Source: a virus. Taken from it: DNA of 44,868 nt. Within the stretch, counting starts at the first letter, position 1; each line of letters starts with the position of its first letter. The notes beneath the pieces were generated by a model. The model was not told the DNA's origin. It worked only from the letters and a program-made list of their open reading frames with translations, and ran no database searches. Both the position numbers and the translations under genes were made by a program. The stretch is from the IMG/VR virus record IMGVR_UViG_3300042562_000491, positions 1-44,868 of that record; one strand, 5' to 3'. This document shows, piece by piece, positions 1 to 44,868 of this stretch.

Positions 1-3000
1 ACTACTGATTTAATATCTACTCCTATAGGAAATTCAGATATTATTGATGGATCAGTTTCAAGTGATTATACAATTGATATACCTACAAATATTGCAGATT
101 CTGAAGTTACATTTGATTTAGCAGGGCAAGATTTAGTACAAGGAGCTTCTTTTAATTTAGAAGTAAGTATAACTCACTCTCAATTTACAGGTCAAACACC
201 TTTTCCTACTGAAATTACAGATGTAATAGTATTAAACTTTGCATTCTTTTTATCTACATCATATACATCAGTATACGCATTGGCAACAAGTGTTGAATTT
301 CAAAATGCTATAGGAACATCATTGCCATTAGGGAATATACAAACAGTTCCTAATTCTTGCACAGGAATAACATTTACTGATCGAGTAAATTGTTCTCTTC
401 CTCTTAACTTAGATGCATATATAAAAATTGCAAGTGGTGTTAGTGCTGTTGGTCAATCTGTTACAATTATAACAAGTCCCGGAAGTAGTGTAATAGGACT
501 TCAGTTTCCTGCAATGAAATATGTAGACAATGTTACAACTCCAACTCAAACTTTTTATGAGTATTATAAAACATTATATGTAAATGCTACTTTTCAAAAA
601 ATAGCTAATCCACAAAGTTTGCATAGTAATCGTGACTATGAGATTGGTATAGTTTATATGGATGAGTTTAATAGAGCAACAACTGCTTTAGTTAGTCCAA
701 ATAATACTGAACACGTTCCTTGTGGATTTTCTTCTTATCAAAATTCTATACAAGTAACTATACCACCTACTCAATTACCTCCTGCTTGGGCAAAAAGATA
801 TAAGTTTGTTATTAAGCCTGATGAAGAAAATTATGAGACAATTTATTGTAGTATATACTTCCAAGACCCATTAACAAATAACGCATACCTTTTACTTGAA
901 GGTGAAAATGCAAGAAAAACAGAGGTAGGTGATAGATTAATTGTAAAAGCTGATTCAAATGGAGCAACTTCTAGTTGTGTTTATACAACTGTGTTAGAGA
1001 AATCTGCTCAAACATCAAATTTTATTGAGATACCAAGTGAATTAGACCCTACTGTTTTTATACCTATTCCTGCAGGAGTGTATATTAAAATAAATCCAAA
1101 TAGTTTTACTGTTGTTCAGGATGAATTAGCTGTTATTGATCCCGGAAAAAAACTTGTAACTGCTTCAAGTCCTTTACTTCCTCCCGGAAATTATCCAACA
1201 CTTCATTACCCAATGAATATATCTAGAACAGCAGGATTTGATCCATTAAATCCTACTTGGATATATTCTGATTATAGTATTCCATCAGGAAGCAGGATTA
1301 TTATGAGTATAAAACAATGGAGAGTAGGAGTAGAATGTGGTTGTTATGAAAGATCAAGTACATTAGAAAAAACTATAATATCTTCTAGGAATTATGACAA
1401 TATGTATGATTGGTGGGTAGGAGACAATATTGATCAAATTTTAAAAGATGCTATAGTAACTGCATCTTGTGGTAATACTCCTTCTGTAAATACATTTATT
1501 CCCGGACTCCTTAGTCCAACTATACCTACAGCTTTAGGGACAAATTATTATCAGTTTTATAGAAACCCAACTACTAATGAGTTGGAATTAATGATTACAG
1601 GTACAGCAAGTTGTTGGGGAATTGGATTTGGAAATAGTCGTGCTTCTAATGTTGAAGCTAAATTCACAGTATATCGTGCTGAAAATACTTTAATATTTGA
1701 AACAGAACCATCAGATGCTTTACCTGATGTATTTTTTGAAAATGAGATGTCATTTGCCATTACAAATGGTAATCATATGGGTAATATCCAAAACCAAAAT
1801 ATAGGTACGGCTACACCTGCAATTGTTGATACTAAATTTTTTAACTGTTTTGCATTCGGAAATGGAGCAGAAAGTTATAAGATTCGTGACTCAATTGTTG
1901 GAAGATCTTTTAATTTTGGCAATAGAGTTACAAGTGTTTCTGCACAAGACTATAAGACATCAGACAGGTTTTCCGACATTACATATAGTGGTGTATACAA
2001 TGCTGAGTCAAACATAAATAAACTAAATGAATTTAATTTAGGACTATTAAACTATAAAAATTTAGAAAGATCATTTGGAGACATTTTTGTATTGGATGGT
2101 AGGCAAACTGATGTACTTGTATTACAAGAAGACAAAATATCATATGTATTATCAGGTAAAAATCTATTGTCAGACTCTGCAGGTGGTGGTGCGGTAACCT
2201 CCGTTCCTGAAGTGCTAGGTACTCAGATTGCTCGTAGTGAGAAGTATGGCATTAGTTTCAATCCTGAGAGTTATATACAATGGGGATACGATAGATTTTT
2301 TACAGATGTAAAACGTGGTGCAGTTATTCAACTAAGAGGAGACTCAAACTCAAATGACCAATTAAAGGTGGTATCTGAAATGAATATGAGGACTTGGTTT
2401 AGGGATACCTTCAATGAATCATTTAGCACTCAAAAGTTAGGTGGATTTGATCCATATATGAATGAGTATGTTTTGTCAAGCAATGACATAGCGTTACCAT
2501 CTAATCCTCAATGTATAAATTGTGGCATCTCTCAAGTATTTAACTTGTCAACACTAGAGGATGAGATTAAACAAATAATTTATTGTGTTGATTTGGGTCC
2601 AACAATTGGATTGTCTGATATTATTTATGGAGTTACAGCTATATCAGTAGGAGCTGAATTTGAGATAATTGTTGATTATAATGGCAATATTGATACCACA
2701 GGGTTGGTAAACACTTCAGGCACTTTAACATTTGATAAAGATACTGTCTCAGTAGAAACTGCAACTATTACAATAAATTACACAGGAGACATTACATTAA
2801 GTGTTCTTGCTGATTGTTGTAATGCTGCATCTTTAAGTATTGTTCAAATTGTTCTTACAAGTGATTCTAGCTCAGGAGATACGGTTCATACTCAATATAG
2901 ATTTGTAAGTGGAGCATTTGTTTCTCCATTGCAGTCAAGTTTTGTGATATTTGTTAGTGGAACTACTAATCCACTTGTGTCAAGGTACAATGTAACAACA

Positions 3001-3354
3001 GACTTTGTTGGCACAGGAGGCTTTCCACCTGCAGGAAGTGTAATGAGTTTGATTTCAAACCAATTTGCAACTGATACATTTGTATTTGATGCAGCCAATG
3101 ACAATTTTAAATACTTTGTTTCAGATACTTTATATGCAAATACTACTGTTGATATAAATACTTTACTAGGTTTAGCAACAACTGCAACACCTAATTTAGG
3201 TAGCGGATCATATAATTATGCAGACTTTACTGTTCCAACACTTGAAAATTATTTATATTTGATATGGGATTTCAGAAAATCAGTTCCTGTTACACTTTGT
3301 TATTCAGATATAGACTTAGATGACGTTTGTTGTAACTGTGGAGTAGCACCTTAA
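1..3354 (+). CDS. Large virion (tail/stabilisation-type) protein, 5' partial
   Basis: The frame is open from base 1, so the gene begins before the window. The TTG codon at 280 is internal and not the start. About 1117 residues are visible. The central part (around 1900-2500) has a stretch resembling proteins annotated as stabilisation or tail proteins in crAss-like and Cellulophaga podoviruses: RFSDITYSG, then a block with LQEDKISYVL, then VTSVPEVLGTQIARSEKYG and WGYDRFFTDVKRGAVIQLRG. The protein is rich in Ser, Thr and Asn and mostly beta-like, without membrane segments, and ends in a Cys cluster (DDVCCNCG). It is followed after 9 bases by another structural gene in the same direction. The family match is from memory of sequence patterns and not from a search. 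A role in the tail or connector is inferred. Confidence 0.75.
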   Translation, partial: TTDLISTPIGNSDIIDGSVSSDYTIDIPTNIADSEVTFDLAGQDLVQGASFNLEVSITHSQFTGQTPFPTEITDVIVLNFAFFLSTSYTSVYALATSVEFQNAIGTSLPLGNIQTVPNSCTGITFTDRVNCSLPLNLDAYIKIASGVSAVGQSVTIITSPGSSVIGLQFPAMKYVDNVTTPTQTFYEYYKTLYVNATFQKIANPQSLHSNRDYEIGIVYMDEFNRATTALVSPNNTEHVPCGFSSYQNSIQVTIPPTQLPPAWAKRYKFVIKPDEENYETIYCSIYFQDPLTNNAYLLLEGENARKTEVGDRLIVKADSNGATSSCVYTTVLEKSAQTSNFIEIPSELDPTVFIPIPAGVYIKINPNSFTVVQDELAVIDPGKKLVTASSPLLPPGNYPTLHYPMNISRTAGFDPLNPTWIYSDYSIPSGSRIIMSIKQWRVGVECGCYERSSTLEKTIISSRNYDNMYDWWVGDNIDQILKDAIVTASCGNTPSVNTFIPGLLSPTIPTALGTNYYQFYRNPTTNELELMITGTASCWGIGFGNSRASNVEAKFTVYRAENTLIFETEPSDALPDVFFENEMSFAITNGNHMGNIQNQNIGTATPAIVDTKFFNCFAFGNGAESYKIRDSIVGRSFNFGNRVTSVSAQDYKTSDRFSDITYSGVYNAESNINKLNEFNLGLLNYKNLERSFGDIFVLDGRQTDVLVLQEDKISYVLSGKNLLSDSAGGGAVTSVPEVLGTQIARSEKYGISFNPESYIQWGYDRFFTDVKRGAVIQLRGDSNSNDQLKVVSEMNMRTWFRDTFNESFSTQKLGGFDPYMNEYVLSSNDIALPSNPQCINCGISQVFNLSTLEDEIKQIIYCVDLGPTIGLSDIIYGVTAISVGAEFEIIVDYNGNIDTTGLVNTSGTLTFDKDTVSVETATITINYTGDITLSVLADCCNAASLSIVQIVLTSDSSSGDTVHTQYRFVSGAFVSPLQSSFVIFVSGTTNPLVSRYNVTTDFVGTGGFPPAGSVMSLISNQFATDTFVFDAANDNFKYFVSDTLYANTTVDINTLLGLATTATPNLGSGSYNYADFTVPTLENYLYLIWDFRKSVPVTLCYSDIDLDDVCCNCGVAP

Positions 3355-3363
3355 AAAAAACAT

Positions 3364-4566
3364 ATGGCAATAAGTTCATCATATTATATAAATGCACCCT
3401 CTCTTGGGTCAGCAACTGCTGTATTTACAGACAGTTCATTGTTAACGTGTGCTGCTGATGGATTCTATTCAGATGGTGTTATATCAAGAGAGCAAGTTAG
3501 TTGTGTATTATTACCACAGCAAACTTGTCCATCTTGTGCTACACCTTGTGGTGTAACTATATCAGCTAGTGGTGGTCAAGGAATATATTTACTTGATTTA
3601 GAAACAGGAACTACAGCAGGTGACGTTGGAGCTGTAATTATAAGATTTGATCCATTTGGTGTACCTGATGGAATTAGAGGAACGCTTGGAGTAAATGTGT
3701 ATAATAAATTAACATCATCTGTAGATGGGTTACACGAGAGTACAAATGCAGGAGCGTTTACATATGTAGGATCAGTAGGAGGTGACTGTGGAATATCAGG
3801 AACAACATATCCTGCATTAACTGAATATTTATATAATGGTACTGCATTTGTTGCAACAGGTAATACTCAAAGTGTAACTGTCGCACCGGGTGATGTATCT
3901 TTAGGAGCTTCTGCTCCGGGCAATTGTTTAATGGTTATACCCAAAACTACACCATCTCCTTCAATAATTAATTTTGAGGTAGTTGGTCCTTGTTCAGGTA
4001 CAGCGTGGAATATGTCAGTAGCTTGTCCTGTATTGCTTACGGGATTTAGTTCAAGTGTAATGGCTGCTAGTTCAGTGGCAGCTTGTTTATTATCTGAGAC
4101 AGTAACTTATTATAATGCATCACTAGCAAGTACTCCTGGCACTGTTGGATTATATGACTTTGTATATTTAGATGCTTATGGGTCATCACAATTATCCGCA
4201 GGGTTTTATCTTGCCACAGGGTCAATAACAGGTGGCAATGATTGGTTTGAAGTAGATGCTGATGGAGTTGTAATTAGTTTAGGAACTTGTGCAATACCTT
4301 TTGATTTTACTGCTAGTCACACTTGTAGTTTTAGTCCTAATGCTCTTAACTTAATTGGTAATACTACAGTAGGTGGAGTTTATCCATCATACTATTATGG
4401 AAGTACACACTTCTTAACAGAAGTTGCTGCATTAGCAAATACTTTATGGATTACAGCAACCGCAATAGGTTATGCAATTACTCCTGCAAATGGTACTTAT
4501 TGGATTGTAGCAAAAGATCAAGCAGGTACTATAAAAGCTAAAAGTACAACTGTTACTTGTTTTTAA
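3364..4566 (+). CDS. Probable virion structural protein, Cys/Ser/Gly-rich (400 aa)
   Basis: I do not recognise the family. The protein is small-residue rich (Ala, Ser, Thr, Gly, Val), has no membrane segment or obvious coiled coil, and has scattered cysteines, including a CPSCATPCG cluster near residue 55. This composition is typical of beta-rich phage appendage proteins. It starts at ATG 9 bases after the stop of the large tail protein and 21 bases before the next structural gene, so all three are probably co-transcribed late genes. The C-terminal part (about residues 300-400, ending in WIVAKDQAGTIKAKSTTVTC) resembles a small immunoglobulin-like domain. The role is inferred only from position and composition. 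Confidence 0.6.
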   Translation: MAISSSYYINAPSLGSATAVFTDSSLLTCAADGFYSDGVISREQVSCVLLPQQTCPSCATPCGVTISASGGQGIYLLDLETGTTAGDVGAVIIRFDPFGVPDGIRGTLGVNVYNKLTSSVDGLHESTNAGAFTYVGSVGGDCGISGTTYPALTEYLYNGTAFVATGNTQSVTVAPGDVSLGASAPGNCLMVIPKTTPSPSIINFEVVGPCSGTAWNMSVACPVLLTGFSSSVMAASSVAACLLSETVTYYNASLASTPGTVGLYDFVYLDAYGSSQLSAGFYLATGSITGGNDWFEVDADGVVISLGTCAIPFDFTASHTCSFSPNALNLIGNTTVGGVYPSYYYGSTHFLTEVAALANTLWITATAIGYAITPANGTYWIVAKDQAGTIKAKSTTVTCF

Positions 4567-4587
4567 TAAATAATATTATAATAAAAA

Positions 4588-5373
4588 ATGGCAAATTATA
4601 CATTAACATATAGCGATATGGTTGGAGGATGGGTATCTTTTTACTCTTACTACCCTGATTGGATGATTGGAATGAACAACTATTTCTATACTTTTAAGGG
4701 AGGAAACCTATATAGGCACAATGTAAATGCTGCTAGAAATACATTTTATGGACAATTTACTCCTAGTACTCTTCAAAGTGTGTTGAATACGTCTCCTTTA
4801 GAGAACAAGTTGTTTAAAACCATTAACCTTCAAGGAGACTCAATATGGAGTGTTACACTAGAAACAGACCTTCAATACTCAGGGTATATAGAAAGTGCTT
4901 GGTTTGTAAAGAAAGAAGCTTCTTATTTTGCATTTATAAGGAATAGCTCAGTAGGCGAACTTGCTCTTAGGAGCGTGAATGGTATAGGTAGAAGCTATCA
5001 AGTTACAGGAAGTGGAGTAGCAGTAGCAGTAAAATTTTCTGTTTCACCATTGATTTCTATAGGGAATATAATAAGTGTAGGAGATTACCTATACTTCTCA
5101 TTGCCTCCTTATACTGCCCCTGTATTAGCAGGAAAGGTTACCTTAATTACAGTTGATCTTCCAAGTGGTATAAACCAATTAACTATTGATACTACTATTC
5201 CGGGAACTACTCCAATACCTATACAAGATGCATTTTTCTTATATATTAAAAACTCAGTAGCTGAGTCTCACGGGGTGTTAGGACACTATTGTACATTTAA
5301 TATAGAGAACACATCTACTGCTAAAATTGAGCTATTTGCAGTGCAATCAGAAGTAATGAAAAGTTTTCCTTAA
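4588..5373 (+). CDS. Conserved podovirus tail/structural protein (261 aa)
   Basis: The N-terminus, with YSDMVGGWVSFYSYYPDWM followed by GMNNYFYTFKGGNLYRHN, is a pattern I associate with structural proteins of crAss-like and Cellulophaga podoviruses, where several paralogues often occur in the tail region. The rest is beta-rich without membrane segments. The ATG follows an A-rich leader with no Shine-Dalgarno sequence, as elsewhere in this genome. It lies between a structural gene and a GNAT-like gene in the late + strand block. The exact position in the virion cannot be told from the sequence. Confidence 0.65.
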   Translation: MANYTLTYSDMVGGWVSFYSYYPDWMIGMNNYFYTFKGGNLYRHNVNAARNTFYGQFTPSTLQSVLNTSPLENKLFKTINLQGDSIWSVTLETDLQYSGYIESAWFVKKEASYFAFIRNSSVGELALRSVNGIGRSYQVTGSGVAVAVKFSVSPLISIGNIISVGDYLYFSLPPYTAPVLAGKVTLITVDLPSGINQLTIDTTIPGTTPIPIQDAFFLYIKNSVAESHGVLGHYCTFNIENTSTAKIELFAVQSEVMKSFP

Positions 5374-5385
5374 ATTTGTGAGAAT

Positions 5386-5796
5386 ATGGAGTTATATGTA
5401 CGAGAACTAAACGAAAATGATTACGAAGATATCCTTGTAGGATGGTGGAAGCAGTGGGGATGGGAGCCTCCTCAAAGAGATTTTCTTCCCAATGATGGCA
5501 AAGGTGGTATTATAGTGTATGATGAAGATGTGCCCGTTTGTGCAGGATTTATGTACATAACTAACTCAAAAGTTGCGTGGGTAGATTGGATAATATCAAA
5601 CAAGGAATACACTAAGAAACCACAAAGAAAGGATGCCATTAAGTTATTGGTGTCAGAACTCACAGAAATTTGCAAGTTAACAGGAAGTAAATATAGTTAC
5701 GCATTAATTAAAAACGAGAGTCTTATAAATATATATTTAGAATTAGGATATATAAAAGGTGATTCTTATACAATTGAAATGATAAAAACATTATAA
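5386..5796 (+). CDS. GNAT-like N-acetyltransferase (136 aa)
   Basis: The layout fits a compact GNAT fold. The N-terminal strand VRELNENDYEDI is followed by a Trp-rich segment, then IIVYDEDVPVCAGFMYI as the central strands, then a helix with KLLVSELTEICKLTG, and a C-terminal IYLELGYIKGDSYTIEMIK resembling the conserved GNAT end (helix, 'LGF'-like turn, strand). The usual acetyl-CoA loop (Q/RxxGxG/A) is only weakly represented by KPQRKDA, so activity is uncertain. It sits inside the late virion block, 12 bases after the previous gene and 1 base before the next. A TAAATTTG box overlaps the previous stop codon (5371-5378), but its distance to the ATG would leave almost no leader. Substrate unknown. 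Confidence 0.6.
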   Translation: MELYVRELNENDYEDILVGWWKQWGWEPPQRDFLPNDGKGGIIVYDEDVPVCAGFMYITNSKVAWVDWIISNKEYTKKPQRKDAIKLLVSELTEICKLTGSKYSYALIKNESLINIYLELGYIKGDSYTIEMIKTL

Positions 5797-5797
5797 T

Positions 5798-6622
5798 ATG
5801 GCAGCATTTACAACCATTGCAGCAGGAATAGGGTTAGCAGCTACTGCAGCATCTACTACTATGTCATTTGTACAAGCAGGTAATCAAAAAAAAGCACAAC
5901 GTCAAGCTGAAAAGGATGCTAGTATGGCTATGCAAGAAGCAAGAAAAAAACTTGAGGTAAACTACTACGACAAGTTATCTATACAAAAAGAACCATATGA
6001 GCTAGAAAGAGAGGCATTATTGTCACAAGGAGCACAAGCTATACAAGCAGGTGTGGAAAGTGAAAGAGGGGCAGCAGCAACAGCAGGAAGGGTTCAAATG
6101 GCTATGAATGAAGGTCAAGGAGGAATTAGATCAGCTATGGGTCAAGAATTAAGTAACCTTGAGAAACTAAGTGCTCAAGAAGACAGCAGACTTCGTGACG
6201 TAGGTACTCAATTAGATTTAGAAGAGGTTGCAGGTGCTCAGTTAGCAGCAGCAAACGCTCAAGAGTTAGGTGCCCAAGCAATGCAACAAGGAATGCAAGG
6301 AGCTGTAAGTTTGACTCAACAATTGGGTGAAACATTTGTTCCATTATACGAGAAGTCACAATCAGCAAAAGAGTTTGGAAAGATGCAATCAGATTATGCC
6401 TCTGCTGCTCAAAATAAAACATTAGACCCTAAATATATGCAAAATGGAGTAGCTATGCCATTCCAACAAGCTGTTCAAAAAATGGGAGGTGGTACAGGAG
6501 TTGACTATGGTTTTAATGTATCAGGAGTAGGAGCGATGGAGAATGATCCATTTAGAAGTTATATGACTAGCCAAACTTCTAAAGGTTTAAGAAGTATGAG
6601 AAAAGCAGGATTTTCAAGGTAA
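5798..6622 (+). CDS. Internal virion protein-like (gp14 position, 274 aa)
   Basis: The N-terminus has an Ala/Gly-rich hydrophobic helix (FTTIAAGIGLAATAASTTMS), followed by a long Gln/Ala/Glu-rich helical region with coiled-coil character (residues 25-200) and a Gly-rich C-terminus ending in basic residues. This architecture (short membrane-active helix plus amphipathic helices) is typical of the small ejected core protein of podoviruses, such as T7 gp14. It is followed by a 627-residue and a 3625-residue gene, matching the gp14-gp15-gp16 order. No catalytic motif is seen. Ejection into the cell envelope is an inference from order and architecture. Confidence 0.6.
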   Translation: MAAFTTIAAGIGLAATAASTTMSFVQAGNQKKAQRQAEKDASMAMQEARKKLEVNYYDKLSIQKEPYELEREALLSQGAQAIQAGVESERGAAATAGRVQMAMNEGQGGIRSAMGQELSNLEKLSAQEDSRLRDVGTQLDLEEVAGAQLAAANAQELGAQAMQQGMQGAVSLTQQLGETFVPLYEKSQSAKEFGKMQSDYASAAQNKTLDPKYMQNGVAMPFQQAVQKMGGGTGVDYGFNVSGVGAMENDPFRSYMTSQTSKGLRSMRKAGFSR

Positions 6623-6636
6623 TTAAAAAATAATTA

Positions 6637-8520
6637 ATGGGAACATATTATAAATACGCAGAAAGAAGTGCTGATTCTCAAATAAATTGGGCAGAGGTTG
6701 GAAAGGATATGAGCGATATGCTCAAAGATGAGGTAAAAATTAGAGAAGAAAAAAAAGCTGCAATCGATGCTGCATCAAGAGAATTTGGAAAAGTATTATC
6801 CGACCCACCTCAAGGAGAACATACAGGAGCTAGTACGTTTACATTAAAATATGCAGACAACGCAGCTCAATTTTTAAAGATGCAAGATCAACTTTTAAAG
6901 TCAGGACAAACAAAGGTTAAAGATTATACTATTTCAAGACAAAATTTAACGGATGGAACTGATACGGCTTTTAATCTTGTAAAAAACTACCAAAAATTTT
7001 ATGGAGAAAAGATGGAAAGGTACCGGACTGATAAATCACAAGATTTAGAACAGTGGTTAATGGGACAATCTGAGATATTTTCTAACTTTAATAAAAATGA
7101 CTTATGGATTAATCCTACAGATGGTACTCTTAGTTTAGCAGCAAAAGAATTAAAAAATATTGATGGTAAGGATGTTTATGTAATGAACCCAAAACCAAAT
7201 ACATTTGCCACTGTAAGTACTATAAATAATTGGATTACAGGGAAATATGATAAGTTTAATACTAACGCTGCAGCAGATTCTTTTGTTGGGGCATTGGGTG
7301 AAGAATTAAAAGCAACAACAACTCAGGTTGCTTCATTAAGTAAAACGGGTCAAATAACAAGTATTGCTGATATTACAAGTAGGACAGACATTGACCCTGA
7401 CACTAAAAAAATTCTTTTTAAATTTATAGATGCAGAAAATCAAGGAATAGAATCAACTTATGCTAATTCATACAACAGACTGTCTGCTGTTACGAATAGT
7501 GTAAAGTTTTGTAGTGCAAATGGAAAACAATATACATTTACAAGGGATGAAACTGATGCAAAAAATAATCCTGAGAAAATATTTATGAAAGTAGATCCAA
7601 GTTCAAATAATCCAACTCCTGTATTTTCAGATGTACAAATAAAGGATTCTGACAACTTTATGCGTAATGAGTTTAGACGTAGGTATGATTACAAAGAAAA
7701 TATTCAAACTACAGGTCAAATACAACGTCAAGACCCAAGAGCAAAAACAGCAGCAGAAATTGAATTTGAACAAAAGAAAGATGATGCTAAGATTTTTGGA
7801 CAAAAAATGGCTGATGTTGTTTCAGGTAATACAGCAGAAGAAACTCAATTAGGTATTGATTATTTTAATACATTGCCGGGAGTAAATGCAAATAAAGAAG
7901 GGAATAAAGTTACCATTGCTTATACTGATGACCAAGGTAATACAGATACACAAGATTTTGAATTGTTACCAAGCGGAGGATTTAAAAACGCTCACGATGT
8001 TGGTGTAACAATGGCTAAGCTATTAAATAAACAAGGGTTACCTGAAGAAGCAGTTGCAAAATCTATGGATGACGTATTAAAGGGAAGACAAGGAGGAACA
8101 ACTTTTTCAGCAACAAATAAAAAATCAGCAGTTGTAGATGAAGATTATACATCTAAATTAGGCACTTATGCTAATGAAAAACTTGAAACAGCAATTGAAG
8201 AAGATAACCCTAAAACTACAGTAAAAAACTTAACAAGAGATTTTGGCAAGTTAGGTTATAAATTTTCAGGAGAAAGTCGTGGATTAGTTGGTCAAGATGA
8301 TTATATACAAATTCAGGCACCTAATGGAACACTTAGTGAGTGGATACCTGTTGACAACAAAGAAAATACAAATAAAATTTCAGATTTTATTAAAAAGAAT
8401 AAAAATGATGATATATTAAATAAGTCAGGATTGTTCCCAACAAAAAAACAACAAGCAGCAGCAGCAGCTAAAGCAGCAGACTGCGTAAATGGTAAAGATA
8501 AATTTGGTAATCCTTGTTAA
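6637..8520 (+). CDS. Internal virion protein-like (gp15 position, 627 aa)
   Basis: This is a hydrophilic, largely helical protein rich in Lys, Asp, Asn and Gln, with no signal peptide, membrane segment or catalytic motif that I can recognise. Residues around 525-590 (FGKLGYKFSGESRG and the following QIQAPNG segment) resemble residues 155-205 of the giant protein encoded immediately downstream (FGDLGFKFEESG, ATAPNGKSIEI). The two proteins therefore share a small domain. It lies 14 bases after a gp14-like gene and 12 bases before the giant gene. The shared domain and gene order suggest that both are part of one ejected internal complex. Confidence 0.55.
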   Translation: MGTYYKYAERSADSQINWAEVGKDMSDMLKDEVKIREEKKAAIDAASREFGKVLSDPPQGEHTGASTFTLKYADNAAQFLKMQDQLLKSGQTKVKDYTISRQNLTDGTDTAFNLVKNYQKFYGEKMERYRTDKSQDLEQWLMGQSEIFSNFNKNDLWINPTDGTLSLAAKELKNIDGKDVYVMNPKPNTFATVSTINNWITGKYDKFNTNAAADSFVGALGEELKATTTQVASLSKTGQITSIADITSRTDIDPDTKKILFKFIDAENQGIESTYANSYNRLSAVTNSVKFCSANGKQYTFTRDETDAKNNPEKIFMKVDPSSNNPTPVFSDVQIKDSDNFMRNEFRRRYDYKENIQTTGQIQRQDPRAKTAAEIEFEQKKDDAKIFGQKMADVVSGNTAEETQLGIDYFNTLPGVNANKEGNKVTIAYTDDQGNTDTQDFELLPSGGFKNAHDVGVTMAKLLNKQGLPEEAVAKSMDDVLKGRQGGTTFSATNKKSAVVDEDYTSKLGTYANEKLETAIEEDNPKTTVKNLTRDFGKLGYKFSGESRGLVGQDDYIQIQAPNGTLSEWIPVDNKENTNKISDFIKKNKNDDILNKSGLFPTKKQQAAAAAKAADCVNGKDKFGNPC

Positions 8521-8532
8521 ATACATTAAAAT

Positions 8533-11500
8533 ATGAATAAATATAAAACAGCAAACGGAACCATAGCAACTGAACAAGAATTGAGAGATTACTATGGTGG
8601 AAAGTTTGATGAGATGTTGGCTAGTGGAGTTTTTATAAAAGTAGAAGAGGGTGCTGAATTAAAAAAAAAAGTCGATCTAGCTCCTCAAATGGCTCCACAA
8701 CAAGGTCAACTAACAAACGTAAACCAACCACAAAATCCTTATATGGTATCTCCTTCGGAAGATACTTCTTCGGAGTTGCCATCTTCAGGGACTGACAATA
8801 GTTTTTTCGAAAAACCATACGCTCCTCCTGTTGCAAGTGATATATCTAACATAGGTATTCCAAAATTTGAACAAAAAAAGGTTTTTGGAGAAACCAAATT
8901 AAAGGAACAGGAGATACCAACTAAAATAAAGGGGTCTATTGAATCAGTTACACCTGAGTTAATAAACTCAAATGAGGAGTACGTGGTACCACAAATGAAC
9001 TACCAATTTGGTGACTTAGGGTTTAAGTTTGAAGAGTCAGGTGCTACAGGAGATTGGATGAAGGCTACTGCTCCTAATGGTAAAAGTATAGAGATATCCT
9101 TGGACCCATTTATGTCATCTAAAGCAGTAGACGAATCAAAGAAACTTAAAAACTTTATAAAACAAAATACTGCTCAATTAAGTGGTCTAGATTTAATTGA
9201 AAAGCAATATCAAAATGAAAATAAAAAGTTCTTAAATCAAAAAGAAATTGATGACGAAATAAAGAAAATAAATTTAAGTGAAGAAAATCTTAATTTAGAA
9301 ATAAAGTCTTTTATTGCAGAAAAAAATAATGTAGACAAAGAATTAAAAGACTTAGAAAATACTCCACAAAGTCAAAAGAGCACACAGGAATACTTAGACA
9401 AACTCACGTCTGCTACACAAAGGAAGTTGGATATACAGTCTAAACAAACCTCCATATCTGAAAAGATAGACAGGTTACCAAAATCAAAAGAAGAATTAAA
9501 TCAGGCTGCAGGTAAATATGCAGAAATGAAGTCAGAACAAGGGACTTGGTATGGAGTTATCCCAACAAGTTTAGCTTCAGGTCTTGGAGCATTTGCTTCT
9601 TGGGCAAAGAATACAATTACGGACATAGGTGGTGCTATAGCTCCTGACTTCCTTATAATGGATGACTTGAGTTGGAAAAAAGCGTACATAGAAGAAGCAA
9701 AAAATGACCCTAGGGGAAGAGGTGTTCAACCACCAAAAACTAACAAGGATGGGGACGTAAGTGACGAGGAGTACAAGAGATGGATGAATTCATTGAGACC
9801 CGATGTCAAAGACGAACTTCACGATATAATTGTAGACAAAACAAAAAAAGAACAAAAATATTCTAAGTTAGATAATGGACTTTCTACACAAGAAACAATA
9901 AGAAAGGGGTTAGTAAAGGCATTTGGTGATCCAAATACATCAGAGCAGTATATGGAGTCTGCAAAAAAAGGAGTAGTTACCGGAGCATTAATAGGAGCAC
10001 TAGAGTCGGTCCCATCTTTTATAGGTGGTGGTGGTGGATACAGGGGTGCTGCTTCAAGACTTATACGTATGTATGCACAATCAGAAGATGCTGCATTTTC
10101 TGAGATGGAGAAAAACCCTGCATTTGACAACATATCTGAGAATGAAAAGAGATTGGTATCTATGCCAATATCTATTGCAAATGCTGCACTAGAGGAGATT
10201 GGTTTTAGGAACATAATCTCAAACAAAGGGGTATTAAATAAAATAGTATTAGGGGCACTTGGAAAAGCAGGAGCAACAACAACAGCTAAAACTTTTGGTG
10301 AATTAGTTAAAAATGAAGTAAATAGTATGGTTGGAAGGGGGGTACTTACAATTGTAGGTGCATCTCTTGCTGAAGCAGAAACAGGTGCAACACAACAAGT
10401 AGCTGAACTAGCCGTTAAAGACATATATAATTTAGTTAAAGGAAAGACAATGTTTGACACACCGGATAGTATATCTGAGTATGTTGAGAGTGTAGGTATG
10501 TCAGCATTACAAGAGGCAATAGGAGGTTTTGTTATGGGAGCACCAAGTGCTATTAGTGCTGCATATACTAAAAATGGATTTACGGGAATGAGTGACGAGT
10601 CTTTTAAGATATTTGAAAAGACTGCAAATGACGATAAAATTCAAACTTTATTTGTAACTAAATTAAAGAACTTAGTCAATAGTGGAGAACTTACAATGGC
10701 TGAAGCTAAGGAGCAACTTAATGACTATAGGAACTCAGTTAGCATATACAATGCATTACCGGAAGGTTTAGATACTCAGGGTAAGAAAGAAGCTATGAAC
10801 CTTATAAAAGAAAAAAGAGGTTTAGAACAAAGCATAGAAGGAAAGGACCCTTCTTTGGTAAAAAAACAAAAAGAAAGAATAGATGAAATTAATGAGTCAC
10901 TAACTAAAATAAGCGAAGATGCCATTCAAAAACAAGCAACAAATGAAAGCGTGTTACTCAGCGAACAATCCAAAATGGGATTGCAAGAAATGGGCGAAGG
11001 AAACGTACAACTTGAAGGAGCTACCACAAGGACCGAAGAAACGCTCACTAATGATGAACAGAAGAGGAAAGTAGAACTAGAGGAGGCACTTAAAGAGCCT
11101 AACACACAAAATGGTACAGTTACAATTGGCGATCAGTCAATAACCATAGAGGATGCACAAAAAGAATTGGATGCGTTTAATAAGCCAATAACTATTGAGC
11201 AAGAGTTGGCTAAGATGGAGGAAAGGTTTGGTGAACAAATAAGTTCAACTGTTGAACCAACTACTGACCAAGGAATTTCAGTAACAAACAAGTCTGCCAT
11301 TGATGACATAAAAACAAAAACAACAGATCAAGGAAGGGTTAAAGTTATAGAAGCTGCTCAACGAGTTTTAAAAACATTAAAGTCAGTACTTCCAAATTAT
11401 GATATTGTGTTGCACGATGACGAAGGAAGTTACAATGCAGCAATGAGCGATTTGGGTGGTTCACAAGGAACAAGGGGAAATTTTTTCGATAAGGGAGATG

Positions 11501-14500
11501 GTACGGGTCGTATTGATATTAATTTAAGTAAAGCAAATAGTAGAACAGTTGCACACGAGGTTGCACACGGGGTTATGCTAAAAGCATTTGGTGATACGCC
11601 TATATTATTTAAAGGATTTAGAGATAAGATATCTAAAGTTTTAAATGAAAGTTCTAATAAGGAATTAATGGATTTTGCTGCGCAGTACGAAGGTGATGTT
11701 ACATATGAAGAATATCTTGCAGAACTAACAGGAAGATTAGAGCAACAACAAGATAAATTATCTACAACTACTTTACAGAAAATTGCTGCTGCTATTAATG
11801 AGATAGTATCTAAGTTAACCAATGGAGCATTTAAACCATTTGAAGATATAAAAGATACAAAGCAAATTGTTGAATTTTTTAATAATATATCTCAGTCAAT
11901 TCGTAAAGGAGAGGAGATAAGTGGTGATTATTTAAAAGAACTTAACAGTGGTGGTGAAGTAGGAACATTTAAATTTGGATCTAAAAGTAGTAAGGATACA
12001 AAAAAAGCTCCTAGTGTTTTAGATGATAGCAGGTCATTTATTAAAGACCTAGTTGAAGATATTGATATAAAGGAATTTAACGGAATGCCTTTTGTAACAA
12101 ATATGTATGATTATACAACTGCAGGTGAAACAGATTTAGGGAATGGATTTAAAATAAATATGCTTGGTGGGAAAAATTATGTCCCATATATGATGTCTTT
12201 AAAAAATAAAAAACTAGGAGATGTATCTAATTTAGCAGCATTTAACTCACAAGCTCAAGCAGAATCATTTATAAGAAATGCAAAAGAGGGAAAGGCATCT
12301 TTATTTGCTCCTCATTCAGGTACATTATCTCAGTCTTGGCAATTTCAACAACATACATTTGCAGAACTTGTTAATTTAATTGTAGATAAAGGAATAATGA
12401 GTGAATCAGAATTGATAGATACATTTAATAAAACTATTGAATCTAATTCTGAAAATAAAGCAGCATTTAAAGCATTTAAAGATAAGTATGGCAAAAATAT
12501 TAAGAATTTTAGTTCATTTAAAAGTAATCCTAAAAAGATTGTAGAGCTATTAGATATAAAAAATAATTATTCACCTGATTTAAGAAAAGCATTAAATAAT
12601 GCAATCGCTGCAGATAAGATTTTTCAAAAAGCAATAGGAGTAAAAAATAAAGAAGAGTTTTTTAATAGAATAATGGACCCTCTTAATAAAGGTGTTGAAG
12701 GAGGTGAGATAATTAATGTAATTAAATTTGATCCAAATACATTTAAAATTGTTAAAACTAAACCTGATGCTATAGACCATCATCCATCTTTTGGATGGTC
12801 ACTCTTGGCTAAAATTAATGGTATATACCAACCTACTGATTTTTATAAATCAAGTAATGTAACTGAATCTTATACAAAATATAATAAGTCAGGAGCAGAG
12901 ACTTCAAGGAAAGCACAAGAGCCAAAATTTGAACAAAAAAATGTAGCATCAAGTGCAGGAGCAATACCTAAAATAGCAACTTTTGCTACTCCAAAAGAAC
13001 TTGATAATATTGCTACAGATAAAGTTAAAGAGTTTGCTAGTAAAATTGGGATACAATTAGGTAATCCTAAATCAAAGTCACAAATTAGTGATAGTCAGAA
13101 AAAACAACTTCCTGTAGCTGTTACTAATGGTTATGACATACTAAAGAAAAAATTTGGTGAAACTGCTTCTAAAAAAATAAGACAGTTTATTCCATTTGCA
13201 TTGGACTTCCCTAATGAATTTGCTACGTTTATATCAAACAAAATACCTGAAAAGGAAGATATACCATTCATTGTAGAACACTTAGGCAAAAGATTAGATG
13301 GTTTGTTTAGATTAGAGACGGACAAGACAATAGATGTTGTAGAAGAAAATAATAAAACTCCTGAAGAGCTGTCTAAAGAAGCAGGGTATGTTTTCCATCG
13401 CCCTAAGTCAGTTGATGACATATTAGTATTTAAAAAAGACTTTGACAATGGGGAGGTGCTGTGTACATTTAATAATGTTGAAGGAAGGGAAAGGGATAAC
13501 TTTATATTTTGGTTGAGAAGAAATGATGCAGAAACAGTTTTACCTGCAAAAAAATTAACACAAGCATACCTTTCAGAAGACACTGAAGGATCTAAATTAT
13601 GGCGCAATTATTTAGATAAAATAGGTAAAAAGAATGAAGACGGTAGTTACAACCTATCCGGTATTGAAGCATTAAGGCAGGACCCTTATGGAACGTCTTC
13701 AATGAGCGTTCAAATAGGAAGGAGAAATGGAAGTATTTCAATAAAAAATAGATACAACCATACTGTGTCTAATCCTGACGCTACATTTGGAAATGATTTA
13801 AATAAAGTAATAGATGGTCTAAACGAGGCTGTGTTCAACATAGAGGGGTTACCTAAAAAATCAACTCAAGAGTTAAGTCTTCCTGATCAGATAGTATCAG
13901 ACAATAAGGGACGGTTCTTTAAGTTTGACAATGAAATTAATGGTATATATTTCAGTAAAAATGGGTATATGAATAATGGAGAGATCACCTTAATTGACAA
14001 GTCAAGCCAAAGAATGATAGATGAATATTTGTTTGATTCAAAAAGTAAAAAAATAACTTCAATTACAGGAAATGAATATGAATATAATTTTGGTCTAAAA
14101 AATATTAATAAAATTTCATTTGAAAAGGATAAGATTGATATAAAGACTGAAGATGGTGACTTGTCAATTGATTTTATTAGTGGTGTTGCTGACAAGGTAT
14201 ATGGAAATATAACTAAAATTGGTGGTAGTTTTCTTTCTAATAATCAATCAATAAGAAGCGTTGACTTGCCATCAAATGTAGAGATTGGAAATAATTTTTT
14301 ACAAAACAATATTATATTGACAAGCATTAACTTGCCATCAAATGTAGAGATTGGTAATTTATTCTTAGCACAAAATCAATCTTTAGATAGCATTGATTTA
14401 CCAAATAATGAGTTTATTGGGAATGGATTTTTACAATATAATGTAGGATTGACAAGTGTTAACTTGCCACTAAATAAAAATATATTAGATGGGTTTTTAA

Positions 14501-17500
14501 ATAGAAATACAAGTTTAAAAACTATTAGTTTGCCATCAAATCAAACAATTGGTGAAAACTTTTTAAACAATAATGAAGACTTAAAAGAGGTTGATTTACC
14601 TGAAAATCAATACATTTCAAAAGGATTTCTTTTAAGTAATAAATATTTATACAATATAAACTTACCTAAAAATAAAGGTATTGGTGACTATTTCCTGTAT
14701 AGTAATATTGTTTTAAAAAATATTGACTTGCCATCCAATATAAATATTGGTGATTTATTTTTGGATGCAAACCTGTATTTAAAAAATATTAACTTACCAA
14801 ATAATACTTCTATTGGGTATAGATTTTTAGCAAATAATGAAAGTTTAGAAAGCCTTGATTTGCCAAATAATAAGTTTATTGGTGATAGTATATTGTATAA
14901 AAACAAAGACCTAGTAAACTTAATTTTACCATCAAATAGAGATATTGGCAATTCATTTTTAGTTAATAATACAAGTTTAAGAATTATAGATCTACCTTCA
15001 AATATTGCGATTGGTATAAATTTCTTAATGAATAATAAAGATTTGATAAGTGTAAACTTGCCATCAAATGTTGTGATTGGTAAAAATTTCTTAATGAATA
15101 ATAAAGGATTAAAAGAAATTAATTTACCAAAAACTGAACAAATTGGTGATAATTTTTTAATGAGCAATAATGATTTAATAAATATTAAATTACCGTCAAT
15201 TAAGGAAATTGGTACAAATTTTTTAAAAGAAAATAAAAATAGAGACAATGTTGCTAAAAGTAAGTCTCAAGTTTCTACTGAGGTAAAAGATATGGGTAAA
15301 CAGTTTACTATATCTAAGTCACAGATAAGTAACAAAAACGTTGTAGAAAAAATAATAAATGACGCAAGGGCACAAGGATTTTCTGAAGAGGCTATCAAAA
15401 CATTCTTAGAAGGTAAGGGACTTAGTCCTGAAGATGTAAAAGCATCAATGGGAAAAGTAGTTCCTACTTCAGGAAAGATAACTTTATCAGAACAGACTCT
15501 TCCCGGATATGATAGAATGATGCAGGAGGCAGATAGTGTGATGAGGAAGTCACAACAGCGTGGTGCATCCAATGCCAAGGTTATAGAAAATGTAATGAAC
15601 TACGTCAAGGGGTCTTTGGTATACGAGAAGGCAACTGATATACAACGTGAGAAGTTAGTTCGTGATGTAAACAAAATGTTTGGAGTAAAAGAAAAGTCAG
15701 CTCCATCAGCAGAAAATATTCTTGGCAACATTAAAGATGTGACCAAGATAACAATGACCGAAAAGCAGGGTCTTATAAAACAAATAAGGGACTTGGCACG
15801 TGGAGCAAAGGATGCAAAGACTGCCATTGCAATAGCATATGAACAACTAAGCAAAGAGATAAAAGAATTGCGTGGGCAAGGTAAATTAACTGTAAACCAA
15901 GCAGCAAATATTCTTCGTAAGTTTAGTAAAGTGAATGTGTTGAGCAAGACATCTGTAGACAGATTTACTGACTATATGACCAAGGTTTTTGAAAAGGCAG
16001 ACTACGCATCTAAGTTGTCTGAAGCTAAAAAATTAAAACAAAGCATAGCTAAACTTTCAAAGAATAAAGATAAAAATGCTGACCTAAGAGAATTGGGAAG
16101 GCAGTTCTCTGAGATTGACCCGTCAATGGTAGAGGACATAGAGGAGTACAATGAAATAGCTGCTAAAGTTAAAGAGTCAATACAGGGTTCTACAATTAAA
16201 AATGTAAAAGAAAAAGGAGACTTTGCAGAGATTGTAAATATAGGTGAGACATCTAGTTACATTAAAGACGTAATGGATGATCAGAATAAAAAGATAAGAG
16301 AAGAAAGAATTGCTGAGATACAAGACCTTATGGGAATAGATGCGTCTAAGTTTAGTGCAGAAGAGATGCTAGACCTGTTGAAGGGGGACGAGGAAGTTAA
16401 AGTTAATGACGAGAAGTCTATAAAGGAAACAGCTAAAAATGCGTTTAGAGTTTATGCTTCTATCATAAGGAATATGATTAACACAGGAATTGATTCCTTT
16501 ACAGGCGAAGAGGTTGAGTTTACTAAAAAACAAAAAGAATTAGTAAGCAGTTTTATAGATATGGACTTGAATTTGTTGGATGCCAAAGAGTCTGTTGCAG
16601 CAGTAGATGCCTTAACTAATTTTTTACAAAACAATTCAACTGCAAAAATGGAGGACGTAGTTTCTCAATATACAGGTGAATTAAACATAAGAAAACTTGT
16701 AAAGGAAGGCAAGTTAGGCATCGCCTTACGTAAGTTATGGAGTAGGGGGTTATCTAGGTCTTTAACAGAAGGTGGAACAACTTTACCGGAAGTATTTACT
16801 AAAATATTTAAAGGTGCTAGGGCAGGTCTTTATGTAGCAACTGCATCAGGTTTTAATAAGATAGTCAATGGAAACGCAATTGCAAACACAAGGATTCAGG
16901 ACATAACCAAGGATTACATTGAAAAATTCTTTAAAACAAAACCTAATGGTGAAAAGTTTAATACTGCGTACAATGATGCAGAAAGAGGTATAGTTTCAGA
17001 CTTAATGAGAAGCGTTATTGGAACTGAATCTGAAATGCAAAAAGAATTTGAAAGAAGAAAAGAAATACTAAGGCAGTCTATTGAAGTTCTTTCAACAGGT
17101 ACACAAGAAGATCAAAAAAAAGGTAAAATATATAAAAAGGTATATAACAATATAGTTAAAGGTTCTGATACTGTAAAAGACATAGAAAAAAAGGTAGACA
17201 AAACAAATCTAGAAGCTATTAATTTTTGGATGAAAACTAATGAGGATATTTTCCCTGAACTATATGACTATATGTTAAATGTTAGGAATACAATGCTAGA
17301 AAAGGATTTGAATTATTCTTCTCCTGACAGGTATGTAAGACTAAGCCAAGAAAAAAATAAACTTTTGACAGAGGATCAGCCTATGTACGGAAGGAATGGA
17401 GAACTTTTAATTAAAAAAGAAGCAGGTGGTTTAATGAAGGCAGAACATCCTGATAATTTACCAAAGGGAATGTATCGTGACTATTCATTTGATAAAAATA

Positions 17501-19410
17501 ATGTCAATTCATTGCACGATGTATTGGTTGATATGAACACAGGTGCTGCTATTAGGCAACTAGATGCATTTAAAAACTCAGATTACTTCGACAAGTTAAT
17601 ACCAACAGCAGAGGACCGGGACTTATTAAGAAGAAGGTTTGCGTTGTATGTATCTAACATTAGGAATGTAGGAGACTTTGGAGGTCAAGACCTAGGAGCG
17701 ATGATGAAGATACTTGATAGGTTGGCAACAATAGGAGTTGGTATGGCATTAGGTTCCCCAACACAGGCAATTAAGCAAACGGTTCCACTTGGAATAAACA
17801 CTATGATAAATGCATCGGGATTACTAAAATTAGGAGCTGCATTTAATCCTGCATTTAATAATTTCTATCATAATAGTGGATATGCTAGTGCAAATAGAGG
17901 TGTTGAGTCTCAAGCAGAGATAAGTTCTTTAAATAAAAAAATTGAGACTGCATCAAACAGGGTAGAACTTTTAAAAGCCATTGAGAATGCTAATAAGTGG
18001 TGGTTAAAGACATTCTTAGTTAAGCCTGATGTATTTATTGCACGTGCATCTTGGCAAACTTTTTACGAACAAGAATTAAGAAAACTAGGCATTGACACTA
18101 AAAATTTAGACTATAGTGAACATAAATTAAATGAAGACGCAGCAGACTACGCTGAAATGATGGTATCAAGGCAACAAAATGTCTCTGACCACGCATTGTC
18201 AGGTTCTTGGTTTACCAAAAATACAGCCGAAAGGAAGATACTTACTAAGGTGTTTTTAAATATGGCAAACTTTAGGATGAACTCATCATCTAGATTAGCT
18301 GCTGACTTGTCTGTACTAGGTCATTGGAGTGTGTCTACAGCAGAAGATAAAGCTATTGCTGCAAGATCAATAGCCGGTTATGCTGCTGAACAGGCTGTTT
18401 ATAGGATAATATCTACAGGTCTTATTATAGGACTTGGATCAATTGCATTAGGTATGAGAGGAGAGGATGAGTCTGAGGAGGATAAAAAGAAAAGAATAGA
18501 TTCAGTATTAAAAGGGCAACTAACAGGTTCTGTTATGGATGTATTTTCTCCTGCACCATTTCTTGATATTCCTATTAAAGAGATACTATCACCAACACTT
18601 AGTGGACTTGAAGAGGCAACAGGACTTCCATTGTCTATATATGGTAACAATAAGCAAGACTACTCTAGTTTACTAGGTGGATATGGTATTGCTATTCAAA
18701 GGGCAGAAGGACTTTATGATGCAATTAAACTAGGAACCACAGGTACGTACAAAGATGAGTATGGCAAAGAAAAGCAAATATCTAAAGAGGATCAGGAAAT
18801 TATATCAGAGTTAATGCCTTTATCAGCAGGTACTGTGTTGGGACTTATGCCATCTGAAATTGCTACGATAACAAGAGATATGGTAAAGTTTTCTAAAAAG
18901 AAATCAACCTCAGATGAGGAAGCAGCACAAAAGATAGAGAATGCAGAAGAGAAAGAAGAAGCTATTGATCAAAAAGTAGATGTACTTGATAAGTTAAAGC
19001 AAAAAACAAGGAATAAATACGAGAAAGAAGCCATTGATGAAAAGATAGATGAGCTAGAGGCAGATAAAGAAGAAAAGAAGGTTATTAAAGAAGAAAATGC
19101 TGAAGAGAAAGAACTTAAAAAAGAACTACTTACAAATCCTGTTACCGGAGAAGAGTACGACAATGAAACTAAATTAAAAAAGTATAACCCTCGTTTGTAT
19201 AATAAGAACTTTGGTGTAAGGTCTCAATGGTATAAAGACCACAAATATGAGAAACTTATTGAGAAGAAGATGAATGCAGAGATTATAAAAATAGAAGATA
19301 GAGAACAGAATTATCGTAAACCTGCTAAATCTTCTGCTAAAAAAAGAAATTCAGATGGAAGTTTTAAAAGTTATTATAAAAAATACTCATCATCAAGGTC
19401 AAGTCAATAA
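8533..19410 (+). CDS. Giant polyvalent internal virion protein with HExxH zincin-like site and LRR block (3625 aa)
   Basis: Regions in order: a low-complexity N-terminus (1-120); a small domain shared with the upstream gene (155-205); coiled coil (220-335); Gly/Ala-rich hydrophobic stretches near 340-375, 480-510 and 560-640 that could enter membranes; a zincin-like HEVAH at 1008-1012 with a possible third ligand Glu at 1060 or 1064; a conserved-looking block near 1310-1455 (DHHPSFGW, TESYTKYNKSG); another near 1680-1760 (FWLRRNDAETVLPAKK, IKNRYNHTVSNPDATFG); fifteen 22-residue LRRs (1900-2229); helical regions; a C-terminal block near 2900-3350 reminiscent of large polyvalent-protein domains such as LPD38; a charged coiled coil (3455-3545); and a basic tail. 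T7 gp16, the positional counterpart, has about 1300 residues. No DxDxD RNA polymerase motif was found. It probably enters the cell with the DNA, by analogy only. Confidence 0.75.
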   Translation: MNKYKTANGTIATEQELRDYYGGKFDEMLASGVFIKVEEGAELKKKVDLAPQMAPQQGQLTNVNQPQNPYMVSPSEDTSSELPSSGTDNSFFEKPYAPPVASDISNIGIPKFEQKKVFGETKLKEQEIPTKIKGSIESVTPELINSNEEYVVPQMNYQFGDLGFKFEESGATGDWMKATAPNGKSIEISLDPFMSSKAVDESKKLKNFIKQNTAQLSGLDLIEKQYQNENKKFLNQKEIDDEIKKINLSEENLNLEIKSFIAEKNNVDKELKDLENTPQSQKSTQEYLDKLTSATQRKLDIQSKQTSISEKIDRLPKSKEELNQAAGKYAEMKSEQGTWYGVIPTSLASGLGAFASWAKNTITDIGGAIAPDFLIMDDLSWKKAYIEEAKNDPRGRGVQPPKTNKDGDVSDEEYKRWMNSLRPDVKDELHDIIVDKTKKEQKYSKLDNGLSTQETIRKGLVKAFGDPNTSEQYMESAKKGVVTGALIGALESVPSFIGGGGGYRGAASRLIRMYAQSEDAAFSEMEKNPAFDNISENEKRLVSMPISIANAALEEIGFRNIISNKGVLNKIVLGALGKAGATTTAKTFGELVKNEVNSMVGRGVLTIVGASLAEAETGATQQVAELAVKDIYNLVKGKTMFDTPDSISEYVESVGMSALQEAIGGFVMGAPSAISAAYTKNGFTGMSDESFKIFEKTANDDKIQTLFVTKLKNLVNSGELTMAEAKEQLNDYRNSVSIYNALPEGLDTQGKKEAMNLIKEKRGLEQSIEGKDPSLVKKQKERIDEINESLTKISEDAIQKQATNESVLLSEQSKMGLQEMGEGNVQLEGATTRTEETLTNDEQKRKVELEEALKEPNTQNGTVTIGDQSITIEDAQKELDAFNKPITIEQELAKMEERFGEQISSTVEPTTDQGISVTNKSAIDDIKTKTTDQGRVKVIEAAQRVLKTLKSVLPNYDIVLHDDEGSYNAAMSDLGGSQGTRGNFFDKGDGTGRIDINLSKANSRTVAHEVAHGVMLKAFGDTPILFKGFRDKISKVLNESSNKELMDFAAQYEGDVTYEEYLAELTGRLEQQQDKLSTTTLQKIAAAINEIVSKLTNGAFKPFEDIKDTKQIVEFFNNISQSIRKGEEISGDYLKELNSGGEVGTFKFGSKSSKDTKKAPSVLDDSRSFIKDLVEDIDIKEFNGMPFVTNMYDYTTAGETDLGNGFKINMLGGKNYVPYMMSLKNKKLGDVSNLAAFNSQAQAESFIRNAKEGKASLFAPHSGTLSQSWQFQQHTFAELVNLIVDKGIMSESELIDTFNKTIESNSENKAAFKAFKDKYGKNIKNFSSFKSNPKKIVELLDIKNNYSPDLRKALNNAIAADKIFQKAIGVKNKEEFFNRIMDPLNKGVEGGEIINVIKFDPNTFKIVKTKPDAIDHHPSFGWSLLAKINGIYQPTDFYKSSNVTESYTKYNKSGAETSRKAQEPKFEQKNVASSAGAIPKIATFATPKELDNIATDKVKEFASKIGIQLGNPKSKSQISDSQKKQLPVAVTNGYDILKKKFGETASKKIRQFIPFALDFPNEFATFISNKIPEKEDIPFIVEHLGKRLDGLFRLETDKTIDVVEENNKTPEELSKEAGYVFHRPKSVDDILVFKKDFDNGEVLCTFNNVEGRERDNFIFWLRRNDAETVLPAKKLTQAYLSEDTEGSKLWRNYLDKIGKKNEDGSYNLSGIEALRQDPYGTSSMSVQIGRRNGSISIKNRYNHTVSNPDATFGNDLNKVIDGLNEAVFNIEGLPKKSTQELSLPDQIVSDNKGRFFKFDNEINGIYFSKNGYMNNGEITLIDKSSQRMIDEYLFDSKSKKITSITGNEYEYNFGLKNINKISFEKDKIDIKTEDGDLSIDFISGVADKVYGNITKIGGSFLSNNQSIRSVDLPSNVEIGNNFLQNNIILTSINLPSNVEIGNLFLAQNQSLDSIDLPNNEFIGNGFLQYNVGLTSVNLPLNKNILDGFLNRNTSLKTISLPSNQTIGENFLNNNEDLKEVDLPENQYISKGFLLSNKYLYNINLPKNKGIGDYFLYSNIVLKNIDLPSNINIGDLFLDANLYLKNINLPNNTSIGYRFLANNESLESLDLPNNKFIGDSILYKNKDLVNLILPSNRDIGNSFLVNNTSLRIIDLPSNIAIGINFLMNNKDLISVNLPSNVVIGKNFLMNNKGLKEINLPKTEQIGDNFLMSNNDLINIKLPSIKEIGTNFLKENKNRDNVAKSKSQVSTEVKDMGKQFTISKSQISNKNVVEKIINDARAQGFSEEAIKTFLEGKGLSPEDVKASMGKVVPTSGKITLSEQTLPGYDRMMQEADSVMRKSQQRGASNAKVIENVMNYVKGSLVYEKATDIQREKLVRDVNKMFGVKEKSAPSAENILGNIKDVTKITMTEKQGLIKQIRDLARGAKDAKTAIAIAYEQLSKEIKELRGQGKLTVNQAANILRKFSKVNVLSKTSVDRFTDYMTKVFEKADYASKLSEAKKLKQSIAKLSKNKDKNADLRELGRQFSEIDPSMVEDIEEYNEIAAKVKESIQGSTIKNVKEKGDFAEIVNIGETSSYIKDVMDDQNKKIREERIAEIQDLMGIDASKFSAEEMLDLLKGDEEVKVNDEKSIKETAKNAFRVYASIIRNMINTGIDSFTGEEVEFTKKQKELVSSFIDMDLNLLDAKESVAAVDALTNFLQNNSTAKMEDVVSQYTGELNIRKLVKEGKLGIALRKLWSRGLSRSLTEGGTTLPEVFTKIFKGARAGLYVATASGFNKIVNGNAIANTRIQDITKDYIEKFFKTKPNGEKFNTAYNDAERGIVSDLMRSVIGTESEMQKEFERRKEILRQSIEVLSTGTQEDQKKGKIYKKVYNNIVKGSDTVKDIEKKVDKTNLEAINFWMKTNEDIFPELYDYMLNVRNTMLEKDLNYSSPDRYVRLSQEKNKLLTEDQPMYGRNGELLIKKEAGGLMKAEHPDNLPKGMYRDYSFDKNNVNSLHDVLVDMNTGAAIRQLDAFKNSDYFDKLIPTAEDRDLLRRRFALYVSNIRNVGDFGGQDLGAMMKILDRLATIGVGMALGSPTQAIKQTVPLGINTMINASGLLKLGAAFNPAFNNFYHNSGYASANRGVESQAEISSLNKKIETASNRVELLKAIENANKWWLKTFLVKPDVFIARASWQTFYEQELRKLGIDTKNLDYSEHKLNEDAADYAEMMVSRQQNVSDHALSGSWFTKNTAERKILTKVFLNMANFRMNSSSRLAADLSVLGHWSVSTAEDKAIAARSIAGYAAEQAVYRIISTGLIIGLGSIALGMRGEDESEEDKKKRIDSVLKGQLTGSVMDVFSPAPFLDIPIKEILSPTLSGLEEATGLPLSIYGNNKQDYSSLLGGYGIAIQRAEGLYDAIKLGTTGTYKDEYGKEKQISKEDQEIISELMPLSAGTVLGLMPSEIATITRDMVKFSKKKSTSDEEAAQKIENAEEKEEAIDQKVDVLDKLKQKTRNKYEKEAIDEKIDELEADKEEKKVIKEENAEEKELKKELLTNPVTGEEYDNETKLKKYNPRLYNKNFGVRSQWYKDHKYEKLIEKKMNAEIIKIEDREQNYRKPAKSSAKKRNSDGSFKSYYKKYSSSRSSQ
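14230..15219 (+). repeat. Fifteen tandem 22-residue (66-bp) BspA-like leucine-rich repeats inside the giant gene
   Basis: The consensus in protein is F-L-x3-N-x2-L-x2-I-(D/N)-L-P-x-N-x2-I-G-x2, repeated fifteen times in exact 22-residue register (residues 1900-2229), with one Ile-for-Phe replacement in unit 11 and a partial sixteenth start (FLKENK). The spacing of LxxI.LP and IG resembles BspA/LRR_5 repeats, a little shorter and with Asn in place of the usual Cys. The DNA repeats have diverged (LPSN is spelled several ways), but some neighbours are near identical, for example around 14265-14350. The repeats would form a solenoid for protein binding. Confidence 0.9.
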
Positions 19411-19411
19411 T

Positions 19412-19597
19412 TTAAAAGTCATCATCTTCAATTGACTTTAGGATTAGTCGGAGGTCTATAATAAGGTTGCGTATGTCTTTGTCGACAGGGAGAAAGTCCC
19501 TGTCAACTAAGTTTTCATAAATGTTTGCTAGTAGCAGGTGCTGTTCATTTATTCTAAATGAGATACGCTCTGCTCTTGAGTTTTCGCTATTGTCCAT
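19412..19597 (-). CDS. Small hypothetical early protein (61 aa)
   Basis: A 61-residue acidic, helical protein. Its ATG overlaps the last 11 bases of the upstream DnaA-like gene, which suggests translational coupling. Its stop is separated from the stop of the convergent giant gene by a single base, and there is no terminator hairpin between them. The sequence (LLANIYENLVDRDFLPVDKD) has a strong helix propensity and no known motif. It is the last gene of the leftward early block. Confidence 0.6.
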   Translation of the reverse strand: MDNSENSRAERISFRINEQHLLLANIYENLVDRDFLPVDKDIRNLIIDLRLILKSIEDDDF

Positions 19598-20114
19598 AGT
19601 CGGATATATCGTTAAACATTAAGTTTACCTTTTTTAGTATAAACTTTTCTTTTCCATTAGGTGTTTTTTTATCTATTAGACTAAGTATGTCTTCAATCCT
19701 TTTGTACTTCATTTCCATCTGAGTTACACTCTCTCTCTCCAAAATTAGCTTTTCTATTTGATTATTTAAACTAATAATAAACATTTTATTGTCTTTTTCC
19801 TTTTTATTTGTATTTAATACCTCGTTGTCTACTACATCCTTGTCTATTAAAAACAAGTCCCTACACGTAATATACTTAGCCATTAGTCCATTCACCTGAG
19901 TAAGTAAATGGTATACGTTACGCATATAATTTATAACGGTAGAGTGGTCTTTCTTTAAAAACCTACCAATTGAGGCGTATGTGTACCCTCTTTCTCTAAG
20001 AATTTTAGAGAATACCATTCTTGCATCTACAATCTCACGTCTTTGTATTTTGTCTTTTACATCTTCATTAAATACGGATTTTATAATCTCTGATAATTGT
20101 TGCATTTCTTTCAT
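19587..20114 (-). CDS. DnaA domain IV-like DNA-binding protein (175 aa)
   Basis: Residues about 23-65 read RREIVDARMVFSKILRERG followed by SIGRFLKKDHSTVINYM. This resembles the helix-turn-helix of DnaA domain IV, where an (R)xxxVxAR helix precedes 'IGxxFGGRDHTTV'. Here KKDHSTV stands at the position that contacts the DnaA box. The rest is helical with coiled coil (residues 105-150). There is no ATPase domain. It is one of two such proteins in the window, and a perfect DnaA box lies in the intergenic region at 31823. It may bind the phage origin or compete with host DnaA. It lies 13 bases downstream of the VRR-NUC gene. Confidence 0.75.
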   Translation of the reverse strand: MKEMQQLSEIIKSVFNEDVKDKIQRREIVDARMVFSKILRERGYTYASIGRFLKKDHSTVINYMRNVYHLLTQVNGLMAKYITCRDLFLIDKDVVDNEVLNTNKKEKDNKMFIISLNNQIEKLILERESVTQMEMKYKRIEDILSLIDKKTPNGKEKFILKKVNLMFNDISDYGQ

Positions 20115-20127
20115 TTGATTTGATTTT

Positions 20128-20370
20128 TTAGGTTCCTTTAAATACTTCTACTTTAATTCCGTGTGCTTCTAATTCCTTGAGTCTGTACTCTTGTAGCTTT
20201 GATAGTTTCCCATCAGGCTTCTTTACCTCAACAAATAGAACGTCACAATCTTTTGGTATTGCTATGAGGTCAGGGATACCATTCTTGTTGGTATTAATCA
20301 ACTTGATTACGTAGTATCCCTGAGCCTCTAACTCTTTAATTTTCTTCGTCTGTATCTGTTGCTCTTTCAT
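20128..20370 (-). CDS. VRR-NUC domain nuclease (80 aa)
   Basis: This is a stand-alone VRR-NUC (PD-(D/E)xK) domain. It starts with an amphipathic helix (EQQIQTKKIKELEAQG), then NGIPDLIA supplies the catalytic Asp, and LFVEVKKPDGKLSKLQ supplies the ExK motif and the conserved Lys/Gln helix. The length (80 residues) is normal for phage minimal VRR-NUC enzymes, which act on branched DNA such as Holliday junctions or flaps. The start overlaps the end of the upstream gene by 35 bases. It sits beside a SNF2-like helicase gene, a frequent pairing in phages. Confidence 0.88.
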   Translation of the reverse strand: MKEQQIQTKKIKELEAQGYYVIKLINTNKNGIPDLIAIPKDCDVLFVEVKKPDGKLSKLQEYRLKELEAHGIKVEVFKGT

Positions 20371-20692
20371 ATATTAAATTACTTTTTTTAAACTCGTTGT
20401 ATTTATCTAAGATAATATCAGGTATATCGTCATAGATAATACATTCGTGGATGGCAACATCAATAAATCCAACAGGTAATTTCTCAGCAATGTATGAGAT
20501 CCACACATTTATTTTACCTCTATCCTTTGTAGGGACATCATTAAATCCTATTGCGCCAATCATAGGTTCTTTAATAGATTTGTTTTCCTTCATTGCTCCC
20601 ATTATTTCTTTTGTAATCTTGTCGTATAGTTCCTCTACTATAACTATACTGAAAATGTCATACTCGTCTCCTGTTTTTAAAATTTGATACAT
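20336..20692 (-). CDS. Hypothetical protein of the replication block (118 aa)
   Basis: I do not recognise the family. The protein is acidic and contains an ISYIAEKLPVGFIDVAIHECI segment with an HEC sequence, but not a full HExxH motif, so a metallopeptidase is not supported. It lies between the SNF2-like helicase (11 bases upstream) and the VRR-NUC gene (35-base overlap), so it is translated from the same leftward message. Its role is probably tied to replication or recombination by position only. Confidence 0.6.
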   Translation of the reverse strand: MYQILKTGDEYDIFSIVIVEELYDKITKEIMGAMKENKSIKEPMIGAIGFNDVPTKDRGKINVWISYIAEKLPVGFIDVAIHECIIYDDIPDIILDKYNEFKKSNLIYERATDTDEEN

Positions 20693-20703
20693 AGCTTTAA
20701 GTT

Positions 20704-21942
20704 TTAGATGTTTTTTTCAAAATGTCGAAGTGTATAATCTTTCTTTTTAGTAACTGCCTTGTATATGTCCTTCTCTATGCCACCCTTTGAGAATATCCAA
20801 TACACTTGATTCTCAAGCCTGTCTTTAGTAGTCATCCGATCCTTGCTCTGCCAATAGCTCGTAGCACTGAAGTCAATATTGTAATATACTAAATACTTAG
20901 CGTGTCGTAAAGATATCCCTTCTCTGCCGGATACAATCTGAAGGGCAATATTTTTGTCGGTGTCTTCAAAGACACTTAGGTCAGATGTCAAGTAATCGTC
21001 ACCAAATACTTGACGTAATGCATTGAACTCTTCCTTGAACTTATAAAAGATTCCAATCTTAAATCCTTCAAACCTTTTCTTTATGAACTCAGCCTTGCTC
21101 AGGTCGATAATCATAGACTCACCACTCTCAAACTTAACTGTACCTGAGCATAGTTGGTGTACCTTCATCATCAGCTTCACGGGTGTGTCTGCTAGTATTA
21201 CCTCACCCTTTCCTTCAACCAATAAGTCCCTCTTTAGTTTCTTAATTAAGTTGTATGTCATCTGACTCATCTCTACCTCAAGCACCTCCTCAATGGTCTC
21301 AGCCTTGAATCCTGCCTCTGCCTGAGTGTAGTTGATGGTGTACGGCTCCATAGCCTTAATAATTGACTCTAGTCCTTCGCTATAATCTCTGATGAACAAC
21401 CCGTTAATCTTCTTGTCTTTTACTTTCACGTACCTATCTGAGAACCTATAAAAGTTTGTAAACTCTCTGAATGGATTATTGGGTATGCCATAAACTTGAT
21501 GGTACATCTGCGAGTATGACTCCGGTGTCGGTGTTCCTGATAAAAGAATCACCATTGGTTTGCACCATCCAATCAACCCATTAACTAATTTTGCTCTTAG
21601 GCTAGGCTTTGGGAATGCCCCCATACTATGTGCCTCATCGCATATAATCAAGTCCCACTTCTTGTTGTTCATAACAAGATGTAAACTCTCGTAATTAATA
21701 ACAGTCAAACTGTAAGACGGACTAAGTGTATTGTAGTCAGCCTCGATTGAATTGATAGCTTTCTTCTTGGTAATAAACAAAACCTTAAACACACCAATTT
21801 GCTGTGCTATACCTAAACTTGTTAAGGTCTTGCCCGTACGAACTTCCATCGCTAAGTAAAGGAACCCTTTTTTTGAAAGTATTTGTTTTCCTTTTTCTAT
21901 TATATCAATCTGATAATCCCTATAATTAAACCCTTTCTCCAT
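20704..21942 (-). CDS. SNF2-like superfamily 2 helicase (412 aa)
   Basis: Superfamily 2 motifs appear in order: an aromatic/Gln motif YRDYQ (residues 7-11), motif I VRTGKT (34-39), motif II DEAH (102-105), motif III SGTP (135-138), and C-terminal motifs including LQIVSGREGISLRHA (V) and YWQSKDRMTTKD (VI-like, with Arg). The length, compact lobes and motif spacing fit the short SNF2-type helicases of phages. They are thought to remodel DNA or displace proteins during replication or recombination. It starts 1 base before the end of the upstream gene and is followed by the VRR-NUC region, consistent with a helicase-nuclease partnership. Confidence 0.88.
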   Translation of the reverse strand: MEKGFNYRDYQIDIIEKGKQILSKKGFLYLAMEVRTGKTLTSLGIAQQIGVFKVLFITKKKAINSIEADYNTLSPSYSLTVINYESLHLVMNNKKWDLIICDEAHSMGAFPKPSLRAKLVNGLIGWCKPMVILLSGTPTPESYSQMYHQVYGIPNNPFREFTNFYRFSDRYVKVKDKKINGLFIRDYSEGLESIIKAMEPYTINYTQAEAGFKAETIEEVLEVEMSQMTYNLIKKLKRDLLVEGKGEVILADTPVKLMMKVHQLCSGTVKFESGESMIIDLSKAEFIKKRFEGFKIGIFYKFKEEFNALRQVFGDDYLTSDLSVFEDTDKNIALQIVSGREGISLRHAKYLVYYNIDFSATSYWQSKDRMTTKDRLENQVYWIFSKGGIEKDIYKAVTKKKDYTLRHFEKNI

Positions 21943-21943
21943 A

Positions 21944-22345
21944 TTATAATTTTTTAAATTTTACAGGATATTTTGATAAAAAATCAACAACCCCTTCAAG
22001 TTTTGCAAACTTAATATAGTTGCCGTCTGTGTCTAATACCTTTATCATTTCAATTATTATTTTTGGCTCTCCATTTATTTTTTCAAATCTATATTTAACT
22101 ATTTCAAGACTTCCTATTTTTTTATTTTCCATATCGTGTAATTTTTTATAATGTTCACAACTTTTGATAATACGGTTTAATGATTCAATGTCATCTTTGT
22201 ACTTTAATACCCTCCTTAATTCAACCGACTTCCCTCTGCCTGACTTAACCTCTTTTGTTTGCATCAGTATATCTTTAAGGGTATTGCAGTACTCTAGCAT
22301 AGCCTCATTATTGTGTCCCAACTTGCGTTCTATTAGGTCTACCAT
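21944..22345 (-). CDS. Hypothetical protein between primase and helicase (133 aa)
   Basis: The family is not recognised. The protein is Lys/Glu-rich and helical in its N-terminal half (EAMLEYCNTLKDILMQT, RRVLKYKDDIESLNRII) with short strands at the C-terminus (IVKYRFEKINGEPKIIIEMIK). It overlaps the end of the primase-helicase gene by 7 bases and ends 1 base before the SNF2-like gene, so it is tightly embedded in the replication operon. A helper role in replication is plausible by position only. Confidence 0.6.
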   Translation of the reverse strand: MVDLIERKLGHNNEAMLEYCNTLKDILMQTKEVKSGRGKSVELRRVLKYKDDIESLNRIIKSCEHYKKLHDMENKKIGSLEIVKYRFEKINGEPKIIIEMIKVLDTDGNYIKFAKLEGVVDFLSKYPVKFKKL

Positions 22346-24768
22346 TCAGTTTGATTTTGTACCTCTGAGTCTTGTCTCTTGGTTATTATGATCCACCTGC
22401 CATTTTGGTCTCTGTCCTCCTGCGGAGTAGTCCCCTCTTTATACATAGCGTAAGCTATTAACCACTTATAAAATTTGGTTCTACTAACCGTCATCCTTCC
22501 TCTAGGTCCGTAGTCAGGGTACTCGTCCACAAAGTTTGAGTATAGGTCGTTCTTATAAAGTCTTATCTCTACTTGTAGCATCACCTCACGATTTTGGTGG
22601 CTATCTACTAATCCACACCATTCGATAAACTCGTGGCAGGTTTCTGCAGATAGCTGACGAATCTTTAGGTTTACAAATACTGACTTGACAAGTCCTGTGT
22701 TTAAATAATTCTTTAAGCAACCAATCATATAGTTGTCGAACTCACACCAATCGTCATCGTTCCAATCACCAAACATTAGTTTGCCAAACTCGTCTAGTGG
22801 AGTAAAGGACTTGGTATAATATTGATGTAACTCCAACTCCCACTTTCTTCTAGCAAATGAATTACCGGCTCCCTTTATTGCATAGTTTGTTGTAATAGCA
22901 ATCTTCGGTGAACGGCTAAACGGAATCTTAATCGCATCCTTATTTTTCTTCTCTAGGGTCAGTCCTTCAGTTACTACTGAGAACAGTCTCTCAAAGTCAA
23001 AATGCTTCCTTACGTCATCGAAGCAAAGTATCTGCGTATCTGCTGATACCAACTGATAAGCAAAGCTGCGTTCAAATGCAAATGACTTACCATCAATCAC
23101 CACTAATTTTTTCATCTTGCTGAGTGCGTTCATAAGTAGTCCTTTACCTGTGCCCCCTTCAGGATTGTCACTTATCACCTCATCATTCAGAATGACTGCC
23201 GGACAAAAAGATAGGTTCTTGTATCCGTGTAATAAGAATCCAAGAGTACTCTCCATCGCCTTTACTCTGTGCTCATCTGTTCCATTGATATTCTCAACAA
23301 ATTTTCTGAAGTCACACGCATCGGTTACGTCACAAATATTGAATGTCCTATCAATCACGTGGTCTTTCCAAACGTATCCTCCCAAGTCCAAGTAGTCAAT
23401 GGTTAGGATAGTGTCCTTGCTAATCTTTACTGCACAGTTTTTATAATATAAGTATGATGCATCTTTGGTATCTGCAATGAAGTATATCTCAATCGTTGAT
23501 AGCATTGATAAGAACTCTTCCTTAAAGAATCTTGTGTTGTCTGCAAAATAGTTATATACTCCAATGTCATCTAACTCCAACAAGTGCGTAAGCACAAAGT
23601 CCTTAATCTCTTTCTCACTCGTGTGGTCAATCAGATTATTAGTCACCTTTACAAATATGTAGTTCTTGCCACCTTCAGGGCAATACTTATAGAATCCATT
23701 GTCTTCCAAAAACTGCTTGAATTGAATGTGTATAATTCTTATAACTCCTCTATCGTTTCTATCCCAAAAAGTTTGCTTCTCGTTCTCTTCCTCAACCTTA
23801 TTAAGAACTGATTCGATAGTCTCGCTATCCAAGTTGGAGTCTTGCAATTGGTAGCGAATCTCTTTTTTTGATACACCTCTCCTCAACTTTGCTTTTATCT
23901 GATTTACTTTCTCTTCGTCCTCATAGTACTTAGTACCAAAGTTTGTTGAGTGCCTATATGCCGAGTCAATCGTTATTCCAATCTCACGAAGTGTGAAGTC
24001 ATCATCTGCAAATTGATTGATTACATAGGATGCTAAACTCTTATTGACACCAAAGTCATTGAAAGCCATCGCTAGTACGTATGCATTCTGATTACGTTGT
24101 CCCTGTTGCATTGGGTATTTTTTATGCCACCACTTCACAAGTATTTCCACAATCTTATTCTCATCCGTTATTGGTATCGTTGCCTTGTCTTTTACCTTAC
24201 TTACCTCCGTATACTCCGGCTCCTCGATCACGTCCCAAATGGATGAATTGTCATTAACGTGAATTAGAGGGTCATAGGACTCATAACACACCCTACTGAC
24301 ATTCTTACTCGTCTTATCAAAATAAGGCGAATTAAAGTGCGTTTCTAGGCTTTTGAAGTAGTTTGTATGGTTCTCTGCATCTGCCGGTATCTTAATAAGT
24401 ATCTTTAGACCATTACCTGATGGTGAGATGAATACTGAAAACACGTACTTGTTCTTAGATAAGTTCTCTTTGTCTTGCAGTAACTCCTTCTGCTTTATGT
24501 AGCCATCAAAATCTAAGCATATCAATCCTGAGTGGGTTATCATAGATGCATCAGTCCGCTTATTGAACGTACCACTAAAGCATATTGCCGGTAGTTGCTT
24601 CTTTAACTCTTGTCTATCAGGTTTGCTTTTCTCAAGTCTTATTTTTTTAATTAACTCTTTAGTTGCACCTGCTCCAACCTTTATCCTATCAAGAATTACG
24701 TGTACATCTCTGAAGAAAGGAGTGTCCGTATCCCTAATATTTTTGAAAATCGTCACATTTTGTGTCAT
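22339..24768 (-). CDS. Primase-helicase: BT4734/VirE-like N-terminus plus SF3/D5-like helicase (809 aa)
   Basis: The N-terminal third (about residues 30-190) looks like the BT4734/VirE-N domain related to archaeo-eukaryotic primases. It contains ICFSGTFNKR, the acidic GLICLDFDGY and the SPSGNGLKILIKI strand-helix, then YFDKTSKNVSRVCYESYDP. The middle links to a helicase with Walker A PEGGTGKG near residue 540, a following acidic strand ILCFDDVRK (Walker B), and IAITTNYAI (sensor-like), as in D5/SF3 viral helicases. A C-terminal winged-helix-like part follows. The N-terminal DxD-like acidic residues suggest primase activity. A TGTCG-rich region lies directly upstream. This is the probable replication initiator/primase of the phage. 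Confidence 0.85.
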   Translation of the reverse strand: MTQNVTIFKNIRDTDTPFFRDVHVILDRIKVGAGATKELIKKIRLEKSKPDRQELKKQLPAICFSGTFNKRTDASMITHSGLICLDFDGYIKQKELLQDKENLSKNKYVFSVFISPSGNGLKILIKIPADAENHTNYFKSLETHFNSPYFDKTSKNVSRVCYESYDPLIHVNDNSSIWDVIEEPEYTEVSKVKDKATIPITDENKIVEILVKWWHKKYPMQQGQRNQNAYVLAMAFNDFGVNKSLASYVINQFADDDFTLREIGITIDSAYRHSTNFGTKYYEDEEKVNQIKAKLRRGVSKKEIRYQLQDSNLDSETIESVLNKVEEENEKQTFWDRNDRGVIRIIHIQFKQFLEDNGFYKYCPEGGKNYIFVKVTNNLIDHTSEKEIKDFVLTHLLELDDIGVYNYFADNTRFFKEEFLSMLSTIEIYFIADTKDASYLYYKNCAVKISKDTILTIDYLDLGGYVWKDHVIDRTFNICDVTDACDFRKFVENINGTDEHRVKAMESTLGFLLHGYKNLSFCPAVILNDEVISDNPEGGTGKGLLMNALSKMKKLVVIDGKSFAFERSFAYQLVSADTQILCFDDVRKHFDFERLFSVVTEGLTLEKKNKDAIKIPFSRSPKIAITTNYAIKGAGNSFARRKWELELHQYYTKSFTPLDEFGKLMFGDWNDDDWCEFDNYMIGCLKNYLNTGLVKSVFVNLKIRQLSAETCHEFIEWCGLVDSHQNREVMLQVEIRLYKNDLYSNFVDEYPDYGPRGRMTVSRTKFYKWLIAYAMYKEGTTPQEDRDQNGRWIIITKRQDSEVQNQTEW

Positions 24769-24773
24769 TTTTA

Positions 24774-24898
24774 TGTCGTTTAACTGATTGATTATTAATT
24801 AAATGTCGATTATGTCGATTTTAAAGTCAATATATATTCAGAAATAAATAAGAATAGTTAAATGTATATATAAGAAGTATAGGGAAAAATTATCGACA
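24774..24898. promoter_or_regulatory. TGTCG motif cluster upstream of primase (copy A of a dispersed element)
   Basis: Four TGTCG/CGACA motifs (starting at 24774, 24804, 24813 and 24894) lie in the gap before the primase gene. The order of blocks is shared with 32802-32970: ATGTCGTTT, then ATTGATTATTAAT, then two closely spaced ATGTCGA-type motifs running into GATTTTAAAG, then AAATAAATA, then an AGGGAA-rich stretch and ATTGACA or a similar end. Both copies point the same way. It may hold an early operator or part of a replication origin. Confidence 0.6.
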
Positions 24899-24913
24899 TT
24901 TTTGACAGGAGCT

Positions 24914-24939
24914 AAAAAAAGGGAGAGCATAACTCTCCC
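24914..24939 (-). terminator. Rho-independent terminator after the SSB-like gene
   Basis: A 7-bp stem GGGAGAG (24921-24927) / CTCTCCC (24933-24939) with a 5-base loop is followed, on the - strand, by seven T residues (24914-24920 read as A on the + strand). It lies 20 bases after the stop of the SSB-like gene. It should separate the recombination genes to the right from the primase operon to the left. Confidence 0.85.
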
Positions 24940-24959
24940 AATTCTTTTTTCATTTTGGA

Positions 24960-25262
24960 TTAGAAAGGAAGTTCCTCTTCTGATTCTACTATCAAAGGAG
25001 CCTTTTTAACTTTTGCCGGTACTGATTTGGTTTCAGCTTGTGGCTTTGTAGTAGTAGGCTCATAGGTATCCAACTCAACATAGTAGTTGCCACTCTTGGC
25101 AGTCTTAATGTTAAGATTTACCCAACCATTTTTCTCGTGTTGGCGAATGAAAGCTACCGCTTCATCACCTTTCATCGATAATCTCCCTACTACAAAGTCA
25201 GGAGCCTTTTCGTTTCTCTTAAATGAGAATCCGTCTGCAAAGATTTTTTCGTCTTGTGCCAT
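24960..25262 (-). CDS. Single-stranded DNA-binding-like protein (100 aa)
   Basis: The C-terminus EEELPF matches the acidic tip by which SSB proteins recruit partners (E. coli DDDIPF). The body, with FADGFSFKRNEKAPDFVVG and WVNLNIKTAKSGNYYVELD, is a compact beta-rich (OB-like) pattern that I know from Bacteroidota phage SSB-position proteins. I chose the ATG at 25262 because it begins this conserved region (MAQDEKIF). An upstream ATG at 25361 would add 33 residues of less typical sequence. It lies just downstream of the exonuclease and annealing-protein genes, as expected for an SSB partner, and before a terminator. Confidence 0.7.
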   Translation of the reverse strand: MAQDEKIFADGFSFKRNEKAPDFVVGRLSMKGDEAVAFIRQHEKNGWVNLNIKTAKSGNYYVELDTYEPTTTKPQAETKSVPAKVKKAPLIVESEEELPF

Positions 25263-25367
25263 AGTGTTTAAGTTTTTAAGTTTGTCCCAATCAATTTTAA
25301 CTAAATGGTCTGCCTTTGGGACTAAGCCAACCATCAGTATTTTTAGTGTCTTCAAAGACACAGTAAG

Positions 25368-26138
25368 TTACAGTAAGTACTCATCAATACAATAGTTAGC
25401 AATGTCATCAGTAGGGTTACTTCCGAAGTACTTGTTGAATACCTCTATTGCTTTCCAAACTTTAACCTCGCCTCCCTTTACAAACTCAGTTGTTGGTCTA
25501 AAGATACCAAGTACTCCCGTAACTTTGTCAATTACATAAAACACCAATGGCTTACCAAATAACTGCTGATAGATATAGCATTGGCTATCATAGTTATATG
25601 CCTTTGCTGAGTACTTAAACTTATGTATGTCGCTTGTAGTCTTTAGATCAATTACTGAGTCATCCGTTACTATGTCTGCCTTTCCCTTCCATTTCATACC
25701 AAATATCTCTGCTATTGCCGGAACCTCGTACTTGTTGCCTTGTCTATAGATTTGCTCAAAGAATAGGATATTGCCGTTCATAACCTTTACAAGCCTATCA
25801 ATCTCATCCATCTCCTTTCGTAACATACAAAACTGTAAGTTATTGGCTTCGCAAAATGCTTTGTACTCCTTTGTTGTCCTCGTACTTACATCAACAAATG
25901 GTGTATCCTTAGCCTTCTCAGGCTCTAAAATTAGCTGATGGAAGTATCTGCCATCCATAAACGCTTTATTGTCCTCACGTGGCTTACCAAAGTCTTGGGG
26001 ATTGCTTAACAGTGTACCTATATCGGAATTGGACAAGTAGTTCTTGCCAATCCCGTTATAGTACTCCTTATCGTTCAGTAGGATCTCCAACACATTTGGC
26101 TCATTTGTTATGTCCAAAATCTCTAGAAGTGTTGCCAT
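25368..26138 (-). CDS. DUF3799/RecE-type PD-(D/E)xK exonuclease (256 aa)
   Basis: The N-terminal NYLSNSDIGTLLSNPQDF and FMDGRYFHQLILEP resemble the start of PDDEXK_1/DUF3799 nucleases ('S.S.l..l...P..f' and 'G..vH.l.lEP'). The catalytic core is KWKGKADIVTDDSVIDLKTT, with Asp in GKAD and the D/E-x-K as IDLK, followed by the QCYIYQQLFG helix with its conserved Gln/Tyr. Such enzymes are 5'-3' double-strand exonucleases that supply 3' tails. The gene sits 2 bases downstream of the DUF1071 annealing-protein gene. Together with the SSB-like gene they form a complete phage recombination module. Confidence 0.88.
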   Translation of the reverse strand: MATLLEILDITNEPNVLEILLNDKEYYNGIGKNYLSNSDIGTLLSNPQDFGKPREDNKAFMDGRYFHQLILEPEKAKDTPFVDVSTRTTKEYKAFCEANNLQFCMLRKEMDEIDRLVKVMNGNILFFEQIYRQGNKYEVPAIAEIFGMKWKGKADIVTDDSVIDLKTTSDIHKFKYSAKAYNYDSQCYIYQQLFGKPLVFYVIDKVTGVLGIFRPTTEFVKGGEVKVWKAIEVFNKYFGSNPTDDIANYCIDEYLL

Positions 26139-26140
26139 TA

Positions 26141-26773
26141 CTACGAATTTATTAGGTTAGAAATCTCCTTCTTCAATGAAGGACTAATTTTGTACTTGCG
26201 CACCAACTGTGCCCCAATCTTCTCAAGACCCAACTCCTTATTTGCCCTAACGTACATTACTACCTTTAGCCAATCTTCGCTATCTTTCTTTAAGTCAATC
26301 AATTCAATAGGTTTTGCCACAATAGGCTCTGCAACATCCTCCGGAAGGTCTTCTCCGGCAAAGATGTATAACCCTAGTCCAAACATAGCTAGATTCTTAA
26401 CCAAGCACCTCATCATTGTCTTGTTGATGTCAAAGGTAGTGGCAGCCTCAACTGTCTTATCACCAAACTTTGTACTGTAAGTGTAGGATACATTCTTCAT
26501 ACTCTTATTCGCTCCATCCATCACGGGTAACCACATCTCTAATGTCTCTCCTTCAATAGTTACTGTAGTGTGGCACATAAAACCAATTGTTTCCCCACCA
26601 ATAGTCATACACTCAGTCTCACCGACCTTGTAACTTGCATCCGGACAAGCTCTTTTTACTTCTGACCAAGCCCAAGCCCAAGATAGGTAGGACAAGTCTT
26701 TTTTCTTTTCAACGTGTTCATTCACATTGATAGCTGACAGTCTTTCAAAGACTGATTTTTTGTTTTCTTGCAT
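26141..26773 (-). CDS. DUF1071/Sak-type single-strand annealing protein (210 aa)
   Basis: The start (VFERLSAINVNEHVEKK followed by DLSYLSWAWAWSEVK) and the later MKNVSYTYSTKFG with TTFDINKTMMRCLVKNLAMFGLGLYI are typical of the DUF1071 single-strand annealing family, a Rad52-like group often labelled Sak. The 210-residue length is normal. It anneals complementary strands, acting with the exonuclease encoded 2 bases downstream and the SSB-like protein after it. It is preceded by a small DnaA-like gene. Confidence 0.85.
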   Translation of the reverse strand: MQENKKSVFERLSAINVNEHVEKKKDLSYLSWAWAWSEVKRACPDASYKVGETECMTIGGETIGFMCHTTVTIEGETLEMWLPVMDGANKSMKNVSYTYSTKFGDKTVEAATTFDINKTMMRCLVKNLAMFGLGLYIFAGEDLPEDVAEPIVAKPIELIDLKKDSEDWLKVVMYVRANKELGLEKIGAQLVRKYKISPSLKKEISNLINS

Positions 26774-26795
26774 TTGATTTGATTTTGATTATTGA

Positions 26796-27098
26796 TTAAA
26801 TAAATACTGCCCTTTCGATGTCGTTTACTACACTAACGTAGTCCCTATCCTCTGCTATTTTACGGTCTACTGATGCAATTCCGTATATGACTGTCGAATG
26901 CACAACGTCGTACCCGTTCTCGATCATAAACTTCTCTATGTAGGTGATTTGCATTGGTCTCTTGAAGCATAGGTAATAGATTAGATGCCTTGCGTCCACC
27001 AAGTTCCTCTTCTTTGACTTTGAGAAAATGTCCTTTTTTGGTATCCCGAATAGGGAAGAGACCCTATCTACGTACTGATTGAAGATGTCTTGTTTCAT
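26796..27098 (-). CDS. Second DnaA domain IV-like protein (100 aa)
   Basis: The sequence KKRNLVDARHLIYYLCFKR, followed by ITYIEKFM and VVHSTVIYGI, resembles DnaA domain IV ('R....aR.la.yl...' then '.IG..fg.rdHtTV'), with HSTVIYG at the box-recognition position. The N-terminal 25 residues (VDRVSSLFGIPKKDIFSKSK) also match the 'V...f.i...di.skskkr' lead-in of that domain. There is no ATPase. A TATCTTTG box at 27118-27125 precedes it, so the leftward recombination operon may start here. It could bind the DnaA box at 31823. Confidence 0.8.
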   Translation of the reverse strand: MKQDIFNQYVDRVSSLFGIPKKDIFSKSKKRNLVDARHLIYYLCFKRPMQITYIEKFMIENGYDVVHSTVIYGIASVDRKIAEDRDYVSVVNDIERAVFI

Positions 27099-27117
27099 AA
27101 TTTGATTTAATTTAGTA

Positions 27118-27125
27118 CAAAGATA
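27118..27125 (-). promoter_or_regulatory. Bacteroidota -7 promoter box TATCTTTG
   Basis: On the - strand this is TATCTTTG, an exact match to TAnnTTTG. It lies 20 bases before the ATG of the small DnaA-like gene. No clear -33 TTG element is seen, which is common in phage promoters. It would start the leftward recombination genes. Confidence 0.55.
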
Positions 27126-27127
27126 GT

Positions 27128-27352
27128 CTATTTATAGAACATTAAGTCAGTATATTTTACATAAATAAATCCTTCGTGCGTAATTTTCTCTGCATTGTCC
27201 CAAGATTCTTTCGTAATGATATGCTGCTCAGGAAAGTTAGGGTTGATCTCCAACTCAGCTACTAAGCTATCTATTTGCTTATGGCACTCTTCCAAAGAAA
27301 GTTGAACCATCTTCATTTTTTCTACGAGTGTTAACTCTATTGCTTGTTCCAT
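27128..27352 (-). CDS. Small hypothetical early protein (74 aa)
   Basis: The family is not recognised. The start is placed at ATG 27352 (MEQAIELT), preceded by an A/T-rich leader like the other early genes. An ATG at 27376 would overlap the upstream gene by 8 bases. The N-terminal half is a helix (LVEKMKMVQLSLEECHKQIDS). The C-terminal half (ITKESWDNAEKITHEG then YVKYTDLMFYK) looks strand-rich. It is part of the run of small early genes. Confidence 0.6.
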   Translation of the reverse strand: MEQAIELTLVEKMKMVQLSLEECHKQIDSLVAELEINPNFPEQHIITKESWDNAEKITHEGFIYVKYTDLMFYK

Positions 27353-27368
27353 TTTATAATTTTTTAAG

Positions 27369-27761
27369 TTATCCAAATACTATTTCTCCAAATGATAAAT
27401 ATTGAAACACAATATCTGCTGAATCTCCATCACCTTCCTCTTTAATATGTGCCATCAACGCATCGCTATTACCACTACGTGAAAGCTTTTGCAGTCTCTC
27501 TTGCATTGTTTTTAGGCTTATAGTACCAAGCACCTCTTCCTCATCCTCTGCATCGTTTATGGGCACTTCTACCCCCTTCTCGATAGCTTTAAGGATTGCC
27601 GTGCTCAAGTACGGGTCCTCAGACTTGGGAACAGCGTCCCTAATTAGCTTTATAGCCTCTTCACTAAGGTAATACCAATAGTTACTACCACCCTCTAGGG
27701 CAGTTACAAAGATGTCTTCTAATACTTCTCTTTTGATTTCTTGATTGATTGTGATTGTCAT
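27369..27761 (-). CDS. Hypothetical early protein (130 aa)
   Basis: The family is not recognised. The protein is acidic and mainly helical (REVLEDIFVTALEGGSNYWY, then LSEEAIKLIRDAVPK), with an acidic patch DAEDEEEVLG in the middle and ADIVFQYLSFGEIVFG at the end. The ATG at 27761 follows AATTAATCAAA, the usual A/T-rich leader. Similar 'GGSNYWYYL' N-termini occur in uncharacterised phage and plasmid proteins, but I cannot assign a function. Confidence 0.6.
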   Translation of the reverse strand: MTITINQEIKREVLEDIFVTALEGGSNYWYYLSEEAIKLIRDAVPKSEDPYLSTAILKAIEKGVEVPINDAEDEEEVLGTISLKTMQERLQKLSRSGNSDALMAHIKEEGDGDSADIVFQYLSFGEIVFG

Positions 27762-27766
27762 TTTGA

Positions 27767-27934
27767 TTAATTTATAATGTTAGAAAATGCTATGATGCAA
27801 AATTGCACATAGGTAAACTTATATTGATCTGCTTGTGGAATCTTCTCGTAGTCATCCCTTAGATTCTCTTCGAACTCTCCTACAAACTCGTAGAATAGTC
27901 GTAGTAGTTCTTCGTTTTTAATCACTTGTTTCAT
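27767..27934 (-). CDS. Small hypothetical early protein (55 aa)
   Basis: This is a short helical protein (MKQVIKNEELLRLFYEFVGE, later YVQFCIIAFSNIIN). I use ATG 27934, which follows an A-rich leader. The ATG at 27958 would add eight residues and overlap the upstream gene by 14 bases. The hydrophobic C-terminus could bind a membrane or a partner. No family assigned. Confidence 0.55.
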   Translation of the reverse strand: MKQVIKNEELLRLFYEFVGEFEENLRDDYEKIPQADQYKFTYVQFCIIAFSNIIN

Positions 27935-27944
27935 TTTATTTTTT

Positions 27945-28448
27945 TTAAGATGTTTCATATAACCTTCTTATAGCTGATTTAAATTCGGGAGAACTAGTTA
28001 ATGATTTCAAATCTACATACCTAGTTTTTGAATTTGGATTACGAGCATATGAACTAAGACATTCAAAACCTTTATAAAATTGATATTGATTATCATTAGT
28101 TAATGATTTATAAGTTGTTGACATTTCGTAATCTATATCAATTCCGGTATTATTTTTTAAATCTTTTATACTAAGTCTATTAAAACCATATGACCCATTT
28201 GATGCAATAAATCCTATTTTCTTTAGGTCTTCATTAAGAATGTCAACATCATCTAGGATGCGTTGGTTCAATACTTTTGTTTGATATTCATTATTTAATT
28301 TAATTTCTAGTAAGGTATTTTTATCCTTCTCTATATCTCCTAGGATTCCATCTATGTCTATAAGATTTCCACCATAAGATTTTTTGATGTTAATTTTTTC
28401 AAACTCTAATTTTAAAGAGTCAATGATTTTTTGTTGAGACTGTGTCAT
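27945..28448 (-). CDS. Hypothetical early protein, AT-rich (167 aa)
   Basis: The family is not recognised. The protein begins with a helix (QKIIDSLKLEFEKI), has a central NLIDIDGILGDIEKDK segment, and ends with a basic region (TRYVDLKSLTSSPEFKSAIRRL). No membrane or catalytic motif is seen. By eye its codons are more AT-rich (AAT, ATT, TTA, AAA) than those of its neighbours, which hints at later acquisition. The ATG overlaps the stop of the 43-residue membrane protein gene upstream (ATGA). Confidence 0.6.
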   Translation of the reverse strand: MTQSQQKIIDSLKLEFEKINIKKSYGGNLIDIDGILGDIEKDKNTLLEIKLNNEYQTKVLNQRILDDVDILNEDLKKIGFIASNGSYGFNRLSIKDLKNNTGIDIDYEMSTTYKSLTNDNQYQFYKGFECLSSYARNPNSKTRYVDLKSLTSSPEFKSAIRRLYETS

Positions 28449-28576
28449 TTTGATTTGATTTTTTTTGGATTAAAGAAAAAGTATACACAAATAGCTGAGT
28501 ATACGAATGCTGCTAGTGGAATGCAGATAAAGAAAAAGTAAACTGTCTCCCATATAAAAAATAGTTTCTTTTTCAT
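28445..28576 (-). CDS. Small membrane protein (43 aa)
   Basis: The gene starts at ATG 28576 and ends with TGA overlapping the ATG of the next gene, a typical coupled pair. The product has three Lys at the N-terminus, then a long hydrophobic stretch (VYFFFICIPLAAFVYSAICV) forming one or two membrane helices, then a basic tail (NPKKIKSK). The lengths and the ATGA junction make it likely to be real. A role at the host membrane is inferred. Confidence 0.6.
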   Translation of the reverse strand: MKKKLFFIWETVYFFFICIPLAAFVYSAICVYFFFNPKKIKSK

Positions 28577-28579
28577 AAG

Positions 28580-28804
28580 CTAAAATTGAATAAGTTCAAA
28601 ATATTGATGAAATTCTATAACCGATCGAGGATACTTGTCTTTCAAAGCACCTAAGTAGTCATCATTGGTGTACATTATATCGTTCTCTCTTTCGTAATCA
28701 ACCATTGGTTGAATAACTCTTTTAATTTTTTCATCGGTAAGAGATGTCATTAGATAAAAATCTTCCTCATCCCAAGCACTTGTTGAAATTCTATAGATGT
28801 TCAT
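28580..28804 (-). CDS. Small hypothetical early protein (74 aa)
   Basis: This is an acidic, aromatic-rich protein (ISTSAWDEEDFYLMTSLTDE, ending SVIEFHQYFELIQF). No family is recognised. It starts 3 bases after the stop of the small lipoprotein-like gene and ends 3 bases before the 43-residue membrane gene, so it is tightly packed in the early operon. Confidence 0.6.
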   Translation of the reverse strand: MNIYRISTSAWDEEDFYLMTSLTDEKIKRVIQPMVDYERENDIMYTNDDYLGALKDKYPRSVIEFHQYFELIQF

Positions 28805-28807
28805 ATG

Positions 28808-28915
28808 TTATGGTTTTTTAGGGCAGCGAACTGCCAAGTTTGATTGAAAAATGTGTTTAGGCGCACAACTCGTTACTGTGCAAGTTATTAAAATTAGGAT
28901 TAGAATTATGCGCAT
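28808..28915 (-). CDS. Small lipoprotein-like peptide (35 aa)
   Basis: The ORF overlaps the end of the upstream gene by 10 bases. The product starts with Met-Arg, then a hydrophobic run (IILILILITCTV) and TSCAPK, a plausible lipobox with Cys at residue 17. A short tail follows (QSNLAVRCPKKP). The pattern is that of a small lipoprotein or signal-anchored peptide. The coding DNA includes a perfect hairpin GGCAG/CTGCC (28822-28835) with a TTCG loop on the - strand. Confidence is limited by the short length. Confidence 0.5.
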   Translation of the reverse strand: MRIILILILITCTVTSCAPKHIFQSNLAVRCPKKP

Positions 28916-29172
28916 AGTAGTGATTTTATACCTTTGTAAATTTGTTTCTTGTATGCTTCAGTAATGTGATCAAACTGACTAGCTATCAGCAAGGACGTTA
29001 TTGATATAAACCTACTCTCAATCTGACCGACTACTTCTGAGAATGTTTTGCCATCTAGCATCTGAGCTATTAGCTCATCCCTTGAGCAGACTGATGGATC
29101 ATCATAATATCCGCTCATTTTAGAGCTGATATGCGCATCGGCAACCTGCCGGATTTGTTTTCTTGTTACCAT
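28906..29172 (-). CDS. Hypothetical early protein (88 aa)
   Basis: This is a helical protein with a basic N-terminus (TRKQIRQVADAHISSKM) and a C-terminus with hydrophobic helices (FISITSLLIASQFDHITEAY). The ATG at 29172 has an A-rich leader. The family is not recognised. The tail overlaps the small lipoprotein-like gene by 10 bases. Confidence 0.6.
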   Translation of the reverse strand: MVTRKQIRQVADAHISSKMSGYYDDPSVCSRDELIAQMLDGKTFSEVVGQIESRFISITSLLIASQFDHITEAYKKQIYKGIKSLLCA

Positions 29173-29184
29173 TTTTTTAAGTTT

Positions 29185-29268
29185 TTAGATGCCGAATAAT
29201 GATGTCCAAAGCAATGCTAGGACAATGATGATTGTGATTACGATTGCGTCTTTTATGTTTTGTGACAT
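29185..29268 (-). CDS. Single-span membrane peptide (27 aa)
   Basis: The ORF occupies the whole gap between two early genes. The product begins with a polar segment (MSQNIKDA), followed by a membrane helix (IVITIIIVLALLWTSLFGI). It is too short for certainty, but the gap would otherwise be empty and the reading frame exactly fits the operon spacing (12 bases to the next ATG, 3 from the previous stop). Confidence 0.45.
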   Translation of the reverse strand: MSQNIKDAIVITIIIVLALLWTSLFGI

Positions 29269-29271
29269 AAT

Positions 29272-29556
29272 TTAATAATTGAATTGTTCTAAATTTGATT
29301 CATTTGACCAAAAGTCTACTGCCCACCAATAGGATCCAATTGACTTTTTCTTTACTTCGTACCTTGATGGTACTTTGTTTCCCCAATAGTCATAGTGACT
29401 CTTGGTAGGAAGGATGCACTTTCCTTGTTTAATGCAGTCCATTGCTAGTCTGCCGTAGCTCCCTTCCATCATCCAAGCTGACCCGTCGTTAATCATTTTT
29501 TGCATTTGCTTGTACCCGTACAAGTCTTGCAGTTTCTCAATTGTTTTGTGATGCAT
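29272..29556 (-). CDS. Hypothetical early protein (94 aa)
   Basis: The protein is basic and aromatic-rich (DLYGYKQMQKMINDGSAWMM, later YDYWGNKVPSRYEVKKK and SYWWAVDFWSNESN). Similar short 'YGY.qMQ.miN.GsAW..EG..GR' proteins are frequent in Bacteroidota phages, but their function is unknown to me. No membrane segment. It starts 4 bases after the 52-residue gene. Confidence 0.65.
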   Translation of the reverse strand: MHHKTIEKLQDLYGYKQMQKMINDGSAWMMEGSYGRLAMDCIKQGKCILPTKSHYDYWGNKVPSRYEVKKKSIGSYWWAVDFWSNESNLEQFNY

Positions 29557-29560
29557 TTTT

Positions 29561-29719
29561 TTAGTATTTATCGGTTAGTAATTCTCTCTTTTCTACCTTG
29601 GTATTGCTCCATTTTTTTGCTTCTTTAATGGCATCTACCTTGTACCTAAAGGAGGTGATTTGAATAAATTGACCTTTGAACTCTACGTCCACTGCCCATA
29701 TTTTTTTGAACTTTAACAT
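29561..29719 (-). CDS. Small hypothetical early protein (52 aa)
   Basis: The ORF fills the gap between the 250-residue gene and the 94-residue gene. The product (KKIWAVDVEFKGQFIQITSF then KVDAIKEAKKWS) looks like a beta-beta-alpha unit with a conserved-looking Trp and a basic tail. Spacing is 9 bases from the previous stop and 4 to the next start. No family assigned. Confidence 0.6.
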   Translation of the reverse strand: MLKFKKIWAVDVEFKGQFIQITSFRYKVDAIKEAKKWSNTKVEKRELLTDKY

Positions 29720-29728
29720 ATGTAAGTT

Positions 29729-30481
29729 TTATGATGTGATTAATAATTTTGCTCTTTTCTGATGCCCTAGTCCGTGGTCAATAATGACAATGTTCTTAGC
29801 TTTTATTGATGTGCCGGAACATAGGCAACAGTTTGTACAAGTAGTCTTTTGACCGGACTCCTTTGATGCCGGACAACTAATCTCACCTTGCAATGGTGCA
29901 TTGTAGCCTATCTGCACTCTGAAATAACGCATTCCCATAGCTAGTGCAGTCTGCTGCTCCCATATGTCATCTACTGATGCCATCACTAGCTTTGACCATT
30001 CCATATTGAAGTTGCTATCTCTCCACCTATGTGTATAGCCGGTCCGACGTTTGCATACACTAGCTAGTTCTTCGAATATCTCAATTGGAGCTACACAAGG
30101 GTCACCATATGTGCCGAATCTGATATTTTTACCTTTCACTAGGTCCTTTGCTTCATCCATAGTTATCCTAGGATAGTTTCCCTTTAGAAAACTTTTGTAT
30201 ACCATATTCACTCCTTGACCGACATTGACATAGCATCTTGCTTCACCATTGTCCTTTGCTAGTAATGGTCTATGCTTACAATCTCCGCAGATTGACTCAT
30301 CACCACCATTCTTCAACGCATCAATAGGATGCATATCAGTTCGGATAATATATGTTTGGACCATTGCTCCTGTCTTGGTGTTAGCACTACCTTGCGACAG
30401 TCCTACCATAATTACTGCAATCGGTTTGCCATCGTAAAGGGAAGGACCTTCCCAAATTACTGCACCATTAATTTTTACCAT
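29729..30481 (-). CDS. Conserved phage protein with Cys clusters (250 aa)
   Basis: The protein contains CGDCKHRP (residues about 60-67), a Cys at RCYVNVGQG, DPC in the middle, and a C-terminal cluster CPASKESGQKTTCTNCCLC. The Cys spacing suggests metal or iron-sulphur binding. The fold with the 'RFGTYGDP' strand-turn and the last Cys cluster recalls a group of uncharacterised phage proteins, and I do not know their function. The gene begins 19 to 23 bases after the hammerhead cleavage site at 30504/30505, so the ribozyme would define the 5' end of its mRNA. Confidence 0.7.
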   Translation of the reverse strand: MVKINGAVIWEGPSLYDGKPIAVIMVGLSQGSANTKTGAMVQTYIIRTDMHPIDALKNGGDESICGDCKHRPLLAKDNGEARCYVNVGQGVNMVYKSFLKGNYPRITMDEAKDLVKGKNIRFGTYGDPCVAPIEIFEELASVCKRRTGYTHRWRDSNFNMEWSKLVMASVDDIWEQQTALAMGMRYFRVQIGYNAPLQGEISCPASKESGQKTTCTNCCLCSGTSIKAKNIVIIDHGLGHQKRAKLLITS

Positions 30482-30498
30482 AGTTGTTTAAGTTTAGT

Positions 30499-30552
30499 AG
30501 TTAAGACCGGAATTGCTTCCGGTTTCGGACATCTAGTCCTCATCAGTTAACC
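30499..30552 (-). ncRNA. Hammerhead ribozyme (type I), copy 2
   Basis: All core elements are present on the - strand. The CTGATGA core is at 30546-30540. Stem II is GGAC/GTCC (30539-30536 and 30530-30527) with loop TAGAT. GAAA is at 30526-30523. Stem III is CCGGAA/TTCCGG (30522-30517 and 30512-30507) with a GCAA tetraloop. The cleavage triplet is GTC (30507-30505). Stem I pairs GTTAA (30551-30547) with TTAAC (30504-30500), with one more G-T pair. Cleavage would fall between 30505 and 30504. The flanks open at stem I (type I). The TGA stop of the upstream gene is inside the core. Every invariant base of the family is present. Confidence 0.9.
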
Positions 30553-30740
30553 TTGTAGAACTCATCAACATTGTATCCGGTTAGCTTAGCGCATAGCTCA
30601 ACAATGCAGTTGCGCTCATCCTTGTATTGGTCTTCCATCCACTTATCATCCCCAAATATTGGTATTAGACAGTCTATCTTGCGGACTCTTTCTTGCATTG
30701 AGTCTAGTAGTAATAATTTCTCTCTGAATGTGATTTCCAT
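30543..30740 (-). CDS. Small hypothetical early protein (65 aa)
   Basis: This is a helical, charged protein (MEITFREKLLLLDSMQERV, later IVELCAKLTGYNVDEFYKV). The family is not recognised. Its stop codon TGA (30545-30543) lies within the CTGATGA core of hammerhead copy 2, so a terminating ribosome would sit on the ribozyme. It begins 5 bases after the end of the upstream gene. Confidence 0.65.
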   Translation of the reverse strand: MEITFREKLLLLDSMQERVRKIDCLIPIFGDDKWMEDQYKDERNCIVELCAKLTGYNVDEFYKVN

Positions 30741-30745
30741 ATATA

Positions 30746-31057
30746 TTAGTTTTTAGTTGCTGATTTAAATGCTTTGATTATTACGTTTAGTGTATGCATT
30801 AGGTCCGCTCTTCCCATTTCATCGAACATATCTACCTTGCTTACATTGTACCTTTGCTGACCAATGTAATCATACTGACTACTACCGCCATAGATGGTAA
30901 CAAACTGATTCTTAACTACAATTTTTTCGACATTCACATAGTGAGGGAATGTCCCTCCATCGTATGTGTATGGAATCTCTTCTGACTCAGCTACCATAGG
31001 TAACATCTCGTTAATTACTGCGATTTTTCGCTCGATTGCAATTGGAAACTTTTTCAT
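30746..31057 (-). CDS. Hypothetical early protein (103 aa)
   Basis: The family is not recognised. The protein has a helix (IAVINEMLPMVAESEEIP), a strand-rich middle (FPHYVNVEKIVVKNQFVTIY, SQYDYIGQQRYN) and a C-terminal helix (LMHTLNVIIKAFK). Its leader begins at the predicted cleavage point of hammerhead copy 1 (31079), 22 bases before the ATG, and contains TTTAATTTTAGTG (+ strand reading), also seen before the next upstream gene. Confidence 0.65.
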   Translation of the reverse strand: MKKFPIAIERKIAVINEMLPMVAESEEIPYTYDGGTFPHYVNVEKIVVKNQFVTIYGGSSQYDYIGQQRYNVSKVDMFDEMGRADLMHTLNVIIKAFKSATKN

Positions 31058-31073
31058 TGTGTTTAATTTTAGT

Positions 31074-31125
31074 GGTTAATACCGGCTTTTGCCGGTTTCG
31101 GATACTTAATCCTCATCAGTTAACC
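31074..31125 (-). ncRNA. Hammerhead ribozyme (type I), copy 1
   Basis: On the - strand, stem I GGTTAA (31125-31120) is followed by the CTGATGA core (31119-31113). Stem II is GGAT/ATCC (31112-31109 and 31103-31100) with loop TAAGT. GAAA is at 31099-31096. Stem III is CCGGC/GCCGG (31095-31091 and 31086-31082) with loop AAAA. The cleavage triplet is GTA (31082-31080), and the closing stem I strand is TTAACC (31079-31074). All core bases match the family and all three stems are perfectly paired. Cleavage is predicted between 31080 and 31079. Stem II and stem III differ in sequence from copy 2 but keep pairing, which supports function. It lies between two early genes. Confidence 0.92.
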
Positions 31126-31376
31126 TACCTAGTGAACCAAGTATGTGATTCTAGTTGTAATTCATTTGGTTCAACTAGATTCCATCCAAATGGACCATCT
31201 GCCCATTCTACCTTGTCCTCTTCCCACTTATACACGTCATCTATACTACTAAATTCACATCCACTTGTTGAATGTCCACCATCACAATCGCTACTCCAAG
31301 AATTGATATATATTTTACCATACTTGATCAACTGCTTTAGCATTTCGTTTTCTGTTTTTAATTGCTGAATAGTCAT
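31125..31376 (-). CDS. Hypothetical early protein, first gene of the leftward operon (83 aa)
   Basis: I use ATG 31376 (MTIQQLK) because it has the same leader pattern as the next gene (TTTAATTTTAGTG on the + strand). An ATG at 31421 would add 15 residues. The N-terminal helix (QLKTENEMLKQLIKYGKIYI) has coiled-coil character. The C-terminal part is rich in Trp, Asp and Glu (WEEDKVEWADGPFGWNLVEP). No family is recognised. The TAG stop is at 31127-31125, at the edge of hammerhead copy 1. It follows a structured leader of about 400 bases. Confidence 0.6.
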   Translation of the reverse strand: MTIQQLKTENEMLKQLIKYGKIYINSWSSDCDGGHSTSGCEFSSIDDVYKWEEDKVEWADGPFGWNLVEPNELQLESHTWFTR

Positions 31377-31786
31377 AATTTTTAATTTTAGTGTTATTAA
31401 TATAATCCTATCTATCTGCATTTACACGGGCTTTAGACCGTCAGTGGCTGCATTAATAGTGACACATTGATGTCCTCAGGAACACGCCTATCATCCTTTC
31501 GGAGTCTGCGTCAATGTGGCTACTTGTTAATTATCATCAATTGGTATAGTGGGAATTGACTATGCAGTTGTTTCAACTTGGTCAATCGTTTGGTGGGTTA
31601 TCCTGTGCATTGCTCTAGAGTGTTACCTGTGTACAGGTAGTGCATTTCTCTTAGGAGTGTAGGTAGTGCCGTTATTCCATTATAAGCCCGATGTAGGCTA
31701 TTCTGATATTAACTTTCACTTCAATATGTCAAGGAGCAAGGATTAGCTATCGCTGAATCCGAGTGCAATATCGGTCTAATACTATT
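31377..31786 (-). ncRNA. Candidate structured leader RNA of the early operon
   Basis: About 410 bases contain no plausible gene but several good hairpins: CACATTGA/TCAATGTG (31463-31470, 31511-31518); ATTGAC/GTCAAT (31555-31560, 31581-31586) enclosing AGTTG/CAACT (31566-31570, 31574-31578); TACCTG/CAGGTA with a 4-base loop (31624-31639); and ATTAG/CTAAT (31742-31746, 31776-31780) enclosing CCGA/TCGG. A TAAATTTG box on the - strand (31793-31800) would start a transcript through it into the early genes. The hairpins can form in either strand, so the strand rests on the promoter box. I could not match it to a known class. Confidence 0.4.
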
Positions 31787-31792
31787 ACCATC

Positions 31793-31800
31793 CAAATTTA
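31793..31800 (-). promoter_or_regulatory. Possible early leftward promoter box TAAATTTG
   Basis: On the - strand this is TAAATTTG, an exact TAnnTTTG match. It lies just upstream of the structured leader and of the whole early leftward gene block. No clear -33 TTG was seen. In an AT-rich region a chance match is possible. Confidence 0.4.
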
Positions 31801-31822
31801 TTTGTATCTTTTTTTAAAATAG

Positions 31823-31831
31823 TTATCCACA
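31823..31831 (+). promoter_or_regulatory. DnaA box TTATCCACA
   Basis: This is a perfect match to the strong DnaA box TTATNCACA. A near match (TGTGTATAT at about 31840) in the opposite orientation follows within 20 bases. The box lies at the switch between leftward early and rightward genes, in a genome that encodes two proteins resembling the DNA-binding domain of DnaA. Confidence 0.6.
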
Positions 31832-31896
31832 TTCCTTTTGTGTATATGTAGATGGTCCGGTAGTCAGGTAGCAGAAAGTTTAATCAGGAGGAGAAG

Positions 31897-31980
31897 ATGG
31901 CAGTTGCAAAGGGAATGGTCCGGAGGGATACCCTACTAGATTGGTGGACTAATAGATATCCTACTAAGTTGATGGACTAA
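31897..31980 (+). CDS. Possible 27-aa peptide with a strong Shine-Dalgarno
   Basis: An AGGAGG sequence (31887-31892) lies 4 bases before ATG 31897, which is exceptional in this genome. The product begins MAVAKGMVRRDTLLDWWTNR and runs into the first two units of the palindrome array before stopping at 31980. Nothing else supports it, and the repeat-derived tail argues that the match could be chance. Confidence 0.25.
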   Translation: MAVAKGMVRRDTLLDWWTNRYPTKLMD

Positions 31981-32213
31981 GCTTACTCCACTAGATTAGT
32001 AGACTAGTCATTACCCTACTAAATTGGTAGACTATATCAGTCCACTAGATCGATGGACTAATCATTACCCTACTAGATTAGTAGACTAATCATTACTCTA
32101 CCAATGTGATGGAGTAACCGGACTAATACCCTACCAAGCTAGTGGACTAACCAATGGACAGTCCACCAAGATGGTAGACTAACCGAGCATCAGTCCACCA
32201 AGCTAGTGGACTA
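31930..32213. repeat. Array of ten 22-bp imperfect palindromes
   Basis: Ten units of exactly 22 bp start at 31930, 31958, 31985, 32013, 32039, 32067, 32095, 32128, 32160 and 32192. Nine end in GACTA (unit 7 ends in GAGTA). The ideal arms are AGTCCAC and GTGGACT around a 7-8 base centre such as TAGATTA or CAAGCTA. Arms change together in several units (for example ACTC with GAGT in unit 7). Linkers are 4-6 bases in the first seven units and 10-11 bases afterwards, giving periods near 28 and 32. The + and - strands would both form hairpins. It could be an operator/iteron array or a hairpin-rich RNA. Confidence 0.85.
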
Positions 32214-32358
32214 TGCCGGCGGAGGGAAATCGCCAAAAAATCCGGACGGGGCAAACTAATTGCACCCCCACCCCTTTGTTTAAATTTGACTTCCGGATCA
32301 CGGGTCGCTGCGTCAACCCGCTATACTACCCAACTACTACTACTATCTAAAAAAGTTT
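32214..32358. other. GC-rich intergenic segment with hairpins
   Basis: This stretch holds GGCG/CGCC (about 32218-32234) and a bulged stem GGGGCAA/TTGCaCCCC (32248-32254, 32260-32268) followed by a C-rich run and CTTTG. A TCCGGA palindrome occurs twice (about 32241 and 32292). The stem plus T-containing tail might end a rightward array transcript, but the T-tract is weak. No gene is visible here. Confidence 0.35.
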
Positions 32359-32366
32359 TATCTTTG
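32359..32366 (+). promoter_or_regulatory. Bacteroidota -7 promoter box TATCTTTG
   Basis: This is an exact TAnnTTTG match 36 bases before the ATG of the 85-residue gene. No -33 TTG is evident. The downstream gene ends in a strong terminator, so this box probably drives a single-gene transcript. Confidence 0.6.
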
Positions 32367-32402
32367 ACTTGAAATATTTCACACGTTATTAAAATAATTA
32401 TT

Positions 32403-32660
32403 ATGAAACTAAAATTTGGAGACAGCGTTTACAAAACTGATTTGAAGAATAGCATCTACCAACAGAGTGGAGCTAACTTTGGTTTGACTGTAAACAAGGG
32501 GATGTTAATTAACAATCGTCCTGATGGTCAGACCGGCATTCAGCAAGCTGCTAGTGCCAAGAAGGTAATCCGTCATATGGAGAAAGTACAGACAATGGCA
32601 GAGGCTGTATTTCTTGGCAACCTTCGTTCAGAGATGATGGAAGGACCTAATATGGACTAA
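32403..32660 (+). CDS. Hypothetical protein in the strand-switch region (85 aa)
   Basis: This is a basic protein with no membrane segment. The N-terminus (MKLKFGDSVYKTDLKNSIYQ) is followed by VNKGMLINNRPDGQTGIQQA and a C-terminal helix (VQTMAEAVFLGNLRSEMM). The family is not recognised. The gene has its own TAnnTTTG box upstream and a long terminator 21 bases downstream, so it is a monocistronic unit between the palindrome array and the TGTCG cluster. Its position suggests a regulator or origin-associated protein, but the sequence shows no clear DNA-binding motif. Confidence 0.6.
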   Translation: MKLKFGDSVYKTDLKNSIYQQSGANFGLTVNKGMLINNRPDGQTGIQQAASAKKVIRHMEKVQTMAEAVFLGNLRSEMMEGPNMD

Positions 32661-32680
32661 GAAACCCTATCTATTTGAGG

Positions 32681-32754
32681 ACCCAATATTAGGGACATAC
32701 AACAGTAAGTTAATTTTTATTAACCTGTTGTATAACCGTATTGGGTTCTTTTTT
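32681..32754 (+). terminator. Nested-stem rho-independent terminator
   Basis: An outer stem ACCCAATA (32681-32688) / TATTGGGT (32739-32746) is followed directly by TCTTTTTT. Inside is a second long stem made of ATACAACAG/CTGTTGTAT (32697-32705, 32725-32733) and GTTAAT/ATTAAC (32709-32714, 32719-32724) with a four-T loop. The outer stem plus T-tract make a normal terminator. The inner stem is an unusual addition that may protect the mRNA end. Confidence 0.8.
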
Positions 32755-32771
32755 GTCTATTATAGTAATTA

Positions 32772-33076
32772 TCGACATTTCTGTCATTGATTTATGTCGT
32801 TTTTATGTCGTTTTTATTTTTATAACTAATTGATTATTAATACTTTATTCTTTTTATGTCGAAAATGTCGATTTTAAAGAGAAATTATAGTAGGAAAAAA
32901 AAAGTAAAAGGAAATAAATATATAGAGAAGAGTAAGGGAATATTTTCCGCATTATTGACATTTAATGATTGAAAATCATTAATAGTCTTATTGGGCATAC
33001 GTTTCAGCCAATGTCGTTTTTCAAAACGGTATCTCATTATCGACATAAACCGACATTATTCGGTATAATATCGACA
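32772..33076. promoter_or_regulatory. TGTCG iteron cluster upstream of groEL (copy B; origin/operator candidate)
   Basis: Nine TGTCG or CGACA motifs occur in 305 bases (starting at 32773, 32795, 32806, 32857, 32866, 33012, 33041, 33051 and 33072). The left part (32802-32970) shares its order of blocks with the region before the primase. A perfect 9-bp AT-rich hairpin TTAATGATT/AATCATTAA lies at 32962-32982. No gene is present in this stretch. The motif density and the shared block between two loci suggest sites for one phage protein. Confidence 0.6.
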
Positions 33077-33100
33077 TACACGATGCGCATCATAGTGTAT
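33076..33100. promoter_or_regulatory. Operator-like dyad upstream of groEL
   Basis: ATACAC (33076-33081) and GTGTAT (33095-33100) form an inverted repeat around a central palindrome ATGCGCAT (33083-33090). It overlaps the last CGACA motif and lies about 80 bases before the groEL promoter box, a reasonable place for a regulator site. Confidence 0.45.
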
Positions 33101-33181
33101 ATTTGGTATTAGTACCTAGTAAAATCCTACCGGATAAATAAATTAAATCAGAAAGTAGGCAGTTATAAACATAATACTTAC

Positions 33182-33189
33182 TATATTTG
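33182..33189 (+). promoter_or_regulatory. groEL promoter box TATATTTG
   Basis: This is an exact TAnnTTTG match ending 18 bases before the ATG at 33208. It overlaps the alternative TTG start at 33187, which argues for the downstream ATG. No -33 TTG was seen. Confidence 0.6.
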
Positions 33190-33207
33190 TACCCTAAATC
33201 AAATCTA

Positions 33208-34824
33208 ATGGTAGAAACAACAGGAATTGGGTACTCACCCAAAGATTTACAATTTGGATCGGACGGAAGGAAGAAACTGATCAGTGGAGTTGTCAAGATG
33301 TCAAGGGCAGTAAAGAGCACACTTGGACCCGGAGGCAACACAGTACTGATAGAGTCACCACACCACACACACGGAATTACAGTAACTAAGGACGGGGTAA
33401 CGGTAGCTAAGGCAATTGACCTAATAGACCCATCGGAGAACCTTGCGGTTCGGATGATGAAGGAGGCAGCAGATAGAACGGCTACTGCAGCAGGTGATGG
33501 TACTACTACGGCTATTGTGCTGACTGAGGCATTGGTGTTGGGAGGACTAGAGCATATCAAAGATGATATGAATCGGACGGAGGTGTTGAGGCAGATGGTT
33601 GACATTAGTAATAAAGTGGTTGACAAGTTGAGAAGGAAAGCAAAGAAGGTTAGTAGTTCAATGCTGCTTGATGTGGCTAGTATCTCATCCAACAATGACA
33701 GAGAGATTGGTAGAATCATCTCAGAGGTGTATAAGGACGTGGGTAAGACGGGTATCGTCACAGTGGAGAGGAGTCAGACAGCAGACACATATGCAGAGAC
33801 CACAAAGGGTCTTAAAATTGATCGTGGGTATTTAAGCTCACTATTTATCAATGACCAAAAAAAGGACGAGTGTGTGTTTGAGGATGTGATGGTGTTGGTA
33901 GCTGACATTGAGATAGCTAATATATTGCAGATTGAGAACGTATTGAAGCCAATCATTAGTGAGGGGAAGAAGCTCTTGATCATTGCACCTTGTAATGTAA
34001 ACGTGGTAAACACACTTGCAGCGAATGTGATGAAGGGACACTTAAAGGTAGTCGCTGTTCCTCCGCCAAACTTTGGATACAAGCAGCACGAGCTGATGCA
34101 CGACATTGCGGTTAGTGTTGGAGCAACTTATTATAGCGAGAAGACCGGAGATGACTTGAGCCACATAAATTTTGGTGACTTGGGTCACGCAGCTAAGGTG
34201 ATCGTTGGTAAAGATAAGACGGTGATCATAAGAAGTGCAGCGAAGTCTGATGAGAAGTTGGTAGAGGAGAGGGTTGCTCAGTTGTGGGACGGACACAAGG
34301 CAACAGCAAAGAAGGGTGAGAAAGACTTCTTTCTTGAGAGGATAGCTTCACTTACAGGTGGTATTGGTGTAATATTTGTAGGTGGTCAAACTGACTTAGA
34401 GCAAAAAGAGTTGTATGACAGGGTTGATGACGCTGTTTGTGCAGTTCGTTCAGCACTTGAGGAAGGGATTCTGCCGGGAGCAGGTAAGGCATTGTTTGAG
34501 GAGAGTTTGTTGATAGGCACTGAGAGTCAGAGTGGTGAGCAATCTGCTGCAATTAAAATTGTAAGTCAGGCGTTACAAGTCCCTCTTGTTCAGATACTTG
34601 CAAATGCAGGACTAAAGATTGAGGACATATATAAGGGTGAGGTAGCAATGGGCAGTGGGTATAATTTGAAGACAGGCAAGATGGGTGACTTGGTGCAGAT
34701 GGGTGTCATTGACCCGTTAAAAGTAACTAGATGTGCATTACAAAATGCTGTCAGTGTTGCAAATACCATACTTTCAACCAATGCAATCATCACAATGGCA
34801 CGTACTTATGAGCAATCACAATAA
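33208..34824 (+). CDS. groEL: GroEL-type chaperonin (538 aa)
   Basis: This is a full-length group I chaperonin. TLGPGGNTV (residues 38-46) corresponds to the TLGPKGRNV nucleotide loop. TKDGVTVAK (60-68) and GDGTTTAIVL (96-105, Asp97 equivalent to E. coli Asp87) form the ATP site. The C-terminal equatorial part has RVDDAVCAVRSALEEGILPG, with the catalytic Asp398 equivalent. The C-terminus lacks the Gly-Gly-Met tail. I chose ATG 33208. A TTG at 33187 would add seven residues and overlaps the promoter box. It folds proteins in the cytoplasm in a ring with a GroES partner, and a GroES-like gene lies 0.8 kb downstream. The sequence is divergent from bacterial GroEL, which fits long phage residence. 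Confidence 0.96.
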   Translation: MVETTGIGYSPKDLQFGSDGRKKLISGVVKMSRAVKSTLGPGGNTVLIESPHHTHGITVTKDGVTVAKAIDLIDPSENLAVRMMKEAADRTATAAGDGTTTAIVLTEALVLGGLEHIKDDMNRTEVLRQMVDISNKVVDKLRRKAKKVSSSMLLDVASISSNNDREIGRIISEVYKDVGKTGIVTVERSQTADTYAETTKGLKIDRGYLSSLFINDQKKDECVFEDVMVLVADIEIANILQIENVLKPIISEGKKLLIIAPCNVNVVNTLAANVMKGHLKVVAVPPPNFGYKQHELMHDIAVSVGATYYSEKTGDDLSHINFGDLGHAAKVIVGKDKTVIIRSAAKSDEKLVEERVAQLWDGHKATAKKGEKDFFLERIASLTGGIGVIFVGGQTDLEQKELYDRVDDAVCAVRSALEEGILPGAGKALFEESLLIGTESQSGEQSAAIKIVSQALQVPLVQILANAGLKIEDIYKGEVAMGSGYNLKTGKMGDLVQMGVIDPLKVTRCALQNAVSVANTILSTNAIITMARTYEQSQ

Positions 34825-34836
34825 AAATTAAATATT

Positions 34837-35088
34837 ATGAACTTTGGACAAGCACTAGAAGATTTAAAAATAGGGCAAAAAGTTGCCCGTAATGGATGGA
34901 ATGGTAAAGGAATTTTTATTAAACTACAAGTCCCTGACTTATACAGTAAGATGACAAGTCCTTATATTTACATTGACACAATAGGGTTGCAAACAGAAAA
35001 TCCTGACGCTCCTAAGAGTAGAGTCCCTTGGTTGGCATCTCAAACAGATATGCTTGCTGAAGATTGGGTAATAGTTTTAAATGATTAG
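34837..35088 (+). CDS. DUF2829 protein, Tad2-like (anti-Thoeris family) (83 aa)
   Basis: The start MNFGQALEDLKIGQKVARNG with Trp-Asn-Gly-Lys-Gly after it, and the end VPWLASQTDMLAEDWVIV, are characteristic of DUF2829. Members of this family, Tad2, sequester the cyclic ADP-ribose-type signal of Thoeris defence, and some also bind other defence nucleotides. The length (83 residues) is normal. Not all DUF2829 proteins are tested, so the anti-defence role is inferred from family. It is 12 bases after groEL and 3 bases before the next gene, so it is co-expressed with the chaperonin. Confidence 0.85.
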   Translation: MNFGQALEDLKIGQKVARNGWNGKGIFIKLQVPDLYSKMTSPYIYIDTIGLQTENPDAPKSRVPWLASQTDMLAEDWVIVLND

Positions 35089-35091
35089 GTT

Positions 35092-35607
35092 ATGGGTAGC
35101 AATAGAAAGATACTAAAGGTGTCTTTTGATGACGAGAAGTCATTGATAGAGAAAATAAGTTATAAGTTAATAAGGGATGGGTTCAACTCTGAGAACACAG
35201 TTGTGATAACAGTGTCCACAGACTACTCTTCAGTAATTGGTCAGGCATTGAGACATTCATTGACCATCAACGGTGAGATATGTGATGGTTTTGGAGTAGA
35301 AGTTCCTTACCCGGATGAGACTTGGGATGATAAGTACTTTGATGAGTTAGTTAGCATTATGTCAATTTATGGGCATAAGCTAGAAGGCAAAAGAGTATTG
35401 TTAGTAGAGGCAGGTGTTATAAGGGGTGGTAACTATACGTTTTTAGAGAAATATTTTAATTCAAGAGGTGTTACTAACATCTATACTGTGGCTATGTACG
35501 AGAACACGGGTTCTATTTACAAGTCAAACTACATAGGTGAGTACTATGACAACAGTAAGCAAGACCTCACCTTTTGGTGGGAGACTGACAATAATCATTG
35601 GCAATAA
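35092..35607 (+). CDS. Phosphoribosyltransferase-like protein (171 aa)
   Basis: The layout suggests a type I phosphoribosyltransferase fold. A helix-strand start is followed by TDYSSVIGQALRHSLTINGE (helix near the pyrophosphate loop), then GKRVLLVEAGVIRGGNYTFL at the place of the PRPP motif (usually VLLVDD.ivDTG.T), then IYTVAMYENTGSIYKSNYIG, and an aromatic end FWWETDNNHW recalling the FPWE of purine transferases. The acidic pair of the PRPP motif is replaced by Glu-Ala and the Thr after Gly is missing, so the protein may bind a nucleotide without catalysing transfer. It sits between the Tad2-like and GroES-like genes. Confidence 0.55.
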   Translation: MGSNRKILKVSFDDEKSLIEKISYKLIRDGFNSENTVVITVSTDYSSVIGQALRHSLTINGEICDGFGVEVPYPDETWDDKYFDELVSIMSIYGHKLEGKRVLLVEAGVIRGGNYTFLEKYFNSRGVTNIYTVAMYENTGSIYKSNYIGEYYDNSKQDLTFWWETDNNHWQ

Positions 35608-35617
35608 AACAAATCAA

Positions 35618-35875
35618 ATGACTCCAATCGGAAAGTACATAATTGTAAAAGATATCCAAGAGACAGTAACTACCGAGAGCGGTTTGATACTATCAGGTGA
35701 GGACACAAACCAACTGCGCTATAAACGTGCAATTGTGGTAGCACCCGGCACTGACGTGACTGTTATAAGCGAGAATGACGAGTTGTATTACGACAAGGCA
35801 CATAGTTTTACTATGCTAATTGACGATGTGCAGTATACTATCATCTCTGAACGTGACGTGGTGGTAGTAATCTAG
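35618..35875 (+). CDS. groES: GroES-like co-chaperonin (85 aa)
   Basis: The N-terminus MTPIGKYIIVKDIQE aligns with the 'MniRPLhDRVivk' start of GroES. The mobile loop region TTESGLILSGEDTNQL contains Leu-Ile-Leu at the place of the Ile-Val-Leu that docks on GroEL. Then RAIVVAPGTDV, a strand-rich middle with YYDKAHSFTM, and TIISERDVVVVI match 'v.avG.G', 'Gd.V.f......' and '.iv.e.dila.i'. The length, 85 residues, is somewhat below the usual 97. I chose ATG 35618. Longer starts upstream overlap the previous gene. It is the likely cap for the phage GroEL and the last gene of this operon. Its stop overlaps the convergent winged-helix gene by 4 bases. Confidence 0.85.
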   Translation: MTPIGKYIIVKDIQETVTTESGLILSGEDTNQLRYKRAIVVAPGTDVTVISENDELYYDKAHSFTMLIDDVQYTIISERDVVVVI

Positions 35876-36333
35876 TCCTCTTCTGTTGGTTTAGTACGAG
35901 ACTTTTCACGTTGTTCTCTATAGTAGGCATTCATTTGTAGTATCATAGTACGATATACCTTATCTGTGTACTTCACGTTCTTCAAGAACATTGGGTTATA
36001 GGAGAGACTTGTAGGGATTTCTTCCCCATTTAGCTTCCTGTAGATGTCAAGTACAACACTTTTAGCCTTTGGGGACAGTTGGTATATTGCTCTAGTCCTT
36101 CCGGTTCCTTTCCTAAAGTGTTCTATCCATCCTTCCTTCCATAGTCGTTTAAACCTGCCTAGTTCCCAACTTACAAGTTCAGCAAACTTTGCAAAGTCAG
36201 CTCTTCCAAAGTATCCTTCTGAGTATAGGAACAAAATAATGTCAAGGTCTGCTTGTCCAAGTCCGTGTTTTGACTTCATATAGAAGCGGATAACCCTCCA
36301 ATATTTGAGGTAATCTGTGGGGTATGATTTCAT
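35872..36333 (-). CDS. Winged-helix (MarR-like) protein (153 aa)
   Basis: The sequence around residues 20-75 (KHGLGQADLDIILFLYSEGY, then FAELVSWELGRFKRLWKEGW, IEHFRKGTGRTRAIYQLSPK) reads as a winged helix. It has a helix pair, a recognition helix ending in LWKEGW, and a wing with GTGRTRAIYQLS, as in PadR/MarR proteins. Related proteins are frequent in Bacteroidota phages. It is transcribed against its neighbours, ending 4 bases inside groES, and its promoter region overlaps that of the rightward gene at 36396. It could regulate the late operon, but no target is shown. Confidence 0.75.
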   Translation of the reverse strand: MKSYPTDYLKYWRVIRFYMKSKHGLGQADLDIILFLYSEGYFGRADFAKFAELVSWELGRFKRLWKEGWIEHFRKGTGRTRAIYQLSPKAKSVVLDIYRKLNGEEIPTSLSYNPMFLKNVKYTDKVYRTMILQMNAYYREQREKSRTKPTEED

Positions 36334-36348
36334 TTAATTAAATTTTAT

Positions 36349-36356
36349 TACATTTG
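36349..36356 (+). promoter_or_regulatory. Promoter box TACATTTG
   Basis: This is an exact TAnnTTTG match 39 bases before the ATG of the gene at 36396. It probably drives the rightward run of small basic proteins. Confidence 0.55.
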
Positions 36357-36380
36357 TAAAGTAAAGTTAATTAATTTTAT

Positions 36381-36388
36381 CAAAATTA
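36381..36388 (-). promoter_or_regulatory. Possible divergent promoter box TAATTTTG
   Basis: On the - strand this is TAATTTTG, an exact TAnnTTTG match, about 48 bases before the ATG of the winged-helix gene. The sequence around it is very AT-rich, so a chance match cannot be ruled out. Confidence 0.35.
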
Positions 36389-36395
36389 TTCAATT

Positions 36396-36689
36396 ATGCC
36401 ACAGGACGATTTGAAAAAAAAGAAGCAAAACAGTGATCCTGTTCCTGATTATCGCAATATGTCAAAGGTGAGAAAAGTTACCACTGCTAAAGATAGTGCT
36501 GATTACAAATCAGGATTTGAAAGAGTGGTTAGTGGTAGAGCTGAGAACTTTCCAAATAAAGCTGAGAAATACGGACAGAATGAAGCTGCACGTAGAGGAT
36601 TAAGTTCACCGTCACAAAATTATGTTCAACCTCTTTACAAACGTCTTGATACTCCATTGGCTCCTACACCTGAACCTCAAATAAAATAA
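36396..36689 (+). CDS. Small basic late protein (97 aa)
   Basis: This is a hydrophilic, Lys/Arg/Pro-rich protein (KKKKQNSDPVPDYRNMSKVR, later SGRAENFPNKAEKYGQNEAA). It is probably disordered, with the end PLYKRLDTPLAPTPEPQIK sharing the KR.DTPLA phrase with the next gene. It is the first gene of a rightward run of short basic proteins. These could bind nucleic acid or be packaged, but the role is unknown. Confidence 0.6.
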   Translation: MPQDDLKKKKQNSDPVPDYRNMSKVRKVTTAKDSADYKSGFERVVSGRAENFPNKAEKYGQNEAARRGLSSPSQNYVQPLYKRLDTPLAPTPEPQIK

Positions 36690-36691
36690 AT

Positions 36692-37021
36692 ATGGCAAAA
36701 GATTTAAGTTCTCGCTCAGATTATCACAATACAAATTCAATAAAGCGTCCTGATACTCCATTGGCTGAAACACCAATTGGTAAAAAAGAAAAGGAAAAAG
36801 AAATGACAGCTAAAGAATACTTGGCTTCAGGTAAACCAACAGGTGGTGATAAACCATCAGTAAAAAAAGAAATGAATGCTAAAGAATATTTAGCTTCAGG
36901 TAAACCAACAAAATATGTAAAGGCTGTAGCTCCTGAAGGATATACAAAAGTAATGACAGGACCGGGTGTTTATGAAATGAAAAGAACTGATAAAGCAAAA
37001 GAATATCTTGCTAAAAAATAA
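36692..37021 (+). CDS. Small repeat-containing basic protein (109 aa)
   Basis: This is a Lys-rich, disordered protein carrying the phrase (T/N)AKEYLASGKPT twice (about residues 41-52 and 62-73) and a third weaker one at the end (KAKEYLAKK). The segment KRPDTPLAETPIGKK resembles the end of the preceding gene. The gene starts 2 bases after the previous stop. The function is unknown. Confidence 0.6.
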   Translation: MAKDLSSRSDYHNTNSIKRPDTPLAETPIGKKEKEKEMTAKEYLASGKPTGGDKPSVKKEMNAKEYLASGKPTKYVKAVAPEGYTKVMTGPGVYEMKRTDKAKEYLAKK

Positions 37022-37025
37022 TAAT

Positions 37026-37307
37026 ATGGCAGAAAAAAAAAAACCTAAAGAGAAAAAAGGAGAAGAGAAAAAATCAGAATCAAAGCAAACTCTTCAACAG
37101 CAATTAAATGCTATTACTTTTAAGAATGAACAAGCTCAAAAGATAATGGCTTTACAAAAAAACGAACAAAGACTTAAAGACAATTTAGGTCGTAATAAGA
37201 ATAGATACATTAGTTCTACTCAAGGCTCAGGAAATGCAAGAAGGCGTGTCAGTGATGCAGGTCGTATTGCAGGACTTCAGACATTAGGAAACTCATTTGG
37301 TAAATAA
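37026..37307 (+). CDS. Lys/Gln-rich basic protein (93 aa)
   Basis: I use ATG 37026 (MAEKKKPKEK), 4 bases after the previous stop. An ATG at 37008 would overlap it. The N-terminal 35 residues are almost wholly charged, then comes a helix (KNEQAQKIMALQKNEQRLKD), and a basic Ser/Gly end (GSGNARRRVSDAGRIAG). It may be a nucleic acid-binding virion protein. Not recognised. Confidence 0.55.
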   Translation: MAEKKKPKEKKGEEKKSESKQTLQQQLNAITFKNEQAQKIMALQKNEQRLKDNLGRNKNRYISSTQGSGNARRRVSDAGRIAGLQTLGNSFGK

Positions 37308-37336
37308 ATATTTATAAAAATTAAAAATTAAAAAAG

Positions 37337-37513
37337 ATGAAATCAACTCCAAACTTACCCGCTTCTTCAAGAATGCAAATGCCTTCAGGTGGCGGTCCTT
37401 CAATTAAAGGTGCTTTAAAAGCAAAGGCTTTTGGTATGGCAGGTGGTGTTCCTTCTAAAGGACCAATCAAAGGCGCAGGAAAAGGCGCAAAGAAAAAAAT
37501 GATGAATAAGTAA
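37337..37513 (+). CDS. Small basic Gly/Lys-rich protein (58 aa)
   Basis: The gene lies in a gap of 220 bases. It starts at ATG 37337 with an A-rich leader. The product is rich in Gly, Lys, Pro and Ser (SGGGPSIKGALKAKAFGMAG, ending KGAGKGAKKKMMNK). The type recurs in this block (short, basic, disordered), so I take it as real. Confidence 0.6.
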   Translation: MKSTPNLPASSRMQMPSGGGPSIKGALKAKAFGMAGGVPSKGPIKGAGKGAKKKMMNK

Positions 37514-37528
37514 TTAAATTCTAAATTT

Positions 37529-37711
37529 ATGGCAAACGGATTAAAAAAATCTAAAGATGACATTATCCAAGATAATGTTCAGATTTCAGAAGAAGTACTT
37601 TCAGAGATTCCAAAAGCAAAAGGTCCAAAAGACGCTTATGCTATTCCTGAGTTAAAGAAAAAAGATATTGTAATCACTCCGGGTCACACTAGGAGAGACT
37701 TTAGAAACTAA
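37529..37711 (+). CDS. Small hypothetical protein (60 aa)
   Basis: This is a charged protein with DDIIQDNVQISEEVLSEIPK (helix) and a C-terminus (KDIVITPGHTRRDFRN) rich in Arg. It starts 15 bases after the previous stop and ends 5 bases before the next start. The family is not recognised. Confidence 0.6.
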   Translation: MANGLKKSKDDIIQDNVQISEEVLSEIPKAKGPKDAYAIPELKKKDIVITPGHTRRDFRN

Positions 37712-37716
37712 TTTCT

Positions 37717-37986
37717 ATGGCTGATAAGTCAAATATGAAATGCAATCGTCCTGTCCCATCTGATAGACCGGGAAAGAAGATGATGGTTAAAGGTTGTTCC
37801 AATGGGGAGGAAAAACTCCTCCACTTTGGGGCAAAAGGTTATAAGTCAAATTATTCAGCAGAAGCGAGAAAAAATTTTAAATCTCGTCACAATTGTGATT
37901 CTGCAAATGATAAAATGACTCCTAGATATTGGGCTTGTAAAGCATTATGGTCTCCTAGTAGTCCAAAGTATTTAAAAGGTAAGTAA
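37717..37986 (+). CDS. Conserved small phage protein with Cys residues (89 aa)
   Basis: The protein has three recognisable parts: CNRPVPSDRPGKKMMVKGCS, then LHFGAKGYKSNYSAEARKNF, then KSRHNCDSANDKMTPRYWAC. This Cys/His-rich and basic pattern is shared by many small proteins of Bacteroidota phages. The end is WACKALWSPSSPKYLKGK. A second copy of the end (TPRYWACKNLW...) lies after the homing endonuclease gene at 38693-38782, so the locus has been disturbed. Its stop overlaps the ATG of the endonuclease. Confidence 0.65.
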   Translation: MADKSNMKCNRPVPSDRPGKKMMVKGCSNGEEKLLHFGAKGYKSNYSAEARKNFKSRHNCDSANDKMTPRYWACKALWSPSSPKYLKGK

Positions 37987-38693
37987 TGAAATATTTTGTT
38001 TACAAAACAATTTGTATACCTACAGGTAAATACTATATAGGTGTTCATTCTGAAAGAATAAAATCAGATGGATACATTGGTTGTGGTGTTTGTAGTAATG
38101 GAACTGCTTTATCATTAAAAAGAAAAGGAATAAAATCAGCTTTTATTGATTCTGTAATAAAATATGGGTATAATAATTTTAAAAGAGAAATATTAAAAGA
38201 GTTTGACTCTATTAAGGAAGCCTATATTTACGAAGAAAAATTAGTTACAAAAAAACTTATATTATCAGAAGATTGTTTAAATATAAAAATTGGAGGGATA
38301 GGAGGAATAAATATTAATACATCAAAAGAAATTGAAATAATAAATTCAGAAACAGGTGTATGTTATAAATTTGACTCGCAAGCTGATTGTGCTAATTTTT
38401 TAGGATTAAAAAATATAAGTGGAAAAAAAAGGTTTTTAAAAAATAAATACATTTTAAAAGGATTTGAAGTACCAATATCAATTAAAAAAGAAAATGAAGA
38501 AGTTATTCATTTTTATGATATTAACAAAGCGGCTGAATTTACTTTATTACGTGTACATAATTTAAGAAGACTTTTATCAAAAGAAAGAAAATCTTGTAAA
38601 GGATGGTTTTTAGCAGATTTCGATTTAAATTCTTTATTTTATAAGAATGCAAAATCAATAAGAAAAAAAAGATTAAATTTACAAACAAACTAA
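37986..38693 (+). CDS. GIY-YIG homing endonuclease (235 aa)
   Basis: The N-terminal 100 residues form a GIY-YIG domain: FVYKTICIPTGKYYIGVHSE (FVY for GIY, YYIG for YIG), then YIGCGVCSNGTALSLKRKGI, IDSVIKYGYNNFKREILKEF, and SIKEAYIYEEKLVTKK with the metal-binding Glu. The C-terminal half carries NUMOD-like DNA-binding repeats (FDSQADCANFLGLKNIS; IHFYDINKAAEF followed by LRRLLSKE). The gene is AT-rich compared with its neighbours. It interrupts a run of short genes and is followed by a C-terminal fragment of a gene related to the one before it, as expected after a homing insertion. Confidence 0.85.
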   Translation: MKYFVYKTICIPTGKYYIGVHSERIKSDGYIGCGVCSNGTALSLKRKGIKSAFIDSVIKYGYNNFKREILKEFDSIKEAYIYEEKLVTKKLILSEDCLNIKIGGIGGININTSKEIEIINSETGVCYKFDSQADCANFLGLKNISGKKRFLKNKYILKGFEVPISIKKENEEVIHFYDINKAAEFTLLRVHNLRRLLSKERKSCKGWFLADFDLNSLFYKNAKSIRKKRLNLQTN

Positions 38694-38782
38694 CACCAAG
38701 ATATTGGGCGTGTAAAAATTTATGGGCAGGACCGGGTGGATCAACAACAAGCAATCCTAAAAATCGTAAAGGTAAATACTAA
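38693..38782 (+). pseudogene. C-terminal remnant of a gene related to 37717-37986
   Basis: The frame reads TPRYWACKNLWAGPGGSTTS, then NPKNRKGKY and a stop at 38780-38782. It has no start codon, and the frame is closed by a stop at 38642-38644 inside the endonuclease gene. The first eight residues repeat TPRYWACK near the end of the upstream gene, and the whole tail looks like the more usual end of that family. Its TAA still overlaps the ATG of the next gene (TAATG). It is probably a gene end left by the insertion of the endonuclease. Confidence 0.75.
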
Positions 38783-38994
38783 TGGCAGAACTAATTAAAA
38801 GAAAAGATGGTTCATATTCTAAAAGAGGACTTTGGGATAATATCAGAGATGCAAAAGGTTCAGGTAAGAAACCAACTCCTGCAATGTTAAAGCAAGAAAA
38901 GATAATTAGCAAAGCAAAAAAGTATGAATCAAAGAGTTCCCTAAATGGGAAGATGTCTTTTTTGAAAGGTAATGTAGGTAAAGTAAAAAAATGA
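38782..38994 (+). CDS. Conserved small basic phage protein (70 aa)
   Basis: The start MAELIKRKDGSYSKRGLWDN followed by IRDAKGSGKKPTPAMLKQE is a pattern I recognise from many Bacteroidota phages. The protein is basic and short with no known function. Its ATG overlaps the stop of the upstream remnant, and its end overlaps the next start (ATGA), so translation is coupled on both sides. Confidence 0.7.
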   Translation: MAELIKRKDGSYSKRGLWDNIRDAKGSGKKPTPAMLKQEKIISKAKKYESKSSLNGKMSFLKGNVGKVKK

Positions 38995-39275
38995 AACAGC
39001 AAACACAACTCTTTATGGGGCGTGGTCAATTGGTTGATAGACTTGCTAAACAAGTTGGAAATCGAGAGATGGCTGTTGATTTATTAATAAAACGTGGTCA
39101 TTTAAAAAGTGATGGCAAGACATTTACAAAGGCAGGAGCTATGAGAAATAGTATGACTGCAGGAGAAAGAGCAATAGATAGAGAATCGAAAAGGTTAAAT
39201 AAATCTAAAAGTGATTTTTCTTATAACCCAAAAACAAACACAGCAAAAATTAAATCAAATGGAGCAATCAAATAA
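38991..39275 (+). CDS. Conserved small phage protein (94 aa)
   Basis: The N-terminus MKQQTQLFMGRGQLVDRLAK and VGNREMAVDLLIKRGHLKS look like a small helical domain. The rest (FTKAGAMRNSMTAGERAIDR, then KTNTAKIKSNGAIK) is basic. The type is common in Bacteroidota phages next to the 70-residue protein. Function unknown. It overlaps the next gene by 17 bases. Confidence 0.65.
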   Translation: MKQQTQLFMGRGQLVDRLAKQVGNREMAVDLLIKRGHLKSDGKTFTKAGAMRNSMTAGERAIDRESKRLNKSKSDFSYNPKTNTAKIKSNGAIK

Positions 39276-39432
39276 AAGCAAAGGTCTTGGAGATACAATT
39301 GAAAAGATTACAAAAGCAACAGGTATTAAAAAGATTGTAGACACAGTAGCTAATGTAGTTAATAAAGATTGTGGATGCAAGGCACGAAAAGACGCATTAA
39401 ACAGAGCATTTCCTTATCAAGATAAAAAATAA
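39259..39432 (+). CDS. Small Cys-containing phage protein (57 aa)
   Basis: I use ATG 39259 (MEQSNKSKGLGD), which lies inside the end of the preceding gene. The upstream ATG at 39211 encodes an atypical N-terminus. The product contains GLGDTIEKITKATGIKKIVD and CGCKARKDALNRAFPYQ, a pattern of many phage and Bacteroidota small proteins with a CxC pair. Function unknown. Confidence 0.65.
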   Translation: MEQSNKSKGLGDTIEKITKATGIKKIVDTVANVVNKDCGCKARKDALNRAFPYQDKK

Positions 39433-39437
39433 AAAAT

Positions 39438-39929
39438 ATGTCAGTTTTTAAATCGCAATTTTCAAGAGCATTAGCAGTTATTCCAACAGATAATGCAAAT
39501 GTTCCTTATCCTGCTCCTGTTGGTTCAGGTACAAATACAAGTGCTGTTACCAATCAATTGGTAAACACATCAGGTAACTTTATTAACTTGAACACAAGAA
39601 CAGGTGATATTGTTTATAATACAACTGATGGAACTGCTGCAACTGTAGTGTCTGTAACAAGTGCAACTGTGATTGTACTTAATGCAGATATATTTGCTGC
39701 AAGTGGTAAAGAATATATTATATATCAAGCATCTTCTCAAACAACTATTGGTAATTATGGTTGTTTCTTGTATGTAGGTGGAGCAGGAAATGTAAGAGTT
39801 ACTACAATTGGTCAAGATATTATAACATTTACAGCAGTACCTTTGGGAACAGTATTACCTGTTCAAGTTATAAAAGTACATTCTTCAGCAAGTGGAACAA
39901 CTGCAACACTTATTAATGCACTTTGGTAA
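39438..39929 (+). CDS. Probable virion decoration/structural protein (163 aa)
   Basis: This is a beta-rich, Thr/Val/Gly/Ala-rich protein, for example SGNFINLNTRTGDIVYNTTD, TVVSVTSATVIVLNADIF, and VLPVQVIKVHSSASGTTATL at the end. It has no Cys cluster or membrane segment. The composition is like phage capsid decoration or tail-associated proteins, and similar short proteins occur in crAss-like phages near the head genes. The exact role is inferred. Confidence 0.6.
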   Translation: MSVFKSQFSRALAVIPTDNANVPYPAPVGSGTNTSAVTNQLVNTSGNFINLNTRTGDIVYNTTDGTAATVVSVTSATVIVLNADIFAASGKEYIIYQASSQTTIGNYGCFLYVGGAGNVRVTTIGQDIITFTAVPLGTVLPVQVIKVHSSASGTTATLINALW

Positions 39930-39941
39930 TATTCTAACATT

Positions 39942-40235
39942 ATGATAAATGCCCAAGAAAAACAACAGCTTCAGGTTATGGCAGAAGAACTAGAATCTCT
40001 GAAGGAGGAAGTTTTTGAAATGAAAGCTATGTTGAAAGATGTTTATACTTTGTTAGCAGGGAATCCAATAGATAAAGACTCAAATGGGTTAATTGGAAAC
40101 TTTAAAGAAGTTAAGAAAGAAGTGTATGAACTAAAAGCAGAACTTAAAAGATATAAAGCATACTTCTACGCCCTTGTCACATTAGTTGGACTAGGCGCAT
40201 TAAAAATTATTACTGAGTTTATATTAAAAAAATAA
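39942..40235 (+). CDS. Coiled-coil single-span membrane protein (97 aa)
   Basis: Residues 5-70 form a coiled coil (EKQQLQVMAEELESLKEEVF, then LKDVYTLLAGNPID, VKKEVYELKAELKRYK). The C-terminal 25 residues are a membrane helix (YFYALVTLVGLGALKIITEF) ended by Lys-Lys. It opens the probable lysis block. It may be a holin-like or envelope-associated protein, but a C-terminal anchor with a long coiled coil is not diagnostic. Confidence 0.6.
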   Translation: MINAQEKQQLQVMAEELESLKEEVFEMKAMLKDVYTLLAGNPIDKDSNGLIGNFKEVKKEVYELKAELKRYKAYFYALVTLVGLGALKIITEFILKK

Positions 40236-40238
40236 AAT

Positions 40239-40349
40239 ATGGCTTACGTAAAGAACACAAAAATAAAAGGAGTTGCTGCTAAGACAAAGACAAGTAAAGT
40301 AAAAAATAGCAAACTATATAAAAAACAATATCGTGGTCAAGGTAGGTAA
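40239..40349 (+). CDS. Very basic small protein (36 aa)
   Basis: The product is Lys/Arg-rich with the end KKQYRGQGR, a form common in small genes of Bacteroidota phages. It starts 4 bases after the previous stop and overlaps the next gene by 17 bases. Short, but the composition and context support it. Function unknown. Confidence 0.5.
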   Translation: MAYVKNTKIKGVAAKTKTSKVKNSKLYKKQYRGQGR

Positions 40350-40887
40350 AAATATAATTATAATAGGTATACTATTAGTATTAATATTTTTTATGTTTGA
40401 CAAGTGCGGTGATGTAAAGGAGAGGATTATAACAAAAATAGATACAGTAGTACAGGTAAAACAGTACACTGAGTACAAGAAAGGAAAGGATATATACCAT
40501 AAGGTTTTAAATACTGTTTATAAAACAGATCAAGTGCAAGTACACGATACTGCATTTATTGTAAAAGACTACAACCAAGTAGTGGCTTACTCAGACACAA
40601 TAAGAAAAGACAGCAATGTTTTTATTATAAATGACACCATATCCCAAAATAAAATTCAATCAAGAAGCTTTAAATCTAGCATAGTAGAGAAGACAATCAC
40701 TATAACCAACGACATATATCATAAACAAAAAAATGAGTTATATTTAGGGTTGGTTGGTGATGTAAGAATGTTTGACAACAAGATTGGAGTAGGTGTTGGG
40801 GTATTATATAAGAAACAAAAAGAGGTGTATACCTTTAGTTATACAACAAACCAATTTAGTATAGGATTACATAAAAAAATATTTTAA
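40333..40887 (+). CDS. Membrane-anchored protein of the lysis region (184 aa)
   Basis: It starts at GTG 40333, overlapping the previous gene, with an N-terminal membrane helix (NIIIIGILLVLIFFMF). A charged region (KERIITKIDTVVQVKQYTEY, then VYKTDQVQVHDTAFIVKD) follows, and a C-terminal beta-rich part (LYLGLVGDVRMFDNKIGVGV and SYTTNQFSIGLHKKIF) reminiscent of outer-membrane strand pairs. It could be a spanin-like envelope-spanning protein, but no lipobox or typical spanin motif is visible. Confidence 0.6.
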   Translation: MVKVGKNIIIIGILLVLIFFMFDKCGDVKERIITKIDTVVQVKQYTEYKKGKDIYHKVLNTVYKTDQVQVHDTAFIVKDYNQVVAYSDTIRKDSNVFIINDTISQNKIQSRSFKSSIVEKTITITNDIYHKQKNELYLGLVGDVRMFDNKIGVGVGVLYKKQKEVYTFSYTTNQFSIGLHKKIF

Positions 40888-40889
40888 CA

Positions 40890-41135
40890 ATGATAAAGAA
40901 CTTTATTTACTCACTTCTAAGTGAAGATGGAAAAATAAGTACCAAGAGATTTGTAGGTATAATTACAACTATATTCTTGTGTGGAGCATTAATTTATAGC
41001 TTATGCAGTAATACTCATAAGGATCCACCAACTATATTAGTTGAATGTCTAACTGCCCTTGCAATTGGGTCACTTGGTATATCAGCTACTCAAACTATTT
41101 TTAAGAAAAAAGATAATCAAGATGGCAACAGCTAA
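40890..41135 (+). CDS. Holin-like small membrane protein (81 aa)
   Basis: Two membrane helices, FVGIITTIFLCGALIYSLCS and LVECLTALAIGSLGISATQ, flank a polar loop (NTHKDPPTI). The C-terminus is basic (FKKKDNQDGN). The N-terminal phrase SEDGKISTKRFVGI is common to small membrane proteins next to Bacteroidota phage endolysins. Size, topology and position two kilobases before the endolysin make it the best holin candidate in the block. Confidence 0.6.
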   Translation: MIKNFIYSLLSEDGKISTKRFVGIITTIFLCGALIYSLCSNTHKDPPTILVECLTALAIGSLGISATQTIFKKKDNQDGNS

Positions 41136-41448
41136 AAAACCAATATCTAAAACTATTACTGATAAAGCAACAGAGGCTATTAAAATGCCTATTAGCTTTA
41201 AAGAGTTTTCAAAGAATCCTGTAATAGGAACATTGTTTATAGTTCTTCTAGCTATTGGGTATTTATATGTTGATGTAAGAAAAACATTCACTGATCAAGC
41301 GTCCACTCAGTCTGTAAAGATTGAGAAGCTAGAGGTAAAGGAAGAATTATTACACGATGCAGTTAGAAGACTAGATAGTTCTTTGTCATCTGCTACTTCT
41401 AAATTATCAACTTTAGAACAGCTTGGTCGCATAAATCATATTAAATAA
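41122..41448 (+). CDS. Inner-membrane spanin-like protein (108 aa)
   Basis: I use ATG 41122 (MATAKKPISK), overlapping the preceding gene by 14 bases. The longer ATG at 41059 lies well inside it. One membrane helix (VIGTLFIVLLAIGYLYVDV) is followed by a coiled-coil periplasmic part (VKIEKLEVKEELLHDAVRRL and SATSKLSTLEQLG). This is the i-spanin plan. Its stop overlaps the ATG of the lipoprotein gene that follows (TAATG), as in two-component spanin pairs. Confidence 0.6.
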   Translation: MATAKKPISKTITDKATEAIKMPISFKEFSKNPVIGTLFIVLLAIGYLYVDVRKTFTDQASTQSVKIEKLEVKEELLHDAVRRLDSSLSSATSKLSTLEQLGRINHIK

Positions 41449-41786
41449 TGAGAATCTTAGTACTGTGTATATTGTTTAGCTCTTGTCAATTAATAACAGG
41501 ACAAAAGATAGATGAACAACATTCTAAAGATGTAGAGTTTGAGGATTTATTAAACAAGGTAAATAAGACAAGTGAACTAAGTGCTGCTATACAAGACAAT
41601 GCATCTAAGAAAGCTGCAAAAATTGTTACTAATACAGTTAATAAAATAACTGCTTTAAATGCAGAAGTTAGCAATCTTAAAAATGAATTGAATGAAGCTA
41701 AATCAAAGTTGGATAGTGTTAATACTATTGACACAGGTAGTAAGTTTATCTTACGCACAATATCCACTGACCAAAAAAATAGGTAA
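41448..41786 (+). CDS. Outer-membrane lipoprotein, o-spanin-like (112 aa)
   Basis: A short signal (MRILVLCILFSSC) ends in a plausible lipobox with Cys13. The rest is a coiled-coil helical region (FEDLLNKVNKTSELSAAIQD, then LNAEVSNLKNELNEAKSKLD). Together with the upstream single-span protein, it forms an i-spanin/o-spanin-like pair. The last 95 bases overlap the next gene in another frame. Confidence 0.6.
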   Translation: MRILVLCILFSSCQLITGQKIDEQHSKDVEFEDLLNKVNKTSELSAAIQDNASKKAAKIVTNTVNKITALNAEVSNLKNELNEAKSKLDSVNTIDTGSKFILRTISTDQKNR

Positions 41787-42102
41787 TGACACTGTGGTTA
41801 TAATGACTATTAAACAGGGTGAGCAGATAAACAAGTCATTTGATGAGTATGAGGAAAAGGTTTCTAAGTTAAAAGATACAATTACTATATTAAAAAATAA
41901 TTTAATAGATGGTAAGAAACAATATGATAGTAGCATAGGTTTTGTCAGATCAGAAATAAGTGAGTATAAATGGAAATACGAAGAGAATAAAAAAATGTAT
42001 TCAAAAAACGAAGAGTTATTTTATAAAACCCACAATACAGATATATTACAAAAGATACTACTTGGTGTAATAGTAACATTTTTATTCTTTAAATTAAACT
42101 AA
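41692..42102 (+). CDS. Secreted or membrane protein with signal peptide and C-terminal anchor (136 aa)
   Basis: The signal peptide (MKLNQSWIVLILLTQVVSL, cleavage likely after SYA) is encoded within the last 95 bases of the upstream lipoprotein gene, in a different frame. A coiled-coil region follows (EKVSKLKDTITILKNNLIDG and EISEYKWKYEENKKMYSKNE), and a C-terminal membrane helix (ILLGVIVTFLFFKLN). It looks like a further spanin-type envelope protein. The overlap means that the two signal regions evolved together. Confidence 0.55.
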   Translation: MKLNQSWIVLILLTQVVSLSYAQYPLTKKIGNDTVVIMTIKQGEQINKSFDEYEEKVSKLKDTITILKNNLIDGKKQYDSSIGFVRSEISEYKWKYEENKKMYSKNEELFYKTHNTDILQKILLGVIVTFLFFKLN

Positions 42103-42103
42103 T

Positions 42104-42592
42104 ATGAAGATTTCAGAACACTTAGACTTAGCAGAATTAACCCGTAGTGAGTCAGCAAAAAGACTTGGAATAGCAAATATGCCTACAGAGGAGCATATTG
42201 CTAACTTTAAGATACTAGCAGATAATGTATTTGAGCCAATACGTAATAACTTTAGGTGTCCAATACATATCTCAAGTGGGTACAGGAGCAAAGAATTAAA
42301 TGCAGCTATTCCGGGTTCATCAAAAACATCTGACCATTGTAAGGGAATGGCTTTAGATTTAGACCAAGACAATAGTACTCAAGGAGTTACAAATAATGAA
42401 GTATTTCATTACATTAAAGACAACCTTAAATTTAAACAAATGATTGCCGAGTATCCTGTTAATGGATTACCGGGATGGGTACACGTTTCTTATGATAAGG
42501 ACAATCTTAAAAATGAGATTTTAATCTGCACAAAGAAAAATGGTAAGCCTAATTATTTACCATATAAAGGTAACGAGCACTTGGTATTGTAA
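42104..42592 (+). CDS. M15-family D-Ala-D-Ala endopeptidase endolysin (162 aa)
   Basis: The protein matches Peptidase_M15_3. It begins with MKISEHLDLAELTRSESA (typical N-terminus), then ISSGYRSKELNAAIPGSSKT followed by SDHCKGMALDLD, where His and Asp bind zinc and the S-x2-SxHxxGxAxD form is kept. GWVHVSYD supplies the third zinc ligand His. A catalytic Asp/Glu before GWVH is probable (QMIAEYP). It cuts peptidoglycan cross-links at the end of infection. The gene starts 1 base after the previous stop, at the end of the lysis block. Confidence 0.9.
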   Translation: MKISEHLDLAELTRSESAKRLGIANMPTEEHIANFKILADNVFEPIRNNFRCPIHISSGYRSKELNAAIPGSSKTSDHCKGMALDLDQDNSTQGVTNNEVFHYIKDNLKFKQMIAEYPVNGLPGWVHVSYDKDNLKNEILICTKKNGKPNYLPYKGNEHLVL

Positions 42593-42615
42593 ATAAAAAT
42601 ATCCAATAAAAACTA

Positions 42616-42623
42616 TATCTTTG
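42616..42623 (+). promoter_or_regulatory. Promoter box TATCTTTG
   Basis: This is an exact TAnnTTTG match, 24 bases before the ATG of the gene at 42647, in the only untranslated gap after the endolysin. It probably drives the tail-fibre genes downstream. Confidence 0.6.
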
Positions 42624-42646
42624 TAACAACTAAAAAATTAAATTAA

Positions 42647-42886
42647 ATGGAAAAAACAGTCAATTTAACAGAAGAAGAATTAGAATTTATTAAAAAAGGT
42701 TCAGCAGATTACACTAAAATTAAGATTAATCTTGGTGAACTTGAATTGCAAAAGCAAGGTTTGATCAAACAAGCACACGAAATTATAAATGCATTCTCTA
42801 ATAATGAGAAGATTCTTATAGATAAGTACGGAGCTGATTCAGTTATTAATATGCAAACAGGAGAAGTAACTCAAAAACAAAATTAG
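42647..42886 (+). CDS. Conserved helical phage protein (79 aa)
   Basis: This is a highly helical, charged protein (MEKTVNLTEEELEFIKKGSA, then LGELELQKQGLIKQAHEIIN) with a short C-terminal strand (YGADSVINMQTGEVT). Such proteins ('l.l.kge...ltlee.e.L.......' with a final dG.V) are common in phages, but I do not know the function. It is preceded by a clear promoter box and followed 4 bases later by a tail gene. Confidence 0.6.
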   Translation: MEKTVNLTEEELEFIKKGSADYTKIKINLGELELQKQGLIKQAHEIINAFSNNEKILIDKYGADSVINMQTGEVTQKQN

Positions 42887-42890
42887 TATA

Positions 42891-43154
42891 ATGAAAATTA
42901 ACTCATACACTATTGCTGCATTACCTAAGCTAGATGATAGACTTATAGGTACAAGTGTAAATGGTACACCTCCGGATGGAACCTATAACTTTACTCCTCA
43001 AGAATTATTAGAGTTATATGAAGCAAATTTCAATGCTCCTAATATTACAATTACCAATACGCCTGTGTACGCAGATAATGCAGCAGCTTTAGTAGGAGGA
43101 TTGGTTGCAGGTCAAATCTATAGGACAGCAGATTATTTGAAGATAGTACATTAA
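42891..43154 (+). CDS. Short tail-fibre-like protein (87 aa)
   Basis: The N-terminal 45 residues (INSYTIAALPKLDDRLIGTS, then DGTYNFTPQELLELYEA) parallel the start of the next gene, which looks like a tail fibre, so this is a shared anchor module. The C-terminus (YADNAAALVGGLVAGQIYRT, ending LKIVH) has the GGL.xGQ.YRT...L.IVh motif seen at the ends of many phage tail proteins. The gene therefore appears complete but carries only an anchor and a short tip, without a shaft. Confidence 0.6.
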   Translation: MKINSYTIAALPKLDDRLIGTSVNGTPPDGTYNFTPQELLELYEANFNAPNITITNTPVYADNAAALVGGLVAGQIYRTADYLKIVH

Positions 43155-43168
43155 AACCCTCATAACGG

Positions 43169-44868
43169 ATGTCAAAGATTAGCACATATGAGGTAGTCCC
43201 CGTACCTAAATTGGCTGATAAGTTAATCGGCACAAGTGTTGGAGGGGTTATTGAAGATATAACTTATAACTTCACATTATTAGAGTTATTAAATCTATTT
43301 TTACCAATTATCCCTGCAAATAATTTGCAGGGTGTTTTAGATTACGGTAATACCGCAACTCAAGATATTGTATTGTATGGAACAATATACACCACAAATC
43401 TTGAGGTAACAAATACAGCAACTTTATTAGATAGTTATCTTAATGGAGATACTAATGTCTTGGGAGCATTATATGACGTAAATGGTTCAAAAGGACTTGC
43501 TGCTCAAGTACTTACAAGTACAGGAAACTACGTAGAGTGGGTAACACTACCACCTATATTTACCCCTAATTTACAACAAGTATTGACTGTAGGCAATACA
43601 GCTAATCTTGATATTATTTTAACTGCAAACATTCAAGCATTAGACATTAATGTAAACACTGCAACAGTAAACAACAATATTACTATTGATGGAACTATTA
43701 CGGATGGATATTCTTCAGTTGGAACTTTAAATCAAGTACTGTCAAGCACAGGAACAGATATTAAATGGGTTAATTTACCTGTTTATTCAGCCACATCACC
43801 ACTATTTCTTGATAGTATAACAGGTATATTCTCAATTCAGCAATCAAATGGAACCCAAAGTGGGTACTTGTCTGCAGCAGATTGGATAACATTTAATGGA
43901 AAACAAAATGCAGGAAACTACATAACTGCATTAACAGGAGAGGCAACAGCAACAGGTCCCGGATCAGTTGCTATTACACTCAGTAATCCTGCTGTTACAG
44001 GAAAGGTTTTGACAGGACTAAGTATTACAGGTGGGTCAATATCTGCAGCAGATAGTATCTTGTCAGCTTTTGGTAAGGTACAAAATCAATTAAATGGATT
44101 AGTTGGTGGAGTTATGTTCAAAGGTGTGTGGAACGCATTTACTAATACTCCAACATTAACAAGTAGTATAGGTACTCAAGGTTGGTACTACATTGTTGAT
44201 GTAGCAGGTACAACAAATCTTAATGGGATCACTGATTGGCAGGTGGGTGATTGGGCAATATTCAATGGTTCCACGTGGAACAAGATTGACAATACTGACT
44301 TAGTTACATCAGTAAATGGACAAGTTGGAGCTGTTAGTCTTACAACAGATGACATTAGTGAAGGAAGTCTAAATCTTTATTTTACAGATACACGTGCAAG
44401 AAATTCAGTAAGTGCGACTACACCATTGGCATATAATAATATTTCAGGTGTATTCTCTATTCAAGTTGCTACCACTTCACAAGATGGTTACCTTACTAGC
44501 ACTGATTGGACAACATTTAATAGCAAACAAAACGCATTAAGTGGCACAGGGTTAGTTAAGTCAACTTCAGGTACAATAACATATATCACCGACAACTCAT
44601 CTAATTGGAATACTGCATACAATGACTCAATTGTTAGTGCTGCTGTTACAGGTACAAGTACTAAAACACTTACACTTAATCAACAAGATGGTGGAACAAT
44701 TACTGCAAGTTGGTCAGACATAGACACAGGACTTACATCAATTGGATTAAGTATGCCTGTAGCATTTAGTGTTGCTAATACTCCATTAATAAGTAATGGA
44801 ACATTGGCTGTTACTGCTATTGGTACAGCTACTCAATATATTAGAGGAGATGGTCAATTAGCTACTTT
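43169..44868 (+). CDS. Tail fibre protein, 3' partial (at least 566 aa)
   Basis: The frame is open from ATG 43169 to the end of the window. The N-terminus (MSKISTYEVVPVPKLADKLI, then ITYNFTLLELLNLFLP) is paralogous to the preceding gene. The shaft contains phage fibre phrases: QSGYLSAADWITFNGKQNAG and a second similar DGYLTSTDWTTFNSKQNALS, and VMFKGVWNAFTNTPTLTSSI followed by WYYIVDVAGTTNLNG and WQVGDWAIFNGSTWNKIDN, then VNGQVGAVSLTTDDISEGSL. The repeats and beta-rich composition show a fibrous, probably trimeric appendage for host binding. The tip that decides specificity lies beyond the window. Confidence 0.85.
   Translation, partial: MSKISTYEVVPVPKLADKLIGTSVGGVIEDITYNFTLLELLNLFLPIIPANNLQGVLDYGNTATQDIVLYGTIYTTNLEVTNTATLLDSYLNGDTNVLGALYDVNGSKGLAAQVLTSTGNYVEWVTLPPIFTPNLQQVLTVGNTANLDIILTANIQALDINVNTATVNNNITIDGTITDGYSSVGTLNQVLSSTGTDIKWVNLPVYSATSPLFLDSITGIFSIQQSNGTQSGYLSAADWITFNGKQNAGNYITALTGEATATGPGSVAITLSNPAVTGKVLTGLSITGGSISAADSILSAFGKVQNQLNGLVGGVMFKGVWNAFTNTPTLTSSIGTQGWYYIVDVAGTTNLNGITDWQVGDWAIFNGSTWNKIDNTDLVTSVNGQVGAVSLTTDDISEGSLNLYFTDTRARNSVSATTPLAYNNISGVFSIQVATTSQDGYLTSTDWTTFNSKQNALSGTGLVKSTSGTITYITDNSSNWNTAYNDSIVSAAVTGTSTKTLTLNQQDGGTITASWSDIDTGLTSIGLSMPVAFSVANTPLISNGTLAVTAIGTATQYIRGDGQLAT

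Follow-up and report, generated by a model that had tools for sequence, protein, structure and literature searches.

A compact type I hammerhead, here called HH1, was found on the minus strand of the window (the whole 44,868-nt stretch of viral DNA that was analyzed). HH1 probably acts in cis as a self-cleaving element that splits an early polycistronic mRNA at gene boundaries. It belongs to a phage-associated subfamily whose structure is conserved with covariation, which occupies gene junctions with a common geometry, and which often forms same-strand arrays. The features of the leftward operon around HH1 are, in order of transcription:

31408..31459, (-) strand: twister-P1 ribozyme (Rfam RF03160), sub-threshold match, ahead of the operon's first gene
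31125..31376, (-) strand: gene A, 83 aa, between the twister and HH1; no PHROG match
31074..31125, (-) strand: HH1, compact type I hammerhead, from sequence, fold and an independent covariance model
30746..31057, (-) strand: gene B, 103 aa, first after the HH1 cut; leader 31079..31058, 22 nt
30543..30740, (-) strand: gene C, 65 aa, ending ...KVN-stop within HH2
30499..30552, (-) strand: HH2, compact type I hammerhead with a GUC site, from sequence and model R1
29729..30481, (-) strand: gene D, 250 aa, phrog_2554 (E 3.8e-71), function unknown, 3′ of the HH2 cut; leader 30504..30482, 23 nt

Sequence and Structure of HH1

Read on the minus strand from 31125 to 31074, HH1 has the letters GGTTAA-CTGATGA-GGAT-TAAGT-ATCC-GAA-ACCGGC-AAAA-GCCGGT-A-TTAACC. 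Stem I (31125..31120 with 31079..31074) consists of 6 bp, GGUUAA/UUAACC, and the catalytic core is formed by CTGATGA (31119..31113) and GAA (31099..31097). Stem II, with 4 bp and the loop UAAGU, spans 31112..31100, and stem III (31096..31081) contains 5 bp plus the A15.1-U16.1 pair, or six pairs in all. The cleavage triplet is GUA, with A31080 as H17, and cleavage is predicted between 31080 and 31079. All positions of the hammerhead core (C3 U4 G5 A6 N7 G8 A9...G12 A13 A14, A15.1-U16.1, and H17) are present, and the three stems, with 6, 4, and 6 perfect pairs, adopt the type I topology in which stem I is open. The minimum free energy fold (-16.5 kcal/mol, z -3.4) coincides exactly with the hammerhead, and none of 200 shuffled sequences was as stable. 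A sequence-only reading of this DNA had proposed a complete type I hammerhead at 31074-31125, with three perfectly paired stems and a GTA triplet; the coordinates on the minus strand, the intact core, the pairing, the topology, and the GUA site were all borne out by sequence and fold. The assignment of HH1 as a type I hammerhead is supported by every sequence and structure criterion that could be applied.

A covariance model, R1, was constructed from 75 elements found in other phages, with this phage and its relatives left out. HH1 scored 67.8 bits (E 6e-15) and HH2 60.8 bits (E 4e-13; predicted cut between 30505 and 30504), versus only 12.4 bits for the third-best match within the window. These scores, together with leaders of 22 and 23 nt, place both copies in the compact subfamily. 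Chance matches were gauged with a finder that demanded the strict core, a NUH site, and three stems: neither the 200 Markov copies made of the window nor the 10 made of related loci (0.96 Mb) yielded any.

Searches with Rfam gave a different outcome. No match was found anywhere in the window at gathering cut-offs, and under lax settings HH1 matched no hammerhead family, while HH2 matched RAGATH-1-hammerhead at 27.3 bits (cut-off 56.3). The gathering scores of Hammerhead_1, Hammerhead_3, and RAGATH-1-hammerhead were reached by neither copy. The miss reflects a shortcoming of the Rfam models themselves, as like elements that form arrays of as many as 9 fall below the cut-off too (best Hammerhead_1 score 28.3 versus 34); a common phage RNA thus escapes current Rfam cut-offs. 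The sequence-only reading had proposed a covariance-model search and had named a score below threshold as grounds for rejection; formally, Rfam gave such a score, whereas the dedicated model did not.

Anatomy of the Compact Subfamily

HH1 lacks a classical loop I; its stem I is flanked by A31126 and A31073. Where stem I has 6 bp (103 elements), an A precedes and an A follows the stem in 102, whereas the next bases outward are A in just 58 and 73. Loops II of 5 nt, such as the UAAGU of HH1, begin and end with U in 83 of 83 cases. These regularities suggest that the two flanking A residues may contact loop II, in a tertiary interaction that would take the place of the loop I found in larger type I hammerheads. 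Fast cleavage at low magnesium requires contacts between loops I and II (PMC3088659, PMC6155905); in HH1, fast cleavage would depend on the flanking A residues reaching loop II. In the alignment of 75 elements, 11 of the 15 stem pairs vary on both sides, a count that is inflated because the members were selected by pairing; the count obtained with a pattern alone (70 of 88, below) is therefore preferred.

Distribution

The search pattern TTAACTGATGAGN{8,20}GAAACC, which makes no demand on pairing, matched 93 stretches of viral contigs. All three stems pair fully in 70 of the 88 distinct viral matches, compared to 4 of 63 in cellular genomes, which indicates that the compact element is phage-borne. 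Most of the remaining 18 viral matches are hammerheads too, either mismatched or with a larger stem III, and the few cellular loci with fully paired stems may be phage contigs or prophages. Cellular genomes were accordingly rejected as the home of the element: among 64 pattern matches in GTDB contigs, true hammerheads were present in just 4 loci, so the others are attributed to chance. Further phage matches were discarded as well. Those in Streptomyces phages (H45-H70) have only a GAAACCCC hairpin in common, the one that was retrieved (Diane) is not a hammerhead, and neither is the match in a Paracoccus phage.

A search of 94 loci with R1 gave 156 matches. The subfamily is estimated to comprise about 150 copies, spread over about 85 viral loci, with up to 9 per phage. 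The element-bearing loci form 32 nucleotide clusters. Many loci have one copy only, and three phages hold arrays of 8, 9, and 8 copies, each inside approximately 3-5 kb. All copies share a single orientation in each of the 26 multi-copy loci. Compact hammerheads with an extra hairpin or domain inserted in stem III were observed at L034:333-413, L047:8204-8284, and L080:7513-7597; such an insertion could possibly be a sensor or a protein-binding module.

The element is also present in cultured phages. R1 detected it in Flavobacterium phage vB_FspP_elemoB (51.2 bits) and in the Pelagibacter phages HTVC131P, Jormungand, HTVC019P, and HTVC022P (46-51 bits). The elemoB element lies between gp68 and gp69, and its stem I, GGCAAA/TTTGTC, differs from the search pattern. 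In the annotation, gp69 starts at a GTG (L165:4035) that falls inside this hammerhead; the in-frame ATG 28 nt past the cut is the more likely start. An unannotated type III hammerhead was also seen in elemoB, ahead of gp62 (L165:2187-2243). In the Pelagibacter phages (L162, L163, L164, and L167), the element is upstream of a MarR-like gene and an integrase, with no start codon at 22 nt.

The Local Operon and Its Relatives

The upstream gene and the ribozyme adjoin or overlap at both hammerhead junctions of the window. The last base of the TAG stop of gene A (31127..31125) is the first base of HH1, and the TGA stop of gene C (30545..30543) falls inside the CUGAUGA core of HH2. Neither this overlap in HH2 nor the twister is mentioned in the sequence-only reading of HH1. 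The B/C junction has no ribozyme. The twister-P1 match scored 51.9 bits (E 7.2e-9 for the whole window) and fell short of the gathering score, 67.2; it lacks the optional P3-like hairpin, and the other aligned positions agree almost throughout. An alternative, longer start for gene A, the ATG at 31421, would sit within the twister. The flanking genes had been called early in the sequence-only reading, a label that can be kept as probable because replication and recombination genes share the leftward block. Leftward and rightward gene blocks are separated by a non-coding gap that contains about seven imperfect repeats of 25-33 nt (31919..32223), spaced at roughly 27-28 nt and with dyad symmetry; this array may serve as an origin or as a set of binding sites for a regulator. 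The phage also encodes a GroEL-like chaperonin on the plus strand (33187..34824; phrog_5725, E 1.8e-127).

No DNA similarity was found between the window and cultured phages. The twister-P1 ribozyme is also present in loci L070 and L083, and in L083 it differs by one substitution, though the leader downstream has diverged. Gene D of L083 is 87% identical, and a close homologue of gene B is encoded there. L083 keeps the twister and HH2, the genes upstream of HH2 differ, and HH1 is absent, indicating that ribozymes at given junctions are gained and lost. At the same junction, the HH2 of L083 has an altered loop II and stem III and a GUA site, with pairing retained.

Type III hammerheads were found near compact ones in L013, L038/L061, L045, L053, L081, L066, and elemoB (L165). 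A second hammerhead model, R2, also gives weak cross-matches to type I and was read only above 50 bits. A type III hammerhead or a twister comes first in the arrays of the window, L013, L038/L061, L045, L053, L081, and L165. A strict rule that one of these always comes first was rejected, as L066 has a type I copy upstream of its type III; arrays only tend toward this order. The type III element of L066 sits between type I copies. Twister-P1 and type III ribozymes cut near their own 5′ ends and would remain with the downstream message, whereas type I hammerheads cut near their own 3′ ends and would remain with the upstream message.

Geometry of the Gene Junctions

The placement of stop codons and AUGs played no part in the search pattern, and both proved regular. 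Of 115 elements, 108 have an AUG 13-35 nt beyond the cut that begins a frame of no fewer than 30 codons, compared with 17% of random same-strand sites; of 113, 110 have an upstream frame whose end falls within -30..+20 of the element, compared with 30% at random sites. The leader from the cut to the AUG has a median length of 22 nt (quartiles 20-25). HH1 has exactly this value, since the next ATG after the predicted cut is at 31057; the 22-base leader anticipated in the sequence-only reading thus holds. After the cut, the leaders would be mostly unpaired (median 74% unpaired). A Shine-Dalgarno-like motif is present in only 18 of 112, and the spacing is therefore not simply fixed by one mode of ribosome binding. 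Adjacent ribozymes are separated by irregular distances of approximately 100-1600 nt, and 21 of the 46 intervals between them contain one whole gene, end to end. A common downstream gene family was looked for and rejected: 88 downstream proteins gave matches to 18 different PHROGs, none of which was matched by more than 2 of them.

Proposed Function and Alternatives

The reading that we consider probable is that HH1 folds during transcription and cuts after A31080. The message of gene B would be freed with a 5′-OH and a single-stranded 22-nt leader, while the upstream message, containing the twister remnant and gene A, would retain the stem II/III hairpins and a 2′,3′-cyclic phosphate at its 3′ end. 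Together, the twister, HH1, and HH2 would divide the 5′ part of the operon into three to four mRNAs, namely A, B+C, and D onward. The selected benefit of separate messages may lie in stability, timing, or dosage. Processing at the HH1 junction is evidently not essential, because genes B and C adjoin with no ribozyme between them and L083 has no HH1. Counting against mRNA splitting are the sub-threshold Rfam scores, the missing classical loop I, and the lack of a start codon at 22 nt in the Pelagibacter phages.

An active ribozyme might instead serve as an attenuator, whose cut exposes the messages to decay and thereby lowers or times expression. The anatomy would be the same, cutting would sever genes from the promoter-proximal message, and the presence of ribozymes differs among close relatives, as would be expected of a tuning device. 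However, destruction alone requires neither a translatable, largely unpaired leader of about 22 nt nor intact upstream stops, and attenuation is considered unlikely while still deserving some weight. It is improbable that the gene-boundary copies are short stretches of shared sequence, retained mainly because recombination there shuffles genes, and that their catalysis is incidental. The comparison of the window with L083, in which upstream genes differ while ribozyme and downstream gene are constant, fits such a role, as does the absence of a family common to the 88 downstream proteins; yet the stems change with pairing kept while the core and flanking A residues are fixed, and recombination would conserve sequence instead.

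In retrozymes and satellite RNAs, 5′-OH and cyclic-phosphate ends are ligated into circles. Pairs of phage hammerheads could, by the same chemistry, excise segments that become circular RNAs, such as the approximately 575 nt with genes B and C that are flanked by the two copies here, and 26 loci have at least two copies. Against this, many loci have a single copy, spacing is irregular (~100-1600 nt), and no circles were found from other phage hammerheads when they were searched for (PMC3088659), so this role is judged quite improbable. That HH1 is a chance resemblance or a decayed, inactive relic would agree with its being uncalled by Rfam, but the lack of matches in shuffled sequence, the E value of 6e-15, the intact core bases, and its retention in many phages make this most improbable.

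A more speculative proposal, which we regard as rather doubtful at present, is that splitting of the mRNA is gated by translation. Because the upstream stop is inside or against the ribozyme (the TGA within the CUGAUGA of HH2, the TAG touching HH1), a ribosome terminating on the upstream gene might sit over the core and block folding, and cutting would occur only when translation slackens. If true, ribozymes would punctuate genes genome-wide in a manner tied to ribosome traffic. Mitochondrial transcripts are punctuated by tRNAs in a similar way.

Comparison with Known Systems

Hammerheads in phages, and the idea that they split mRNAs, are already known, and a 2017 review listed their purpose as an open question (PMC6155905). 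The compact subfamily, its A/A flanks, fixed leader, and merged stop codons were undescribed in a literature search whose reach did not extend to key hammerhead papers; the subfamily and its fixed geometry provisionally appear new. The position of each cut and the length of each product can be predicted with single-base precision, and since the element is present in cultured Flavobacterium and Pelagibacter phages, the predictions are testable by infection and RNA end mapping.

The compact elements share the core, three-stem junction, NUH site, and open stem I of type I hammerheads (RF00163 Hammerhead_1, clan CL00010), and differ from RF00163 in having a 6-bp stem I closed by A/A with no internal loop, and a 4-bp stem II with a UNNNU loop. 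RAGATH-1-hammerhead (RF03152) has a similarly short stem I and the CUGAUGAG...CGAAAC layout, and is the best Rfam match of both HH2 and the Pelagibacter phage elements (36.8 bits); its model, however, has an extra upstream hairpin and a one-pair stem II, and compact elements score far below 56.3. Theta ribozymes of gut phages (PMC10879173) are also small, self-cleaving, and involved in phage transcript processing, but have an HDV-like fold and adjoin tRNA 3′ ends. In haloviruses HF1/HF2, HHphage is located 13 nt ahead of the start codon of an early gene, a placement like that of HH1, and the 5′ end of a transcript was mapped to within 3 nt of the hammerhead site; it differs in belonging to an archaeal virus, in its core insertions, and in its single described copy (PMC3088659).

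Further parallels are the clustered prophage hammerheads of Agrobacterium, Azorhizobium, and Clostridium scindens described by Perreault et al. in 2011, who proposed that such clusters split polycistronic RNA; cleavage of clustered phage arrays was observed both in vitro and within E. coli cells (PMC3088659). In both cases, several hammerheads flank single genes of one phage transcript. In contrast to those clusters, the elements described here form one sequence subfamily, mainly on virus contigs instead of prophages, with a leader fixed at about 22 nt, merged stop codons, and up to 9 copies. The fixed leader, merged stops, single orientation, and up to 9 copies make the mRNA-splitting idea concrete.
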